From Starkeya sp. ORNL1 (GTDB lineage Bacteria; Pseudomonadota; Alphaproteobacteria; Rhizobiales; Xanthobacteraceae), in assembly GCF_012971745.1 (NCBI RefSeq), contig NZ_CP048834.1:744001-808000 (forward strand): a stretch of 64,000 nucleotides of DNA, in the 5' to 3' direction. How positions within the stretch are numbered: the stretch's first letter is position 1; each line of letters opens with the position of its first letter. Made by a program: the position numbers and the translations under genes. Under the pieces are notes generated by a model that ran no database searches, had not been told where the DNA came from, and was given only the letters and a program-made list of their open reading frames with translations. Below are positions 1 through 64,000 of this stretch, one piece after another.

Positions 1-122
1 TTGTCGCCGGCGGCGAGCGGCGAAGCCGGAGCGGGAACCGGGTGGCCGAGCCATGCCCAGACGGCACCGATCGCCGCGATGACAAGTGCGGCGAGCGCGA
101 GTGGCAGGCGCATGCGAAACAT
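1..122 (-). CDS. N-terminus of a membrane-anchored or exported protein of the beta-glucan locus (cut by window edge)
   Basis: Only the first 40 codons are inside the window. They begin MFRMRLPLALAALVIAAIGA and continue VWAWLGHPVPAPASPLAAGD. There is a basic start, one hydrophobic segment of about 18 residues and then a proline/alanine linker, as in a signal anchor. A second in-frame ATG lies three codons later. It is divergent from the small exported protein at 302 and the GH17-GT2 synthase at 997. In Bradyrhizobium-type ndv loci the neighbours of the synthase are other glucan-synthesis membrane proteins (NdvC, NdvD), so a glucan-related enzyme is plausible. That is inference from context; the visible part carries no catalytic motif. 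Confidence 0.5.
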   Translation of the reverse strand, partial: MFRMRLPLALAALVIAAIGAVWAWLGHPVPAPASPLAAGD

Positions 123-301
123 CTCCGGGAAGTCTGGCAATCTGGCAGGATGCGTCTTGTAGCCCGGAGCGTGTGTCTGCGGAAAGGCGCTTCGTCGCAC
201 CACCGCATCCTGCAACCATCCGTGCACCTGCACGTACGACACGTCGTCATGCTGACAAAATCAATAGCTTCTCCTAGTGTCCCGACTTCCCTCTCTTATG
301 C

Positions 302-787
302 GTGACGAATTTCATCATGGTGTGCTCGGTACGTCCTCTCGCCGCCCTCCTCGCTGGCGGATTCCTTCTCGCGGCCGTCGGCGTGCTCCCTGCCGGCGCC
401 CAATCGAACAATGGCGAGCAGAAGCCTGCGGACCAGCAGGCGGCCGAGCAGCAGGAAGCGCAGCGCCGTTCGGTGGAGGAATTCGCCGAGGCGGCAAAGC
501 TTCCCGGCAATGCCGGCCTGCCGGAGTGCGTGTGGAGCGGACGGCGCATCGCCATGCTGTTGTGGCGCGACGACATCGACACCGCGCGGCGCCACATGGA
601 GCTCTATGAACGCTTCGGCTGCCCGATGGAGCACCTGAAGATCGCCTTCCGCTGCCTCGTGCGGCAGGGCAACATAGATGCCAAGTCGCAGGAGAAGCTG
701 ACCGGGCGCGTCCATGCGTGCTGGGTCAATCCCGACGCGCCGCCGCCGGCCACGGCCAGCGCCCCGGCGGCCGCTCCGGCGCAATGA
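302..787 (+). CDS. small exported four-cysteine protein of the beta-glucan locus
   Basis: A 161-residue protein if the GTG at 302 is used; an ATG at 317 gives a cleaner signal peptide and may be the real start. A hydrophobic segment (LAALLAGGFLLAAVGVLPAG) ends in a typical cleavage site (AGAQS), so the product should be periplasmic. A Gln/Glu-rich linker follows, then a compact domain with four cysteines (in ECVW, GCPM, RCLV, ACWV) that could form two disulfides. The C-terminus is a Pro/Ala tail. It lies about 210 bp before the GH17-GT2 synthase on the same strand. Similar small proteins next to ndvB-like genes are often labelled beta-1,3/beta-1,6-glucan biosynthesis protein. I see no enzymatic motif, so an accessory role is inference. 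Confidence 0.6.
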   Translation: MTNFIMVCSVRPLAALLAGGFLLAAVGVLPAGAQSNNGEQKPADQQAAEQQEAQRRSVEEFAEAAKLPGNAGLPECVWSGRRIAMLLWRDDIDTARRHMELYERFGCPMEHLKIAFRCLVRQGNIDAKSQEKLTGRVHACWVNPDAPPPATASAPAAAPAQ

Positions 788-996
788 TTTAGCGTAATGA
801 TTTCATGGCGCAGCCGCGTGTCCGACATGCGGCCGCCACAGAGCGGAACAAATATCCGGTTGAACGCGTTGGGGCGGCGGAAATCAGCATGTGCGGCAGC
901 GAGATTCTCGCGGCGCCGCAGTAGGTCATGCTGCACCAGCGTCAAAATTGGACTATAGGTACCATCATCTCTCCTTCTCCTTCTGTGGGTAGGTCC

Positions 997-3630
997 ATGC
1001 GCCCCGCTGTTCGTGTCGCCGCCGCCGTGGTCGCGGTAGTCACGTCCGTGCATGCTTTCGTCTGGCTTGCGATGCGCCAAGAAGTCTCGGCGCCGGCTGT
1101 TCCCGACCGCTTCGCCAGCTTCTCATTCGCGCCTTACGGGCGCGGAACCAATCCGGACAAGGGTCAGGCCACCACCGAGGCGCAGATCCGCGCCGACGTC
1201 GAGGCGGTCGCGCCCTATACGCGCGCCGTGCGCACCTACGCCTCCACCGGCGGACTAGAGCTGGTGCCGAAGATCGCGGCCGAGAAGGGCCTGAAGGTCA
1301 CGGTCGGCGCCTGGATCGACAAGGACGAGACCCGCAACGCGCACGAGATCGCCAACGCGGTCGATGCCGCGCGCAAGAATTCCAACGTCATCGGCATGGT
1401 GGTCGGCAACGAGTCGATCCTGCGCGCGGAGAAGACCCCGGCCGAGCTGATCGATATCATCCGCAAGGTGAAGCAGCAGACCAATGTCCCGGTCACCACG
1501 GGTGAAACCTGGGACGTCTGGCTGGACCATCCGGAACTGGTTTCCGCCGTCGACTATATCGCCGCGCACATTCTGCCCTATTGGGAAGGCGTACCCGCCG
1601 ACCAGGTGGTGGATCGCACCATCGGCATCTATGACCGGCTGCGCGCCGCCTATCCCGGCAAGCGCATCGTCATCGCCGAGTTCGGCTGGCCGAGCGCGGG
1701 CTATAACCGCGACGCCGCGGTGCCGGGCGAGTTGCTGCAGGCCAATGTCATCCGCACCTTCGCCGCGCGGGCGGACGGGCTCGGCATCGACTACAACATC
1801 GTCGAGGCGTTCGACGCGCCGTGGAAGAGCTTTGAAGGCAGCGTCGGCCAGTATTGGGGCGTGATGGATGCCGACCGGCAGCTGAAATTCCCGCTCTCCG
1901 GCCCGATCACCCCGTCCAACTACATGCCGACCGCCCTGCTCGCGGTGCTGCTCGGCTTCGCCTTCTGCGTGCCGATCTTCCGGATGCAGCGCCTCACCGT
2001 GGCCCAGACCGCGGTCATGTCGGGTGCGGCCTGCCTGGTCGGCGCGTGGCTTGCCACCGTCACCGACCATTGGCTGACGCACTACGTCATGGGCGGCAAC
2101 AAGGTGACCTTCGTCGCCAGCGTCGTGCTGCTGGTGCCGCTCGTCATCGTCATGCTCTATCGCGTCGAGGAACTCGCCACTGTCGCCTTCGGCCGCACGC
2201 CGCGCCGACTGCTTACCGGCGCGACCCCCGGCCTGCCGACCCGTACGCCCAAAGTGTCGATCCACATCCCGGCTTATAAAGAGCCGCCGGAGATGCTGAA
2301 GCAGACGCTCGACGGCGTGGCGCGGCTGAACTACCCGAACCTCGAATGCATCGTCATCATCAACAACACGCCGGATCCCGCCTTCTGGGAACCGATCGAG
2401 GCGCACTGCGCCGCGCTGGGTGACCGCTTCAAGTTCCTGAACCTGCCGAAGATCGCGGGCTTCAAGGCCGGCGCGCTGCGCATCGCCATGCAGCACACGG
2501 CGCCCGACGCCGAGATCATCGGCATCATCGACGCCGACTATGTGGTGAGCCCGGAATGGCTGAAGGACCTGGTCCCGGCCTTCGAGGACCCGACGGTCGG
2601 CATCGTGCAGGCGCCGCAGGACCATCGCGACGCCGAGAAGAGCCTGATGCACGAGGCGATGAACGCTGAGTATGCCGGCTTCTTCGACATCGGCATGGTC
2701 CAGCGCAACGAGCATGACGCCATCGTCGTGCACGGCACCATGTGCCTGATGCGCCGCGCCGCCATGGTGGAGGCCGGCGACTGGTCGAGCGAGACGATCT
2801 GCGAGGACACCGACCTCGGCCTCTCGATCATCGAGCGCGGCTGGAAGAGCCACTACACCAATACGCGCTATGGCTGGGGCCTGCTGCCGGACGACTTCGC
2901 CTCGTTCAAGAAGCAGCGCCATCGCTGGGCCTATGGCGGCATGCAGATCGTGCGCAAGCACTGGCGCCGCCTGCTGCCCAACGCCTCGCGCCTCACCTCG
3001 GCGCAGCGCCGCGAGTTCGCCATCGGCTGGATGAGCTGGCTCGGCTCGGAAAGCATCGGCGCGCTGGTGGCCATTCTCAGCCTCGCCTGGGTGCCGTTCG
3101 TGCTCGGCCTCGGCATCGCGGTGCCGCAGCGCATCCTGACCCTGCCGATCCTATTCTGCTTCGGCATCTATGTACTGCACTTCATGGCCATGTACCGCAT
3201 GCGTGTCGCCACGACGCCGGTGCGCATGCTCGGCGCGGCCTTCGCGGCGATGGCAGTGCAGTTCACGGTGGCGAAGGCGGTCTATGACGGCTTCCGCTAC
3301 AAGGACCTCGCCTTCGCCCGCACCGCCAAGGGCAGCTGGCTCGCCAACGCCGCCCGCGCCTTCCCGGCGCTGCCGGAAGCGATCATCGGCTCGGGCCTGC
3401 TGCTCTCCGCCGTCGGCCTGCACATGACCAACTGGCATGCGGTGGTGGAGATCGACCTTTTCGCCTTCGCGCTCGCGGTGCAGGGGCTGCCGTTCCTGGC
3501 GGCGGCGCTGATCGGCTGGCTGGAGGGCTCGACGCTCAACAGCCCGGCTACCTGGGTCGCCCTGCGCGCCCGCGTCGCCGCGTTCCTGCCGATCCGCACC
3601 GGCACCCGCCCGCCGGCGATCGCGGAATAG
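997..3630 (+). CDS. ndvB: NdvB-like beta-glucan synthase: GH17 domain fused to a membrane GT2 glycosyltransferase
   Basis: From ATG 997 the protein has 877 residues. This start puts a signal-anchor helix first; an in-frame ATG at 928 would add 23 residues without such a feature. Residues 35-320 form a GH17 (1,3-beta-glucanase/transglycosylase) domain with the acid/base Glu in VVGNES (E139) and the nucleophile Glu in AEFGWPS (E228). Membrane segments follow, then a processive GT2 domain with DAD (512-514), the ED pair in CEDTDLG (603-604) and the QxxRW-type motif QRHRW (640-644), then more C-terminal helices. This architecture and size match Bradyrhizobium NdvB, which makes cyclic beta-(1,3)/(1,6)-glucan from UDP-glucose at the inner membrane. 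A strong terminator follows. Product linkage cannot be read from sequence; the symbol is by architecture. Confidence 0.82.
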   Translation: MRPAVRVAAAVVAVVTSVHAFVWLAMRQEVSAPAVPDRFASFSFAPYGRGTNPDKGQATTEAQIRADVEAVAPYTRAVRTYASTGGLELVPKIAAEKGLKVTVGAWIDKDETRNAHEIANAVDAARKNSNVIGMVVGNESILRAEKTPAELIDIIRKVKQQTNVPVTTGETWDVWLDHPELVSAVDYIAAHILPYWEGVPADQVVDRTIGIYDRLRAAYPGKRIVIAEFGWPSAGYNRDAAVPGELLQANVIRTFAARADGLGIDYNIVEAFDAPWKSFEGSVGQYWGVMDADRQLKFPLSGPITPSNYMPTALLAVLLGFAFCVPIFRMQRLTVAQTAVMSGAACLVGAWLATVTDHWLTHYVMGGNKVTFVASVVLLVPLVIVMLYRVEELATVAFGRTPRRLLTGATPGLPTRTPKVSIHIPAYKEPPEMLKQTLDGVARLNYPNLECIVIINNTPDPAFWEPIEAHCAALGDRFKFLNLPKIAGFKAGALRIAMQHTAPDAEIIGIIDADYVVSPEWLKDLVPAFEDPTVGIVQAPQDHRDAEKSLMHEAMNAEYAGFFDIGMVQRNEHDAIVVHGTMCLMRRAAMVEAGDWSSETICEDTDLGLSIIERGWKSHYTNTRYGWGLLPDDFASFKKQRHRWAYGGMQIVRKHWRRLLPNASRLTSAQRREFAIGWMSWLGSESIGALVAILSLAWVPFVLGLGIAVPQRILTLPILFCFGIYVLHFMAMYRMRVATTPVRMLGAAFAAMAVQFTVAKAVYDGFRYKDLAFARTAKGSWLANAARAFPALPEAIIGSGLLLSAVGLHMTNWHAVVEIDLFAFALAVQGLPFLAAALIGWLEGSTLNSPATWVALRARVAAFLPIRTGTRPPAIAE

Positions 3631-3652
3631 GCCGGCTCGACGCCTGAATCGG

Positions 3653-3690
3653 AAAGGCCCGGAGGGACGACCTCCGGGCCTTTTGTTTTT
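3653..3690 (+). terminator. Rho-independent terminator of the glucan synthase gene
   Basis: A perfect 13-bp stem (AAAGGCCCGGAGG paired with CCTCCGGGCCTTT) with a five-base loop GACGA is followed by TTTTGTTTTT. It starts 22 bases after the stop codon of the GH17-GT2 gene. Confidence 0.92.
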
Positions 3691-3705
3691 CTTGCGTCCA
3701 TTCAA

Positions 3706-3805
3706 CGTCATCCCGGCCGTAGGCGAAGCCGGAGAGCCGGGATCGTAGGAAGGTGAAGAACGTTTTCGCGATCCCGGATCGGCCTGCGGCCGTCCGGGAT
3801 GACGT
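3706..3805. repeat. intergenic inverted repeat, GTCATCCCGG family
   Basis: The two ends are complementary: CGTCATCCCGGCCG on the left and CGTCCGGGATGACG on the right. The middle carries further inverted pieces (GAGAGCCGGGATCG and CGATCCCGGATCGGCC). The element lies between two convergent genes. Repeats with GTCATCCCGG ends are widespread in rhizobial intergenic DNA; I see no coding content. Confidence 0.7.
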
Positions 3806-3858
3806 CTCAAAGTGGGTGGGATGACGCCTGTCGGAAGGAGGCCGGGCCGACGCCGGGC

Positions 3859-4728
3859 CTAAGCCTCCGGCTCGAACACCAGCGTCGCGCCGAGCGCGGC
3901 CTTGGGGCCGATGACGATGACGCCCTCGATCTCCTCCGCCGTCATGCGGCTTGAGGCGAGGCGCTTGCGGGTGACGGCGATATCCTTCACCGCGAAGCGC
4001 ACCGCGCCGATGCGCAAACCGGCATCTGCCGCCGGCGCCGCTCCGAAGCGCTGCGCGAACAATTCGCGGCTCATCAGTTCGATGGTGCCGCGCGGCGTCT
4101 GCGCCAAGTGCCAGCCATTGGTGGCACGGCGGAAGTCGGCGCCGGTGAAGGCCTTGAGGAAAGCGAGATGTGCTTCCGGCTCGTCGGCGGTGAGCACCGC
4201 GCCGGCAATGCCGGTCACGCCGTTCATGTGGCGCTGGAGATCGGGCGCCCAGAAATTGTCCGGCAGCTTCTGCAGGCTGGTGAAGAAGCCGGCATGGGGC
4301 GCCGCCGGATCGCGGGCGAAGGCCAGCGTGAAGGCGACCTCGACATCGCTGCCGTCCGGCCGGCGCCCGGTGCGGGCAAAGTCGAACAGCTTGAAGCCAC
4401 CAGAGCCGGCTGCATCGAACGCCGCCTTGTCCGCCGCCGGGTCCTTGCTCTCCAGCACCAGCATCGAGAGGCCCGGCCCGACCTCGGCCAGGAAATCGCG
4501 ATTGAAGGCGCCGAAGGAGAAGACTTCATCCTCGTGCGGCGGGATCGCCTCCGGCTCGGCGACCTCCAGCAACTCCAGGAAGAAGCCGGGGAACTGGACG
4601 ATGCGGTTGTGCGTGCCCCAGGGATGCCGGTTCCGCGTGCCCACCGTGAAGCCGAGCATGTCGTAGAGTTCGCCGGCGGCCTCTAAGTCCTTCACGGCGT
4701 GGACGATGTGGTCGAGACCCCGGGCCAT
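3859..4728 (-). CDS. VOC-superfamily (glyoxalase-like) protein
   Basis: A 289-residue protein opening MARGLDHIVHAVKDLEAAGE, the first beta-alpha unit of a vicinal-oxygen-chelate fold. LDHIV supplies the His that is usually a metal ligand, and the stretch around FFLELLEVAEPE gives a second ligand-type Glu. The length allows a tandem of VOC modules, and the second half (from about GITGIAGAVLTADEP) repeats the fold. Such glyoxalase-like proteins isomerise, hydrolyse or oxidise small metabolites with a bound divalent metal; the substrate cannot be told. It stands alone upstream of pyrG (minus strand), separated from it by a hairpin repeat, and is not obviously in an operon. Confidence 0.72.
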   Translation of the reverse strand: MARGLDHIVHAVKDLEAAGELYDMLGFTVGTRNRHPWGTHNRIVQFPGFFLELLEVAEPEAIPPHEDEVFSFGAFNRDFLAEVGPGLSMLVLESKDPAADKAAFDAAGSGGFKLFDFARTGRRPDGSDVEVAFTLAFARDPAAPHAGFFTSLQKLPDNFWAPDLQRHMNGVTGIAGAVLTADEPEAHLAFLKAFTGADFRRATNGWHLAQTPRGTIELMSRELFAQRFGAAPAADAGLRIGAVRFAVKDIAVTRKRLASSRMTAEEIEGVIVIGPKAALGATLVFEPEA

Positions 4729-4787
4729 GGCGGCTCCTCACGCTGCGCACAGATGAGAGGCGCGCCCGGCGCCCGATAAAAGCGCTG

Positions 4788-4836
4788 AGGCATGTTCGGA
4801 GTCGCAAAAGTCATTCAACTTTTGCGGAACATGCCT
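4788..4836. repeat. hairpin repeat (GCATGTTC...GAACATGC family) ending at the pyrG stop codon
   Basis: Arms AGGCATGTTC and GAACATGCCT enclose a second complementary pair, CGCAAAAGT and ACTTTTGCG, around a short loop. The right arm abuts the pyrG TGA, so the transcript folds into a long stem just after the gene and may act as terminator or 3'-end stabiliser. A second member of the family lies at 35604-35651. Confidence 0.75.
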
Positions 4837-6477
<1,641 letters not shown>

Positions 6478-6584
6478 CTAGCTGCAAAAACGCGATTCGA
6501 CGAGAGGCCAGCTCATCATGCCGGCCCTCGCCTGTGGGTAAAGATGTTTGAGCGAGCGCAGACGTACCGCGACCGCCCGGCCCA

Positions 6585-6974
6585 TCACTGGGACTGGGGA
6601 ACCTGCGGGCCGGCCGGAGCGGCGGGCGCCGTCGGTGCGGGCTGCGCGCCCTTGAGCTGGTCGAGCACCGAGCCGCCCGGCGCCGGCTGGCCCGGCAGAC
6701 CCGGAGCCGTGGTGCCCGACGGCGTGAAGATGGTGGACGGGCCGCGGCCCCAGCCTGCGAGCACGGTGAGCGAGATGCTGGTGATGAAGAACAGGCCAGC
6801 GAGGATCGCGGTTGCCCGCGTCAGCACATTGGCGGAACCGCGGGCACTGAAGAAGCCCCCTCCCCCGCCGCCGCCACCGATGCCGAGCCCGCCCCCTTCG
6901 GAGCGCTGGATCAGCACGACGCCAATGAGCGCCAGCACCACCATGAGGTGGATGACGATGAGTACGGTCTGCAT
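6585..6974 (-). CDS. secG: preprotein translocase subunit SecG
   Basis: 129 residues from ATG 6974; an in-frame extension upstream would add an Arg-rich stretch before the conserved MQTVLIVIHLMVVLALIGVV. SecG assists SecYEG-mediated export by facilitating SecA cycling. Two membrane helices are visible (residues 2-20 and about 50-70), separated by a conserved cytosolic loop with LIQRSEGGGLGIGGG and an unusually long glycine run before FFSARGSANVLTRAT. The C-terminus is a Pro/Ala/Gln-rich tail longer than in Escherichia coli SecG (110 residues), common in alphaproteobacteria. It sits between tpiA and pyrG on the minus strand. Confidence 0.95.
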   Translation of the reverse strand: MQTVLIVIHLMVVLALIGVVLIQRSEGGGLGIGGGGGGGGFFSARGSANVLTRATAILAGLFFITSISLTVLAGWGRGPSTIFTPSGTTAPGLPGQPAPGGSVLDQLKGAQPAPTAPAAPAGPQVPQSQ

Positions 6975-7110
6975 GTGACGCCTTCGAAATCGAATCCAGA
7001 AACGGGCCGGCACGCGAGGCGGCCGCCCGGACATTCGGCGGGTTCCTACACGATCCCGCCGGCCATTTCCACCCGCCGGGACCGCGCAGCACGCACCATT
7101 GCCCTGCGGG

Positions 7111-7863
7111 CTAAAGATAGGCGCGCGCGATGGCGATAAAAGAGGCGGCCTTCAGGCTGGCGCCGCCGACCAGCGCACCGTCGACATCTTCGAGCTTGAG
7201 GATGGTGCCGGCGTTCTCCGGCTTCACCGAGCCGCCATAGAGCAGGCGGATGCCCTCCGCCTCCGCGCCGAAGCGCTCGCGCAAGGCTGCGCGCATGGCG
7301 CCGTGCATCTCCACGATGTCCGCCTCCGATGGCGTGCGCCCGGTGCCGATGGCCCAGATCGGCTCATAGGCGACGACCAGATCCGCGCCCGTCGCGCCGT
7401 CCGGGATGGAGCCGGCGAGTTGGCCGACCACGATCTCCAGCGCCCGGCCGGCGTCGCGCTCGGCCTCGCTCTCGCCGACGCAGACGATGGCGACAAGGCC
7501 GGCGCGGCGCGCTGCCTCGGCCTTGAGGCGCACCAGCGAATCAGTCTCGCCATGATCGGCGCGCCGCTCGGAATGGCCGAGAATCACGAATCCGGCGCCG
7601 GCATCCGCGATCATCTCGGCGGAGATGTCGCCGGTATGGGCGCCGCATGGAGCGGGATGGCAGTCCTGGGCGCCGATGGCGAGCCCGGAGCCGGCGGCGA
7701 CCGCCGGGAATGAAGCCAGCAGCGTCGCCGGCGGGCAGATAAGCAATTCGGCCCTGGCCTGGAGGTGGCTGTCATAGGCGGCGATCATCGCCTCCAGCTC
7801 GACCACGGAGGCACGCAGCCCGTTCATCTTCCAGTTTCCGGCGACCAGGGGGCGGCGCGTCAT
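7111..7863 (-). CDS. tpiA: triosephosphate isomerase
   Basis: 250 residues, normal for the family. It interconverts dihydroxyacetone phosphate and glyceraldehyde 3-phosphate. Visible signatures are the catalytic Lys in GNWKMNG (near residue 12), the electrophilic His in LGHSERR, the catalytic Glu in [12 protein letters not shown] followed by the phosphate-gripping loop, and [10 protein letters not shown] near the C-terminus. It is first in the minus-strand group tpiA-secG-pyrG and faces the plus-strand ppiD-trp group across a roughly 190-bp divergent intergenic region that must hold both promoters. Confidence 0.98.
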
Positions 7864-8055
7864 CTGTCTCCCTCACGCATAGAATAATGTGGGGTAACAG
7901 AGCGTAAGGCGCCGCGCAAACGCTGGAGGTGCGACGTTGCGGCCATAGGTAACGTCGCGGTGTGGTGGCGTTGCGGGTTCGCGGCACCCTCCCTATGATG
8001 CGCGCCTTTCGCGAGCGGGGCTTCCGGCGCGTTTACCGATCAACGAGAAAATTCA

Positions 8056-9960
8056 ATGTTGCAGTCCCTGCGTAAGCACGCTTCCGGCTTCGTCGCCAAG
8101 CTCCTCATGGCCCTGCTGATCGTCAGCTTCGGCATATGGGGCATCGCGGATGTGTTCCGCGGATTCGGCAGCCAGACGCTCGCCACCATCGGCTCGACCG
8201 AGATCTCGGCGCCGGAGTTCCGCCAGCTCTATCAGGAGCGGCTCCAGCAGATCAGCCAGCAGATCAAGCGCGGCGTCGCGCCCGACCAGGCGCGCGCGCT
8301 CGGCATTCCCGACCAGTTGCTGAGCGAGCGGCTCGGCGAGGCGGCACTCGACGACCGCGCGACGCGCCTGAGACTCGCGCTCTCCGACGACGAGCTGGCG
8401 AAGCGCATCCAGCAGAACCCGGCCTTCTTCGGCCCGTCGGGTGCGTTCGATCATGATTATTTCCAGCGCCTGCTGCGCTCCAACGGCTTCACCGAGGCGC
8501 GATTCGTCAGTGCCGAGCGCAAGCTCGCCTTGCGTCAGCAGTTGATCCAGTCGCTGGGTGGCGGCATCGAACTGCCGGCGGTGCTGACCAGCGGCATCCA
8601 GCGCTTCGAGAATGAAGAGCGCTCGGTCGACTATGTGATTCTCAATCCGACCCCGGCCAAGGACATTGCCGACCCGACGGAGGATGCGCTGCGCGCCTTC
8701 TTCGAGGCCCGCAAGGTGGCGTTCAAGGCGCCGGAGTTCCGCAAGATATCGGTGCTGGCGCTCACCCCCGACGTCGTCGCCAAGACCATCGAGATTTCCG
8801 ACGCCGACGTGCAGCAGGTCTATGACGCCAATTCCGCGCGTTTCGGCACGCCGGAGAAGCGCGTCGTCCAGCAGATCGTGTTCCCCAATGCCGATGAAGC
8901 AAAGGCTGCGGCCGACAAGCTCGCCGCCGGTACCGCGTTCGCCGACATCGTGCTGGAACGCAAGCTGACGCCGACCGATGTCGAGCTCGGCACCGTCACC
9001 CGCGCGCAGATCTTCGACAAGGCGGTGGCGGACGCTGCCTTCTCGCTGCCGCAGGACGGCACCAGCGGCGTCATCACCGGGCGCTTCGGGCCGGTCATCA
9101 TCCATGTCGGCGCCATCACCCCGGGCAGCGTGAAGCCGCTCGCCGAGGTCGCCGGCGAGATTCGCACGCAGCTCCAGTTGCAGCGCGCGCAGCAGGACCT
9201 GCTGAACAAGCACGACCAGATCGAGGATGATCGTGCCGGCGGCGCGAAGCTCACCGAGATCGCCACCAAATACGGCCTCACCGTCCAGACGCTCGATGTC
9301 GACCGCCAGGGCAAGACGGCGGACGGCACCGCCGCCCCCGACTTCCCGGGCCGCACCGATGTGCTGAGCGGCGCCTTCACCACCGATGTCGGCGCCGAGA
9401 ACGACCCGGTGCAGATCGCCGGCACCGGCAACCAGGCCGGCGGCTATGTCTGGTACGACGTCGAGGCGATCACCCCGCCGCGCGACCGCACCTTCGAGGA
9501 GGCCCGCGCCCAGGTGCTGGAGCGCTGGAAGCAGGACGAGGCGCAGAAGGCGCTCGATGCCCGCGTCGCCGACCTCAAGAAGAGGATCGAGGGCGGCGAG
9601 AGCTTCGCCAAGGTCGCGCAGGAGGCCGGGCTGGAGCTGAAATGGGCGAACGGCATCCGTCGCGGCCGCGCTTCCGCAGGCATCCCGCAGGGCGCCATCG
9701 CTGCGGTGTTCGATGCCAAGAAGGGCGCCATCGGCTCCACCCCGATCGAGGATGGCGACAGCCAGCTGCTGTTCCAGGTGCGCGACGTCAGCCTGCCGGC
9801 CGACGGGACGCAGAGCGCCCAGATCCTCGACCAGGTGCGCGATCGCATGGAACAGGACCTGATGACCGAGTATCTGGTCCGCCTGCAGTCCGATCTCGGC
9901 GTGCGCATCAACCGCGTCGCGCTCGACCAGATCGTCGGCGGCGGCGAACAGGCCAACTGA
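8056..9960 (+). CDS. ppiD: SurA/PpiD-type membrane-anchored peptidyl-prolyl isomerase (periplasmic foldase)
   Basis: 634 residues. The start MLQSLRKHASGFVAKLLMAL runs into one membrane helix (to about residue 30), so the body is periplasmic. A SurA_N-like chaperone region with Gln/Arg-rich helices follows. A parvulin rotamase-type domain around residues 265-360 contains KRVVQQIVFPNADEAKAAAD, and its tail ISGVITGRFGP-type loop is also recognisable. A second parvulin-like or chaperone region fills the C-terminal half. PpiD helps newly exported proteins leave the Sec translocon. The stop codon is 8 bases before trpE, so the two are probably co-transcribed, an arrangement conserved in Hyphomicrobiales. 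Isomerase activity of this particular protein is inferred; PpiD parvulin domains are often weak or inactive. Confidence 0.85.
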   Translation: MLQSLRKHASGFVAKLLMALLIVSFGIWGIADVFRGFGSQTLATIGSTEISAPEFRQLYQERLQQISQQIKRGVAPDQARALGIPDQLLSERLGEAALDDRATRLRLALSDDELAKRIQQNPAFFGPSGAFDHDYFQRLLRSNGFTEARFVSAERKLALRQQLIQSLGGGIELPAVLTSGIQRFENEERSVDYVILNPTPAKDIADPTEDALRAFFEARKVAFKAPEFRKISVLALTPDVVAKTIEISDADVQQVYDANSARFGTPEKRVVQQIVFPNADEAKAAADKLAAGTAFADIVLERKLTPTDVELGTVTRAQIFDKAVADAAFSLPQDGTSGVITGRFGPVIIHVGAITPGSVKPLAEVAGEIRTQLQLQRAQQDLLNKHDQIEDDRAGGAKLTEIATKYGLTVQTLDVDRQGKTADGTAAPDFPGRTDVLSGAFTTDVGAENDPVQIAGTGNQAGGYVWYDVEAITPPRDRTFEEARAQVLERWKQDEAQKALDARVADLKKRIEGGESFAKVAQEAGLELKWANGIRRGRASAGIPQGAIAAVFDAKKGAIGSTPIEDGDSQLLFQVRDVSLPADGTQSAQILDQVRDRMEQDLMTEYLVRLQSDLGVRINRVALDQIVGGGEQAN

Positions 9961-9968
9961 GCGGCGAC

Positions 9969-11483
9969 ATGAGCTTCCTTCCAGATGCGGCCGCCTTCGC
10001 CGCGGCCTATGAGCGCGGCGAGGCGCAGATCGTCACGACCACGCTGGTCGCCGATCTCGAAACCCCGGTCTCGGCGTTCCTGAAGATCGCCGGCGAACGG
10101 GCGAACAGCTTCCTGCTGGAATCCGTCGAGGGTGGCGCCACGCGCGGGCGCTACTCGATGATCGGCATCGATCCGGACGTGATCTGGCGCTGCCGTGGCG
10201 ATGCCTCGGAGATCAACCGCCGCGCGCTCACCGAGGCGGAGGCGTTCGAGCCCTGTGCCGAGCCGCCTTTGCTCGCTTTGCGCGCGCTGGTGCGGGAATC
10301 CCGCATCAGCCTGCCGGAAGGCTCGCCGCCCATGGCGGCCGGCGTGTTCGGCTATCTCGGCTATGACATGGTGCGGCAGATGGAGCGTCTGCCGGAGGCC
10401 AAGCCCGACGTGCTGGGCGTGCCGGATGCCATCTTCATCCGCCCGACGGTGATGGTGGTGTTCGACCAGGTGCGCGACGAGCTCACCGTGGTCAGCCCGG
10501 TGCGCCCACACGCCGGCGTCACGGCCACGGCTGCCTTGGAGGCTGCGCACGAGCGGATCGAGCGGGTGATACGCGCCCTCGATGCGGCGTTGCCGAACGC
10601 CGAGACCGCCGACCCCTTCCACGAAGAGGTGATGCCGGTCTCCAATACGCCGCCGGATGAATTCCAGGCGATGGTCGAGCAGGCGAAGGAATATATCCGC
10701 GCCGGCGACATCTTCCAGGTGGTGCTCTCGCAGCGCTTCGAGGCGCCATTCGCGCTGCCGTCCTTCACGCTCTACCGCGCGCTCAGGCGGGTCAATCCCG
10801 CGCCGTTCCTGGTCTATTTCAATTTCGGCGACTTCGCGCTGGTCTGCTCCAGCCCCGAAATCCTGGTGCGGCTGCGCGACGAGACGGTCACCATCCGCCC
10901 CATCGCCGGCACCCGCCGTCGCGGGGCGACGCCGCATGAAGACAAGGCGCTGGAAGACGAGTTGCTGGCCGATCCGAAGGAGCGTGCCGAGCATCTGATG
11001 CTGCTCGATCTCGGCCGCAACGATGTCGGGCGAGTCGCCAAGATCGGCACGGTGAAGGTGACCGACAGCTTCTTCGTCGAGCGCTACAGCCAGGTGATGC
11101 ACATCGTCTCCAACGTCGAGGGCGATATCGACCCGCGGCGCGACGCGCTCGATGCGCTGGCCGCCGGTTTTCCGGCCGGCACGGTGTCCGGTGCGCCAAA
11201 GGTGCGGGCGATGGAGATCATCGACGAATTGGAGCGCGACAAGCGCGGCATCTATGCCGGGGCCATCGGCTATTTCGGCGCTGATGGCGAGATGGATACC
11301 TGCATCGTGCTGCGCACCGCCGTGGTGCGGAACGGGCGCATGTATGTCCAGGCCGGCGCCGGCATCGTCTATGACTCGGTGCCGGAGAGCGAGCAGCAGG
11401 AATGCATCAACAAGGCCCGTGCGCTGTTCCGCGCCGGCGAGGAGGCCGTGCGTTTCGCCGCGCGCGCCGGGCGGGGGCAATGA
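9969..11483 (+). CDS. trpE: anthranilate synthase component I
   Basis: 504 residues from ATG 9969, just after the ppiD stop; the reading frame extends upstream inside ppiD but the conserved protein begins here. With TrpG it converts chorismate and glutamine to anthranilate, the first committed step to tryptophan. The N-terminal domain holds LLESVEGGATRGRYSMIG, whose LLES segment is part of the tryptophan feedback site. The C-terminal chorismate-binding domain shows RPIAGTRRRG, DLGRNDVGRVAKIG, GTVSGAPKVRAMEIIDELE and QAGAGIVYDSVPESE. TrpE and TrpG are separate here, unlike the fused TrpE(G) of Rhizobium and relatives. Confidence 0.98.
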   Translation: MSFLPDAAAFAAAYERGEAQIVTTTLVADLETPVSAFLKIAGERANSFLLESVEGGATRGRYSMIGIDPDVIWRCRGDASEINRRALTEAEAFEPCAEPPLLALRALVRESRISLPEGSPPMAAGVFGYLGYDMVRQMERLPEAKPDVLGVPDAIFIRPTVMVVFDQVRDELTVVSPVRPHAGVTATAALEAAHERIERVIRALDAALPNAETADPFHEEVMPVSNTPPDEFQAMVEQAKEYIRAGDIFQVVLSQRFEAPFALPSFTLYRALRRVNPAPFLVYFNFGDFALVCSSPEILVRLRDETVTIRPIAGTRRRGATPHEDKALEDELLADPKERAEHLMLLDLGRNDVGRVAKIGTVKVTDSFFVERYSQVMHIVSNVEGDIDPRRDALDALAAGFPAGTVSGAPKVRAMEIIDELERDKRGIYAGAIGYFGADGEMDTCIVLRTAVVRNGRMYVQAGAGIVYDSVPESEQQECINKARALFRAGEEAVRFAARAGRGQ

Positions 11484-11574
11484 TGTCCCCTCGCCTCGCC
11501 TGCCGGCTTGACCGTGCCGCGCCGCGCGCCCTAGAGCTTGTAACGTCGGGGCGTGCCCGGCAGGCAGGCGCACG

Positions 11575-12180
11575 ATGATCCTTCTCGTCGACAATTATGA
11601 CAGCTTCACCTGGAACCTCGTCCACTATCTCGGTGGGCTCGGCGCCGAGGTGGAGGTGCGTCGCAACGATACGCTGACCGTCGACGAGGCGCTGGCGCTC
11701 AAGCCAGAGGCCATCGTCATCTCGCCCGGCCCCTGCACGCCGACCGAGGCCGGCATCTGCTGCGATCTCATCGCGCGCGCCGCCGAGGAGATTCCCGTGT
11801 TCGGCGTCTGCCTCGGCCACCAGGCGATCGGCCAGGTGTTCGGCGGCGACGTGATCCGCGCGCCGCTGCCGATGCACGGCAAGCTCTCCGATGTGCGCCA
11901 CCAGGGCGAGACGGTGTTCCGCGGCATAAACGGCCCGTTCAAGGCGACCCGCTACCATTCGCTGATCGTCAAGCGCGACACGCTGCCCGCCGGACTCAAG
12001 GTGACCGCGGAAACCGATGACGGCCTCATCATGGGCCTCTCGCATCGCGAATTGCCGGTGCATGGCGTGCAGTTCCACCCGGAGAGCATCGCCTCCGAGC
12101 ACGGCCACACCATATTGAAGAACTTCCTGGACCTTGCCCGCGCCTGGAATGCCGGGCCGCGGCGTTCGCGGGCGGCGTGA
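11575..12180 (+). CDS. trpG: anthranilate synthase component II (glutamine amidotransferase)
   Basis: 201 residues. Class I amidotransferase that delivers ammonia from glutamine to TrpE. The start [19 protein letters not shown] is characteristic. The nucleophile Cys lies in [12 protein letters not shown] (near residue 80) and the His/Glu pair in [12 protein letters not shown]. It follows trpE after 91 bases; the gap contains a 9-bp inverted repeat (11498-11506 with 11557-11565) whose right arm runs up to 10 bases from the start codon. The gene ends in a 4-base overlap with trpD (GTGA). Confidence 0.98.
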
Positions 12181-13202
12181 GCAAAATGGAAAACCTCAAG
12201 AACCTGATCGGCAAGGTCGCGACCGGCACCGCATTGTCGCGCGAGGAATCGGCACACGCTTTCGACATCATGATGTCCGGCGAAGCCACGCCCTCGCAGA
12301 TCGGCGCACTGCTGATGGGCCTGCGGGTACGCGGCGAGAGCGTGGACGAGATTGCCGGCGCAGTTTCGACGATGCGCTCCAAGATGCTGCGCGTCGAAGC
12401 CCCCACGGGGGCGGTGGATGTGGTCGGCACCGGCGGCGACGCCTCCGGGTCCTACAATATCTCCACTTGCGCCTCCTTCATCGTCGCCGGCGCCGGCGTG
12501 CCGGTGGCCAAGCACGGCAATCGCGCGCTCTCCTCCAAGTCCGGAGCCGCCGACGTGCTGATGGCGCTGGGCGTGAAGATCGACCTCACGCCCGAGCAGA
12601 TCTCCCGCTGCATCGCCGAGGCCGGCATCGGCTTCATGTTCGCCCCCGCGCACCATCCGGCGATGAAGCATGTGGGCCCGACGCGGGTGGAGATGGGCAC
12701 GCGCACCATCTTCAACCTGCTGGGTCCACTGTCGAACCCGGCCGGCGTCACCCGGCAGATGGTCGGCGTGTTCGCGCGCAGCTGGATCGAACCGCTCGCC
12801 GAGGTGCTGCGGACGCTCGGCTCCACCAGCGCATGGGTGGTGCACGGCTCCGACGGGCTCGACGAGATCACCACCACCGGCCCGACCTATGTGGCGGAGC
12901 TGAAGAACGGCACGATCCGCAGCTTCGAGATCTCCCCAGCGAGCCTCGACATCGCGACCTCGACGCCGTCGGCGCTGAAGGGCGGCGACGGCACCGTCAA
13001 TGCCGTGGCGCTGCGCGCGGTGCTGGCGGGCGAACCGGGCGCCTATGCCGACGTCTCGCTGCTGAACGCCGCCGCCGCCTTGGTGGTGGCCGGCCGCGCC
13101 GACGACATTGCCGCCGGGCTCGACATTGCACGCGCCAGCCTGAAAGCGGGCAAGGCGAGCGAGGCGCTCGAGCGGCTCGTCGCGGTCTCCAACGCAGCCT
13201 GA
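12177..13202 (+). CDS. trpD: anthranilate phosphoribosyltransferase
   Basis: 341 residues from a GTG that overlaps the trpG stop; an ATG three codons later (12186) would give almost the same protein. It transfers phosphoribose from PRPP to anthranilate. Motifs: the PRPP-binding [16 protein letters not shown] near residue 82, [17 protein letters not shown], the anthranilate-contacting [18 protein letters not shown] and [12 protein letters not shown]. The overlap with trpG suggests translational coupling; trpC follows 12 bases later. Confidence 0.98.
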
Positions 13203-13214
13203 GGAGGCATAGCG

Positions 13215-14027
13215 ATGGCAGATATTCTGGAACAGATCGGCGCCTACAAGCGTGAAGAAATCGCGATGGCGAAGCAGTCCAGGCCGCTCGCGAGTGTTCG
13301 CGCTGCGGCGGAAGCGGCGAGCCCGACGCGCGGCTTCCTGAAGGCGATCGAGCACAGCATTGCGACTGGCCACACCGCCCTGATTGCCGAGATCAAGAAG
13401 GCAAGCCCGTCGCGCGGCCTGATCCGTGCCGATTTCGATCCGCCCGCGCTCGCAAAAGCCTATGCGGCCGGCGGCGCGACCTGTCTGTCGGTGCTGACCG
13501 ACGCGCCCTCTTTCCAGGGCGCGCCGGAGTTCCTGACCAGCGCTCGCGCCTCCTGCGCGCTGCCGGCGCTGCGCAAGGATTTCATGTACGACCCGTACCA
13601 GCTGTATGAGGCTCGTGCCTGGGGCGCCGACGCCATCCTCGTCATCATGGCGGCGGTCGATGACGCTCTCGCGCTCGACCTTGTCGAAGGCGCCCACGGC
13701 CTCGGCATGGACGCGCTGGTGGAGGTGCATGACGGCGCCGAGCTCGATCGCGCCCTGAAGCTGCCGGCGCGGCTGATCGGCATCAACAACCGCAATCTGC
13801 GGACCTTCGAGACGTCGCTGGAGACGTCGGAACGCCTCGCGCCGCGCATCCCGGCGGACCGCATCATGGTGGGCGAGAGCGGCATCTTCACGCCGGCCGA
13901 CGTGGCACGGCTGGCCGAGGTCGGCATCCGTTCCATCCTGGTCGGCGAGAGCCTGATGCGGCAGGCCGACGTCACCGCGGCGACCCGCGCCTTGCTGGCG
14001 CCGGCCGTCCTGCGGGCGGCGGGCTGA
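13215..14027 (+). CDS. trpC: indole-3-glycerol phosphate synthase
   Basis: 270 residues with a good Shine-Dalgarno sequence (GAGGAGG) eight bases before ATG. The TIM-barrel enzyme closes the ring of carboxyphenylaminodeoxyribulose phosphate to indole glycerol phosphate. Motifs: catalytic Lys in [11 protein letters not shown], the second Lys in [23 protein letters not shown], and the phosphate-binding [12 protein letters not shown] and ILVGESLMR. There is no PRAI (TrpF) fusion. It is followed after 3 bases by moaC, so trpC, moaC and moeA are likely on one transcript, a common rhizobial arrangement. Confidence 0.98.
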
Positions 14028-14030
14028 GCC

Positions 14031-14519
14031 GTGGCCGCTGGCGAGGAACGTCTCACGCATCTCGACGCCACCGGCGCCGCGAACATGGTCGATGTCGCCG
14101 ACAAGGCGATCACCGACCGCACCGCCACGGCCGAAGGCCATGTGGTGATGACGCAGCAGACGCTGAACCTGATCCTGTCCGGCAATGCGAAGAAGGGCGA
14201 CGTGCTCGGCGCGGCGCGCATCGCCGGCATCATGGCGGCGAAGCGCACCCATGAGCTGATCCCGCTCTGCCATCCGCTGCAGCTGACCAAGGTCGCGGTG
14301 GAGATCGACGCCGATCCGGCGCTGCCGGGCCTCGTCGTGCGCGCGACCGTGCGCACCTCCGGCAAGACCGGGGTCGAGATGGAGGCGCTCACCGCGGTCT
14401 CCGTCGCCTGCCTCACCATCTATGACATGGCCAAGGCGGTGGAGCGCGGCATGCGCATCGAGGGCATCAGGGTCGTCGAGAAGGCCGGCGGCCGCTCGGG
14501 CCACTGGCAGGCGGACTGA
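14031..14519 (+). CDS. moaC: cyclic pyranopterin monophosphate synthase
   Basis: 162 residues, close to the E. coli length, with a GTG start immediately after trpC. MoaC converts 3',8-cyclo-7,8-dihydroGTP (the MoaA product) to cyclic pyranopterin monophosphate in molybdenum cofactor synthesis. Seen in sequence: [20 protein letters not shown] at the N-terminus, the active-site His region [13 protein letters not shown], and the conserved block [20 protein letters not shown] followed by DMAKA. The catalytic Lys lies in [12 protein letters not shown]. moeA follows two bases downstream. moaA is not in the window. Confidence 0.97.
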
Positions 14520-14521
14520 CC

Positions 14522-15739
14522 ATGGCGCTAATCCCGACTGAAGAAGCGCTGGCCCGGGTGCTCGCGGGCGCAGGCGCGCTGGACGCCGAGACCGTGCCGG
14601 TTGGCGAAGCGCACCATCGCGTGCTCGCCAGCGCGGTGATCGCCGGCCGCACCACGCCGGCGGCGGACGTCTCGGCGATGGACGGCTATGCGGTGCGTGC
14701 CGCCGATGTCGCGACCGTGCCGGTGACGCTGACACTCGCCGGCGAGGCGGCGGCGGGACGCCCGCATGACGGCACGCTGCAATCCGGCGAGACGGTACGC
14801 GTGTTTACCGGCGGCGTGATACCGGCTGGCGCCGACGCCGTCGTCATCCAGGAAGACACGCGCCGCGAAGGCGAGCGCATCACCATGCTGGAAGCGACGA
14901 CGCGTGGTCGGCACGTGCGTTTCGCCGGCGGCGACTTCGCCAAGGGCGACATCGTGCTTCAGGCCGGGCACCGGCTCACCGCCCGCGACCTCGCGCTCGC
15001 CGCCGCTGCCGACCATGCCAATCTCGAAGTGGTGCGCCGCCCGCGGGTCGGCATCTTCGCCACCGGCGACGAGTTGGTGCCGCCCGGCACCGGCGCCGGC
15101 CCGCATCAGGTGATCCTCTCCAACATCTATGCAGTGGGCGCCCTCGCCCGGCTTGCCGGCGCCGAGGTGGTCGATCTCGGCCGGCTTGCCGATACGCCGG
15201 ACGCGACGCGCGCCGGTCTCACCAGCGCCCTCGCCGCCGATCTCGATGTATTGGTGACGACCGGCGGCGCCTCGGTCGGCGATCATGATCTCGTCGCCCC
15301 GACGCTGCTCGGCCTCGGCATCGAGCTTGCCGTGCACAAGATCGCGCTGCGCCCGGGCAAGCCGCTGATGTTCGGCCACGCGAACGCCACCCGGATACTT
15401 GGCTTGCCCGGCAACCCGGTGTCGGCACATGTCTGCGCGCTGCTGTTCCTGGTGCCGCTGCTGCGCCGCCTCCAGGGCGAGACAGCGGGCGTCGACCGAT
15501 TGCCGCTGACGCCGGCGGAACTCGGCGTCGATCTCAAGGCCAATGATCTGCGGATGGATTTCATGCGCGCCGAGATCATCGGCCGGGGCGCTCGCGGGCC
15601 GATCGTGCGGCCGCTGCCGGTGCAGGATTCCTCCATGCTCCGCCTTCTCGCACGCGCCGACGCGCTGCTGGTGCGCCCGCCGCATGCGCCGGCGGGCCGC
15701 GCCGGGGACGCATGCGACATCGTGCTGCTCAACGACTGA
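14522..15739 (+). CDS. moeA: molybdopterin molybdenumtransferase
   Basis: 405 residues. MoeA inserts molybdate into adenylylated molybdopterin to give Mo-cofactor. The domains follow the usual order: an elongated N-terminal part with SAMDGYAVRAADV, a beta barrel with GEAAAGRPHDGTLQSGETV and RVFTGGVIPAGADAVVIQE, the MogA-like domain III with GIFATGDELVPPGTG and VTTGGASVGDHD, and the conserved LGLPGNPVSAHVCALLFLVP. The C-terminal domain IV ends DACDIVLLND. It is the last gene of the run starting at ppiD. Confidence 0.97.
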   Translation: MALIPTEEALARVLAGAGALDAETVPVGEAHHRVLASAVIAGRTTPAADVSAMDGYAVRAADVATVPVTLTLAGEAAAGRPHDGTLQSGETVRVFTGGVIPAGADAVVIQEDTRREGERITMLEATTRGRHVRFAGGDFAKGDIVLQAGHRLTARDLALAAAADHANLEVVRRPRVGIFATGDELVPPGTGAGPHQVILSNIYAVGALARLAGAEVVDLGRLADTPDATRAGLTSALAADLDVLVTTGGASVGDHDLVAPTLLGLGIELAVHKIALRPGKPLMFGHANATRILGLPGNPVSAHVCALLFLVPLLRRLQGETAGVDRLPLTPAELGVDLKANDLRMDFMRAEIIGRGARGPIVRPLPVQDSSMLRLLARADALLVRPPHAPAGRAGDACDIVLLND

Positions 15740-15797
15740 CCTCGCGGAATCCGGCCCGGCTCGTGCATGATCGCGCGGACGTAACGGAGCAGAGCCG

Positions 15798-16190
15798 ATG
15801 CAGATCAATCTCCCCGAAATCCTTGCCGAGGTGACCGCGGTGTTCCAGCGCTACGAGGCGGCGCTGGTCTCGAACGACGTGGCAACGCTCGACGCGCTGT
15901 TCTGGGACAGCCCGCTCACCATCCGCTATGGCGGAGCGGAGAATCTCTACGGCATCGAGGCGATCCGCGCCTTCCGTGCCGCGCGCTCGGCCATGGGGCT
16001 CGCCCGCAGCCTGGAGCGCACGGTCATCACCACCTACGGCACCGACATGGCGACCGCCGCGACGCTGTTCCGCCGGGCGGCGACCTCGGGCAAGGTCGGC
16101 CGGCAGATGCAGACCTGGATGCGTACGCCGGACGGCTGGAAAGTGGTCGCGGCCCATGTCTCGCTGATCGAGGAACCGGCCGCGGGCTGA
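15798..16190 (+). CDS. AtzH/HpxZ-like protein (DUF3225, SnoaL fold)
   Basis: 130 residues, fully within the size of DUF3225 proteins. In Pseudomonas sp. ADP, AtzH acts between AtzE and AtzF in cyanuric acid breakdown and is proposed to convert 1,3-dicarboxyurea to allophanate; HpxZ is the homologue in purine/oxalurate gene sets. Two residues reported as needed for AtzH catalysis, Tyr22 and Arg46, are matched here by Y19 (QRYEAAL) and R43 (TIRYGG), with the same 24-residue spacing. Other conserved pieces are [21 protein letters not shown] and [16 protein letters not shown] GntR regulator follows 81 bases later, and allophanate hydrolase lies convergent to both. Role in allophanate supply is inference from context; AtzE and AtzG are not in the window. 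Confidence 0.8.
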
Positions 16191-16271
16191 CGGGCCGGGG
16201 CACCCGCTATATGCTCCGAACCTTCAGTTGCAGCGGGCGAATCGCGCCCGATCCGGGAATTTCACCGTCGC

Positions 16272-16964
16272 ATGCGTTCCGTCCCCGCCCCCCTCGTCCC
16301 CACTGGTGATGCCGGACCCGCTCCGCGTGCCACGCGTGCAGAGGAGTTGCGCTTCCAGATCGCCGACGAGATCACGCGCGGCCTGCTGCCACCCGGCACC
16401 ACGCTGGACGAGACGGCGCTCGCCGCCCGCTTCGGCGTCTCCCGCACGCCGGTGCGCGAGGCGATCCGCGAACTCGCCGCCTCCGGCCTGGTCGACACCC
16501 GCCCGCACCGCGGCGCCGTGGTGGCGCGCCCGAGCGTCGAGCGGCTGCAGGCGATGTTCGACGTCATGGCCGAATTGGAGGCACTGTGCGCCGGGCTCTG
16601 CGCGCTGAAGATGAATCCGGCCGAGCGCCGCGCCTTCGAAGCGCTGCATGCGGAGATGGGAGACCTGATGCGAACCGGGGATTTCCTCGGCTATCGCGAG
16701 GCCAACGAGACCTTCCACACCTCGATCTATGCCGGCAGCCACAATGGCTATCTCGCCGAGATCACGCTCGGCACAAGGCGTCGGCTCTCGCCGTTCCGCC
16801 GCGCGCAGTTCCGCGCGCTGGGCCGGCTCGCGCTCTCCCACACCGAGCATGACCGGGTGGTCACCGCGATATTGCGCGGCGACCGGGACGGCGCCGCGGT
16901 GGCGATGCGCGACCATATCGTCATCGTCCATGACGCTTATGAGCAGTATGCTCAAAGCGTGTGA
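16272..16964 (+). CDS. GntR-family transcriptional regulator (FadR/FCD subfamily)
   Basis: 230 residues. The N-terminal winged helix-turn-helix (residues 20-85) shows LRFQIADEITRGLLPPGTTL, DETALAARFGVSRTPVREAI and RELAASGLVDTRPHRGAVVA, the GntR signature. The C-terminal all-helical FCD domain contains FDVMAELEALCAGLCA, ANETFHTSIYAGSHNGYL and a late MRDHI His. Together with the Asp/His residues before it this could bind a metal and a carboxylate effector. Placed between the AtzH-like gene and convergent atzF, it is the obvious candidate local regulator; the effector is unknown. An alternative is control of an unrelated catabolic set outside the window. Confidence 0.85.
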   Translation: MRSVPAPLVPTGDAGPAPRATRAEELRFQIADEITRGLLPPGTTLDETALAARFGVSRTPVREAIRELAASGLVDTRPHRGAVVARPSVERLQAMFDVMAELEALCAGLCALKMNPAERRAFEALHAEMGDLMRTGDFLGYREANETFHTSIYAGSHNGYLAEITLGTRRRLSPFRRAQFRALGRLALSHTEHDRVVTAILRGDRDGAAVAMRDHIVIVHDAYEQYAQSV

Positions 16965-17000
16965 TCGTAATTGCTTACGGTAAGTTCCTGATGTTATGCC

Positions 17001-18809
17001 TTAGATCGCAGCCGCCTCTACCTCCGCGGCGAGGAAGCCGCGCCAGCCGCCATAGGCGGTGATGTCACGCGCGGATGCCACTCCTGTCGCTTCGACCAGG
17101 AAGCCCTTCACGTCGGAACCGTCGTCCAGCGTGATGCTGCCGATGCCGAGCGGCGCCGGTATCTTCGCCAGGAACGGACCATAATTCTGCGCCGGCAGCG
17201 ACCACACCTCGCACGCGATCGGCGCGCCGCTTCCCGGTCGGCCGCGCAGTAGACCGGGCCGCCGAACCCGGCCTTCCGGCAACAAGTACAGCCGATAATC
17301 CGCATTGGTGCGGGCTTGCCGCACGAAGGTGCCGCCGGCCGCCAGTAATTCGCCATTGAGCGGCAAGCCGGACAGATGCGCGCCGAACAGCGCGATCTCG
17401 ATCCGCCCCGGCCCGGCAGTGGGCGTGGCGGGCGCGAGTGGAGGTAGCGCACGCCCTGTGGCGCCCATGGCGAGCCCGGTGCGGGCGTGGAAGGCCGCGC
17501 CGATCGCCGCAAGATGCGCGTCGCGCCCGGCCGGCGCCAGCAAGGTGATGCCGAACGGCGCACCGTCGCGGCGGATTTCGGAGGGTACGGCGAGGCCGCA
17601 CATATCGAGCAGGTTCACAAAATTGGTGTAGATTCCGAGATTGCTGTTCAGCCGCACCGGATCGGCATCGAGCTGCGCCAGCGTGTAGACGGTAGGCATG
17701 GTCGGCACCATCAACGCATCGAGCCCGGTCATCTCCTGTCGCGCCCGCGCCTTCAACTCGGCAAGGCGGTAGAGACCGCGGAACGCGTCGACCGCGCTCA
17801 GGGCCCGCCCCTGTTCGATGATGGAACGCACCACTGGATGAAAGGAATCCGGCCGGGATTCCAGGAAGCCGCCGACCGCGGCATAGCGTTCGGCGACCCA
17901 GGGACCGTCGTAAAGCAGGCGCGCCGCCTCGAAGAAGGGCTCCATCTCGATCTCGACGATATCGGCCCCAAGCGCACCGAGACGGGCCAGCGCGCGCACG
18001 AAGGCGCCTTCGGTCTCGCGATCGCCGAACGTCACGCAATCCACGCTGCGCGGCACGCCGATGCGTAGCTTCGGCGCCACGCCGCCGGCATGGCCAAGCG
18101 GCAGATCGCGCGAGAAGGGATCGGATGGGTCTGCCCCGGCCATCGCCTGTAACGCAGTGAAGGCATCGCCGACGGTGCGCGCGAACACCGAGACGCAATC
18201 GAGCGAACGACACGCCGGAACCACGCCGGTGGTCGAGACCAGGCCGAGGCTCGGCTTCAACCCGACGATATTGGTGAGCCCGGCGGGAATGCGGCCCGAA
18301 CCCGCGGTGTCGGTGCCGAGCGCAAATGGCACCAGCCCGGCGGAGACGGCAACGCCGGAACCGGAACTGGAGCCGCCCGGCACCAGATCGGCGCGGATCG
18401 GATTGCGCGGCGTGCCATAGGGCGAGCGGCGGCCGACAAGGCCGGTGGCGAACTGATCGAGATTGGTCTTGCCGACCACGATGGCGCCGGCCCGGCGCAG
18501 GCGCGCCACGCTCACAGCATCCTTGGTCGCCATATAGGCGAAGTCCGGGCAGGCGCAGGTGGTGGGCAGGCCGGCGACGTCGATATTGTCCTTCACCGCG
18601 AAGGGCACGCCGTAAAGCGGCAGCCGCTCGGGATCTGAGCCCTCCAACGACTTGAGCTGGGCGTGGATCGCCTTGGGTTCGGCAATGGCCGTGAACACCG
18701 CCGGGTCGTCATAGGCGGCGATGCGCGCCATGCAGGCCGCGAGTGTCTCCGCCGGTCGCGCCTTGCCTTGCCGATGAGCCGCCACGACCTCCGCGATTGT
18801 CTCGACCAA
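17001..18809 (-). CDS. atzF: allophanate hydrolase
   Basis: 602 residues from a TTG start, chosen because GGGAGG lies six bases before it and the length then matches AtzF; in-frame upstream codons lack a ribosome site. The enzyme hydrolyses allophanate to ammonia and carbon dioxide. The amidase-signature domain (residues 1 to about 440) has the Ser-cisSer-Lys triad: Lys in FAVKDNID (near 73), Ser in PGGSSSGSG (near 147) and Ser in DTAGSGRIPAG (near 170). The C-terminal domain (about 480-600: IALFGAHLSGLPLNGELLAA, CEVWSLP, GSDVKGFLVEA) is the AtzF-specific module and not present in simple amidases. No urea carboxylase accompanies it. It points toward the GntR gene, 36 bases from it, and is divergent from lexA. 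Confidence 0.93.
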   Translation of the reverse strand: MVETIAEVVAAHRQGKARPAETLAACMARIAAYDDPAVFTAIAEPKAIHAQLKSLEGSDPERLPLYGVPFAVKDNIDVAGLPTTCACPDFAYMATKDAVSVARLRRAGAIVVGKTNLDQFATGLVGRRSPYGTPRNPIRADLVPGGSSSGSGVAVSAGLVPFALGTDTAGSGRIPAGLTNIVGLKPSLGLVSTTGVVPACRSLDCVSVFARTVGDAFTALQAMAGADPSDPFSRDLPLGHAGGVAPKLRIGVPRSVDCVTFGDRETEGAFVRALARLGALGADIVEIEMEPFFEAARLLYDGPWVAERYAAVGGFLESRPDSFHPVVRSIIEQGRALSAVDAFRGLYRLAELKARARQEMTGLDALMVPTMPTVYTLAQLDADPVRLNSNLGIYTNFVNLLDMCGLAVPSEIRRDGAPFGITLLAPAGRDAHLAAIGAAFHARTGLAMGATGRALPPLAPATPTAGPGRIEIALFGAHLSGLPLNGELLAAGGTFVRQARTNADYRLYLLPEGRVRRPGLLRGRPGSGAPIACEVWSLPAQNYGPFLAKIPAPLGIGSITLDDGSDVKGFLVEATGVASARDITAYGGWRGFLAAEVEAAAI

Positions 18810-18949
18810 TACAAGCCTCCCGACTCTGCCGCCCCTGGCGCTATGCCCTTGCAATAGGCACTCTGCGCCAGATTGCATACAGGCAAATGTCGGGCCGCTT
18901 TGGCCGTCCACGGAAACGGCGGGGCATTAGCGGTATCTTTACTGTTGTG

Positions 18950-18964
18950 GAACACAAAAAGAAC
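18950..18964. promoter_or_regulatory. LexA (SOS) box upstream of lexA
   Basis: GAACACAAAAAGAAC is an exact GAAC-N7-GAAC direct repeat, the complement of the alphaproteobacterial LexA consensus GTTC-N7-GTTC. It lies 78 bases before the lexA start codon, as expected for autoregulation, in the region shared with the divergent atzF (about 140 bases from its start). Confidence 0.9.
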
Positions 18965-18976
18965 AGCTAGGTTTTT

Positions 18977-18991
18977 GTTCGTGCTTTGTTT
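18977..18991. promoter_or_regulatory. possible second, imperfect LexA box
   Basis: GTTCGTGCTTTGTTT has the GTTC-N7-GTTC spacing with one mismatch in the second half-site. It is 12 bases downstream of the perfect box and 51 bases before lexA. It may be a weak second operator or chance. Confidence 0.4.
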
Positions 18992-19042
18992 CGTTTGACT
19001 CGGGCCCGTCTTCGCCTGTGTCAGCCAGATCGAGGGGTCGGA

Positions 19043-19735
19043 ATGCTCACCCGCAAACAGCATGAGCTGCTTCGCTTCATCCATGAACGGCTCAAGGAAA
19101 GCGGCGTGCCGCCCTCCTTCGAGGAGATGAAGGAAGCCCTCGATCTCCGCTCGAAATCAGGCATCCATCGCCTCATTACGGCGCTCGAAGAGCGTGGCTT
19201 CATTCGCCGCCTGCCGAATCGCGCTCGGGCGCTCGAAGTGGTGCGCCTGCCGGATAGCGTGCAGCCGATCCGCCCGTCGCGTAACTTCTCGCCGAACGTG
19301 GTCGAGGGTGGCCTCGGCCGGGTGCGCCCGCCCACAGAAGACGAGCCGTCGCGCCCGGTGCCCATCCCGGTGATGGGCCGCATCGCCGCCGGCACGCCGA
19401 TCTCCGCGATCCAGTCGCGCAGCCACACCATTTCGATGCCGCCGGAAATGCTGGCGAGTGGCGAACACTATGCGCTTGAGGTACGCGGCGATTCGATGAT
19501 CGAGGCTGGCATTCTCGACGGCGACCTCGCGCTGATCCGCAAGACCGAGACCGCGGACACGGGTGAGATCGTGGTGGCGCTGATCGATGATGAGGAAGCC
19601 ACCTTGAAGCGGTTGCGCAAGAAGGGGGCATCGGTCGCCCTCGAAGCGGCTAATCCAGCCTACGAGACCCGCATTTTCGGCCCTGACCGGGTGCGCATCC
19701 AGGGACGCCTGGTCGGCCTGTTCCGCCGTTATTGA
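19043..19735 (+). CDS. lexA: SOS repressor LexA
   Basis: 230 residues from ATG 19043, which has a GAGGGG ribosome site and gives the conserved start [20 protein letters not shown]. The N-terminal helix-turn-helix domain covers residues 1-70 ([20 protein letters not shown]). The self-cleavage bond is the Ala-Gly in [11 protein letters not shown], the catalytic Ser is in [10 protein letters not shown] and the Lys in [12 protein letters not shown]. RecA-stimulated cleavage inactivates it during DNA damage. An exact LexA box in its own upstream region shows autorepression. The last 7 bases overlap the end of the convergent comEC. Confidence 0.98.
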
Positions 19736-22044
19736 TCCGGCGCGGGCGACGCCTGCTCCGGCGACAGGGTCTCGGTATCCGCCGTGCCGGCAGGATCGAT
19801 CGGCGTGATGGGTCGTGGCGACTTTGCCGCGGCGTTCGCCAGCTTTTCACGCGGCATCGGCAGCCAAGGTCGTTCTACGCCTTCCGGGCGACCACGAACA
19901 AGTTGTGGCCCATCAGCGGCGAGATGGAGCGCTTGCGCGCCTGAGCTGCCATCCGGCGCGATCCGCACCACATAGGCCGCGCAATCCTCGGGTGGCTCGA
20001 ATGGGGTGACGAGCACGGCGGCGAGACGGCAGTCGTCGACGAGCGAATCGCGCGAGAGCGACAGGGCGGCGTTTCGCCCGTCCGTCATCGGCAGTGTACA
20101 GCCCAGCCGATCGCAAAGCGGCGCCGCCATCTGTGCGCCGGGCGCGGCGAGCGCGGCACGATCCCCCTCCGCGCCAAGCCATTGCTCGCCGGCGAAGCGG
20201 CTGGCGAGAACTGCCGTCGGACGATCCCCCATCAGGGCGAGGCGCCCATCTAGGCCCCGCACCGCCACGGTCTTTCCGGTGGCGTCGACCAGCAGATCCG
20301 GGCGGTCGGGGGACGCGCCGATCCAGAGACCCGCCGCTGCCAGCACCGGCGCGATGAGAACGAGGCGGGTGCGCAGCAGGCACAGGCAGGCCAGAGCAAG
20401 GCTGAACAGGATCAGCGTCGCCAGGGGAAACGCCGGCAGGCCGCGGTCGGCATCCGGCATGGCCGCCACCGTCGCGGCAATGTAGCTCATGCCATCTATG
20501 CCGAACCCCATGGCCGACCATGCCGGTCCGTCCCAGCCAAACGGTAGCAGCAGCGCGCCCAGCAGCCCGAACGGCATGACGATCAGCGATACCAGTGGCG
20601 CGGCGGCGAGATTGGCCAGCAGGCTGAACGGCGCGAGGCGCTGGAAATGGAAGGCGGCGTAGGGAGCTGTCGCCAGCCCGGCGACCAGCGAAGTCACGAG
20701 CAGAGCCCCGACATAGCGCAGCGCGTAGCCGCCGACCGGCGTGCTTGCACCGACCGAATTGATGAGGCGACGGCCGAACGCTTCGTGCGCGGCGACCAGC
20801 GCCAGCGTTGCGGCAAACGACATCTGCGTTCCGGGATCGAGCAGCGTCGCCGGCGCAGCGGCGAGCACGATCATGGCGGCGATGGCGAGCGTGCGCAGCG
20901 TCAGCGCCGGACGTCCGAGCATCACCCCGACAAGCACCAGCAGCGTCATCAGATAGGAGCGCTGCGTGGGCACCTCATTGCCGGACAGCACGAGATAGAA
21001 GGTCGCCGCCGCGATGGCGGGCACGGCGGCGTAGGCCTTGATCGGCCAGCGTAGTGCAAGCGCGGGCCACAGCGCCAGCAAGGCGCGCGCCAGGATGAAG
21101 GTGGTGGTGGCGACCAGCGCCATGTGCAGGCCGGAGATGGAGAGGATGTGCGAGAGGCCGGAGACGCGCATCACCTCCTCGACGCTTTCGCTCACGCCGC
21201 CACGCAATCCGGTGACAAGCGCCACCGCGATCGCCCCGGTATCGCCGGACAGGACCGCAGTGATGCGTCCGGCCATGGCGGCGCGCACTTCGTCCAACCA
21301 TGCGGCGAAACCGAGCGTGGGTGGCACGGCCACCGGCGCCGCGCTCTCCCGGGCCTTGCCGAAGGCGAAGCCGGTGGCGCCGATGCCGTCGAACCAGGCA
21401 TCGCGGCCGAAATCATAGCCGCCGGGATAGGCCGGCCCCGGCGGCGGGCCCAGCGTCGCACGGACGGTGACATGGCTGCCGACCGTAGGCGGCGTACCCG
21501 GCACGGTCACGCGCACCCGTTCGGGTCGCGGCTCGCCTGCCCGCTCCAGGGCGGTCACGCGCAGCACGATGCGTCCGTTCTGCTTGCCATCCTTGGTGCG
21601 CAGTTCCGCTCGCTCAACGAAGCCGGAGACTTCCGCCGCGACCAGCTGCGTCGGCAACACCGGATGGGCGATGCGCGCAGTGTGTAGCGTGGCAAGTGCG
21701 AAGCCGGCGGCGATGGCCGCCAGTCCGGCCAGCAGGTGGAAGGCAACGGCCCGACTCCGTACCGCAAGGGCGAGGGCCATGAGCAGTGCTGTAAGCGCTG
21801 AGGCCGCTATCGTCGACGGCTCGCGAGCAGCGCCAAAATAGAGGCCGACGCCGATGGCAAAGGCGACCGGAAGCCAGAGGAAACCGCGTCGCTCGCCAAC
21901 CTCCCGCGCCAGATCGAGCGCGAGTCCTGCCCCCAGCTTGCGCAAGCCCGGCAGGCCCGGAGCGAGTATCGGCCCCGCGAGTGGGCGTACTGCAGCAATC
22001 GCGCGTGACCGCGCGCCATGCTGCCGCCCTTGCTCATCAACCAT
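19729..22044 (-). CDS. comEC: ComEC/Rec2-family membrane protein (DNA uptake channel-like)
   Basis: 771 residues. The N-terminal part has several membrane helices and a DUF4131-like soluble insert with [20 protein letters not shown] and [19 protein letters not shown]. The central Competence domain shows [40 protein letters not shown] and many membrane segments. ComEC forms the inner-membrane channel for transforming DNA. The C-terminal 200 residues do not show the HxHxDH metal motif of the metallo-beta-lactamase domain found in Gram-positive ComEC; a degenerate domain stands there instead. Convergent with lexA by a 7-base overlap. Whether this organism is competent is unknown. Confidence 0.9.
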
Positions 22045-22220
22045 TCCCCTGCCCCCGACCGGCTCGCCAAATTCGCGTCTAATCCTTGGATTATCCGGTC
22101 GTCCGCCCGATTTTGCCTGCCTAGCGACCTATGCTACACGCAGCGCGCCCGCTCACCAGCCAATTGCCGGCCTGTTCGCGTATCCAATTTGCCGAACCGC
22201 CGCAGTGAGATCTAGCTTTC

Positions 22221-23657
22221 ATGTCAGAGACCGTCGTCACCCGCTTCGCCCCTTCGCCGACCGGCTTCCTGCACATTGGCGGCGCCCGTACCGCGCTGTT
22301 CAACTGGCTCTATGCGCGGGCGAAGGGCGGCAAGATGCTGCTGCGCATCGAGGACACCGACCGCCAGCGCTCCACGCCCGAGGCCATCGACGCCATTCTC
22401 GACGGCCTCTCCTGGCTCGGCATCGATTGGTCCGGCGACGTCGTCTACCAGTTCGCCCGCGCCGAGCGGCACCGCGCGGCGGTAGACCGCATGCTGGCCG
22501 ACGGGCGTGCCTATCGCTGCTATGCGACGAGTGCCGAGCTCGAGGAGATGCGCGAGACCGCGCGCCGCGAAGGCCGGGCGCCGCGCTATGACGGCCGCTG
22601 GCGCGACCGCGACCCCTCCGAGGCGCCCGCCGACCGGCTGCCGGCCATCCGCCTCAGGGCGCCGACCGAGGGCGAGACGGTGATCGACGACCTGGTGCAG
22701 GGTCGCGTGGTGTTCGCCAACAAGGATCTCGACGATCTTGTGCTGCTGCGCTCGGACGACACGCCGACCTATATGCTCTCGGTGGTGGTCGACGACCACG
22801 ACATGGCTATCACCCACATCATCCGCGGCGACGACCATCTCACCAATGCTGCCCGTCAGGCGCAGATCTATGCGGCGCTCGGCTGGAGCGTGCCGAAGAT
22901 GGCGCATATCCCGCTCATCCACGGGCCGGACGGCGCCAAGCTCTCCAAGCGCCATGGCGCGCTCGGCGTTGATGCCTATCGCGCCATGGGCTACCTGCCC
23001 GAGGCGCTGCGCAATTACTTGGTGCGCCTCGGCTGGAGCCATGGCGACCAGGAGATCTTCTCCACCGACGAGATGAGCCGCCTGTTCGACCTCGACAAGG
23101 TGGGCCGCTCGGCGGCTCGGTTCGACTTCGCCAAGCTTGAGAATTTGAACGGCGTTTATATGCGTGCAACGCCGGACGATCAGCTGATGTCTGCGCTGGA
23201 CGCAGTGCTGCCTCACCTGCCGAACGGCGCCAGCGTCGCCGCCAAGCTCACGCCCGGCAAGCGCGCGCAACTGCTGGAGGCGATGCCCGGCCTGAAGGAG
23301 CGCGCCAAGACGCTGGTCGAGCTGATCGACAGCGCCGCCTACATCATCGAGGACCGACCGGTCGCGATCGACGACAAGGCGCGCGCTCTGCTCACCACCG
23401 AGGCGAGGTCGCTGCTCGCCAAGGCGCGCGCCGCGCTGGCACAAGTCGAGGATTGGTCGGCCTCCAGCACCGAGACCGCGGTGCGGGCGGTAGCCGAGGA
23501 GGGGGGCATCAAGCTCGGCGCACTGGCCCAGCCGATGCGCGCGGCGATCACCGGGCGCACCTCGTCGCCCGGCATTTTCGACGTGCTGGCCGTGCTCGGG
23601 AAGGACGAGAGCCTCGCCCGGCTCGCCGACCAGAGCGGTGTTGCGGCCGCCGCTTGA
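22221..23657 (+). CDS. gltX: glutamyl-tRNA synthetase
   Basis: 478 residues, class I synthetase of the usual bacterial size, charging tRNA-Glu (and in many alphaproteobacteria also tRNA-Gln for amidotransfer). HIGH motif: [18 protein letters not shown] at about residue 17. KMSKS motif: [13 protein letters not shown]. The zinc-site region is replaced by [20 protein letters not shown] and has only one obvious Cys. The C-terminal anticodon-binding helices end in [20 protein letters not shown] and [14 protein letters not shown]. The start [20 protein letters not shown] is well conserved. It is followed by gltA after 250 bases on the same strand. Confidence 0.97.
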
Positions 23658-23907
23658 GCTCGCGCAAGGTGAGCTTTGTGCGAGCGCGAACGCGGGAAAT
23701 CGACGGCAAACCCGAGGGTTGCCTTGGCGCGCAATACCACGCCCGCTGCGCTTGCGAGCACTAGCCGAAAGAGCTACGACTTTAATAATCCGCGCCGAGA
23801 CGGGACATTTTGATGCACCCGCAGCTGGCCGCGCAGGCCGTGACGGATGACGCGACACCGTCACGCATTCGCATTAAATCGGTTCATCGATTTCAGGGAG
23901 ATCCCGT

Positions 23908-25215
23908 ATGGACGCCATAAGTTCCTCGGCGAAAAATGCCACGCTCACGATCGGCAATCAGAGCTGGGATCTGCCTATCCTGCCGGGGACCATTGGTCCG
24001 GACGTCATCGACATCGGTAAGCTCTACGCCCAGACGGGCATGTTCACCTACGATCCGGGTTTTACCTCGACCGCCGCCTGCGAAAGCCAGATCACCTATA
24101 TCGACGGCGATGCCGGCCTGCTCGTCTATCGCGGCTATCCGATCGAGCAGCTCGCCGAGCACGGCGACTTCCTCGAGACCTGCTACCTGCTGCTGTACGG
24201 GGAATTGCCGACCGCGGCGCAGAAAGCCGATTTCGATTACCGCGTCACGCGCCACACCATGGTGCACGAGCAGATGAGCCGGTTCTTCCACGGCTTCCGC
24301 CGCGACGCCCACCCGATGGCGGTGATGGTGGCCTCGGTCGGCGCGCTCTCGGCCTTCTATCATGACAGCACCGACATCTCCGATCCGCAGCAGCGGATGA
24401 TCGCGTCGATTCGCATGATCGCGAAGATGCCGACGCTGGCGGCGATGGCTTATAAGTATACCATCGGCCAGCCTTTCGTGTATCCGCAGAACGACCTCGA
24501 CTACGCCTCGAACTTCCTGCGCATGTGCTTCTCGGTGCCGTGCGAGGAATACAAGGCGAACCCGATCCTCTCCCGCGCCATCGACCGCATCTTCATCCTG
24601 CACGCCGATCACGAGCAGAACGCCTCGACCTCGACGGTGCGGCTCGCCGGCTCCTCGGGCGCCAATCCATTCGCCTGCATCGCCGCCGGCATTGCCTGCC
24701 TGTGGGGGCCGGCGCATGGTGGTGCCAACGAGGCGGCGCTGAAGATGCTGGGTGAGATCGGCTCGGTCGATCGCATCCCGGAATACATCAAGCGCGCCAA
24801 GGACAAGAACGATCCGTTCCGCCTGATGGGTTTCGGTCACCGGGTCTACAAGAACTACGATCCGCGTGCCAAGATCATGCAGCGGACCTGCCACGAGGTG
24901 CTCGGCGAACTCGGCATCAAGGACGATCCGCTGCTCGACATCGCCATTGAGCTGGAGCGCATCGCGCTGCAGGACGAATATTTCGTCGAGCGCAAGCTGT
25001 ATCCGAACATCGATTTCTATTCCGGCATCACGCTGCGCGCGCTCGGCTTCCCGACCTCGATGTTCACCGTGCTGTTCGCCCTCGCCCGCACCGTGGGCTG
25101 GATCGGCCAGTGGAAGGAAATGATCGAGGATCCGGGCCAGCGCATCGGCCGTCCCCGCCAGCTCTATACCGGCGCCACCCAGCGCGACTACGTGCCGATG
25201 GCACGCCGGAAATGA
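23908..25215 (+). CDS. gltA: citrate synthase (type II)
   Basis: 435 residues, the length of the hexameric NADH-sensitive Gram-negative type. It condenses acetyl-CoA and oxaloacetate. The N-terminal beta-strand extension ([20 protein letters not shown]) is the regulatory domain of this type. Catalytic His residues lie in [16 protein letters not shown] and [16 protein letters not shown], and the catalytic Asp in the region [16 protein letters not shown]. The body motif [18 protein letters not shown] is conserved. A clear GC stem and U-run terminator follows. The 250-base gap upstream holds the palindrome AAATCGGTTCATCGATTT (23876-23893), close to the ribosome site. Confidence 0.98.
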
Positions 25216-25245
25216 TGAACCGCTGAGGCGGTATCGACCAACGAG

Positions 25246-25280
25246 AAAGCCCCGGGACGCTGTCCCGGGGTTTTTGTTTT
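25246..25280 (+). terminator. Rho-independent terminator of gltA
   Basis: CCCCGGGA and TCCCGGGG form an 8-bp stem around loop CGCTG, extended by AAAG opposite the T-run; TTTTTGTTTTT follows. It begins 30 bases after the gltA stop. Confidence 0.93.
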
Positions 25281-25301
25281 TGGATGGCTTGGAGCGCCGC
25301 T

Positions 25302-25413
25302 CTGCGTGAGCTCCTTCGAGGCTCGCTGCGCTCGCACCTCAGGATGACATGGTTACAAAAGCAACGTTATCCTGAGGTGCCCGGCAAGCCGGGCCTCGAA
25401 GGAGCTCACGCAG
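25302..25413. repeat. intergenic inverted repeat that runs into the lpxB 3' end
   Basis: A 21-bp perfect inverted repeat (CTGCGTGAGCTCCTTCGAGGC at 25302-25322, its complement at 25393-25413) contains an inner pair, CACCTCAGGAT and ATCCTGAGGTG. The right arm includes the last codons and stop of lpxB (Arg-Ser-Ala-stop). Elements with CCTCAGGATGA and CTTCGAGGC are abundant in Bradyrhizobium-type genomes. Confidence 0.8.
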
Positions 25414-26584
25414 AACGCCGTTCCCCAACCACATCCAGCACGACCTGGGCCGCGCGCTGCGCCGGTGTCTTGCCGTCGACTTTGAGAATCTCGCGCAGCC
25501 GCCTGAAGCCATTGAGCTGGCGCTCACGTGCCGGCCCCTCATTCATCGCTGCCTCTAGCGCCGCGGCAAGCTTTCCCGGGACGCAGTCGGTCTGCAAGAA
25601 TTCCGGCACCACATCCTCGCCAAGGATGCGGTTGGTGAGGATGATCGAGGTGCCGCTGAGCAGGATCGGCGCCAGCCAGGCCTCGATGGTGTGCACCTTA
25701 TAGGCTGCGACGGTCGGCACGCCGGCGAGCGCCAGTTCCAGCGTCACCGTTCCGGAAGCCGCGAGCGCTGCCCGTGCCCGCCGGAAGGCGGCCTGCTTTT
25801 CCCCCTCGTCCGTGATGATGCGCGGCTGCACCGGCCACCCGGCGGTGATCGCTCTCACCTCCGCCTCGCGACGCGGCAATGTCGGCAATGCGAGCTCGAA
25901 ATCCCGACCGGAGGCGCGCAGATGTGCGAACGCCGCGCCGAAATCAGCGCCAAGCCGCGCAAGCTCCGAGCGCCGCGAGCCGGGCAATGCGAGGAGCAGC
26001 GGCGGCTCTGCGGCGCGTCGGGCCGCATCGCCCGCGTCGGGGGTCAGCCGGTCGAGTACGCCGAGCAACGGGTGGCCGACATAAGTGGTCGGCGGGCCGC
26101 CGAGCCGGGCCATGGCTTCGGGCTCGAATGGCAGCAGCGCCAGCACATGGTCTGTATAAGGCCGCATCGCCTTGGCCCGGCCGGGTCGCCAGACCCATAC
26201 GGTCGGCGCGACATATTTCACGACCGGCAGATCCGGCAACCGGGCGCGCACCCGAGCCGCGACACGGTGGTTGAAGTCCGGCGCATCGACCAGCACCAGC
26301 ACGTCCGGCGGCTCCTTGAGGATCGCGCGGACCGTCTCGCCCATGCGCCGCAAGATGCGCGGCAGCCCGGCAATCACCTGGCCGAAGCCGATAGCGGTGA
26401 TGTCGTCCATCGGAAACAGGCTCACGAGGCCTGCCGCCTCCATGCGCGGCCCGCCGACGCCGCGAAAATGAACCGCGCCATTGAGCGTCTGTCCCAATTC
26501 CCGCATGAAGGCCGAGGCGAGCACGTCACCGGATTCCTCGCCGGCGACCACGAAGACGTCGAGCGGACGGGAGCGCGGGCTCAT
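25406..26584 (-). CDS. lpxB: lipid-A-disaccharide synthase
   Basis: 392 residues, GT19 family. It joins UDP-2,3-diacylglucosamine and lipid X to make the tetraacyl disaccharide precursor of lipid A, at the inner face of the inner membrane. Seen: the N-terminal FVVAGEESGDVLASAFMREL, FRGVGGPRMEAAGL, VLVDAPDFNHRVA, the conserved VKYVAPTVWVWRPGRAKAM, and LLALPGSRRSELARL with the C-terminal AYKVHTIEAWLAPILLSG. It is last in the lpxD-fabZ-lpxA-lpxI-lpxB run, and its start overlaps the lpxI stop by 4 bases. The C-terminal residues are encoded inside an intergenic-type repeat. Confidence 0.97.
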   Translation of the reverse strand: MSPRSRPLDVFVVAGEESGDVLASAFMRELGQTLNGAVHFRGVGGPRMEAAGLVSLFPMDDITAIGFGQVIAGLPRILRRMGETVRAILKEPPDVLVLVDAPDFNHRVAARVRARLPDLPVVKYVAPTVWVWRPGRAKAMRPYTDHVLALLPFEPEAMARLGGPPTTYVGHPLLGVLDRLTPDAGDAARRAAEPPLLLALPGSRRSELARLGADFGAAFAHLRASGRDFELALPTLPRREAEVRAITAGWPVQPRIITDEGEKQAAFRRARAALAASGTVTLELALAGVPTVAAYKVHTIEAWLAPILLSGTSIILTNRILGEDVVPEFLQTDCVPGKLAAALEAAMNEGPARERQLNGFRRLREILKVDGKTPAQRAAQVVLDVVGERRSA

Positions 26585-27432
26585 GATGTCAGGCTTACCG
26601 GCGGGAGGCCGACCAGGAAGACGCCGGCCGCATCTGCGGCGCGCACCAGTTCCGCCGTGTCGGTGACGATGACGCCACCCGCTTCGACCGCGATGCCGGC
26701 GAGCCCAGCCTTAGCGACGCCTTCGACGGTGCGCGGGCCGAGCGAGGGCAGATCGAACCGCCGGTCCTGGCCGCGCTTCGGCAGCTTCACCAAAACGCCG
26801 CGGCCAAGCGGTGTCTTGAGCCGGCCGATGGTGCGCAACTCGGCGCAGCGCGCCAGCATCAGGTCGGTGCCTTCCGCCGCTTCAACCGCCACGACGTGGC
26901 CATTGATGACGACCACGGCCTGGCCGATGTCGAATGGGCTCAACGCCTCCAGCGCCTGCTGACCTACAGCGATGTCGGCACTGTCATCCGCGCTCGGACG
27001 GGCACCGGCAAGGCTCCCCGCCGGAGCGAGAATGCCGGGCGCGACCTCGTGCGCGCCGAGCAGGCGGAAGCCTTCCTCCTCGAACAATTGGCCGACGCTG
27101 GACAGCAGATGATTGTCGCCGCCGCGCAGCATGCCGAACACCCGCGGCAGGCGCCGGAGTCCGGCCAGATCGAGCCTGAGGTCGCGGATGCGCGGGCGCA
27201 GCACCGTGCCGATGAAGACGACATCGCGGCAGCCATGGCGGCGCAACTCGGTGGTGAGCCGGCCGAACTGGCCGAGATGAACCCAGGCATGCGGCCAGGC
27301 TTCGATCTCCTCGCCGGCGAAGCCGCGCAGCGGGAACATCACCACGCGCCGGCCAGCCATCTCCGCGGCACGGGCGACCGCGGGCGGGAAAGCGCCGCCG
27401 CCGCAGACGATGGCAAGCGGCGCGTCGTCCAT
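26581..27432 (-). CDS. lpxI: UDP-2,3-diacylglucosamine diphosphatase LpxI (DUF1009)
   Basis: 283 residues from ATG 27432. An upstream in-frame ATG at 27471 would lie inside lpxA; GAGGCGG precedes the chosen start. LpxI cleaves UDP-2,3-diacylglucosamine to lipid X and UMP and replaces LpxH in alphaproteobacteria. Motifs: LAIVCGGGAFPPAVARAAEM at the N-terminus, then HLGQFGRLTTELRRHGCRDV, FEEEGFRLLGAHEVAPGILA, DIGQAVVVINGHVVAVEAAE and GTDLMLAR. The catalytic region is RFDLPSLGPRTVEG. Position between lpxA and lpxB is the standard one for this enzyme. Confidence 0.96.
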   Translation of the reverse strand: MDDAPLAIVCGGGAFPPAVARAAEMAGRRVVMFPLRGFAGEEIEAWPHAWVHLGQFGRLTTELRRHGCRDVVFIGTVLRPRIRDLRLDLAGLRRLPRVFGMLRGGDNHLLSSVGQLFEEEGFRLLGAHEVAPGILAPAGSLAGARPSADDSADIAVGQQALEALSPFDIGQAVVVINGHVVAVEAAEGTDLMLARCAELRTIGRLKTPLGRGVLVKLPKRGQDRRFDLPSLGPRTVEGVAKAGLAGIAVEAGGVIVTDTAELVRAADAAGVFLVGLPPVSLTS

Positions 27433-27442
27433 TGGCGCCGCC

Positions 27443-28264
27443 TCAGGCGGCTTCGTCGACGGCGCTGCCATTATCTGCATCATGCGGCACCGTGATCCGA
27501 CGCTTGCCGGCGCTGCGCACGAACTCAACGATGCGCAGCACATTGGCGTCGTCGACGTAGCGCTGCGCCACCCGATCGACCCGCTCACCGAGCGTGCTGC
27601 CGCCATAGAAGATCTCGCGATAGGCGGCGCGCAGCGCGTGGATCTGCGGACGGGTGAAGCCGCGGCGCTTGAGACCGATGATGTTCAGCCCGCCGAGGCC
27701 CGGGCGTCCCTCCACCACGGCGCCAAACGGGATGAGGTCATGGCGCAGGCCGCACATGCCGCCGACGATGCACTGCTCGCCGATGCGCACGAACTGGTGC
27801 ACGGCCGAGAGCCCGCCGATGAAGACGTTGTCGCCGACGGTGACATGGCCGGCGAGCGTCGCGTTATTGGCGAACACCGCATTGTCGCCGACCGAGCAAT
27901 CATGCGCGATATGCGTGCCGACCATGAAGAAGCCGCCGCTGCCGACGCGGGTCTCCATATGGCCACCGGCAGTGCCGATATTCATCGTCACATGCTCGCG
28001 AATGATGCATTTATCGCCAATGACGAGCCGGCTCGGCTCGCCCTTGTAATGCACCGATTGCGGCGGGGTGCCGAGCGCGGCGAACGGATAGACCACCGTC
28101 CCCTCCCCGATCTCGGTATGGCCGGCGACCACGACATGGGAGATCAGCCGGACGCCGGCATGCAGCGTCGCATCGGGACCGACCGTGCAGAACGGCCCGA
28201 TCTCGACATCATCAGCAAGGTTGGCGCCGCTCTCGACGCGGGCGGTCGGATCTATGCGTGGCAT
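27443..28264 (-). CDS. lpxA: UDP-N-acetylglucosamine O-acyltransferase
   Basis: 273 residues from ATG 28264, one base after the fabZ stop (TGAGATG). LpxA transfers a 3-hydroxyacyl chain from acyl carrier protein to UDP-GlcNAc, the first step of lipid A synthesis. The left-handed beta-helix repeats occupy residues 5-190 (IGPFCTVGPDATLHAGVRL, GDKCIIREHVTMNIGTAGG). The catalytic His is expected in GTHIAHDCSVGDNAVFANN; GLRHDLIPFGAVVEGRPGLG is also conserved. The C-terminal helical domain ends in an acidic-alanine tail. Confidence 0.97.
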   Translation of the reverse strand: MPRIDPTARVESGANLADDVEIGPFCTVGPDATLHAGVRLISHVVVAGHTEIGEGTVVYPFAALGTPPQSVHYKGEPSRLVIGDKCIIREHVTMNIGTAGGHMETRVGSGGFFMVGTHIAHDCSVGDNAVFANNATLAGHVTVGDNVFIGGLSAVHQFVRIGEQCIVGGMCGLRHDLIPFGAVVEGRPGLGGLNIIGLKRRGFTRPQIHALRAAYREIFYGGSTLGERVDRVAQRYVDDANVLRIVEFVRSAGKRRITVPHDADNGSAVDEAA

Positions 28265-28265
28265 C

Positions 28266-28760
28266 TCAATCCTGTGCAATCATGGCGCCGACCTCAGCCT
28301 CGGCGACGAGTTGGCCGTCGACCTTGGCTTCGCCGCGGAACCACCACATGTTCCGGCGCTTGGTGATCTGCGTCATGTGGTACTCGAGCACGTCACCCGG
28401 CACCACCGGCCTGCGGAACTTCGCCTTGTCGATGGTCATGAAATAGACCCGCTTCGGGCTGGCATCGCCGGGCCGGCCGAGGATGCAGATGGTGCCGGCG
28501 GTCTGTGCCATGCCTTCCAGGATCAGCACGCCCGGCATCACCGGCTGGTCCGGGAAATGGCCCTGGAAATGCGGCTCATTGGCGGTGACGTTCTTGATGC
28601 CGATCGCCCGCTTGTCACCGTCGATACCGATGATGCGGTCGATCATCAGGAACGGATAGCGATGAGGCAGCGCGGCCAATATGCGCTGGATGTCGGCCGA
28701 ACCCAGAGTGCCGGCATCAACCTTGGCCGCGGCATCGGTGGTCGTCGCAGTCTCGTTCAT
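28266..28760 (-). CDS. fabZ: 3-hydroxyacyl-ACP dehydratase
   Basis: 164 residues, hot-dog fold. It dehydrates 3-hydroxyacyl-ACP in fatty acid elongation and thereby balances acyl supply between membrane lipid and lipid A. The catalytic His is in [17 protein letters not shown] and the Glu in [20 protein letters not shown] (listed in two pieces of the conserved core). The N-terminal extension of about 25 residues rich in Ala/Thr/Asp is common in Hyphomicrobiales. It overlaps lpxD by 4 bases upstream and abuts lpxA downstream, so lpxD, fabZ and lpxA should be translationally coupled. Confidence 0.97.
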
Positions 28761-29833
28761 TCGGTCTCACGTCCTTCCTGACCGGGCCCAGCCTCGCGTC
28801 CCGCGCGGCCGAGGCGCTGTACTGCCATAACCTCACGGAACCATTCGCGCATCGGCTTGGCCGGCGAGCCGCCCCATTGCACGCCGGGCGGCACGTCGTG
28901 CTTGACGTTGCTCGTGGCGGCGATCTGCGAACCAGTGCCAATAGTGACATGGCCGATGACGCCGACCTGACCGCCCAGCACCACATAATCACCCAGCGTC
29001 GCGCTGCCGGCGATGCCGGTCTGGGAGACGACGATGCAGTGCCGGCCAATGACGACGTTGTGCGCGATTTGCACCAGATTGTCGATCTTGGTGCCCTCGC
29101 CGATCACGGTATCGCGGATGCCGCCGCGGTCGATCGTGGTGCTGGCGCCGATCTCGACATCATCCTGAAGCACGACGCGACCGACTTGCGGGACCTTCAT
29201 GTGGCCTCCGGCGCTGCTCAGATAGCCGAAGCCGTCCTGGCCGATTCGAGCGCCGGGATGAATAATGACGCCATTGCCGAGCAGCGCGTGCAGGAGTGTC
29301 GCGCCGGCGCCGATGGCGCAGTCGCGCCCTATGCGCACGCCGGGACCGATGATCGCGCCGGCGGCAATGACGGTGCCGGCGCCAATCTCCGCACCCGGCC
29401 CGACCACCGCGCCGGGATCGAGGGTGACATCATCCTCGAGACGGGCCTGCGGATGCACGAAAGCCCCCGCGGCGACTCCCTTGTGGCCGAACACGGAGCC
29501 GGGCCGCAGCGTATCGCGGTAGAAATGACGGGTGACGGTGACGAAGGCGGCATAGGGCTTCGGCACCGCCAGCACCACCGTGCCTGCCGGCGCATAACCC
29601 GCGAAACGCTCGCTGGTGAGGCATACGCCCGCGCGCGTAGCCTGGAACTGCGGCACGTAGCGCATGGCATCGAGGAAGCTGAGTTCTTCAGGCCCGGCGC
29701 GGTCAAGCGGCGCCACGGCATGGATCGTACGCGATTGCACGGCCGGATCGGCGGGCGCGGCGATGCCGGCAAGCGCACAGATGTCGGCAACGCTCAGCGG
29801 CGCACGCGCCGATATGAAGACGGGATCGCTCAT
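28757..29833 (-). CDS. lpxD: UDP-3-O-acylglucosamine N-acyltransferase
   Basis: 358 residues. LpxD adds the second 3-hydroxyacyl chain (N-linked) in lipid A synthesis. An N-terminal uridine-binding domain (residues 1-110, [20 protein letters not shown]) precedes a long left-handed beta helix of hexapeptide repeats ([40 protein letters not shown]). The catalytic His is expected in [14 protein letters not shown] and the late [15 protein letters not shown] is typical. The C-terminal helix is rich in Arg/Glu/Gly. It follows bamA after 101 bases that contain a terminator-like hairpin, so expression of the lpx group may be partly independent of bamA. Confidence 0.97.
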
Positions 29834-29882
29834 CCGAAATGCCAGACCGACCTCAGGACACGGGCGGTCACCTTAAACGAAC

Positions 29883-29908
29883 CGACGGCCCGGTGAACCG
29901 GGCCGTCG
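29883..29908 (-). terminator. hairpin between bamA and lpxD (terminator or attenuator)
   Basis: CGACGGCCCGG and CCGGGCCGTCG form an 11-bp perfect stem with a four-base loop. On the minus strand it is followed by GTTCGTTTAAGG, a poor U-tract, so read-through into lpxD is likely partial. Confidence 0.7.
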
Positions 29909-29934
29909 CAACGAAATCGCAAAGATCAGTTGGA

Positions 29935-32367
29935 TCAGAACTTGGTGCCGCCGCTGAAGCGGAACGCCTGGGTCTGGTCGTAGTCTTCCTTGGACAGCGC
30001 CCACGCATAGTCAAAGCGCAGCGGACCGAAGGGCGACTTCCAGATCAGACTGACGCCGACCGAGGAGCGGATCAGGTCGCTGTCGGCGACGCAGACGGCA
30101 CCCTTTGCATTCTTGGACTTGGCACCGTCTGTCTCGAACTGTGCGCAATCCTGATCGTTGGGAGCACCGACAACATCAAAAGTCGTCGGCCCCTGATAGT
30201 CCCACAGCGAACCAGCATCGGCGAACACTGCCGCTTTCAGACCGACTTCCTTGGGCAGGAAGGAAAGCGGGAACTGGATTTCCGCCGTCGTGCCCCAGTA
30301 GAGCGTACCGCCCAGTGCATCTGTTTCGTTCAGATCTCCACCGCCAGAGGCAAGGTCGCGTGGACCAATACCGTTGGGCTCAAAGCCGCGCACCAGATCC
30401 GGACCCTTGAAGAAGTTGTCCAGGATGCGCAGATCCTCGCCGCCCCAGGAGGCGATGTTGCCGGCCTGGCCGCGCAGCATGAGCACGAAGTCGCCGAACA
30501 GCGGGTAGTAGTAGCGGGAGTCGAACGTGGTGCGGATGAAGTTCACGTCGCCGCCGACGCCGGCGAAGTCCTGCTTCAATTCGAGCAGGTAGCCCATGCT
30601 GGGATCCTGATTGTTGTCCAGCATGTTGTACGACAGCGTATAGCCAACCAGCGAGGTGATCGTGGGGTCATCGATGACCTGACGGATTGCCCAGGATAGA
30701 TCCTGCTCGCTCACCTCGTCGGAGAGCGTGATCTCCTTCTGGTAAATGCTGTAGCGCAGGCCCAGCGTCAGCTCGTCGGTGAGCGGCAGGCCGAGGCGCA
30801 GCGTGCCACCGATGGTCGAGGTGTCGTACGGGCTGTAGGTGGTCGCGGTGGTCTCTTTCCAGAACAGGTCGGTACCGGCCGAGATGCGGTAATCGAGGAA
30901 ATAGGGCTCGGTGAAGCTGAAGTTCGCACCCTGGACGTTCTCACCCAGCTGACCGCCGAGAGAGACGTACTGGCCGCGACCGAGGAAGTTCTTCTCCGAG
31001 ATATTGACCTCGCCGATGAAGCCGTCGGTCGTGGAGTAGCCGCCTGAGACCGAGAACTCGCCGGTCGGCTGATCTTCAACGATCACCTGCAGGATGACGC
31101 GATCGGGCGCCGAGCCGGGCTCGTTGTTGATCTTCACGGTCTTGAAGTAGCCGAGGTTGCGCAGGCGACGCTCGGCGCGGTCGACCAGCACGCGATTATA
31201 GGCATCGCCTTCGCCAAGATCGAACTCGCGGCGGATGACCCAATCGCGGGTGCGGGTGTTACCGCTGATCTCGATGCGCTCGATATAGACACGCGGACCT
31301 TCTTCCACCGTGAAAGTGATGGAGATGGTGCGGGTCTCGAAATTACGGTCGCCGCGGGGGCGCACCTGGGCGAAGGCGTAGCCGCTCTTCGACACCTCGA
31401 CGGTGGCGTTCTCGACCGAGCGCTCCACCAGATCCGCATTGTAGATCTGGCCTTCCTGCGTGCGCAGCGCGCCGCGGATGCGGGCGGCATCGACGTCACG
31501 AATATTGGAAAGCACGTCGATCTTGCCGAAGCGGTACTGCTGGCCCTCCTCCACGACGAAGGTGAGCACGAAGCCGCCATTGGTGCGCTCGAGATCGGCG
31601 CTCACCGAGACGATGCGGAAATCGGCGTAGCCGTTCTTCAGATAGAAGCGGCGCAGCAATTCCTGGTCGGCATTGATGCGGTCGACGTCATAGACGTCGG
31701 TGCTCTTGAGGAAGGAGAGCCAGTTGGTCTCGGTGGTGGTGATCTCGTCCTTCAGCTTCCACTCGGAGAAAGCCTTGTTGCCGACGAACACGATCTTGGA
31801 GATGCCGACCTTTTCGCCTTCGGTGATCTCGAAGACGAGGTCGACGCGGCCCTGGCCGCGATCGATGGTCTTCGGATCGACGCGCACATCGTATTTGCCG
31901 GCGCGACGGTAGAGGTCGATGATGCGCTGGGTATCGGCCTGCACGGTGGAGCGGTTGAACGCCTCGCGCGCCTTGGACTGCACCTCGGCCGAGAGCTGGT
32001 CGTCCTTGATCTTCTTGTTGCCTTCGAAGGCAACGCGGTTGATCACCTCGTTCTCGGAGACCGAGACGACGAGGCGGCCGCCACGATTGCTGATGCGCAC
32101 GTCCGAGAACAGCCCGGTGGCATAGAGCCCCTTCAGCGCCTCGTCGATCTTGGCCGCATCGAGCTTCTGGCCCGGCTGGGTATTGAAATAGGACCGAATG
32201 GTCTCAGCATCGACGCGGCGATTGCCCTCGACGATGATGGAACTGGCAGTCTGTGCCTGCGCAGCGACGGGCAACGCAACGGTGCCGGCGACCCCCGCAA
32301 CGGCCGTCAGCAAACAAATGCCAACGACCGACGCCATTTTACTCACGAACCCGACACGAGCAGCCAT
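29935..32367 (-). CDS. bamA: outer membrane protein assembly factor BamA
   Basis: 810 residues from ATG 32367; a longer in-frame reading upstream has no signal sequence, and a second ATG lies ten codons inside. BamA inserts beta-barrel proteins into the outer membrane. A signal peptide ends near ALPVAAQAQ. Five POTRA domains follow (first: SSIIVEGNRRVDAETIRSYF; others begin ISKIVFVGNKAFSEWKLKDE, YRFGKIDVLSNIRDVDAARI, VYIERIEISGNTRTRDWVIR). The C-terminal half is a 16-strand barrel with FLGRGQYVSLGGQL and VRGFEPNGIGPRDL, and the chain ends in a Phe (SGGTKF) as required for barrel recognition. rseP lies upstream on the same strand, as in most Gram-negatives. Confidence 0.96.
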   Translation of the reverse strand: MAARVGFVSKMASVVGICLLTAVAGVAGTVALPVAAQAQTASSIIVEGNRRVDAETIRSYFNTQPGQKLDAAKIDEALKGLYATGLFSDVRISNRGGRLVVSVSENEVINRVAFEGNKKIKDDQLSAEVQSKAREAFNRSTVQADTQRIIDLYRRAGKYDVRVDPKTIDRGQGRVDLVFEITEGEKVGISKIVFVGNKAFSEWKLKDEITTTETNWLSFLKSTDVYDVDRINADQELLRRFYLKNGYADFRIVSVSADLERTNGGFVLTFVVEEGQQYRFGKIDVLSNIRDVDAARIRGALRTQEGQIYNADLVERSVENATVEVSKSGYAFAQVRPRGDRNFETRTISITFTVEEGPRVYIERIEISGNTRTRDWVIRREFDLGEGDAYNRVLVDRAERRLRNLGYFKTVKINNEPGSAPDRVILQVIVEDQPTGEFSVSGGYSTTDGFIGEVNISEKNFLGRGQYVSLGGQLGENVQGANFSFTEPYFLDYRISAGTDLFWKETTATTYSPYDTSTIGGTLRLGLPLTDELTLGLRYSIYQKEITLSDEVSEQDLSWAIRQVIDDPTITSLVGYTLSYNMLDNNQDPSMGYLLELKQDFAGVGGDVNFIRTTFDSRYYYPLFGDFVLMLRGQAGNIASWGGEDLRILDNFFKGPDLVRGFEPNGIGPRDLASGGGDLNETDALGGTLYWGTTAEIQFPLSFLPKEVGLKAAVFADAGSLWDYQGPTTFDVVGAPNDQDCAQFETDGAKSKNAKGAVCVADSDLIRSSVGVSLIWKSPFGPLRFDYAWALSKEDYDQTQAFRFSGGTKF

Positions 32368-32550
32368 GTGGTGCGCAACCTTACCGTTGTTCTGATGACC
32401 GCCGCCGCCCGCTGACCCGGTCGGAGACAGACTCTCACCCTGCGGATTCGCTTGTACAGGCTTTTCCCCCACCTGCAAATGAACCCGCACCCCCGAAATA
32501 CCCTTTTCCAGGCAGGCGTGGCACCGCGGCAACGCCTGCCCGGACGAGGG

Positions 32551-33711
32551 TCAAGATTTTGATATATTGACAATATTGAGGATGTCGTTCCACGTCGCGA
32601 ACAGCATCAGCATCAGCACCAGAGCAAGGCCGATACGGAAGCCGAGCTCCTGGGCGCGCTCGCTCAAAGGGCGGCCGCGCAGCGCCTCGATGGCGTAAAA
32701 CATCAGATGTCCACCATCAAGCAGCGGAACCGGAAACAGGTTCAGAAGCCCGATCGACACCGAGAGCACTGCCGCGAGCTGCATCAGCGGTGCGAAGCCG
32801 AAGCTGGCCACCTGCCCCGATACCTGCGCGATGCGGATCGGCCCGCCGAGCTGATCCGCCGATTCCCGCCCGGTCACCACGCCGCCGATGTAGCTGAAGG
32901 TGCGATCGATCACGAACCACACCTCCTTGGTCGCGGCGCCGACCGCCTCGATCGGCCCGTAGCGCTGCGTCGTGATGCCGCCTTCGGCCGAACGCGCGAC
33001 GCCGAGTTGGCCGATGCGGTGCACGTTGCCGAAGGAATCGGTGATCTCCTTGAGGTCCGGCGTCGCCTGCAGCGTCACCTCATGGCCGTCACGCTCGACC
33101 ACGAAGGCCAAAGCCTGCCCAGCCGCGGTGCTGACGATCCGCTGCATGTCGCCGAAGGATTCGATGGGGCTGCCGTCGATCGACAGAATCAGGTCGCCGG
33201 CCTTGAATCCGGCGCGCTCGGCGGCGCTTGCCGCCTGCACCGAATCGACCCGCGGCGTGGCGATCTGCTTGCCGGTCGTCATGAACAGGCCGGCAAAAAT
33301 AGCGATCGCCAGGATGAAATTGGCGATCGGCCCGGCGGCGACGATGGCGGCGCGGGCGCCGACCGACTTGTGGAAGAAGCTCCCCTCGCGCTCCGTAGCG
33401 CTCATGCGATTGATCGCGACGAGGTCGGGCGCGCTCGCGGCGTTCTCGTCGCCGAGGAATTTCACATAGCCGCCCAACGGGATAGCCGCGAGCCGCCAGC
33501 GCGTGCCGTGGCGATCGTTGAAGCCGGCGATCTCCGGCCCGAAGCCGAGCGAGAAGGCGACGACCTTCACGCCGGCGCGACGGGCGACCCAGAAATGGCC
33601 GAGTTCATGGAAGAACACGACGATCGTCAGCACGAACAGGAACGGGATGAGGTATCCGAGGAGCCAACCGGCCCCGCCACCCAGCGAGGTAAGAATTTCC
33701 ATGAGCTCCAC
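32551..33711 (-). CDS. rseP: site-2 intramembrane metalloprotease RseP
   Basis: 386 residues. The zinc-binding HELGH lies in the first membrane helix (TIVVFFHELGHFWVARRAGV) and the third ligand in LLDGGHLMFYAIEAL. One PDZ domain lies between (AERAGFKAGDLILSIDGSPI), shorter than the two-PDZ E. coli enzyme, as usual in alphaproteobacteria. RseP cleaves membrane-bound anti-sigma factors and signal-peptide remnants. The start is MELMEILTSLGGGAGWLLGY or the internal ATG three codons later. It follows cdsA by 136 bases and is followed by bamA; dxr, often present between cdsA and rseP, is absent. Confidence 0.96.
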   Translation of the reverse strand: MELMEILTSLGGGAGWLLGYLIPFLFVLTIVVFFHELGHFWVARRAGVKVVAFSLGFGPEIAGFNDRHGTRWRLAAIPLGGYVKFLGDENAASAPDLVAINRMSATEREGSFFHKSVGARAAIVAAGPIANFILAIAIFAGLFMTTGKQIATPRVDSVQAASAAERAGFKAGDLILSIDGSPIESFGDMQRIVSTAAGQALAFVVERDGHEVTLQATPDLKEITDSFGNVHRIGQLGVARSAEGGITTQRYGPIEAVGAATKEVWFVIDRTFSYIGGVVTGRESADQLGGPIRIAQVSGQVASFGFAPLMQLAAVLSVSIGLLNLFPVPLLDGGHLMFYAIEALRGRPLSERAQELGFRIGLALVLMLMLFATWNDILNIVNISKS

Positions 33712-33847
33712 CTATCAAAGCGTCCGGCAGATTCCGTAGCAGCTTGCACATAGGATGCCTTTGCGGCGATCTTGAGCAAGGGAAACGGGACAATTTGCCT
33801 AATATCCGAGTTAATGTTTTCGCATCAACCGCTTGCCGTCCCTCGCC

Positions 33848-34663
33848 TCACCACAGCATGAGCCCGACGGCCGGCGCCGCCGGATTGCGCAGCAGGCCGA
33901 CAAGAAGCGCGAGCACCGCGGCGGCGACGAAACCGTCCAGCCGGTCCATCAGCCCGCCATGGCCGGGAATCAGAGCGCTTGAATCCTTGACCCCGAAGCG
34001 GCGCTTCATCGCCGATTCATAGAGATCCCCGCCTTGGCTCGCGATGCTGGCGGCGAGGCTTGCACAGATCAGGCCGGGCGCCGCCGGAATGTCGAACAGC
34101 CGGGCTGCGGCAATGCCCGCGAGCGTGCCGAGCAATGCTCCGCCAATGGCTCCGGACCAGGTCTTCTTCGGGCTGACCCGCGGCCAGAGCTTCGGTCCAC
34201 CGAGCAGCCGCCCGCAAAAATAGGCAGCGATGTCGGTGGTCCAGACCACGGCGAACAGCCAGAGGATGCTCGCCGCACCGACCATGGGATCGATGCGCAG
34301 CAGCAGCGTCGGCACCAGCACGGCGCCGGCATAGGCGAGGCCGGCGGCCGCCCAGCCGCGCGGCTCGCCGGCAAGAGCGAGCGCCACAATGCCGAGCGCG
34401 ACAACGATGAAGACGCTCAGGGCCGGGGCCAGCATCACCGCGACTGCGGCGGTCGCGAGCGAGATGGCACCGAGCCCGAGCACGATCGCCTTGGGTTGCA
34501 GGGCGGTCATCATCCCCCATTCCCACAGCACCAGCACGGATGCCAGCAGCAGCACTGCAGCGAAGGGCCAGCCGCCCCACCAGGCCGCCAGCAGCATCAG
34601 CGGGCCGAGCAGCAGTGCGGAAGCGAGGCGCGGCAGGAAATCGGCGCCGAGGGATGTTCCCAT
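33848..34663 (-). CDS. cdsA: phosphatidate cytidylyltransferase
   Basis: 271 residues, integral membrane enzyme with about seven helices. It makes CDP-diacylglycerol from phosphatidate and CTP, the entry to phospholipid synthesis. The cytidylyltransferase signature is seen as VSPKKTWSGAIGGALLGTLA together with the C-terminal IPGHGGLMDRLDGFVAAAVL. A metal-binding Asp lies in VWTTDIAAYFCGRLLGGPKL. The start codon overlaps the uppS stop by one base (TGATG), indicating translational coupling. The 136 bases between it and rseP contain no gene. Confidence 0.96.
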   Translation of the reverse strand: MGTSLGADFLPRLASALLLGPLMLLAAWWGGWPFAAVLLLASVLVLWEWGMMTALQPKAIVLGLGAISLATAAVAVMLAPALSVFIVVALGIVALALAGEPRGWAAAGLAYAGAVLVPTLLLRIDPMVGAASILWLFAVVWTTDIAAYFCGRLLGGPKLWPRVSPKKTWSGAIGGALLGTLAGIAAARLFDIPAAPGLICASLAASIASQGGDLYESAMKRRFGVKDSSALIPGHGGLMDRLDGFVAAAVLALLVGLLRNPAAPAVGLMLW

Positions 34664-35442
34664 CAGGGCGTCGCCGCCCCGATCCCGCCAAAGCGCCGAT
34701 CACGGCGCCGATATTCCGCGAGCGCCTGTTCCAGCACACCGCGGTCGAAGTCCGGCCAGAGCACCGGTGTGAACACCAGCTCGGCATAGGCCGCCTGCCA
34801 GAGCAGGAAATTCGACAGGCGCTGCTCGCCGCTGGTGCGGATCACGAGATCGAGCGGCGGCAGGCCGACGGTATCGAGTTCCTGGGCGAGCCGATCCGTC
34901 GTGATGTCGGCGGCGCTCAGCCGGCCTGCCTCGACCTCGGCGGCAAGGCGCTGCGCGGCGCGGGTGATCTCGCTGCGGCTGCCATAATTGAAGGCGACCG
35001 CGAGCGTCAGCCCGGTATTGGCCTGCGTCACCTGTTCCGCCTCGTCGAGCAAGGCGGAGACTTCGCCGTCGTGGGGATGGCGCTCGCCGATGATGCGGAT
35101 GCGCACATTCTTGGCATGGAGGGTGGCGAGGTCGTTGCGGATGAAGCGCTTCATCAGCCCCATCAGATCCGCGATCTCGGCGGCCGGACGCGACCAGTTC
35201 TCGCTCGAGAAGCTGTAGATGGTCAGCGCCTCGATGCCGAGCTCGCCCGCCGCCTCGACGGTGCGCCGCACCGCCTCGACGCCGCGACGATGCCCTTCGA
35301 AGCGCGGCAGGCCGCGCGACTTAGCCCAGCGGCCATTGCCATCCATGATGATGGCGACGTGGCGCGGCACGGCGGCGGCAGCCACGTCCGCGGCGGCCCC
35401 GTTCTCCATGCCCTTCGGCATCTCGCGATTCGGCACGTTCAT
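34663..35442 (-). CDS. uppS: undecaprenyl diphosphate synthase (cis-prenyltransferase)
   Basis: 259 residues from ATG 35442; upstream in-frame codons have no conserved content. It extends farnesyl diphosphate with isopentenyl units to the C55 carrier used for peptidoglycan, lipopolysaccharide and exopolysaccharide. The diphosphate-binding Asp is in [20 protein letters not shown] near residue 35. [27 protein letters not shown] and the C-terminal [20 protein letters not shown] are all conserved. The gene is the first of the coupled uppS-cdsA pair. Upstream, 272 bases of repeat-rich DNA separate it from frr. Confidence 0.97.
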
Positions 35443-35603
35443 CGCCGGTCCCCGCACCCGGCCGACGCAAGGCCGGCCGCCCGCCATCTTCGGAGCGCAT
35501 TCCGTTCGGATGAAGGCATCCAAACGATCAGGCGCTCCCGATCTCGAAATGCTGGCGCTGCTCTGCTCGCAAAAGTCATGCAACTTCCGCGAAGCATGCG
35601 CCA

Positions 35604-35651
35604 GAGCATGTTCCGCAAAAGTTGGACGACCTTTGCGATGAGAACATGCTC
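35604..35651. repeat. hairpin repeat (GAGCATGTTC...GAACATGCTC), with a degenerate copy beside it
   Basis: GAGCATGTTC pairs with GAACATGCTC, and inside them CGCAAAAG pairs with CTTTGCG. It is the same family as 4788-4836. Just before it (35564-35600) GCTCGCAAAAGTCATGCAAC followed by TTCCGCGAAGCATGC looks like a decayed copy. Confidence 0.75.
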
Positions 35652-35666
35652 CAGCGTATTGAATCT

Positions 35667-35716
35667 AGAGCGCTATCTTGTCGCTCGGATGATTCCATCC
35701 GAGCGGATAGCGCTCT
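35667..35716. repeat. long hairpin at the frr stop codon
   Basis: AGAGCGCTATC and GATAGCGCTCT enclose the second pair CGCTCGGATG and CATCCGAGCG. The frr stop codon (TAG on the minus strand) lies in the arm, so the structure begins exactly at the end of the gene and probably ends or protects the transcript. Confidence 0.75.
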
Positions 35717-36278
35717 AAACGGCGAGGATTTCCTTTTCCTTGCCGCTCAGCACCTGGTCGATCTCGCTGATCGACTGATCGGTGGTCTTCTGCACCTGAT
35801 CGGCCAGGCGATCGAGTTCGTCCGAGCTGACCGCGCCGTCCTTCTCGGCCTTCTTGATGAGGTCGAGCCCGTCGCGACGCACATGGCGCACCGCGACGCG
35901 CGCAGCCTCGGCATATTTGTGCGCGACCTTGACCAGTTCCTGACGGCGCTCCTGCGTCAGTTCAGGAATTCGTACGCGCAGTACCTGGCCTTCCGTCTGC
36001 GGATTGAGGCCGAGGTTGGAATCGCGGATTGCCTTCTCGACAGCCGAGACCATGCCGCGGTCCCATACCTGCACCGAGAGCATGCGCGGCTCCGGGACGT
36101 TCACCGAAGCGACCTGGTTCAGCGGCATGTGCGAGCCGTAGGCATCCACCTGGATCGGCTCCAGCAGGCTCGCCGAAGCGCGCCCGGTGCGCAGCCCGCC
36201 GAGTTCGTGCTTGAGGACGCCGATCGCGCCCTGCATGCGGCGCTTGAGGTCGCTTACGTCGATCGGTTCATTGGCCAT
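35715..36278 (-). CDS. frr: ribosome recycling factor
   Basis: 187 residues from ATG 36278 ([20 protein letters not shown]), seven codons inside a longer reading frame. With EF-G it splits post-termination ribosomes. The conserved helix-bundle pieces are [40 protein letters not shown] and [20 protein letters not shown]. The C-terminal signature includes [20 protein letters not shown] and the RHVRRDGLD stretch. The stop codon is embedded in a 50-base hairpin. Position after pyrH is standard. Confidence 0.97.
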
Positions 36279-36398
36279 TCTGGACCTCTTATCGTGCATT
36301 ACCCGGCCATAGCCGGAATCCGGAAGCGCAGCATGGCTGCCGGGAACCGCGCTATATCCGATGGTTTAGGCCCGCTATGCAAGGGTGCATGACGGTGT

Positions 36399-37127
36399 TC
36401 AGGGAGCGACCGTGGTGGCCCTGCCCTCCCCGCGAATGGCGGCGGCAATGGCGCCGGGCTCGCGGATCGAGAACACGATGATGGGGAGCTTGGCTTCGCG
36501 CGCGAGGGCAAAGGCAGCGGCATCCATAACTTTCAGGTCCTTGGCGAGGGCCTCGTCATGGGTCAGCCGCTCATAGCGCGTGGCAGTGGGATCGCGCTTG
36601 GGATCGGCGGTATAAACGCCGTCGACATTGGTCGCCTTCATCACCGCATTGCAGCTCAGTTCCGCTGCGCGCAGCACGGCGCCGGTATCGGTGGTGAAAT
36701 ACGGGTTGCCGGTACCGCCGGCCAGCAGCACGACGCGCCCGCGCGCGAGATGCCGCGCCGCCGGCTGGCGCGCATAGGGCTCGCAAATGGTCGGCATGGG
36801 AATGGCGGAGAGCGTGCGCGCCGGCGAACCCGCCGCCTCGACCGCCTTCTCCAGTGCCAACGCGTTCATCACGGTCGCCAACATGCCCATATGGTCGGCA
36901 GTGGCGCGGTCGAGCCCCTCGCCGGCGACGCTGGCGCCGCGCAAAATGTTGCCGCCGCCGACCACCACGGCGATCTCCGCCCCGGTGCGGCGGGCCTCGA
37001 CGAGGTCACGGGCAATGTGCTCGATGGTCGGCCAATGCAGGCCGAATGCCTCGGTACCCATCAGCGCTTCGCCCGATACCTTCACGAGCACGCGCTTATA
37101 GAGGGGTCTGCCCGCTTCCGCTGACAT
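36399..37127 (-). CDS. pyrH: UMP kinase
   Basis: 242 residues from ATG 37127 ([20 protein letters not shown]). The hexameric bacterial enzyme phosphorylates UMP to UDP. It belongs to the amino-acid kinase fold: [12 protein letters not shown] at the N-terminus, [20 protein letters not shown] (ATP/UMP site), [40 protein letters not shown] and [20 protein letters not shown]. It sits between tsf and frr as in most bacteria. A short AGAGCATC hairpin repeat (37161-37192) lies just upstream. Confidence 0.97.
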
Positions 37128-37160
37128 CACGCTGGCCTCTCGCTTTGTTGCGCCGGGACT

Positions 37161-37192
37161 AGAGCATCGGACGGATGCTGACAAGATGCTCT
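37161..37192. repeat. short hairpin repeat upstream of pyrH
   Basis: AGAGCATC and GATGCTCT are perfect inverted arms separated by 16 bases that contain another GGATGC piece. The outer AGAGCAT sequence resembles the ends of the repeats at 35604 and 35667. Confidence 0.5.
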
Positions 37193-37283
37193 AATACTTT
37201 GAAATCAAGCACGTTTTCTGCGTTTGAATGACCGGACTGAATGCGGCTTGATCCAGGTCCGATCCATATTCGCAGGCACAATA

Positions 37284-37322
37284 AAGCACGCCGCACCACC
37301 CGCGAGGGGGCACGGCGTGCTT
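37284..37322 (-). terminator. Rho-independent terminator after tsf
   Basis: On the minus strand AAGCACGCCG pairs with CGGCGTGCTT, with an inner CCCCC/GGGTGG helix and loop TCGC; TTTATTG follows. It begins 20 bases beyond the tsf stop and separates tsf from pyrH. Confidence 0.85.
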
Positions 37323-37342
37323 ATCCACGTGTCAGATCCGAA

Positions 37343-38266
37343 TCAGACGCCAGCAGCAGCCGCGACTTCGGCGGCGAAGTCGCTCTCGGCCTTCTCCACG
37401 CCTTCGCCGAGCGCGAAGCGCGCAAAGGCGACGAGCTTGATCGGCGCGCCGACCTTGCCCTCGCTCTCCTTCACCGCCTGGGCGACGGTCTTGGAGGCAT
37501 CGTGGACGAAGGGCTGCTCGAGCAGCGTGACTTCCTTGAAGTAGGTCTTCAGGCCGCTCTCGACGATCTTCTCGACCACATTGTCCGGCTTGCCGGAGGC
37601 CTTGGCCTTGTCGGCGAGGACGGCGCGCTCACGCGCGATCACGTCCGCGTCGATGCCGGCAGCGTCAAGCGCCTGCGGGCTGGCGGCGGCGACGTGCATG
37701 GCGATCTGGCGACCGAGTGCGGCGAGTTCATCCGTCTTGCCGGTCGATTCAAGCGCGACCAGCACGCCGATCTTGCCGAGCCCCTCGCCCACCGAGCCGT
37801 GCACATAGGTGCCGATGACGCCGGCCGAGACTTCGAGCCTCTTCGAGCGGCGCAGATTCATGTGCTCGCCAATGGTGGCGACAGCGTTGTTGACCGCCTC
37901 AGCGACCGTGCCGCCAGCCGGATAGGAAGCGGCCTTCACCGCCTCGACGTCATCGGCCGCACCGAGAGCGACCTTGGCGATGTCGCGCACCAGCGCCTGG
38001 AACTGGTCGTTGCGGGCAACGAAGTCGGTCTCGGAATTCACCTCGACGACGACGCCGGAGGTGCCGGAGACGGCAAGGCCGATCAGGCCCTCGGCAGCGA
38101 CGCGGCCGGCCTTCTTGGCGGCCTTGGCGAGGCCCTTCTTGCGCAGCCAGTCGATGGCGGCCTCGATGTCGCCCTCGACCTCGTTCAGCGCGTTCTTGCA
38201 GTCCATCATGCCCGCGCCGGTCTTCTCGCGCAGCTCCTTCACCATGCCCGCGGTGATGTTGGCCAT
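37343..38266 (-). CDS. tsf: elongation factor Ts
   Basis: 307 residues from ATG 38266 ([20 protein letters not shown]). It exchanges GDP for GTP on EF-Tu. Signatures are [14 protein letters not shown] in the N-terminal UBA-like domain, [18 protein letters not shown], and [20 protein letters not shown] in the core, the motif that contacts the EF-Tu nucleotide site. The C-terminal coiled-coil and final module are complete. It follows rpsB by 169 bases that carry a strong GC hairpin and a perfect AT-containing palindrome. Confidence 0.98.
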
Positions 38267-38302
38267 GTCACTTCCTCGCACGAATTAATGTGTCATTCGA
38301 AA

Positions 38303-38338
38303 GCACGGCCGGCCGGAGGGTTCCGGGCCGGCCGTGCC
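38303..38338 (-). terminator. GC-rich hairpin between rpsB and tsf
   Basis: GCACGGCCGGCC and GGCCGGCCGTGC form a 12-bp perfect stem around about 12 bases. On the minus strand it is followed by TTTCG only, so it is better read as an attenuator or processing site lowering tsf relative to rpsB than as a full terminator. Confidence 0.7.
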
Positions 38339-38365
38339 TAGTGTTACGTAGGGCTAGATCACGCT

Positions 38366-38390
38366 AAATTGGATCTGGTCGATCCAATTT
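38366..38390. repeat. perfect palindrome downstream of rpsB
   Basis: AAATTGGATC, a five-base spacer TGGTC, and GATCCAATTT. Together with GATCACGCT just before, it resembles rhizobial intergenic repeats. It lies 45 bases after the rpsB stop. Confidence 0.65.
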
Positions 38391-38435
38391 CAAGTAACGC
38401 GCTCCAAGCCCCCTGCCGCCTGAAGTCCGAGCCGG

Positions 38436-39437
38436 TCACTCGACTTCGGCGGTGAGTTCCTTCGCCTGGGCGATCCAGCCATCGACGCGGCCGGGCAAGC
38501 CCACTTCTTCGCCGATGCGGTGCGCATCCTGCGGATCGAGCGAGGCGATCTGCGAGAAGTGGAAGATGCCGAGATCGGTCAGCTTCTTCTCGATCGCCGG
38601 CGACACGCCGGTGAGCTTCTTCAGGTCGTCGGCAATGCCGCGCGGGCCGGAGAGCGGCTCGAAGCCGTGCCACTGCGGCTCGCCGGAAGGAAGATCCTCC
38701 ATCAGCGGGGCTTCCGCGGCGCCGAGGTCGACGCCGATGTCGCCCTGGGCGCGGCCGATACCGTCAATGGCGGCACGGGCGACGAGGTCGCAATAGAGGT
38801 TGATCGCGCGGCCGGCGTCGTCATTGCCGGGAACCGGGAAGGCGATGCCGTCCGGATCGCAATTGGTGTCGAGGATGGCCGCGACCGGGATGCCGAGGCG
38901 GCGGGCCTCGGCGACGGCGAGGTCTTCCTTATTGGTGTCGATCACGAACAACAGGTCCGGCAGGCCGCCCATGTCGCGAATGCCGCCAAGCGCGCGGTCG
39001 AGCTTCTCGCGCTCGCGCTGGAGCGTCAGGCGCTCCTTCTTGGTGTAGCCGACGCCTTCACCGGCCGCGAGCACTTCCTCGAGCTTCTTCAGCCGGGCGA
39101 TGGAGTGCGAAATGGTCTTCCAGTTGGTCAGCATGCCGCCGAGCCAACGGGAATTCACATAATACTGCGCCGAGCGCTTGGCCGCGTCGGCGACCGCATC
39201 GGCCGCCTGGCGCTTGGTGCCGACGAACAGCACGCGGCCGCCGCGGGCCACGGTGTCGGACACCGCCTGCAGCGCACGGTGCAGCGAGGGCACCGTCTGG
39301 GCGAGGTCGATGATGTGGATGTTGTTGCGGGTGCCGAAGATGAAGGGAGCCATCTTCGGGTTCCAGCGGTGGGCCTGATGGCCGAAGTGCACGCCAGCTT
39401 CCAAAAGCTGACGCATGCTGTAATCAGGGAGTGCCAT
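38436..39437 (-). CDS. rpsB: 30S ribosomal protein S2 with C-terminal extension
   Basis: 333 residues from ATG 39437 ([20 protein letters not shown]); E. coli S2 has 241. The S2 core shows [74 protein letters not shown] and [19 protein letters not shown]. From about residue 255 there is an extra acidic linker and a helix-hairpin-helix-like module ([20 protein letters not shown], then [20 protein letters not shown]), a known feature of S2 in many Hyphomicrobiales. The function of that extension is not established; nucleic-acid contact is inference. First gene of rpsB-tsf. Confidence 0.96.
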
Positions 39438-39614
39438 TGTCGTCTCTCTTCCGGTTGAGCCTCCGCGGACGAACGCCGGACCGAGGAATTTCGGTCGCGG
39501 CACCGGAACGGCCGTATGGTGCACCTGATTTAAGACGCTGCTTCAGCCCGAAGGGCTTGGTCCAGCCATAGGTCAGGGACACCCGGCCGCAGTCCGCGTG
39601 CGGGATGGCGCGGC

Positions 39615-39642
39615 TTATAAGCGAGGAGTCGCCTTGGTGCAA
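39615..39642 (-). promoter_or_regulatory. rpsB: candidate sigma-70 promoter of rpsB-tsf
   Basis: On the minus strand TTGCAC and TTATAA are separated by 16 bases (CAAGGCGACTCCTCGC). Both hexamers are close to consensus, and a ribosomal protein gene 170 bases downstream would need a strong promoter. Confidence 0.6.
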
Positions 39643-39715
39643 GGTGTGGACAGCGCGCAAGACAGAGGCGACCGGCTCGCAATTCGATGAGCTCGAAGGA
39701 ACCACCTTTCCAGCC

Positions 39716-39799
39716 TCATTCCCGGGCTTGACCCGCGGATCCAGACTTCGATGGGGTGCATGCGGCGCGGCTGGATCCCCGGGTCAAGCCCGGGGATGA
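39716..39799. repeat. intergenic inverted repeat, CCCGGGCTTGACCCG family
   Basis: Left arm TCATTCCCGGGCTTGACCCG then CGGATCCAG; right arm CTGGATCCCCGGGTCAAGCC then CGGGGATGA. The arms match with one or two substitutions over 29 bases. The element lies between the divergent starts/ends of rpsB and the phosphoesterase gene. CCCGGGCTTGACCCGGG-type elements are very common in rhizobial genomes. Confidence 0.8.
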
Positions 39800-39821
39800 G
39801 GGACTGTTGGAGATTGTCCGC

Positions 39822-41351
39822 TCACAGATCGAGCGCCGCAGTCAGGTCGCCCATCGGGGGTTCGCTGTGCGCGGCGAGCGCCTTGTCGCGCTCGATCAGG
39901 CCTGGCAGCACCGGCAAGCGCCAGCGGGTGGTGATGAAGCGCAGGATCGATGTCGTGTCGTACTGCGTGTGGTCAACGAAGCCCTTCCTGGCGAAAGGCG
40001 AGACGATAAGCGCCGGAATGCGGGAGCCGGGACCCCAGCGGTCGGCCTTGGGCGGCGCGACATGGTCCCAGAACCCGCCATTCTCATCATAGGTCACCAC
40101 CACCAGCATGTGCTCCCATTGCGGGCTCTTCTCCAGATGGGCGATGAGATCGGCGATGTGCGCGTCGCCGGCACCGACCGAGGCATAGCCGGCATGTTGG
40201 TTGAGGTTGCCCTGCGGCTTGTAGAAGGTCACCGCGGGCAGCTTGCCCGCGTCGATGTCGGCAATGAAAGCCGTGCCGTTCAGCCCGCCATCGCGCAGAT
40301 GCTCGGCGCGCGCCGCGGTGCCGGGCGCAAACTGCACGAAATAATTGAACGGCTGGTGGTGGTACTGGAAGTTGGGCGTCGGCTGGGCGTTCTTGCCGTC
40401 GAGCGCGGCCTGCCAGGCTCCGGCATACCAGGCCCAGTCCACCCCCTTTGCGGTGAGGAGATCACCGATGGTGACATCATGCTGCGGCGGAAGCGTCGTC
40501 GCCTTGCTGGGATCGGCGAGCGCCTTGTCCTGCCCTTCCGCCGGCGGATTGGCGCTCGGCTGGTAAGGCGGCTGCATGGTGTTCACCGCATAGAAGTCCG
40601 GCGTCAGATTGTTGCTGTTGGCGAATTTCGGCACGCCGTCGATCGCCGATGCCGGCGCGTTGACCGCCGGCGTCAGGGTCACGCCGTCCGCCTCGACCTT
40701 GGAGATCGAGTCCTTGGCCGGGCTCTGGTCGGCGTTCGGATAGGTCGGGATACAGGCGCAGACCAGCGCGAAATGGTTCAGGAAGGAACCGCCAAAGGCG
40801 CCCTGGAAGAAATTGTCGGCCAGAGTGTACGTCTTCGCGACATCCCAGAGCTGCTGCTTGGCCTGGGCGTAGTTGCCCATCACCAGGGCGCCGGCGTCCG
40901 CATAGGCGACGAAGCGGTCATTCTTGCCGCCATCGATCTGCATCTGCTCTTCATAGAAGCGGTGCCAGAGATCGCGCGTGACCACGGCGTCGGAGATGTT
41001 GAAGCCGTCGGGATCGTCGATGGCGAATGGCGCATTGGCGAGATGCTCGGTCTGGGCCTGGCTCACCGGAGGCGTGACACCCTTGGCGGTGAGACCGGTC
41101 CAGATCGGCGGCAGTTCCTTGAACGGCTCGCCATTGCGGTCGACCTGCTGGTAGTCCGCGGGTTTCAGCCCCTGCAGGCCGCGTGCGCCGGGGAATGTGC
41201 CGTAAATATTGTCGAAGCTACGGTTCTCGGCATAGATCACCACCACTGTATCGATCTTACCGAGCTCAGCTGATGCCGCAACGGCAGGTATCGTTACGGT
41301 AATCGCAGCGATGCTGGTGCCGGCGAGCAGCAAAGCATGAAGCAGCCTCAT
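39822..41351 (-). CDS. secreted phosphoesterase (AcpA / phospholipase C family, PF04185-type)
   Basis: 509 residues from ATG 41351, chosen because GAGGG sits about nine bases upstream and a signal peptide follows directly (MRLLHALLLAGTSIAAITVT, cleavage near AVAAS). The catalytic region starts with VVVIYAENRSFDNIYGTFPG, the ENRSFDN motif whose Asn/Glu bind metal and whose Ser is nucleophile-like in this family. GNYAQAKQQLWDVAKTYTLA and NFFQGAFGGSFLNHFALVCA follow, and the second metal-site block is VTYDENGGFWDHVAPPKADR. Enzymes of this family are acid phosphatases or phospholipases C acting outside the cytoplasm. Divergent from the cytochrome c peroxidase gene. Substrate unknown. Confidence 0.85.
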   Translation of the reverse strand: MRLLHALLLAGTSIAAITVTIPAVAASAELGKIDTVVVIYAENRSFDNIYGTFPGARGLQGLKPADYQQVDRNGEPFKELPPIWTGLTAKGVTPPVSQAQTEHLANAPFAIDDPDGFNISDAVVTRDLWHRFYEEQMQIDGGKNDRFVAYADAGALVMGNYAQAKQQLWDVAKTYTLADNFFQGAFGGSFLNHFALVCACIPTYPNADQSPAKDSISKVEADGVTLTPAVNAPASAIDGVPKFANSNNLTPDFYAVNTMQPPYQPSANPPAEGQDKALADPSKATTLPPQHDVTIGDLLTAKGVDWAWYAGAWQAALDGKNAQPTPNFQYHHQPFNYFVQFAPGTAARAEHLRDGGLNGTAFIADIDAGKLPAVTFYKPQGNLNQHAGYASVGAGDAHIADLIAHLEKSPQWEHMLVVVTYDENGGFWDHVAPPKADRWGPGSRIPALIVSPFARKGFVDHTQYDTTSILRFITTRWRLPVLPGLIERDKALAAHSEPPMGDLTAALDL

Positions 41352-41576
41352 GGAAATCATCCCTCGGAGTGGTGCAACCAACGCTTTACGCTGATCGCGA
41401 GCGCTGGATACGTCTGGTGAGATTTACAATTATTCTCAGCTAGGCGCTTCTCATTGCAGTTTCGTGATCGCTGAAGCTTGCCATCATCACGGATCTGTCA
41501 TCTTCCCCAATCACTGATCGGCACGAGCGCGCCAGCAGCGGGCGCCGACCTGATCACGGAGTTGAAGGTGGCGGAG

Positions 41577-42848
41577 ATGCGTCATTGGGCGGGGCTGGTG
41601 TTGGCCGGCCTGCTGGTCGGCATCGCGACGGCGTCGATCGCGACCGAGGGGCCTGCCATCGACCTCGCGGGAAGCCCTGGCCTATCCCGGGCCGCTGCCA
41701 TCCATCGTGCCGCGGCGCTTGATGCGCTCGGGCATAAGCTGTTCTTCGATCCCGGCCTTTCGGCGTCGAAATCGCTGTCCTGCGCCTCGTGCCACGCTCC
41801 GCAGAACGGATTCTCCCCAGCAAACGCGGCGCCGGTGCAATTTGGTGGCGCCAGGCTGGACCAGCCCGGCACGCGGGCCGTGCCGTCGCTGACCTATCTC
41901 CAGGCCACGCCGCAATTCAACGAGCACGAATTCGATTCGGAAGAGGAAGGCGATGCGAGCGTCGACAACGGCCCGACCGGCGGGCTGACCTGGGACGGGC
42001 GGGCCGATCGCGGACGCGACCAGGCGATGCTCCCGCTGTTCGCCGCCAATGAAATGGCCAATGCCCGCCCGGCCGACGTCGTCGCTGCAGTTCGCGCCGC
42101 GCCCTATGCCGCCGAGGCCAGGGCACTGGCGGGTGCAGACGATGATGCGGCGCTATTCAGGACCGTGCTCGATGCCTTCGAAGCCTTCGAGCAGGACCAG
42201 CCAACCCTCTATCCCTATACCAGCAAGTACGATGCCTACCTTGCCGGGAAGGCGTCGCTGAGCGAGCAGGAGACGCTCGGGCTGAAGCTGTTCGAGGCCC
42301 CCGAGAAGGGGAACTGCGCCAGTTGCCACCTGAGCCAGCGGGATGGCAATGACACGCCGCCGCAATTCACCGATTACGGGCTGATCGCGCTCGGCCTGCC
42401 ACGGAACATGGCGATCCCCGCCAATCAGGATCCCGCCTATTTCGATCTCGGCCTGTGTGGTCCCTACCGCACCGATTTTCGCGATCGGCCGGACTATTGC
42501 GGGCTGTTCAAGACCACGTCACTGCGCAACGTCGCGCTACGGAAGAGTTTCTTCCACAACGGGATCTTTCACGATCTGCGCGATGCCGTCGCCTTCTATA
42601 TCTATCGCGACGTAGAGCCGGAGCGCTTCTATCCGCGTCGACCGGATGGCACGATCGCCATCTATAACGACCTGCCAGAGCGCTACTGGGACAATCTCAA
42701 CCAGGATCCGCCGTTCGGCGGCAAGCCCGGTGATCGCCCGGCACTCACGGAAGACGAGATCGACGACGTCGTCGCCTTCCTGAAGACGCTGACCGACGGC
42801 TACTCGACGTCGGCTGACAACGCGATGGCACAGAAGGCCGCACGTTAG
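41577..42848 (+). CDS. di-haem cytochrome c peroxidase (CcpA/MauG family)
   Basis: 423 residues from ATG 41577, where a signal peptide begins (MRHWAGLVLAGLLVGIATAS). Two haem-binding CxxCH motifs are present: SCASCHAPQNGFS near residue 65 and NCASCHLSQRDGN near residue 247. The distal-haem block contains GLTWDGRADRGRDQAMLPLF and the C-terminal block KTTSLRNVALRKSFFHNGIF, whose His could be an axial ligand. The family reduces hydrogen peroxide in the periplasm with electrons from cytochrome c; MauG relatives oxidise protein residues instead. The start overlaps a divergent promoter region with the phosphoesterase. It ends 8 bases from the dnaE stop (convergent). Confidence 0.88.
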   Translation: MRHWAGLVLAGLLVGIATASIATEGPAIDLAGSPGLSRAAAIHRAAALDALGHKLFFDPGLSASKSLSCASCHAPQNGFSPANAAPVQFGGARLDQPGTRAVPSLTYLQATPQFNEHEFDSEEEGDASVDNGPTGGLTWDGRADRGRDQAMLPLFAANEMANARPADVVAAVRAAPYAAEARALAGADDDAALFRTVLDAFEAFEQDQPTLYPYTSKYDAYLAGKASLSEQETLGLKLFEAPEKGNCASCHLSQRDGNDTPPQFTDYGLIALGLPRNMAIPANQDPAYFDLGLCGPYRTDFRDRPDYCGLFKTTSLRNVALRKSFFHNGIFHDLRDAVAFYIYRDVEPERFYPRRPDGTIAIYNDLPERYWDNLNQDPPFGGKPGDRPALTEDEIDDVVAFLKTLTDGYSTSADNAMAQKAAR

Positions 42849-42856
42849 AACGGGCG

Positions 42857-45800
42857 CTAATGCGCCTCGACCTGCACCACGCCGGGCACAGCCTTGATGG
42901 CGCCGGCGATCTGCGGCGACAGGGCGAAGCGGCCGGGCAGCTTCACCTCCACCTGGGTGTCGCCGCGCTCGCCGAGCAGCAGCACCAAAGCCACCTGCCC
43001 GTCCCCTCGCCCGCCGCCCGCGAGCGAATTGAGCCGCGCGGCGACGCTCTCCAGCGGATCGGGCGAGCGCAGGAAGATGCGCAGCCCCTTCTGCATCTTG
43101 GTTGCGGCGGCATCGAGCGGCTCGGCGCTTTGGATCCGCGCGCGCACATCCTCGCCCTGCAACTCCGCCGACACGTGGAGCAGCAGCGCGGTGCCGGGCT
43201 CCAGCACCTCGCGAAGTTGCGCCAGCCCTTCCGAGAAGATCACTGCCTCGAACTGGCCGGACGGGTCGGAAAGCCCGACAATGCCCATCTTGGTGCCGGT
43301 CTTGGTGCGGCGCTCCTGCCGGCTGACGACGGTCGCGGCGAGCCGGCCGGCGGCGGCGCCGGCGCGTACCGAGCGGGTGAAGTCGGTCCAGCGCTGCACC
43401 CGCAGGCGCTCCAGTGCCGGGGCGTAATCGTCGAGCGGATGGCCGGTGAGAAAGAAGCCGATGGCATCGTATTCGCGCTGCAGCCGCTCGGCCGGCAGCC
43501 ACGCCTCGGCGTTGGGCAATGGCAGGCTGGCGCGCGCCGCGCCGCTGCCGAACATGTCGTTCTGCCCGACCGCGGCGTCCGCTCCGAGCCGCGCCGCATG
43601 GGCGAGCACCGGATCGATGGCGGCGAGCGCGCGGGCACGATTCGGCTCCACCGTATCGAACGCGCCGGCGCTGACCAGGCTTTCCAAAGTCCGCTTGTTC
43701 AGTGCCTTGGCATTGATGCGGGCGGCGAAGTCGGCGAGATCGGCGAAGGGCCGTTCGCCGCGCGCCTCGACGATGGCATCGACCGCATGGCCGCCGACGC
43801 CCTTGATGGCGGCTAGCGCGTAATAAATCTTGCCGTCGCGCACCGCGAATTCACGGCCGGAATGGTTCACCGACGGCGGCACCACCACGATGCCGAGCCG
43901 CTGCGCTTCCTGGCGGAATTCGCCGAGCTTGTCGGTGTTCGACATATCGAGCGTCATCGACGCGGCGATGAATTCCGCCGGGTAGTTCGCCTTCATATAG
44001 GCGGTCTGGTAGGCGACCAGGGCATAGGCCGCCGCGTGGCTCTTGTTGAAGCCGTAGTCGGCGAACTTGGCGAGCAGGTCGAAAATTTCCGATGACTTGC
44101 CCTTGGTGACGCCGCGCTCCACCGCGCCGTCGACGAAGCGTTCGCGCTGCTTGTCCATCTCGGCGCGGATCTTCTTGCCCATGGCGCGGCGCAGCAGGTC
44201 GGCTTCGCCGAGCGAATAGCCCGACAGCGTCTGCGCGATCTGCATCACCTGTTCCTGGTAGATGATGACGCCGTACGTTTCCTTCAGGCTGGTCTCGAGC
44301 GCGGGGTGGACATACTCCGCCTTCTCCTGCCCGTTCTTCACCGCGCAATAGACCGGGATATTGGCCATCGGGCCCGGGCGGTACAGCGCGACGAGGGCGA
44401 TGATGTCCTCCAGCCGGTCCGGCTTCATGTCCACCAGCGCGCGCCGCATGCCGGAGCTTTCCACCTGGAACACGCCCACCGTCTCGCCGCGGGTGAGCAT
44501 GTCGTAGCTCTTCTTGTCGTCGAGCGGGATGGTGCCGAGATCGAGCGTGATGCCGCGTTGCGCCACCAGGCGCACCGCGGTCTGCAGCACGGTCAGGGTC
44601 TTGAGGCCGAGGAAGTCGAACTTCACCAGTCCGGCCTGCTCGATCCACTTCATATTGTATTGCGTAACCGGCATATCAGAACGCGGGTCGCGATAGAGCG
44701 GCACCAGTTCGGCGAGCGGACGATCGCCGATGACGATGCCGGCCGCGTGGGTCGAGGCGTGGCGGTTCAGCCCTTCGAGCCGCACCGCGATGTCGAAGGC
44801 GCGCTTCACCACCGGCGAGGAATCGCGCTCGGCCTGGAGGCGCGGCTCGTCATCGATGGCGCGGGCCAGCGTCACCGGATTGGCCGGGTTCTGCGGCACC
44901 AGCTTGCAGAGCTTGTCGACCTGGCCATAAGGCATCTCCAGCACGCGGCCGACGTCGCGCAGCACGCCGCGCGCCTGCAAGGTGCCGAACGTGATGATCT
45001 GTGCCACCTGATCGCGCCCGTAGCGCTGTTGCACATAGCGGATCACCTCGTCGCGCCGCTCCTGGCAGAAATCGATGTCGAAGTCCGGCATCGAGACGCG
45101 CTCGGGATTGAGGAAGCGCTCGAACAGCAGGCCGAAGCGCAGCGGATCAAGGTCGGTGATGGTCAGCGAATAGGCGACCAGCGAGCCGGCGCCCGAGCCG
45201 CGCCCCGGCCCGACCGGGATGCCCTGCGCCTTCGCCCATTTGATGAAGTCCGACACGATGAGGAAGTAGCCCGGGAACTGCATCCGGGTGATGATTTCCA
45301 GCTCGAAGGCCAGTCGGTCGCGATAGACCTTCTCGTCGAGGCCGGGCGCGGTGCCGTGCACGGCGAGCCGGCGGGCCAGCCCCTCCTCCGCCTGCAGGCG
45401 CAGTTCCTCAGCCTCGTCGCGGTCAAAGGTAAAGCGCGGCAGGATCGGCTTGATGGTGCGGGGGCGATAGGCGCAGCGCCGCGCCACTTCGATCGTATTG
45501 GCCAGCGCCTCGGGCAGATCGGCAAACAGCGCCATCATCTCGGCACGGGTGCGGAAGCGGTGCTCGGGGGTCAGTTGCCGGCGGTTACTCTCGGCCACCA
45601 GCCGGCCCTCGGCGATACAGACCAACGCGTCATGCGCCTCATAGTCGTCTGTGCTGGCGAAGAAGGGTTCGTTGGTGGCGACGATGGGCAGTTCGGCTCG
45701 ATAGGCCAGTTCCAGCAGTTGGGCCTCCACCGCCCGCTCCTCGGCCGCGCCGTGACGCTGGACCTCGACATAAAGCCGGTCGCCGAACAGGCGCGCCAGC

Positions 45801-46300
45801 GTGGCCAGCCGGGTCTCGGCGAGTTCGCCATTGCCCGACGCGATCGCCCGGTCGATCGGGCCATCCGGCCCGCCAGTAAGCGCGATCAAGCCATCGGTCG
45901 TGTCCTCCAGCCACGCACTGCGGATATGCGGTGCGCCATCGGTGGCGGTGTCGAGATAGCTGCGCGAGACCAGCGCCATGAGGTTGCGCCAGCCATGCTC
46001 ATCCGCGGCGAGCAGAACGATGCGCGGCCGCGTCGTTTGCGGCCCGCGGGCGTTCTGCTGATCGGCGAAGTCCACCGCCACCGCGCAGCCGACGATAGGC
46101 TGGATGCCGGAGCCGGCCAGCTTCTCGGAGAATTCCAGCGCACCAAACAGGTTTCCGGTGTCGGTGAGCGCGAGAGCCGGCTGCTTGTCCTTCTTCGCCA
46201 GTTCGGCGAGCTTGCCGATGGTGAGCGCGCCTTCGAGCAGCGAGAAAGACGAGTGGACGTGCAGATGCACGAACCCAAGCTCAGACCCTGCCATCGCCAC
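42857..46300 (-). CDS. dnaE: DNA polymerase III alpha subunit (DnaE1)
   Basis: 1147 residues, the replicative polymerase. The N-terminal PHP domain begins FVHLHVHSSFSLLEGALTIG. The catalytic aspartates are in SMPDFDIDFCQERRDEVIRY near residue 405, and the nearby GPGRGSGAGSLVAYSLTITD belongs to the palm/phosphate region. Further on are GKKIRAEMDKQRERFVDGAV, NKSHAAAYALVAYQTAYMKA and the tandem helix-hairpin-helix. An OB fold (KTGTKMGIVGLSDPSGQFEA) and a C-terminal tau-binding region finish the chain. Length and PHP context favour DnaE1 rather than the error-prone DnaE2. A 32-residue membrane peptide with LexA boxes lies 83 bases upstream on the same strand. Confidence 0.97.
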   Translation of the reverse strand: MAMAGSELGFVHLHVHSSFSLLEGALTIGKLAELAKKDKQPALALTDTGNLFGALEFSEKLAGSGIQPIVGCAVAVDFADQQNARGPQTTRPRIVLLAADEHGWRNLMALVSRSYLDTATDGAPHIRSAWLEDTTDGLIALTGGPDGPIDRAIASGNGELAETRLATLARLFGDRLYVEVQRHGAAEERAVEAQLLELAYRAELPIVATNEPFFASTDDYEAHDALVCIAEGRLVAESNRRQLTPEHRFRTRAEMMALFADLPEALANTIEVARRCAYRPRTIKPILPRFTFDRDEAEELRLQAEEGLARRLAVHGTAPGLDEKVYRDRLAFELEIITRMQFPGYFLIVSDFIKWAKAQGIPVGPGRGSGAGSLVAYSLTITDLDPLRFGLLFERFLNPERVSMPDFDIDFCQERRDEVIRYVQQRYGRDQVAQIITFGTLQARGVLRDVGRVLEMPYGQVDKLCKLVPQNPANPVTLARAIDDEPRLQAERDSSPVVKRAFDIAVRLEGLNRHASTHAAGIVIGDRPLAELVPLYRDPRSDMPVTQYNMKWIEQAGLVKFDFLGLKTLTVLQTAVRLVAQRGITLDLGTIPLDDKKSYDMLTRGETVGVFQVESSGMRRALVDMKPDRLEDIIALVALYRPGPMANIPVYCAVKNGQEKAEYVHPALETSLKETYGVIIYQEQVMQIAQTLSGYSLGEADLLRRAMGKKIRAEMDKQRERFVDGAVERGVTKGKSSEIFDLLAKFADYGFNKSHAAAYALVAYQTAYMKANYPAEFIAASMTLDMSNTDKLGEFRQEAQRLGIVVVPPSVNHSGREFAVRDGKIYYALAAIKGVGGHAVDAIVEARGERPFADLADFAARINAKALNKRTLESLVSAGAFDTVEPNRARALAAIDPVLAHAARLGADAAVGQNDMFGSGAARASLPLPNAEAWLPAERLQREYDAIGFFLTGHPLDDYAPALERLRVQRWTDFTRSVRAGAAAGRLAATVVSRQERRTKTGTKMGIVGLSDPSGQFEAVIFSEGLAQLREVLEPGTALLLHVSAELQGEDVRARIQSAEPLDAAATKMQKGLRIFLRSPDPLESVAARLNSLAGGGRGDGQVALVLLLGERGDTQVEVKLPGRFALSPQIAGAIKAVPGVVQVEAH

Positions 46301-46383
46301 TCTCCTCGCCGACTCGATCCGGCGAATGGTGGGGATACCGCGCGGCCGCGTCTACGGTGCTGGCCGTGCAGTCCCCGTCTTCC

Positions 46384-46482
46384 TCAGGCGCCGCCGATCA
46401 ACCCGGCCCAGGCGCCGATCATGGCGACGAACAGGCCGATGGACGAGAGCGCAGCGACTTCACGGAGCAGGATGCGGATCAT
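46384..46482 (-). CDS. SOS-controlled 32-residue single-span membrane peptide
   Basis: Start MIRILLREVAALSSIGLFVA, end MIGAWAGLIGGA, then TGA. A strong ribosome site GGAGG lies five bases before the ATG; an alternative in-frame ATG four codons earlier has no such site. Residues 2-8 carry Arg-Ile-Leu-Leu-Arg-Glu and residues 9-30 form one hydrophobic helix, so an inner-membrane microprotein with a short basic cytosolic end is likely. Two perfect LexA boxes (46496-46510 and 46542-46556) flank a TTGACT hexamer just upstream. Size, topology and SOS control recall SidA, the 29-residue division inhibitor of Caulobacter, but homology was not tested. It may be co-transcribed with dnaE. Reality of the gene rests on the ribosome site, codon pattern and operators. 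Confidence 0.75.
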   Translation of the reverse strand: MIRILLREVAALSSIGLFVAMIGAWAGLIGGA

Positions 46483-46495
46483 GGCGACCTCCATG

Positions 46496-46510
46496 GAACA
46501 TAGGAAGAAC
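46496..46510. promoter_or_regulatory. LexA box, proximal to the microprotein start
   Basis: GAACATAGGAAGAAC is an exact GAAC-N7-GAAC repeat. It ends 14 bases before the microprotein ATG and overlaps the expected -10 region for the TTGACT hexamer at 46532-46537 (minus strand, 17-base spacing to 46509-46514). Confidence 0.88.
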
Positions 46511-46541
46511 ATTGTTGCCCTTCCGTTCCAGAGTCAAATCC

Positions 46542-46556
46542 GTTCCACATCTGTTC
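46542..46556. promoter_or_regulatory. LexA box, distal to the microprotein start
   Basis: GTTCCACATCTGTTC is an exact GTTC-N7-GTTC repeat, 46 bases (start to start) from the proximal box and immediately upstream of the TTGACT hexamer. The two boxes bracket the presumed promoter. Confidence 0.88.
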
Positions 46557-46589
46557 TCGTTCGTCGTTACCGAAATCCTAATGCCAGTC

Positions 46590-47270
46590 TCAGACGAGCT
46601 CGACGACCCGCCCTTCGCGGAGCGTGACGCGCCGATGCATCTGGCTGGCGAGGTCCATATTGTGGGTGGCGATGATTGCCGCGAGGCCGGTGGCCTCGAC
46701 GAGCTGGGACAGCGCATGGAACACATGGGCGCTGGTCTTGGGATCGAGATTGCCGGTCGGCTCGTCGGCAAGCAGCACGCGCGGCGCATTCGCCACGGCG
46801 CGGGCAATGGCGACGCGCTGCTGCTCGCCGCCGGAGAGCTCGCCCGGGCGGTGCTGCAGCCGCTCGGCAAGGCCGAGATAGCTGAGCAACTCGGTTGCCC
46901 GCACCGAGGCTTCGCGCTTGGTGAGGCCGCGGATCATCTGCGGCAGCATGACATTCTCGAGCGCCGAGAATTCCGGCAGCAAATGGTGGAACTGGTAGAC
47001 GAAGCCGACATCGAGCCGCCGGATGCGGGTGCGATCGGCATCGGGCAGGCCCGCCGTGGGACGACCCGCGATCAGTACCTCGCCGGCGTCCTGGTGCTCC
47101 AGCAGACCGGCAATGTGCAGCAGTGTCGACTTGCCGGTGCCGGACGGCGCGACGAGGGCGACGGACTGGCCCTCCATCACTTCGAAGTCGGCGCCGCGCA
47201 GGATGTCGAGCGTGCCTTCGCCTTGCACGTAACGGCGCTCGATGCCGGTCAGACGGAGAGCGGAGGCCAT
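46590..47270 (-). CDS. lolD: lipoprotein-releasing ABC transporter ATPase
   Basis: 226 residues. LolD powers LolCE extraction of outer-membrane lipoproteins from the inner membrane for LolA. Walker [21 protein letters not shown] near residue 40. Signature: [14 protein letters not shown]. Walker [21 protein letters not shown]; switch His in [11 protein letters not shown]. The Q-loop is in [20 protein letters not shown], a segment typical for LolD. It starts 3 bases after the lolC stop, so proS, lolC and lolD form one operon. Confidence 0.96.
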
Positions 47271-47273
47271 CGT

Positions 47274-48674
47274 CTACTCGTAGCGGAGCGCTTCCACCGG
47301 ATCCATGCGCGCGGCGCGCCAGGACGGGTAGAGCGGAGCGAGGAAGGAGAGGATGAGCGCCATGATGACCACGGTCGCGGTCTCGCCAGCATTCATCTCG
47401 GCGGGTAGCCGGCTAAGGTAATAGAGCTCGGGCGAGAACAGCTCGGTCGCGGTCAGCCAGGAGATGAACTGCCGGATCTCCTCGACATTCAGGCACACCA
47501 CGAGGCCGAGCAGGAAGCCGGCGAAGGTGCCGACCACGCCGATGGCGGCGCCGGTGACGAGGAAGATGCGCATCACCGCGCCGCGGGTCGCCCCCATGGT
47601 GCGCAAGATGCCGATGTCGCGGCCCTTGTCCTTCACCAGCATGTTGAGGCCCGAGACGATGTTGAAGGCCGCCACCACCACGATCAGCGTAAGGATGAGA
47701 AACATCACATTGCGCTCGACCTGCAGCGCGTTGAAGAAGGTGGCGTTGCGCTGTCGCCAGTCGACCACATAGATCGGCCGGCCGGCCGCATCGTTCACCG
47801 CCTTGCGGAAGTAATCCATATTGTCGGGATTGTCGGTGTAGACCTCGATGGCGGTGACGTCGCCATCCTTGTTGAAATAGGCCTGCGATTCCGCCAGCGG
47901 CATGAACACGAAGGCGCTGTCATATTCAGACATGCCGATCTCGAACACCGCGGCGATCTTGTAGACTTTTATGCGCGGCGTCGTCCCCATTGGGGTCACC
48001 GTGCCGCGCGGGGCGACGAGTGTGAGGTTGTCCCCTGCCCGCACCGAGAGCTGGTCGGCGAGGCGTTTGCCGATGGCCAGCCCCTCGCCCGTGTCGAAGC
48101 CCTCCAGCGTGCCCTGGCGGATATTGCTGCCGATCGAAGGCAACGCGCGCAGATTGGCCTCCGACAGCCCGCGCACCAGCACGCCGCTGGCATTGAAGGC
48201 GGACGAGGCCAGAGCCTGCCCTTCCACCAGCGGCACGGCGAGCTTGATGCCCGGCACGCCGGCAATGCGCTTGGCGACCTCGTCGAAATCGGTGAGCGGA
48301 CTGTCGATCGGCTGCACCAGCAAATGGCCGTTGAGGCCGAGGATCTTGCCGAGCAGTTCGGTGCGGAAGCCGTTCATCACCGCCATGACGATGATCAGCG
48401 TTGCCACGCCCAGCATGATGCCGAGGAAGGAGAAGCCGGCGATGACGGAGATGAAGCCTTCCTTGCGCCGCGCGCGCAGGTAGCGCAGCGAGAGCATCCA
48501 TTCGAAAGCGCTGAACGGGCGCGTGCCGGTCGGCTCCTGCCGCTCCTTTGGAGCTTTCGGGGCCGCCTCGCGGCGCGGGGCTTCCTTGCGCGGCGCCTCG
48601 GCCCGCGGCGCCCCCTGGCGGGGGGCGCTCTTGCGGCCGGTGGCGGCCGCCTCTCCGCCCCCGTTCGCCCTCAT
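47274..48674 (-). CDS. lolC: lipoprotein-releasing system permease (LolC/LolE) with charged N-terminal extension
   Basis: 466 residues, about 40-50 more than usual. The typical part starts [20 protein letters not shown] near residue 54, followed by membrane helix 1 ([20 protein letters not shown]), a large periplasmic domain, and the C-terminal FtsX-type helices ([40 protein letters not shown]). Residues 1-50 are an Ala/Pro/Arg/Lys/Glu-rich low-complexity stretch. The start is supported by the 4-base overlap with the proS stop (ATGA). One LolC/E gene here suggests the homomeric-type transporter of alphaproteobacteria (often called LolF elsewhere); no second permease gene is adjacent. Confidence 0.93.
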
Positions 48675-49993
48675 CCCAAAACCCGCGTCAGCACCGCATC
48701 GAGCGGCAAGGTCTCGCGCGAACCGTCGGCGCGGCGTTTCAGTTCGACCGTGCCAGCGGCGAGCCCCTTCGGCCCGACGATGATCTGCCAGGGCAGCCCG
48801 ATCAGGTCCGCGGTGGCGAATTTCGAGCCGGGACGCTCGTCGGTGTCATCGTAGAGCACGTCGACCTGGCGGGCCTGGAGCTCGGCATAGAGCTTGTCGC
48901 ACGCCGCGTCGGTGGCGGCATCGCCAGGCTTGAGGTTCAACAGGCCGACGCGGAACGGCGCGATCTCTTCTGGCCAGATGATGCCGTTCTCGTCGTGAGA
49001 GGCCTCGATGATCGCGGCGACCAGGCGCGACGGGCCGATGCCGTAGGAGCCCATATGGACCGGCCGCTCGACGCCATCAGGGCCGGCCACCTTGGCGCCC
49101 ATCGGCTCGGAGTATTTGGTGCCGAAATAGAAGATGTGCCCGACCTCGATGCCACGCGCCGACAGCCGCCGATTCTCCGGCACCTGCGCGAACGCCGCCT
49201 CGTCGTGCTTCTCCTCCGTGGCGGCATAAAGGCTGGTCCACTGGTTCACGAGGGTTTGCAGCGCTTTTGCATCAGAAAAATCGACATCGGTGCCCGGCGT
49301 CGCCATGTCGAGATAGTCGGCGTGGCAAAACACCTCGCTCTCGCCGGTGGAGGCGAGGATGATGAATTCGTGGCTGTGATTGCCGCCGATCGGCCCGGTG
49401 TCGGCCACCATCGGGATCGCCTTCAGGCCGAGCCGGGCGAAGGTGCGCAGATAGGCGACGAACATGCGGTTATAGGCGGTGACCGCGGTCTCGAAATCGA
49501 CATCGACCGAATAGGCGTCCTTCATCAGGAATTCGCGCGAGCGCATCACACCGAAGCGCGGGCGTACCTCGTCTCGGAACTTCCACTGGATGTGGTAGAG
49601 GTTCAGCGGCAGATCCTTGTAGGAGCGCACATAAGCGCGGACGATCTCGGTGAGCATCTCCTCATTGGTCGGGCCGAATAGCATGTCGCGCTCGTGCCGG
49701 TCCTTGATGCGGAGCATTTCCTTGCCGTAGTCGTCATAGCGCCCGCTCTCGCGCCACAGATCCGCCGACTGGATGGTCGGCATCAGGATCTCGATGGCGC
49801 CGGAGCGGTTCTGCTCGGCGCGAACCACATCGCAAATCTTGTCGAGCACGCGCTTGCCGAGCGGCAGCCAGGCATAGATGCCGGCGCTTTCCTGCCGGAT
49901 CATGCCGGCACGCAGCATCAGCCGGTGCGAGACGATTTCCGCTTCCTTCGGAACCTCGCGCAGGATGGGAAGGAAATAGCGGGACAGACGCAT
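48671..49993 (-). CDS. proS: prolyl-tRNA synthetase (short alphaproteobacterial type)
   Basis: 440 residues from ATG 49993 ([20 protein letters not shown]). Class II synthetase: motif 1 region [20 protein letters not shown], motif 2 in [20 protein letters not shown] and motif 3 in [20 protein letters not shown]. The C-terminal anticodon-binding domain contains [16 protein letters not shown] and [20 protein letters not shown]. At this length the roughly 180-residue editing insertion (INS) of E. coli ProRS is missing, as is usual in alphaproteobacteria, where editing falls to free-standing proteins such as ProXp-ala. First gene of proS-lolC-lolD. Confidence 0.97.
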
Positions 49994-50581
49994 CACGAAA
50001 CTCACGATTCGGCCATCTCGGACAGACGGCGCCGGGCGGTCCGAGTGAAACCGGATCGCCCACGAAAAAACAAGCCCTCGCGGCGGGGAAGGGCTGCGAG
50101 CATCTCCCTCGCCGCCCCTCGTCGTGGCTCGCCTTGCGCTTGATCAGGTCGGTCGCCGGGCGTGGATGCCTGCCTGCCCGCTGCGATCCAGTGATAGAGC
50201 CAGATCGTAGAGGCCACCCGTCCGACTTTAACGAAATCATCTCTAAGATCAAACTACCGTAGATTCATGCTGCACCGCCGCATCTTGAATTGAAATTCCC
50301 CCGCAGTATGGTTGCAGTGGATGAACAACTTGGCTCTTTCGCGCGAGATCGTTGGTGCTACGCAGAATAAGAGGCTCGACCGGCGGCGCTGGGACAATTC
50401 GTCCGCTGGACGATTGCACGGCAACTCCGCGCATCACTGGTTGTGATACCATCCCGCTCGTGCACAACGATGGAAGCGGGAGTTGCGTGGCGGTCACCGG
50501 CGGCGGCCGTCGTGGCGCAGTCATCATTCTCCAGCAACGATTTTTGCTTTCCCACCTCTGACGACAGGAATCTGGCGATCC
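49994..50581. other. gene-free region between proS and the phosphohexomutase gene
   Basis: Nearly 590 bases without a credible gene; short open frames here lack ribosome sites and recognisable content. The centre (50210-50350) is less GC-rich than the flanks and may hold divergent promoters. A small perfect palindrome ATCACTGGTTGTGAT lies at 50433-50447, about 135 bases before the mutase start, and could be an operator. Confidence 0.5.
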
Positions 50582-52081
50582 ATGTTTCCCATACCCCAGC
50601 CTGCGCTTTCGCCGAACACCTATGAGTATGAATCGTTCCCGATGGTGAAGCCGACCGGCTTCCGCGAGTACGATGCCCGCTGGTTCTTCGGCAAGGAACT
50701 GAACCTCATGGGGGTTCAGGCCGTCGGCATGGGCCTGGGCACGCTCGTCAAGCGCCTTGGCGTGAAGCCGGAGTTCGTTACCGGGCACGATTTCCGCGCC
50801 TATTCCGCTTCCATCAAGCAAGCGCTCGTCAACGGCCTGCTGGCAACCGGCTGCACGGTGCATGACATCGGGCTCTGCATGTCGCCCATGGCCTATTTCG
50901 GCCAGTTCGAGCTCGACGTCCCCTGCGTCGCGATGGTCACGGCCTCGCACAATGACAATGGCTGGACCGGCGTGAAGATGGGTGCGCAGCGCCCGGTGAC
51001 GTTCGGCCCCGACGAAATGAGCGCGCTGAAGGAGATCGTGCTGGCGGCCGATTTCGACCTGACCGGCGGCGGCGCCTACAGCTTTGTGCCGAATTTCTTC
51101 GACCGCTATTTCAAGGACCTGACCAGCCGGCCGAAAATCTCACGCAAGCTGAAGGTGGTGGCCGCCTGCGGCAACGGCACGGCCGGCGCCTTCGCGCCGC
51201 AGATCCTCGAGGCGCTGGGCTGCGAGGTGGTGCCGCTCGACACCGAGCTCGATTACACCTTCCCGAAGTACAATCCGAACCCCGAGGACATGGAGATGCT
51301 CCATGCCATCGCGGCGAAGGTGAAGGAGACCGGTGCCGATGTCGGCCTCGGCTTCGACGGCGACGGTGATCGCTGCGGCGTGGTCGACAATAATGGCAAC
51401 GAGATTTTCGCCGACAAGATCGGCGTCATGCTGGCCCGCGACCTGTCGAAGCTCCATCCCGAGGCGACGTTCGTGGTCGACGTGAAGTCAACTGGCCTGT
51501 TCGCGAGCGATCCGGAACTCCTGGCCCGCGGGGTCAAAGCCGACTATTGGAAGACCGGCCACTCCCACATCAAGCGCCGGGTTGCCGATCTCAACGCGCT
51601 GGCGGGCTTCGAGAAATCCGGCCATTTCTTCTTCAATGCGCCGATCGGGCGCGGCTACGACGACGGCCTGGTGACGGCGATCGCGGTGATCGACATGCTC
51701 GATCGCAACCGCGATAAATCCATGGCCGATCTGTATGACGAACTGCCCAAGACATGGGGCTCGCCCACCATGTCGCCGCATTGCGACGACGAGGTGAAAT
51801 ACCGCGTCGTCGACACGGTCCTGAAGCGGTTCGAGGCCAAGAAAGCCTCCGGCGACAGCATGGCGGGCAGCCCGATCGTCGATCTCGTCACCGTCAACGG
51901 CATTCGCGTCGTCACCGAGGACGGCACCTGGGGGCTCGTGCGGGCCTCATCCAACAAGCCGGAGCTGGTGGTCGTCGTCGAGAGCCCGATCTCGGAAGCG
52001 AAGATGCACGCCATGTTCAAGGAGATCGACGCGGTGGTACGCGAGAACCCGGAAGTCGGCGCGTACAACCAGACCATCTGA
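50582..52081 (+). CDS. phosphoglucomutase / phosphomannomutase
   Basis: 499 residues from ATG 50582 (MFPIPQPALSPNTYEYESFP). The alpha-D-phosphohexomutase family interconverts hexose 1- and 6-phosphates and supplies sugar nucleotides. The phosphoserine is S122 in VTASHNDNGWTGVKMG. The magnesium loop is GFDGDGDRCGVVDNNG with D259 first. The sugar-specificity loop is GFEKSGHFFF and the C-terminal phosphate-binding region AGSPIVDLVTVNGIRV. Glucose versus mannose preference cannot be decided. It opens the exopolysaccharide region and is the obvious source of activated sugar for the glycosyltransferases that follow. Confidence 0.92.
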   Translation: MFPIPQPALSPNTYEYESFPMVKPTGFREYDARWFFGKELNLMGVQAVGMGLGTLVKRLGVKPEFVTGHDFRAYSASIKQALVNGLLATGCTVHDIGLCMSPMAYFGQFELDVPCVAMVTASHNDNGWTGVKMGAQRPVTFGPDEMSALKEIVLAADFDLTGGGAYSFVPNFFDRYFKDLTSRPKISRKLKVVAACGNGTAGAFAPQILEALGCEVVPLDTELDYTFPKYNPNPEDMEMLHAIAAKVKETGADVGLGFDGDGDRCGVVDNNGNEIFADKIGVMLARDLSKLHPEATFVVDVKSTGLFASDPELLARGVKADYWKTGHSHIKRRVADLNALAGFEKSGHFFFNAPIGRGYDDGLVTAIAVIDMLDRNRDKSMADLYDELPKTWGSPTMSPHCDDEVKYRVVDTVLKRFEAKKASGDSMAGSPIVDLVTVNGIRVVTEDGTWGLVRASSNKPELVVVVESPISEAKMHAMFKEIDAVVRENPEVGAYNQTI

Positions 52082-52525
52082 CGGGCTTGATAGCGGCGGC
52101 ACCGGGCATGTCCCGGTGCCGCCATCGGCTTCTCCGGAGGACGATCAAGCCGGTGGCTGACACTCTCGTACGAGAACGTTCGGGCGAGCGTTATCCCGAA
52201 GCTATTGCAACTCTCGAACCTAAACGATCAGCAGTTCAGTGCTGACGATTAGGTCATCATTCTCGGCTTTGAGTTCAGCTCGGCAAACTGGTCATGCGGG
52301 GTAGCGCCCTCCCCGCGGTCCGACGCAGGCTTGTTCCAGCGTCAGCGCAAGATGGTCGGCAACGTGCCGCCCAAGGTGAAACTCGGGCGAGCGGCTTGCC
52401 TCACCGAACCGATCCGGCCCGCGGGATGCGCGCCCATTCGAGATACTGGCGCGCTGGATCGTGGGCCTTGCGCATCGCCGGCCCGCTACCCGGCCTCCCG
52501 CCCCGAATGGAGGCGCCAGCCTCAA
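52082..52525. other. gene-free region between the mutase and the export lipoprotein gene
   Basis: About 440 bases between two convergent genes. Open frames on both strands are short, Arg/Pro-rich and without conserved content. It includes GAGAACGTTCGGGCGAGCG near 52170 with a GAACGTTC palindrome. No terminator of strong quality was seen. Confidence 0.4.
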
Positions 52526-53146
52526 TCAGAAAATCCGCTCCGGCACGCGCACGATATCGCCCGGATTGACCATCGTCGTCGTCGTGACCGAATAGGACTG
52601 CTCGTCGCTTCTTCCTGCCCGGCGTATGTAGACCGTGCTGTCATTCGCGCGATACGTAAATCCGCCCGCCACGGCCACGGCGCTCATCACGTTCATGCCG
52701 TTGCGATAGGGGTATTCACCGGGCTTCGACACTTCGCCCAGAATGTAGAAGGGCCGATAGGTCAGAACTTCCACGTTCACCCGGGGATCGCGCATATAGC
52801 CGCCGCGCAGTTTTGCGGTGATGGCCTCTTCCAGCTGCCGCTGGGTCATGCCAACGGCCTTCATGGTGCCGATCAGCGGCATGGCGACCGAGCCGCTGGA
52901 ATCGACCGTGAACTCGCCTGACAGCGTATCCTCGTTGAACACGGTGATCCGCAGCTTGTCTCCAACGCCCAGTGTGTAGCTTTCGCTGACATTAGACGCA
53001 CCGGCCGCCCCAGCGGCAGAGCCGGGTGCCGGGCCGCCGGCGCAGCCGGCAACTAAAAATGCCATCATTGCCAATACGGATAACCGACGGCAGTTAGCAC
53101 CAACAGGCAAAGACAGATATGCTACGAAATTACGCGTCATTTGCAA
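52526..53146 (-). CDS. short Wza-like polysaccharide export lipoprotein
   Basis: 206 residues. A lipoprotein signal ends in the lipobox VAGC (C35), so the product should be an outer-membrane-anchored lipoprotein. The polysaccharide export (Poly_export) domain begins SYTLGVGDKLRITVFNEDTL and includes VDSSGSVAMPLIGTMKAVGM and YMRDPRVNVEVLTYRPFYIL. A SLBB-type domain follows (GEVSKPGEYPYRNGMNVMSA, VAVAGGFTYRA). E. coli Wza is 379 residues with further SLBB domains and a C-terminal helix barrel; this short form, like rhizobial ExoF-type proteins, lacks them. It would form the periplasmic/outer part of an export channel. No Wzc-type partner is visible in the window. Confidence 0.87.
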   Translation of the reverse strand: MQMTRNFVAYLSLPVGANCRRLSVLAMMAFLVAGCAGGPAPGSAAGAAGASNVSESYTLGVGDKLRITVFNEDTLSGEFTVDSSGSVAMPLIGTMKAVGMTQRQLEEAITAKLRGGYMRDPRVNVEVLTYRPFYILGEVSKPGEYPYRNGMNVMSAVAVAGGFTYRANDSTVYIRRAGRSDEQSYSVTTTTMVNPGDIVRVPERIF

Positions 53147-53572
53147 TGAACTCTATTGTTTCATCCGTCGCCAAGACGCTAAGAATTACATAACCGCGCG
53201 CACAAAGCACCGACAATTGTGTCAACATCGGGGACAAGACTGACAGTGCGTTTCAAGCTCGAGACTAATGTATAGTCTCAACTTACATCCTTCCCAACCA
53301 AAGAATACAGATTGAATGTCGCAGGGCCATCGCTTGGCCACACCAGAACGTCTGGGCGAGTCACTATCCATAACGTTGCAGGCCGCTCCCCGTTGATTCA
53401 ACGTTCAAGTTACGGCTTCGCGTCGAACCGTCAAGGTCACGACAGAAGAGACAAATCCAGAACTTGACCTGCTTGCGGTTGCCGACAGGTCATTATTGCA
53501 GCCTCTGTGTCATTGAAGAAACTCAATCTAACCGAACTGACAGTGGAAGCCGACTTAAACGATGAAGGAAAT
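53147..53572. other. gene-free, comparatively AT-rich region upstream of the export lipoprotein gene
   Basis: About 425 bases with lower GC than the surroundings and many short stops in all frames. It must contain the promoter of the export lipoprotein (minus strand). On the plus strand it leads into a truncated acyltransferase start with a good ribosome site. I could not assign operators. Confidence 0.4.
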
Positions 53573-53833
53573 ATGACCGCTCCTAAAATGCACCAGGAAC
53601 GCCGCGCTTTTGTCGATAATCTACGCGGCATCACAATACTTGGTGCAACGGCGGTGCATGTCGGGCTCCATCGATGAGCCATCATCACCCTTGGTTTCAT
53701 TGTCAGCAGTTACATCGAGCGTTGCCGCGCAGATGAGGGCCCGGCGACCGGCACGGCCGCTCAGGAGCTGGCGGTCGCGCTCTCGGCCGACACCGTTGCA
53801 GGCTGCAGTGGCGAACGAGAGGGTTTCACATAG
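53573..53833 (+). pseudogene. gutted acyltransferase-3 (OafA-type) gene
   Basis: After AAGGAAAT, an ATG starts MTAPKMHQERRAFVDNLRGI, continuing TILGATAVHVGLHR, then TGA (53675-53677). RRAFVDNLRGI plus a first membrane helix with a His is the standard start of acyltransferase-3 proteins that O-acylate surface polysaccharides. In the same frame directly after the stop comes AIITLGFIVSSYIERCR, which looks like the last membrane helix and charged tail of the same family. The roughly 300 residues that should lie between are missing. The tail of the frame runs into the 3' end of the opposite-strand acetyltransferase gene (from 53761) and is probably not meaningful there. A chance resemblance of the second half is possible. 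Confidence 0.55.
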
Positions 53834-54297
53834 CCGGGCTGATCGGCGTAGAGAAACCGCCCGTACGGGCCGACCTCGATGTTCTCCTGAATAATTTTGG
53901 CCGGGTTGCCCACAACGACGCAGCGCGGGGGCACGTCCTTGGTGACGACGCTGCCCGACCCGACCACGCATTCATCGCCGATCTGTATGCCAGGCAAGAT
54001 GATGCTGCGAGCACCAATGAAGCAATTCTTCCCGATTCGCGTATGCAGGTAGAGCCCTCGCGTACGGTCATGGCACAATATCGCGGAATCGAACGCGACA
54101 TAGGTCATCTCACCGATATGTATCCCTTTCGGGAAGGTCTTATCGAATCGGACGCTCAATGAATATGTCGCCGTGGGGTGGATATCCATCCCCCATAATT
54201 TTGTGTAGTAAAAATACTTTAGTTTCACCAGAAACCTTCTGAGCCAAGAAAATTGATTCAGACTCCGAAGCTTCATCAGAAGATCCTCGCTTTGCAT
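53761..54297 (-). CDS. hexapeptide-repeat O-acetyltransferase
   Basis: 178 residues; start at ATG 54297 or the internal ATG seven codons later. The left-handed beta-helix region contains [40 protein letters not shown] and [20 protein letters not shown], closed by [20 protein letters not shown], the usual end of sugar acetyltransferases of the WcaF/NodL/CysE group. The His in CHDR is a candidate catalytic base. The C-terminus has a Ser/Ala-rich tail. It follows the GT2 gene by 22 bases on the same strand, so both likely decorate or build the same polysaccharide. The acceptor sugar is unknown. Confidence 0.85.
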
Positions 54298-54319
54298 TCA
54301 GCACTGATCGGGTCGACCG

Positions 54320-55162
54320 CTATTGCGACCGGCCCGCGACTGCCAGATTTGAGCCGATGAACTCGCCGAGCTTTACCTCGCCGCGGAGCATCAGGACCAG
54401 GCCAACCGCGATCTTTCGGAGATATTCCCCGGCAACGCCGGCATCCTTGATTGCATGCCGACGAATGGCGAGGAGTGCGCCGCGATAATATTTCGCACGC
54501 AAGCCGGTATCCCTGTCGCGATGCCCGACGATCTCGGCATCCACAAAGTCGGTCCGTCGTGCCTTCAGGTAGGCACGGATGGCGTACTCGACGTCTTCCC
54601 CACCATTGTTGGGGGTACCCACGCCGAGCATCTCATCAAAGCCCCCGATCGCGCGCACAATATGGCCCCGAAAGAAGATCGTGTTAGAGGACGCGTTGCG
54701 GACGACGTGCCGTGCCTTCGCGGTCAGGATCATCCCGGCCTCCATGCCGCCCATCAGCGGCTTCGATGCGTAGCGGCAGAACAGGAAATCCAGATCCGGA
54801 CAGGTCCGGAATCGGTCGGCGATGGCCCGCAGCGTCTCCTCCGGGTACCAGCAATCGTCATCGGGATAGGCGACCATCTCGGCCGCCTTGAGATGGCCAC
54901 CGCGCTCGGCTTCCCTGAGCAGCATATTCCGAGCCGCCGACAGCGAGACGATATTGGGAATCGAGATCGGCGCAACGAATGACGGCCAGTCGGCGGCCAC
55001 GCTTTGCAACTTACCCTCGGGACAGTTCTGGACGAGAAGAATCAGGCGGACGTTGTCATTCGGGAGCACGTTGATTGCCCGGTCGAGCGATCCGAGCAGA
55101 CGATCCAACGGTGGGATCGTATCCCCTTTCAGAATACCGGTGGTCAGAAGAAGGATATTCAT
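54320..55162 (-). CDS. glycosyltransferase family 2
   Basis: 280 residues, no membrane helix. GT-A fold features: MNILLLTTGILKGDTIPPLD at the start, the conserved SLSAARNMLLREAERGG, the metal-binding triplet in MVAYPDDDCWYPEETLRAIA near residue 105, and the acceptor-site region AIGGFDEMLGVGTPNNGGED with ED as the likely catalytic base. A cytosolic enzyme adding one sugar to a lipid-linked repeat unit is the likely role. The start lies 279 bases from the divergent polymerase gene, sharing a promoter region. Donor and linkage unknown. Confidence 0.85.
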   Translation of the reverse strand: MNILLLTTGILKGDTIPPLDRLLGSLDRAINVLPNDNVRLILLVQNCPEGKLQSVAADWPSFVAPISIPNIVSLSAARNMLLREAERGGHLKAAEMVAYPDDDCWYPEETLRAIADRFRTCPDLDFLFCRYASKPLMGGMEAGMILTAKARHVVRNASSNTIFFRGHIVRAIGGFDEMLGVGTPNNGGEDVEYAIRAYLKARRTDFVDAEIVGHRDRDTGLRAKYYRGALLAIRRHAIKDAGVAGEYLRKIAVGLVLMLRGEVKLGEFIGSNLAVAGRSQ

Positions 55163-55441
55163 GGCTCACTTTCGCTGGCGCTTCCTTCACGGGCGGATCA
55201 TGACCGAGACACGTCACATTTTCGAGCACAATTCAGACGCGCCGCACGCTTATCAGGATTTCCGTGGCCACTCCACCAGATCTGTTGCATCGCAGCACCG
55301 TTCTGTATCATCATTGGTGGCGGCATCGGGGAGAGCCGTGGCGACGTTCTATGCGGTGCCGCGCCTGTAAGCTCGGACGTCTGCATGTAATAATTATGTC
55401 TCCCTGTGATCGAGCCACGGGATCCAGAAGGATAGGCCAGC

Positions 55442-56677
55442 ATGCCCTTTCGGATAGCGATAGCAATCGCTTACGGCGTGTTCATCATCAACGCCGGCGC
55501 TGTCCTGAAAATCGATGCGATCAACGTTATCGAGAAGGGCGCCTTCCTTATCGCGGCGACACTTTATGTGACCAGCCGGCCTCGCAGCAATGTGATATTG
55601 TGGATGCTGGGGCTCAACTGCCTGCTGATATTTTTTCTCGGATACTTCACGACTTATCCCGGTTTTTCGTGGAGTACTCTTATAAAATCACTCAATCAGA
55701 TTTTCATCGTCTATATGTTGCTGGCCTGCGTACCGACGGAGGCGGACCGCGATGCCTTCCTCAAGATCGCCGCGTGGTTGCCGATCGCGTCCACGTTCCT
55801 CGGCATCCTCTATCACCTGGCCGGCCTTCGCGCGATTTCAGGCTTTGAGTACTCGACCGGCCTGATGCGCTTCCAGGGCTCGCTGATCCCCGCATTCCTG
55901 GCCGGGGTCGCGATGTGCGGCACGTTTGCCGCCATGCAATTCGCCCTCATCAAACGGCCCATCTATTTCGGCGTTGCCGGAGCCGATTTTCTGATCCTGC
56001 TCCTCACCGGCGGGCGCGCCGCCTTGGCCGTTACCCTCGTCGTGTGCGGCGTTTCGTTCTATCTGAAGCCGCAGGTTTCCCTGAAGCTGAAGACCATAGG
56101 CACGATCGTCGGCCTCGCGGTCGGCGGCCTCATGCTTGGCGCCATGTGGGAGAGCATCGCCACCCGGTTCCAATCCAGCGGCGCGAACGGCCGCGACATC
56201 ATGTGGCCGTACCTCGAAGATCTGGCGTCGCAGTACCCCTGGACCGGCGTCGGGTTCGGCCATCAGTTCTTCACGGTGCCGCGCGAAGTGGTCATCCTGA
56301 CCGGCTCCACCGCAGCGCATAATGACTTCATCCGCATCATGGTCGAATTGGGTTATGTCGGCGTCGTCATCTTCTACGCCCTGTTCATTCTGGCTGTGCT
56401 GTGGGTCTGGCGCAGTCCGCACGTCAACAAGAGCCCGATCGTCCTGATCGCTCTCGCCGGGTTCCTCTTCCTGTCCCGCACCGACAATGCCCTCGCGACG
56501 CCCGCCTATTTCCCGCTGATCATCCTCAGCGTCATGGCGAGTGTCCGGTATCCCTCGCGTACGCCGGCGAGAGCGGGCGTTCCCGACCGTCTCCCGGCGG
56601 TACCGCGGCGCGCTGCGGTACGGCCGATCGCACCTTTGCAGCCGTCCGGCCCCGCCGGCTCGGCGTCAGGGAGTTGA
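55442..56677 (+). CDS. Wzy / O-antigen-ligase-type polysaccharide polymerase
   Basis: 411 residues with about ten hydrophobic helices (first: FRIAIAIAYGVFIINAGAVL; later: YFGVAGADFLILLLTGGRAA and VGVVIFYALFILAVLWVWRS). The large periplasmic loop holds GRDIMWPYLEDLASQYPWTG, followed by VGFGHQFFTV and HNDFIRIMVELG, the pattern of the Wzy_C/PF04932 family in which an Arg and a His act in transfer of the lipid-linked chain. It either polymerises repeat units or ligates chains. AGAAGGAT lies ten bases before the ATG. The last 40 residues are a Pro/Ala/Arg-rich tail. Twelve bases overlap the convergent AlgL-like gene. Polymerase is favoured because of the surrounding exopolysaccharide genes. Confidence 0.83.
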   Translation: MPFRIAIAIAYGVFIINAGAVLKIDAINVIEKGAFLIAATLYVTSRPRSNVILWMLGLNCLLIFFLGYFTTYPGFSWSTLIKSLNQIFIVYMLLACVPTEADRDAFLKIAAWLPIASTFLGILYHLAGLRAISGFEYSTGLMRFQGSLIPAFLAGVAMCGTFAAMQFALIKRPIYFGVAGADFLILLLTGGRAALAVTLVVCGVSFYLKPQVSLKLKTIGTIVGLAVGGLMLGAMWESIATRFQSSGANGRDIMWPYLEDLASQYPWTGVGFGHQFFTVPREVVILTGSTAAHNDFIRIMVELGYVGVVIFYALFILAVLWVWRSPHVNKSPIVLIALAGFLFLSRTDNALATPAYFPLIILSVMASVRYPSRTPARAGVPDRLPAVPRRAAVRPIAPLQPSGPAGSASGS

Positions 56678-57841
56678 TCGCCTGGTCACGAACATCGTCG
56701 TGACATCTATGCCGATGAAGTCGCGGGCGAAGGGGCGATGGGGGGCCGCGATCGAGTCGAGCTCGCGGGCGAGTTCCGGCGCCGTTCGCTGGAAATGGCC
56801 GTCGAGGATATCCATCCAGGCCGCCATGTCGTCGGTCCTCGATTGCGGATAGCCGACCTGGGCGGCGAGCTTGCGAGGATCGGCGAAATTCGCCGCCGTG
56901 AAGCGGGCTGCGCGCTGCAGGCTCGCCTCCTCGGCGGGCGTCAATTGAACATTGTTGGCATCGGCGATCGCGACCAGCAAAGCCAGCGGCTCGAGGGCGA
57001 AGCTGTGATAGTGCAAGGTCCGCCCGCCGCGGCCGATCTCGTGGGGCAACGAACCGTCGCCATTGACCTTCTGCAGAGCCCGGTGCAACTCGCGCATGGC
57101 CCAGTCGAATTTTTCGCGATCCTGGGTGAGTACGGCCATGGCGCCCACCGCGGCCGCCGCCCAATAGCTCTGGTTGAAGGTCCCGTCGAGCCACATCAAA
57201 TGGTTCGGGCGCCGCTGCTTCGGCGGCGTGAAATCGTCGACGATCGCGTCGGACAGGCGCGTGAACCACGCCTCGACGGCTGCGACATCGCGGTGCGGCA
57301 AATCACCCCCGCTTGAGGCGATCGCAAAGGCATTTGCCGCGCCCACGCTCGTCCAGATGCCGACGAGTATGGCTTGTCTGCGGCCGATGGGATCGTTCTG
57401 GTCGAGATTGCCGAGCAAGGCATCGGCCTCTGCCCAGCTCCGGAGTTGCGACACGATGCACAGTCCGGCCTCCCTCCGCGCGAAGGCCGAGCGCACATAA
57501 TTTTCACCGAGGTCGAACAGCACCTTTCCGAGTGCATCGGTCGGGCGGACCCGCGCGACATAGCGGGTCATCGCCGCCCGATCCACGACCGAACGCGTCG
57601 GGTCGGGCTTGTAGAAGGTGAACATGCCCGACATGTCCGTCAGCGGTGGGACGAGCTCGGGGCAGGCAATCCCGCCGGCCAATCCGCCAAAGCCCTGCCG
57701 GGCAATCACCGCCCTCGTGTCGAAGGCGTATTTCAGCTCCGCAGCGACACCGGAGGTTCCGCTTGCCACGATGCCGAACCAGGACAGACCCACGACACCA
57801 AGAGCCCGCAATCCGGCGCGCCACGGCCTCCCGGGACGCAT
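56666..57841 (-). CDS. alginate-lyase-family (PL5-like) periplasmic protein with altered active-site motif
   Basis: 391 residues from ATG 57841, where a signal peptide starts (basic RPGRPWRAGLR, then hydrophobic ALGVVGLSWFGIVASG); in-frame ATGs at 57883 and 57913 are possible. The all-helical toroid region shows MWLDGTFNQSYWAAAAVGAM and AVLTQDREKFDWAMRELHRA. It continues NGDGSLPHEIGRGGRTLHYH and SFALEPLALLVAIADAN. This parallels the AlgL core, in which NNHSYWAA and YHNYALPPLA occur. The first motif reads F-N-Q-S-Y-W, so the His of NNH is replaced by Gln, whereas the later His is kept. In Pseudomonas, AlgL clears polymer from the periplasm during export. A similar role for this polysaccharide is inference; activity and substrate may differ. 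Confidence 0.8.
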   Translation of the reverse strand: MRPGRPWRAGLRALGVVGLSWFGIVASGTSGVAAELKYAFDTRAVIARQGFGGLAGGIACPELVPPLTDMSGMFTFYKPDPTRSVVDRAAMTRYVARVRPTDALGKVLFDLGENYVRSAFARREAGLCIVSQLRSWAEADALLGNLDQNDPIGRRQAILVGIWTSVGAANAFAIASSGGDLPHRDVAAVEAWFTRLSDAIVDDFTPPKQRRPNHLMWLDGTFNQSYWAAAAVGAMAVLTQDREKFDWAMRELHRALQKVNGDGSLPHEIGRGGRTLHYHSFALEPLALLVAIADANNVQLTPAEEASLQRAARFTAANFADPRKLAAQVGYPQSRTDDMAAWMDILDGHFQRTAPELARELDSIAAPHRPFARDFIGIDVTTMFVTRRSTP

Positions 57842-58052
57842 CGAACGCAGGTGCGACCTCGTGTCGGATCGAGACTGGTACATGCAATGCGATCGCTGGA
57901 TGTCGGATTCCATGCTGCTGTCGATACCCCAACTCTTGCGCCCGGCTTGCCCCACATCTAGTCTAATATTGGATAAGGACTATGCACGCTGACATATGGA
58001 TTGTGATTGCATTCGCGTGTTGAAACAGGATCGCTGAGGCAACAAACTAAAC

Positions 58053-59090
58053 ATGGCTTATTTTTGGGCGAGCAAATCGGTCGACGATCTACGTGGCGGC
58101 GCCAAGGCGAAGCTTGATGTATATCGAATTCTCGCGGAAAATGGATTTACCTCTTCGAGCCTGAGCGCTTTTGAAAAGTTCCCGCAGATAAACCGGATAC
58201 TGGAGCTGCTGCGGTTGCTGGCGCTGCCGCGAACCACCGAGGTGGTCTTCCAGTTTCCCAACTATAACAGCTTCAACAAGCTGGCGTCGTACCTTGCATC
58301 GCTGCGGCATCGTGTCCTGTTCGTCGTCCACGACGTGGATTCGATCAGGGACGTACCTCATCACCAGTCGCTCGCCATCCTGAAGCGCAGCCATGGCTGC
58401 ATCGTCAGCGGCAGTCTCTGGAAGACTGCCGAAATGCAGGCTCTCGGGCTGCGCATCCAGTCTCTGGAATGCTGGGACTATCTGACGTCCGCACCGGCGG
58501 CCAGCGAATGGAGTGCCGACGGCAAGGTGCTCTATGCCGGCAACCTGGCTTCCGACAAGGCCGCATGGCTCTATGACAGCCGGCGGCAATTGCCGCTCTA
58601 TCTGGCGGGCGTGAACTATGATCCGTCGCGCAAGCTTGGAGCCGATACATTCCTGGGGCCGTTCTCCTCCGACGCGCCCTCATTCCCGGCCGATGTCTCC
58701 TGGGGAGTGGTCTGGGACGGCGATAGCCCGCTCGAGTTGGCGGGAAAGGCCGGTCACTATCAATGGTTCAATCAGCCGCACAAATTCTCGATGTATATTG
58801 CGATGGGCCTTCCCATCATCTGCAGCAAGGCCGCGGCGGCTGCCAAGGTCGTGGAGAAATACGGCGTCGGCATCTGCGTCGACAGGCTGGATGATGTCCC
58901 GGTTGCCATCGCGGCCATTCAGCAGGATCCGGCTTCCGCAGACCGGATCCGCTCGAATGTCGAGGCACTAAGGGGTCGGATCGTCTCCGGCGATTTTCTG
59001 CGCGATGCGCTCATCCGCCTCGACCTGCTGCCGGATGCAAATCGCCCGAGAGTTCAGCATCGTCTCGACCCATCGCGCGCCACGTCGTGA
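58053..59090 (+). CDS. Gtf3-like glycosyltransferase (possible galactofuranosyltransferase)
   Basis: 345 residues, no membrane helix. The start MAYFWASKSVDDLRGGAKAK is followed by a Rossmann-like first half (EVVFQFPNYNSFNKLASYLA, VLFVVHDVDSIRDVPHHQSL). The second half includes SWGVVWDGDSPLELAGKAGH, then NQPHKFSMYIAMGLPIICSK and KVVEKYGVGICVDRLDDVPV. The NxPHKxSxYxAxGxP element and this layout are those of Gtf3/WfgS-type transferases, a group that includes beta-1,6-galactofuranosyltransferases and glucosyltransferases. It is plus-strand and divergent from the AlgL-like gene, with 97 bases or more between starts. Donor sugar cannot be settled from sequence. Confidence 0.8.
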   Translation: MAYFWASKSVDDLRGGAKAKLDVYRILAENGFTSSSLSAFEKFPQINRILELLRLLALPRTTEVVFQFPNYNSFNKLASYLASLRHRVLFVVHDVDSIRDVPHHQSLAILKRSHGCIVSGSLWKTAEMQALGLRIQSLECWDYLTSAPAASEWSADGKVLYAGNLASDKAAWLYDSRRQLPLYLAGVNYDPSRKLGADTFLGPFSSDAPSFPADVSWGVVWDGDSPLELAGKAGHYQWFNQPHKFSMYIAMGLPIICSKAAAAAKVVEKYGVGICVDRLDDVPVAIAAIQQDPASADRIRSNVEALRGRIVSGDFLRDALIRLDLLPDANRPRVQHRLDPSRATS

Positions 59091-59104
59091 CGCGGCGCGC
59101 CGCG

Positions 59105-60091
59105 CTACCAGGAGTGGCTCCAGTAGGTGACCATCGTCGCCTGCGGGAAGAGGCATTCGGCGGTCTTTCCATCCAGCGGGCTCCTGTTGACCAGGATATC
59201 GCTGCGCAGCAGCCGATGTATCGGGTTGGTCCAGTCGATCGGGTACCATTCATCCGGATCGAGGAGCGTGATCTCTCCCGCGGAGATGCTGGCCGCCAGG
59301 GGCTCGCCCAATTGCGACAAGACGCCCTCGCATAATCTGCCCAGTTCGGCGCGATCCGCCGAACTGTAAATGTCCACCACTTCCTTCAGGAACACCGGAC
59401 CGGTGAATTTCTCCGGCCCGAGACGAATGATCTCGTCATTGTTCTTGTGCGCTTCCAGCTTCTGCATCATCAGAACCATCGCGAGCACCCAGAACATCTG
59501 CCGCGGCCGGGAAGCCATGATCGCGTTCGGCACCGAATGCTCGAACGAGCCGTCCGCCCCCATTCGGCCCAGCAGAACGTCACCCCTGCCCTGCAGCGAC
59601 GCCAATGGACGCAAACACTCCGTGTCCATGTCGGCGTAAAAACCGCCAAAATAGAACAGGAAGAATATCCTCACCGCGTCGACGCGATAGATTTCCTTCG
59701 GGTAGCGATCATAGAACGGCATGAACCAGGGGAATTTTTCCTGCACGAAATTCCGGTTGTCGGCATCGTCCCACAATATGACGTCGAAGCCCGGATTCTT
59801 GTCGATGAAGGTTTGCCGCCACTGGCTGTAATTGCTGGGTATGCTGGCATGCGTCTTCCAGGTCTGAAAGACGATGGGCGGTATCTGAGTGGAGTTTTCG
59901 CCGGCCTCGCGTGGCAAGCGACCGCCTTCCGCATTGGCGCGCTCGCCTCCGGCGAAGCCCGGCGCGGCCGCCCCCTTCCACCGGGACCATTTGCGGGCGG
60001 CAACCAGCTTCAGGATCGGCATCGCCGACGGATGTCCGACGCCGTGAGCAAGCCTTCGGCCACGGCGGACCACCTTCTCGAATATGTTCAC
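59105..60091 (-). CDS. DXD-motif glycosyltransferase of the GT32 / capsular type
   Basis: 328 residues from a GTG at 60091 that has GGAG eight bases upstream; a TTG 15 codons earlier and an ATG at 60022 are alternatives. The catalytic core begins IPPIVFQTWKTHASIPSNYS and continues NPGFDVILWDDADNRNFVQE and IYRVDAVRIFFLFYFGGFYA, ending DMDTECLRPL. The D-M-D is the DXD nucleotide-sugar/metal site, and the YRxDxxRxxxLxxxGGxYxD pattern is diagnostic for GT32 and related capsule transferases. The tail holds the acceptor His/Trp region ending VTYWSHSW. It is convergent with the preceding plus-strand transferase (14 bases between stops). Confidence 0.85.
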   Translation of the reverse strand: MNIFEKVVRRGRRLAHGVGHPSAMPILKLVAARKWSRWKGAAAPGFAGGERANAEGGRLPREAGENSTQIPPIVFQTWKTHASIPSNYSQWRQTFIDKNPGFDVILWDDADNRNFVQEKFPWFMPFYDRYPKEIYRVDAVRIFFLFYFGGFYADMDTECLRPLASLQGRGDVLLGRMGADGSFEHSVPNAIMASRPRQMFWVLAMVLMMQKLEAHKNNDEIIRLGPEKFTGPVFLKEVVDIYSSADRAELGRLCEGVLSQLGEPLAASISAGEITLLDPDEWYPIDWTNPIHRLLRSDILVNRSPLDGKTAECLFPQATMVTYWSHSW

Positions 60092-60193
60092 CGTTCCAGC
60101 TCCACGCGCATACGTCCAGTCATACCCACCCCTCAAACCTCGCGCCGAGCGCGGGCACTCCGTGTCGCCGCCCAGGCCATGTCGTCGCTCGGA

Positions 60194-61369
60194 TCAATCG
60201 GGCCGCTGCCGGGTGACAAGACCGGCATAGAGATCAGCCGTCCGGGCGGCGATGTCCTTCCACGAGGGGATCGAGAGCGACAGCTTCCCCGCCCCTTCGC
60301 TCAGCGCTTCCCGCAGCCCCCGATCGGCCGCAAGCTGCGTCAAGGCCTTGGCCAAGGCCGGCGGATCATTCGGCGGCACCAGAAGACCGGACTGCCCCGA
60401 CGTGATCATGTCGGCGAAGATGCCGACATCGGAGGCAATGATGGCGCGGCCATATTGAAGGCTCATCATGAAAGCGCCGCTCGCCTGTATCTCCCGGTAC
60501 GGGAAGACGAGAACGTCCGACGCATTGAAGAGGCCATCTATTTCATCATCCGCCACATGACGGAAACGGAAATCGAACACGTCGGCAACGCCACCGGCGG
60601 ATGCCAGATTCAGCAGTTCCGCACCGTCGATCGCGAGCGCGCCGGCAATCACGAAGCGGCATCTCTGCCGGACTTCGACGGGCATGAGCTTCACGGCTTC
60701 GATGAGTATGTCGATACCTTTGTACCGTTTGACGATACCGAACACCAGGAACACGATCTTGCCGTGCTCGCCAGGCACCGGCCCGGGCTGGATGACCGGA
60801 GCGGGTTGCGCGTTGAGCTGCCCGTGCGGAATTACCGAAATATCGTCTTTGCCGGGGATCTTCTCCCGCAGGCGCCGGGCGCCTTCTTCCGTGTGGACGA
60901 TGATATGGGAGAAAGCCTGGAGCAGTTCGCCCTCGCCCCTGGTCCGCGAGCGCGACACGCTATCGCCATTCGCGGTCACGATATCATGCTGGGTCAATAC
61001 GATCGGCGTTCGCTTCGACAGATATCGAACCAGGCGCATATCGATCATCGGCAACACCGCCCATTGAAAATGGACGACATCGACCCGCATCTGTCGCAGC
61101 TTGCGGGCCAGGAGAACGCTGCTTGCAGCATATTGCGCGGTGCGGAGCATGGACTGCAGTCGATTGGTCCAGACCCCGGCGCCCTTCCCTACCGAGCGGT
61201 CTTCACTCGGCAGTTCGATATAGGCCGAACCTTCCAGGTCCCATTGCTCACCAGCCTTGAGCGGCCGACCGAATGCCGTGATCTTATGCCCGTTGGCGAT
61301 CAGGCCAGACGCCAGCGCCTTATTATAGGGCATTGTGTACAGGAACGGATCGACAAGAGCGATATGCAT
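60194..61369 (-). CDS. glycosyltransferase family 4
   Basis: 391 residues from ATG 61369 (MHIALVDPFLYTMPYNKALA); another ATG lies two codons earlier. A GT-B fold: the N-terminal domain has VDVVHFQWAVLPMIDMRLV and TPIVLTQHDIV. The C-terminal domain has KIVFLVFGIVKRYKGIDILI, DEIDGLFNASDVLVFPYREI and QASGAFMMSLQYGRAIIASD, where the acidic ligand position before ASGAFMMSLQYG matches the donor-binding loop of retaining GT4 enzymes. The C-terminal helix (WKDIAARTADLYAGLV) packs back on domain one. The gene lies about 100 bases upstream of the GT32-like gene on the same strand and could be in one transcript. Confidence 0.87.
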   Translation of the reverse strand: MHIALVDPFLYTMPYNKALASGLIANGHKITAFGRPLKAGEQWDLEGSAYIELPSEDRSVGKGAGVWTNRLQSMLRTAQYAASSVLLARKLRQMRVDVVHFQWAVLPMIDMRLVRYLSKRTPIVLTQHDIVTANGDSVSRSRTRGEGELLQAFSHIIVHTEEGARRLREKIPGKDDISVIPHGQLNAQPAPVIQPGPVPGEHGKIVFLVFGIVKRYKGIDILIEAVKLMPVEVRQRCRFVIAGALAIDGAELLNLASAGGVADVFDFRFRHVADDEIDGLFNASDVLVFPYREIQASGAFMMSLQYGRAIIASDVGIFADMITSGQSGLLVPPNDPPALAKALTQLAADRGLREALSEGAGKLSLSIPSWKDIAARTADLYAGLVTRQRPD

Positions 61370-61517
61370 GCTCAACTACTCACGCTCAATAATACCGACC
61401 GGAAAACAGTGTTCCCTTGCCCGGAGAAAATAGCACCCGCTACGACAGGCTCATGGCCAAGCGTTACGGTCCGGCAGGATCGCGTTGAAACGGCGACGAA
61501 CGACAGGAAGGTCATCT

Positions 61518-62195
61518 CTAACACTCCGGCCCGCCAATTGCCGCGGCGATGGTCGGCACGATCAGGCGAACGGTGACTTCGGGCGCCGGATGGGATCCAT
61601 CCGGGATGGCCTCATCGAGTTCGCGCTTGCTCAACGTTGCCCAGGCCGGCCGGTGATCGATGAAGGTTGCCCCCATTTCACGAGCCAGGAGCTCATGCGC
61701 GGCTTCATAATCGGCGAGGAAGGGCCGGACCCATCCCCGTATGCCGTGCACCGGGTTCATGGCCATGACAAAGATCCGCGGTGGCGGCGTTTCCGCCTGC
61801 AGGCGCCTGACGATGCCGCTCATATTGGCAACGCTCTGCTTCAACGAGATGAAGCGTTGAAGCGCCGCATCATTGGTGGCGAATTCAATCAGAACCACGT
61901 CCGGCTTTTCCGCCGCGACCTGATCCACGACCGTGCTGGCCCAATCGGATCCGGCCCCGTTCTTGGCCACCGTCACCACGGTCACTGGCTGTTTCAGGCA
62001 CTCGACGAGGCGCTCGCGCAAGGGCGTCTGCCACCCGCCCTGAACCGTCAGGCTCGTGCCGTACGCGACGATCTTCAACTCTGCCGCCTCCGCCCAAGAA
62101 CTGAACATGGCCAGGGCAACCCCGACACATAGCGCCCGCCGGCGCCCCCGCACTGCGCCGACGCCGTCAAAGGCAGCGGGCACACGCACACTCAA
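61518..62195 (-). CDS. exported SGNH-family hydrolase
   Basis: 225 residues from a TTG that overlaps the stop of the upstream gene by 4 bases; GTG codons two and four codons later are possible starts. An Arg-rich n-region and hydrophobic helix end at FSSWAEAAE, so the enzyme is periplasmic. Block I is VAYGTSLTVQGGW (GTS in place of GDS), block II Gly/Asn appear in VAKNGAGSDWAS, block III in IEFATNDAALQRF, and the catalytic Asp/His in IPDGSHPAPEVTV. SGNH enzymes are esterases or, in polysaccharide loci, O-acetyl esterases/transferases. Acting on acetyl groups of this polysaccharide is inference. Translational coupling with the GT4 gene upstream is likely. Confidence 0.85.
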   Translation of the reverse strand: MSVRVPAAFDGVGAVRGRRRALCVGVALAMFSSWAEAAELKIVAYGTSLTVQGGWQTPLRERLVECLKQPVTVVTVAKNGAGSDWASTVVDQVAAEKPDVVLIEFATNDAALQRFISLKQSVANMSGIVRRLQAETPPPRIFVMAMNPVHGIRGWVRPFLADYEAAHELLAREMGATFIDHRPAWATLSKRELDEAIPDGSHPAPEVTVRLIVPTIAAAIGGPEC

Positions 62196-63394
62196 CCGTG
62201 CAGCCGCTCGAACGCGCCGAGATATTTGCCGGCTTCGCGTTCCCAGCTGAAAGCACTTTCCCCAAGAGCCCGCGCGCGCTCAGCCCGCATCGCGCGCTCC
62301 TGCGTGTCGGTCAGCAGCGTCAGGCATGCCCGCCCCAGATCAGCGGGGGTCTCGCCCTGCGCATAGGTACCCGCATCGCCGAGCAGGCGCTGCGTCTCCG
62401 ACAGCGGATAGGCGACGCTCGGCACGCCAAGTGCGGAATATTCGAACACCTTGTTCATGCTGATCTTGTCATTGTAGTCATTGACCGGATCCGGAATGAC
62501 GCCGATGTCGAAGGTGCTGAGGCATTCGAGCAGTTCCGGCCCGGACAGGTAGCCGGTGAACGTCACATAGTCGTCGACCTCGAGCTCGGCCGCCAAGGCC
62601 CGAACCGATGCCAGGGCCGTCCCGTCGCCGATGATGACGGCGTGGAAATCCCGGTAGTTGCCCTCGCGAAGCAGCCAATCCACCGCCCTGATCAGGTGAT
62701 CGAGGCCGTCCTGGTCACCGATGATGCCGATATAACCGAGGATATTGGCGGAGCGTGCGCGGATGTCCGCGCGGGGCTCCACACGCCGAATCCATGATGA
62801 GTTCGGCACGCTGTAGACCGTCACCACATCCTCTGGCTTCTTGCCGCCGCGCCGGATGGCAATCTCACGGAAGGTCTCATTGGTGGAGATGACCAGATTG
62901 GCGCTCTTGAAGGTCAACCATTCGAGCGCCTTGAGGGTATTGAGCAGCAGACGCCGCGGCCCGAATTTCGCAACGAACAGCTCGGGGCTGACATCGTGAT
63001 GGTCGAAGACGAGCTTCTTGCCCAACAGCTTCCACGGCGCCGCGACAATGAACAAGAGGTCGGGCGGATTGCAGATCTGTACGACATCGAAGCCGCGCTC
63101 GCGGTAGACGCGCCACAGCAGACGCCCTTCATGGAACAATGCCGCAGCATACTCCGCAACGAAACCGAGTGTGCCCCGCGCCTCCAGCGGCAGCGGATGC
63201 CGATACACCGCAATGCCGTCGATCTCCTCGAACTCCGCGGGATAACGCTCCGTACGCGGGCAGATCACGGACACTCGCCAGCCCGCGCCGTGCAGCACTT
63301 TTGCCTCTTGCCAGACGCGGCGATCGAACGGCACCGGCAGATTTTCTACCACAATTACGCAGCTTTTATCCGAATGATCTGCTTGTGTTTTCAA
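62192..63394 (-). CDS. glycosyltransferase family 4
   Basis: 400 residues. The GT-B enzyme starts MKTQADHSDKSCVIVVENLP, with the N-domain signature VPFDRRVWQEAKVLHGAGWR of the WbuB/WcaI-like GT4 group. The middle shows VVQICNPPDLLFIVAAPWKL and LVFDHHDVSPELFVAKFGPR. The C-domain has NILGYIGIIGDQDGLDHLIR, HAVIIGDGTALASVRALAAE and the donor loop NDKISMNKVFEYSALGVPSV, with the Glu of VFEY as ligand. It is the first gene of a minus-strand run with the SGNH hydrolase (4-base overlap). A 258-base divergent region separates it from the deacetylase gene. Sugar specificity unknown. Confidence 0.88.
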   Translation of the reverse strand: MKTQADHSDKSCVIVVENLPVPFDRRVWQEAKVLHGAGWRVSVICPRTERYPAEFEEIDGIAVYRHPLPLEARGTLGFVAEYAAALFHEGRLLWRVYRERGFDVVQICNPPDLLFIVAAPWKLLGKKLVFDHHDVSPELFVAKFGPRRLLLNTLKALEWLTFKSANLVISTNETFREIAIRRGGKKPEDVVTVYSVPNSSWIRRVEPRADIRARSANILGYIGIIGDQDGLDHLIRAVDWLLREGNYRDFHAVIIGDGTALASVRALAAELEVDDYVTFTGYLSGPELLECLSTFDIGVIPDPVNDYNDKISMNKVFEYSALGVPSVAYPLSETQRLLGDAGTYAQGETPADLGRACLTLLTDTQERAMRAERARALGESAFSWEREAGKYLGAFERLHG

Positions 63395-63652
63395 GACTAA
63401 CCTATCTTAAAGCTAACCTAGCCGCGATTTGATGAGGCTACCGCAGAGCAACATACTTTGGCAAGACATGGAGCGGAACGCCGCTGCGCTCTGCGACGGA
63501 CAACCGCCCCTAACATTCCCTATCGTTCAGTTATGCCTCAGCTTTCCGGAACGGGAGATGACATTTTCCGCTTGGGGTTGCTCGCCTCATTTTTGATGCA
63601 TCGCAGCACATACAGTACGCGGATTGCGGAATGATGGTCGCACGAGGTCGAG

Positions 63653-64000
63653 ATGCGGTTACTCATCACACTATCTCTGGTGGTTGCGGGTTATTGCACT
63701 ACTCCGTTGGTTGCTGGTCAGGCCGCCGAGGCGACCACGGAATCGCCTCCGCCCTGTTCCAATCCGCAGGCCATCGGGACATCACGCGTCATACCGGTCC
63801 AGACGGAACGCACCGCCGGCATAGGCGCCTTCTATTTCAAGCGGACGCTCAAGCTCAATCCGGGCGAGTACCTGCTGACCTTCGACGATGGGCCCGCTCC
63901 TGCGACCACACCGCAGATACTCGCCATACTGAAATCGGAATGCATCCGCGCAACCTTCTTCATGATCGGCAAGCACGCAGAGGCCTATCCGCAGATCGTC
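63653..64000 (+). CDS. polysaccharide deacetylase (NodB homology domain), N-terminal part
   Basis: 116 codons are visible before the window ends; the frame is open throughout. ATG 63653 follows GAGGTCGAG. A signal peptide (MRLLITLSLVVAGYCTTPLV, then AGQAAE) points to export. After a linker, the NodB domain begins GEYLLTFDDGPAPATTPQIL, where the TFDDGP motif provides the catalytic base Asp and a metal-ligand Asp. It continues AILKSECIRATFFMIGKHAE and AYPQIV, the standard second strand and helix. CE4 deacetylases remove N- or O-acetyl groups from polysaccharides or peptidoglycan. At the edge of an exopolysaccharide region, action on that polymer is likely but not shown. Confidence 0.9.
   Translation, partial: MRLLITLSLVVAGYCTTPLVAGQAAEATTESPPPCSNPQAIGTSRVIPVQTERTAGIGAFYFKRTLKLNPGEYLLTFDDGPAPATTPQILAILKSECIRATFFMIGKHAEAYPQIV

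Follow-up and report, generated by a model that had tools for sequence, protein, structure and literature searches.

Why would a bacterium set two LexA operators in front of a reading frame of only 32 codons, immediately upstream of the gene for its replicative DNA polymerase? The question is raised by a locus of Starkeya sp. ORNL1 lying in a 64,000-nucleotide stretch of DNA, the whole of which is called the window here. The answer favored below is that the frame is a sidA-type gene, which quite probably encodes a LexA-repressed, damage-induced membrane peptide that would arrest division via the late divisome (FtsW). SidA itself is described as a 29-aa, SOS-induced inner-membrane inhibitor that contacts FtsW and FtsN (PMC4211646). 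The parts of the locus are as follows.

42857..46300, minus strand: dnaE, replicative DNA polymerase III alpha subunit (NF004226, 1504 bits against a cutoff of 1002)
46384..46482, minus strand: sidA-like gene, stop codon included, for a 32-aa peptide, MIRILLREVAALSSIGLFVAMIGAWAGLIGGA, with a predicted single membrane helix (direct reading, homologues, pN/pS, and AlphaFold2)
46488..46492, minus strand: GGAGG ribosome-binding site, 5 nt 5' of the ATG (direct reading; SD-like site in 118 of 130 homologues)
46496..46510, minus strand: start-proximal LexA box, GTTC-N7-GTTC on the minus strand, GAACATAGGAAGAAC, exact motif, probably over the -10 element
46532..46537, minus strand: TTGACT, presumed -35 hexamer between the two LexA boxes (TTGA[CT] kept in 27 of 29 genus loci)
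46542..46556, minus strand: distal LexA box, GAAC-N7-GAAC on the minus strand, GTTCCACATCTGTTC, exact motif, upstream of the presumed -35 hexamer
46590..47270, minus strand: lolD, lipoprotein-release ABC ATPase, upstream neighbor (best match TIGR02211, 246 bits, below the cutoff of 308)

The coding part of the sidA-like gene runs from 46387 to 46482 on the minus strand (32 codons), with its ATG at 46482-46480 and its stop codon at 46386-46384. The original prediction had called this frame, its ribosome site, and a dnaE start 83 bases downstream on the same strand, and direct reading agrees on each point: GGAGG stands 5 nt before the ATG, and the dnaE frame opens at GTG 46300 on the minus strand, 83 nt after the stop codon of the sidA-like gene. 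On the other side, lolD adjoins a lolCE gene, which passes its own cutoff. A 42-aa version of the frame, taken from a mechanical list of open reading frames, begins at ATG 46512 and was rejected. It overlaps a LexA box, the G of its ATG being base 1 of that box, and its start is not universal in the genus. The upstream ATG occurs in many genus members, and L010, L017, and L018, for example, have an in-frame stop before the 32-aa start, which is the commoner start in the genus and has the ribosome site. No family in Pfam or NCBIfam was found for the 32-aa window peptide.

Is so short a frame a gene at all? It is present in 29 of the 30 genomes of the genus, the one without it (G021) being the most fragmented and contaminated, and both LexA boxes and the ribosome site are kept in all 29 loci. 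Searched by tblastn at E values up to 10, the 32-residue peptide had matches in 61 of 101 genomes, its own included, the weakest of them being chance. A comparison of synonymous with nonsynonymous conservation, the check that the original prediction proposed, finds the frame under purifying selection. Across the 29 genus sequences (27 of them distinct), pooled pN/pS is 0.30 in the sidA-like frame, the five alternative frames giving 0.98, 4.59, 1.08, 0.75, and 3.82, and the nonmajority letters at codon positions 1, 2, and 3 number 108, 29, and 211. On this evidence the frame is a real gene, and a noncoding or chance reading is rejected. In 28 of the 29 loci, the gene is followed by dnaE in the same orientation. 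At L035 (genome G016), lolD, both boxes, and the peptide gene are kept, and dnaE is replaced by other DNA right after the stop codon.

What of the operators? The two exact LexA boxes claimed at 46496 and 46542 are there on direct reading. The exact motif occurs 122 times (56 + 66) in the 6,286,188-base genome, compared with 75 times (39 + 36) for a reversed-motif control, and the genome-wide count leads one to expect about 0.0012 occurrences per 61-nt span. The lexA gene lies in the same window (TIGR00498 match at 19046-19729, plus strand), with an exact LexA box before it at 18950-18964, and the recA gene of the same genome has an exact box upstream at G000:C1:224228-224242; the motif sits 80 to 140 nt before the matched part of both genes. 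Because the host's own lexA and recA carry it, LexA very likely has the GAAC/GTTC-N7 motif as its operator in this host. A small correction to the original prediction concerns the promoter. TTGACT does lie between the boxes, and TTGA[CT] is conserved there in 27 of the 29 genus loci (L026 and L033 have TGGAC), but a scan of 46200-46700 gave no sigma-70 consensus promoter. The promoter therefore rests on the conserved TTGA[CT], and a -10 element under the start-proximal box is a guess. Elsewhere in the same genome, at G000:C1:1288673-1288749 and so beyond the window, two further exact LexA motifs form an opposed pair whose starts are 62 nt apart; among the 100 motif places listed, out of 122, this is the tightest pair apart from that of the sidA-like gene.

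How widely is this arrangement shared? A profile (A1) was built from 26 homologues, the choice of homologues being iterative, and at E values up to 0.1 it had matches in 124 of the 297 genomes from the order, some by chance; the DNA around the best match or matches was read for 90 of these 124. The 151 loci scanned are those of the order, genus, and family after 7 duplicates and 26 chance matches of a class search were dropped. At 130 of them, a homologue scoring at least 10 bits and 27 to 38 aa in length lies on the dnaE strand, 8 to 778 nt (median, 147 nt) before dnaE; the remaining 21 are paralogues, stretches that end before dnaE or lack it, and chance matches. An exact LexA box occurs within 120 nt upstream in 116 of the 130, loci that were picked by peptide sequence and not by their boxes and that include many close relatives, so that the counts are not independent events. 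As controls for the box, the next 120 nt farther upstream held one at 3 of the 130 loci, the reversed motif occurred at none (0 of 130), and altered spacers (5, 6, 8, and 9) gave 0 to 3 of 130. An SD-like site is found in 118 of the 130, versus 9 at a control offset. The boxes are thus conserved together with the frame, as the original prediction suggested checking, and the position before dnaE is kept as well. Seven of the 14 homologues that have no exact LexA box within 120 nt belong to one genus, g373 (L149-L151, L153-L155, and L184). Here, L149 has an exact box 120 to 200 nt upstream, and the best match within 200 nt in the other six has one or two mismatches, which amounts to little; SOS control of the dnaE-side peptide may have been lost or changed in this genus.

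A class-wide search with the first model, in which 28 of 385 genomes matched, was set aside, since the only real matches were those in G000, G052, and G289; 26 further matches had no dnaE in the surrounding stretch, and most lay inside long frames. The first model is too narrow for a search of the class. Stretches anchored on dnaE were also hand-picked from the dnaE matches listed, regardless of peptide. Among 40 genomes sampled in this way from the order (39 lacking any A1 match, and G564 with a weak match elsewhere only), a homologue of at least 8 bits was found on the sense strand in 16 versus 0 on the antisense strand; for 60 genomes of the class, one stretch being only 200 nt long, the counts were 5 and 0. 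It follows that the first model misses members and that the gene is common in the order and, by this model, rare in the class. A further 12 stretches, which were chosen by their GAAC-N7-GAAC box and so prove nothing alone, had no 5-bit model match. Behind the box in eight of them (six from the class and two from the order) starts a frame of 32 to 42 aa that has a ribosome site, such as MSEWVKDTAALFVLGAVMWSGFALTAAAQAAG; no frame came from three, and one yielded only the start of dnaE.

To what known protein is the peptide related? The original prediction likened it to SidA of Caulobacter, and the relationship proves stronger than was stated. Named Caulobacter genomes were reached through FtsZ (80 loci), and the genomes of 20 loci were searched for dnaE. 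The profile picked a frame before dnaE in 18 of the 20, weakly in two Asticcacaulis (3.9 and 6.1 bits), and an exact LexA box precedes the frame in 11 of these 18; in Amylibacter and Aliiroseovarius (2 of the 20), it picked no frame before dnaE. The Caulobacter frame at this place is 29 aa long (30 in C. segnis FS). Two such frames score 70 and 74 bits on the NCBI SidA model NF033228 (cutoff, 35), and the 70-bit frame, of 29 aa, is identical to P0047, a protein that NCBI names SidA, as are others like it. Judged by this identity, the Caulobacter gene at the corresponding place before dnaE is the division inhibitor SidA itself. Members from Kaistia, Ancylobacter, Devosia, and Rhodobium in the same protein list are named hypothetical protein, and Maricaulis, Parvibaculum, Devosia, and Acuticoccus have frames of the same kind at this place before dnaE.

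The profiles are homologous as well. Profile-profile comparison gave 80.9%, E 1.3e-5, and a score of 23.5 with a strict Caulobacteraceae set (11 rows) and 95.2% and E 2.7e-8 with a wider set, each E value being for one comparison. As controls, 200 column shuffles reached at most 16.2 (0 of 200 as high), the reversed profile 5.8 (0.1%), and 100 decoys at most 13.0 (0 of 100). Does this make the peptide a SidA as curated? NF033228 is an equivalog model with a 35-bit cutoff; the window protein matched 0 families, 1 of 37 homologues matched at E 0.067, and the cutoff was passed by 0 of 101 relatives and 1 of 14 control genomes. Being below that cutoff, the peptide is best called a SidA homologue that falls outside the curated family as drawn. 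In a broader sense it is SidA-like, having profile homology, the place before dnaE, about 30 aa with one predicted helix, and, by sequence, a LexA operator at the promoter (the two exact boxes). Given the shared place before dnaE and the profile homology, the window gene is read as a probable orthologue of Caulobacter sidA.

The likeness to SidA (NF033228) therefore takes in size (29 versus 32 aa), one membrane helix, a place directly before dnaE, a homologous profile, and, in part of the genomes, a GAAC/GTTC-N7 LexA box upstream. In Caulobacter, the LexA motif is given as GTTC-N7-GTTC, and cells without lexA are reported to filament through SidA (PMC12700426). There are differences, too. Identity is about 34% over 29 residues, with the window peptide below the curated cutoff; a tryptophan at position 25, found in 36 of the 37 window-set members, is missing from SidA, whose own W comes two residues after its F; and the window locus has two exact LexA boxes, versus one or none in the Caulobacteraceae examined. 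Function has been demonstrated for SidA only, and the open-licence literature yielded no functional data on members outside the Caulobacteraceae.

How might the peptide act? AlphaFold2 predicts one helix, residues 2 to 30, at a mean pLDDT of 94.5, though a lone helix says little, and the best 17-residue hydropathy is 1.98. The original prediction had a short basic segment and a membrane helix: one helix is predicted here too, but the N terminus is not simply basic, with R3 and R7 followed by E8, and an acidic residue at position 8 is in fact the conserved N-terminal feature of the homologues. Across 37 members, the most conserved residues are F18 (37 of 37), W25 (36), D/E8 (36), and A11 (31), and conservation is periodic at 104 degrees, only 6 of 5,000 shuffles being as strong. 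Positions 8, 11, 15, 18, 22, and 25 (D/E8, A11, L/I15, F18, I/V/L22, and W25) fall on one helix face, which is not clean, because positions 10, 12, and 14 are conserved too. A conserved shared face is to be expected where one helix binds another.

These features allow a sequence of events to be proposed. LexA on the two promoter operators would keep the sidA-like gene off. Upon DNA damage, RecA would become active, LexA would be cleaved, and the 32-residue inner-membrane peptide would be made. Like SidA, the peptide would most likely dock, by its conserved helix face, on the late divisome (FtsW together with FtsN and FtsI), and septal wall synthesis would be held off through FtsW until repair was done. 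We infer damage induction, membrane insertion, and cotranscription of dnaE, and, by homology to SidA, FtsW as the target and division arrest as the outcome. SidA has been placed on TM7 of FtsW by models of low confidence (PMC13396833). Two sets of known proteins, compared by description only, follow a similar plan. DidA of Caulobacter is likewise small, has a single helix, is induced by damage, and inhibits the late divisome, but it has 71 aa, is SOS independent (DriD), and binds FtsN (PMC4211646). YneA, SosA, and ChiZ are SOS-induced small membrane division inhibitors, with FtsW proposed as their common target, but they belong to other phyla (PMC13396833).

A single hydrophobic helix could also act in other ways. 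TisB and DinQ of E. coli are SOS-induced single-helix peptides that act on the membrane itself. A peptide of this type, for which control by an antisense RNA is another hallmark, would depolarize the membrane and slow metabolism rather than block the divisome. The window peptide resembles these, by description only, in its similar size, single helix, and SOS promoter, and DinQ is reported as an SOS-regulated, toxic single-transmembrane peptide (PMC3567139). The difference lies in their own action on the membrane, and the homology and common place that the window gene shares with sidA make a depolarizing peptide unlikely.

Two further accounts would shift the weight from the peptide to dnaE. 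Could the frame be a leader whose translation regulates dnaE, the peptide itself being functionless? It does stand just 5' of dnaE, in the same orientation, at 130 of the 151 scanned loci, but selection acts at the amino acid level (pN/pS 0.30), the distance between the two ranges from 8 to 778 nt, L035 keeps the gene and boxes with no dnaE behind them, and there are paralogues away from dnaE, all of which leaves a leader hardly probable. Or do the LexA boxes serve dnaE, in what is mainly a damage-inducible dnaE operon with the peptide as a minor passenger? One list of genes with reported SOS regulation includes dnaE of C. crescentus (PMC3323433), and no terminator-like site separates the window genes; yet the boxes stand directly before the peptide gene, and the Caulobacter peptide at the corresponding place is SidA, a proven division inhibitor, so a passenger role is very unlikely.

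A sidA-type gene, the preferred reading, still leaves room for dnaE to respond to damage. The scan of 46200-46700 found no terminator-like site between the peptide gene and dnaE, and SOS induction of dnaE by read-through from the peptide gene promoter is possible. dnaE may share the transcript of the peptide gene, with the boxes standing before the latter. This would offer a possible explanation for the SOS regulation credited to Caulobacter dnaE (CC1926 in one table, PMC1839093), in that the LexA site may belong first to the peptide gene.

What would such a gene mean for these bacteria? As far as the open-licence texts go, SidA appears as a Caulobacter protein, with none recognized as SidA outside Caulobacter, and no account of SOS division arrest was found for the Hyphomicrobiales (rhizobia and their relatives). 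The locus offers a one-gene candidate for that arrest at a fixed address, 5' of dnaE, in many Hyphomicrobiales genomes, and the conserved helix positions D/E8, A11, F18, and W25 are handles for probing the FtsW contact. A more tentative proposal, somewhat doubtful as it stands, is that sidA-dnaE is an ancient alphaproteobacterial module in which one LexA promoter would both arrest division, via a fast-evolving peptide of 27 to 47 residues, and raise the replicative polymerase. The current SidA model would miss its non-Caulobacteraceae members, and some accessory, phage-like islands would encode a SidA-like peptide of their own with no exact LexA box, possibly for SOS-independent arrest of the host.

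Copies away from dnaE do exist. A second SidA-like peptide of 32 to 34 aa is encoded away from dnaE in 9 of the 30 genus genomes (L039, L040, L041, L042, L043, L044, L045, L075, and L076). Over the 250 nt upstream, none of the nine has an exact LexA box; L041 and L045 have a box with a single mismatch. The neighboring proteins, among them ProQ/FINO (L043), DUF1643 (L039), and others with matches to PHROGs families, suggest that these are mobile or phage-like islands. A Mu-like prophage origin was considered and rejected, GemA being found in one of the nine genomes and not near the copy. In the phage collections, the one paralogue peptide tested had no match, and the ProQ neighbor had one weak partial match, with no relative in viral_contigs. 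In two genomes of genus g373 (L170 and L171), with no LexA box of up to one mismatch within 250 nt, a second SidA-like peptide of 27 aa is encoded some 0.6 kb upstream of a gene judged by eye, from its sequence, to be ssb-like.
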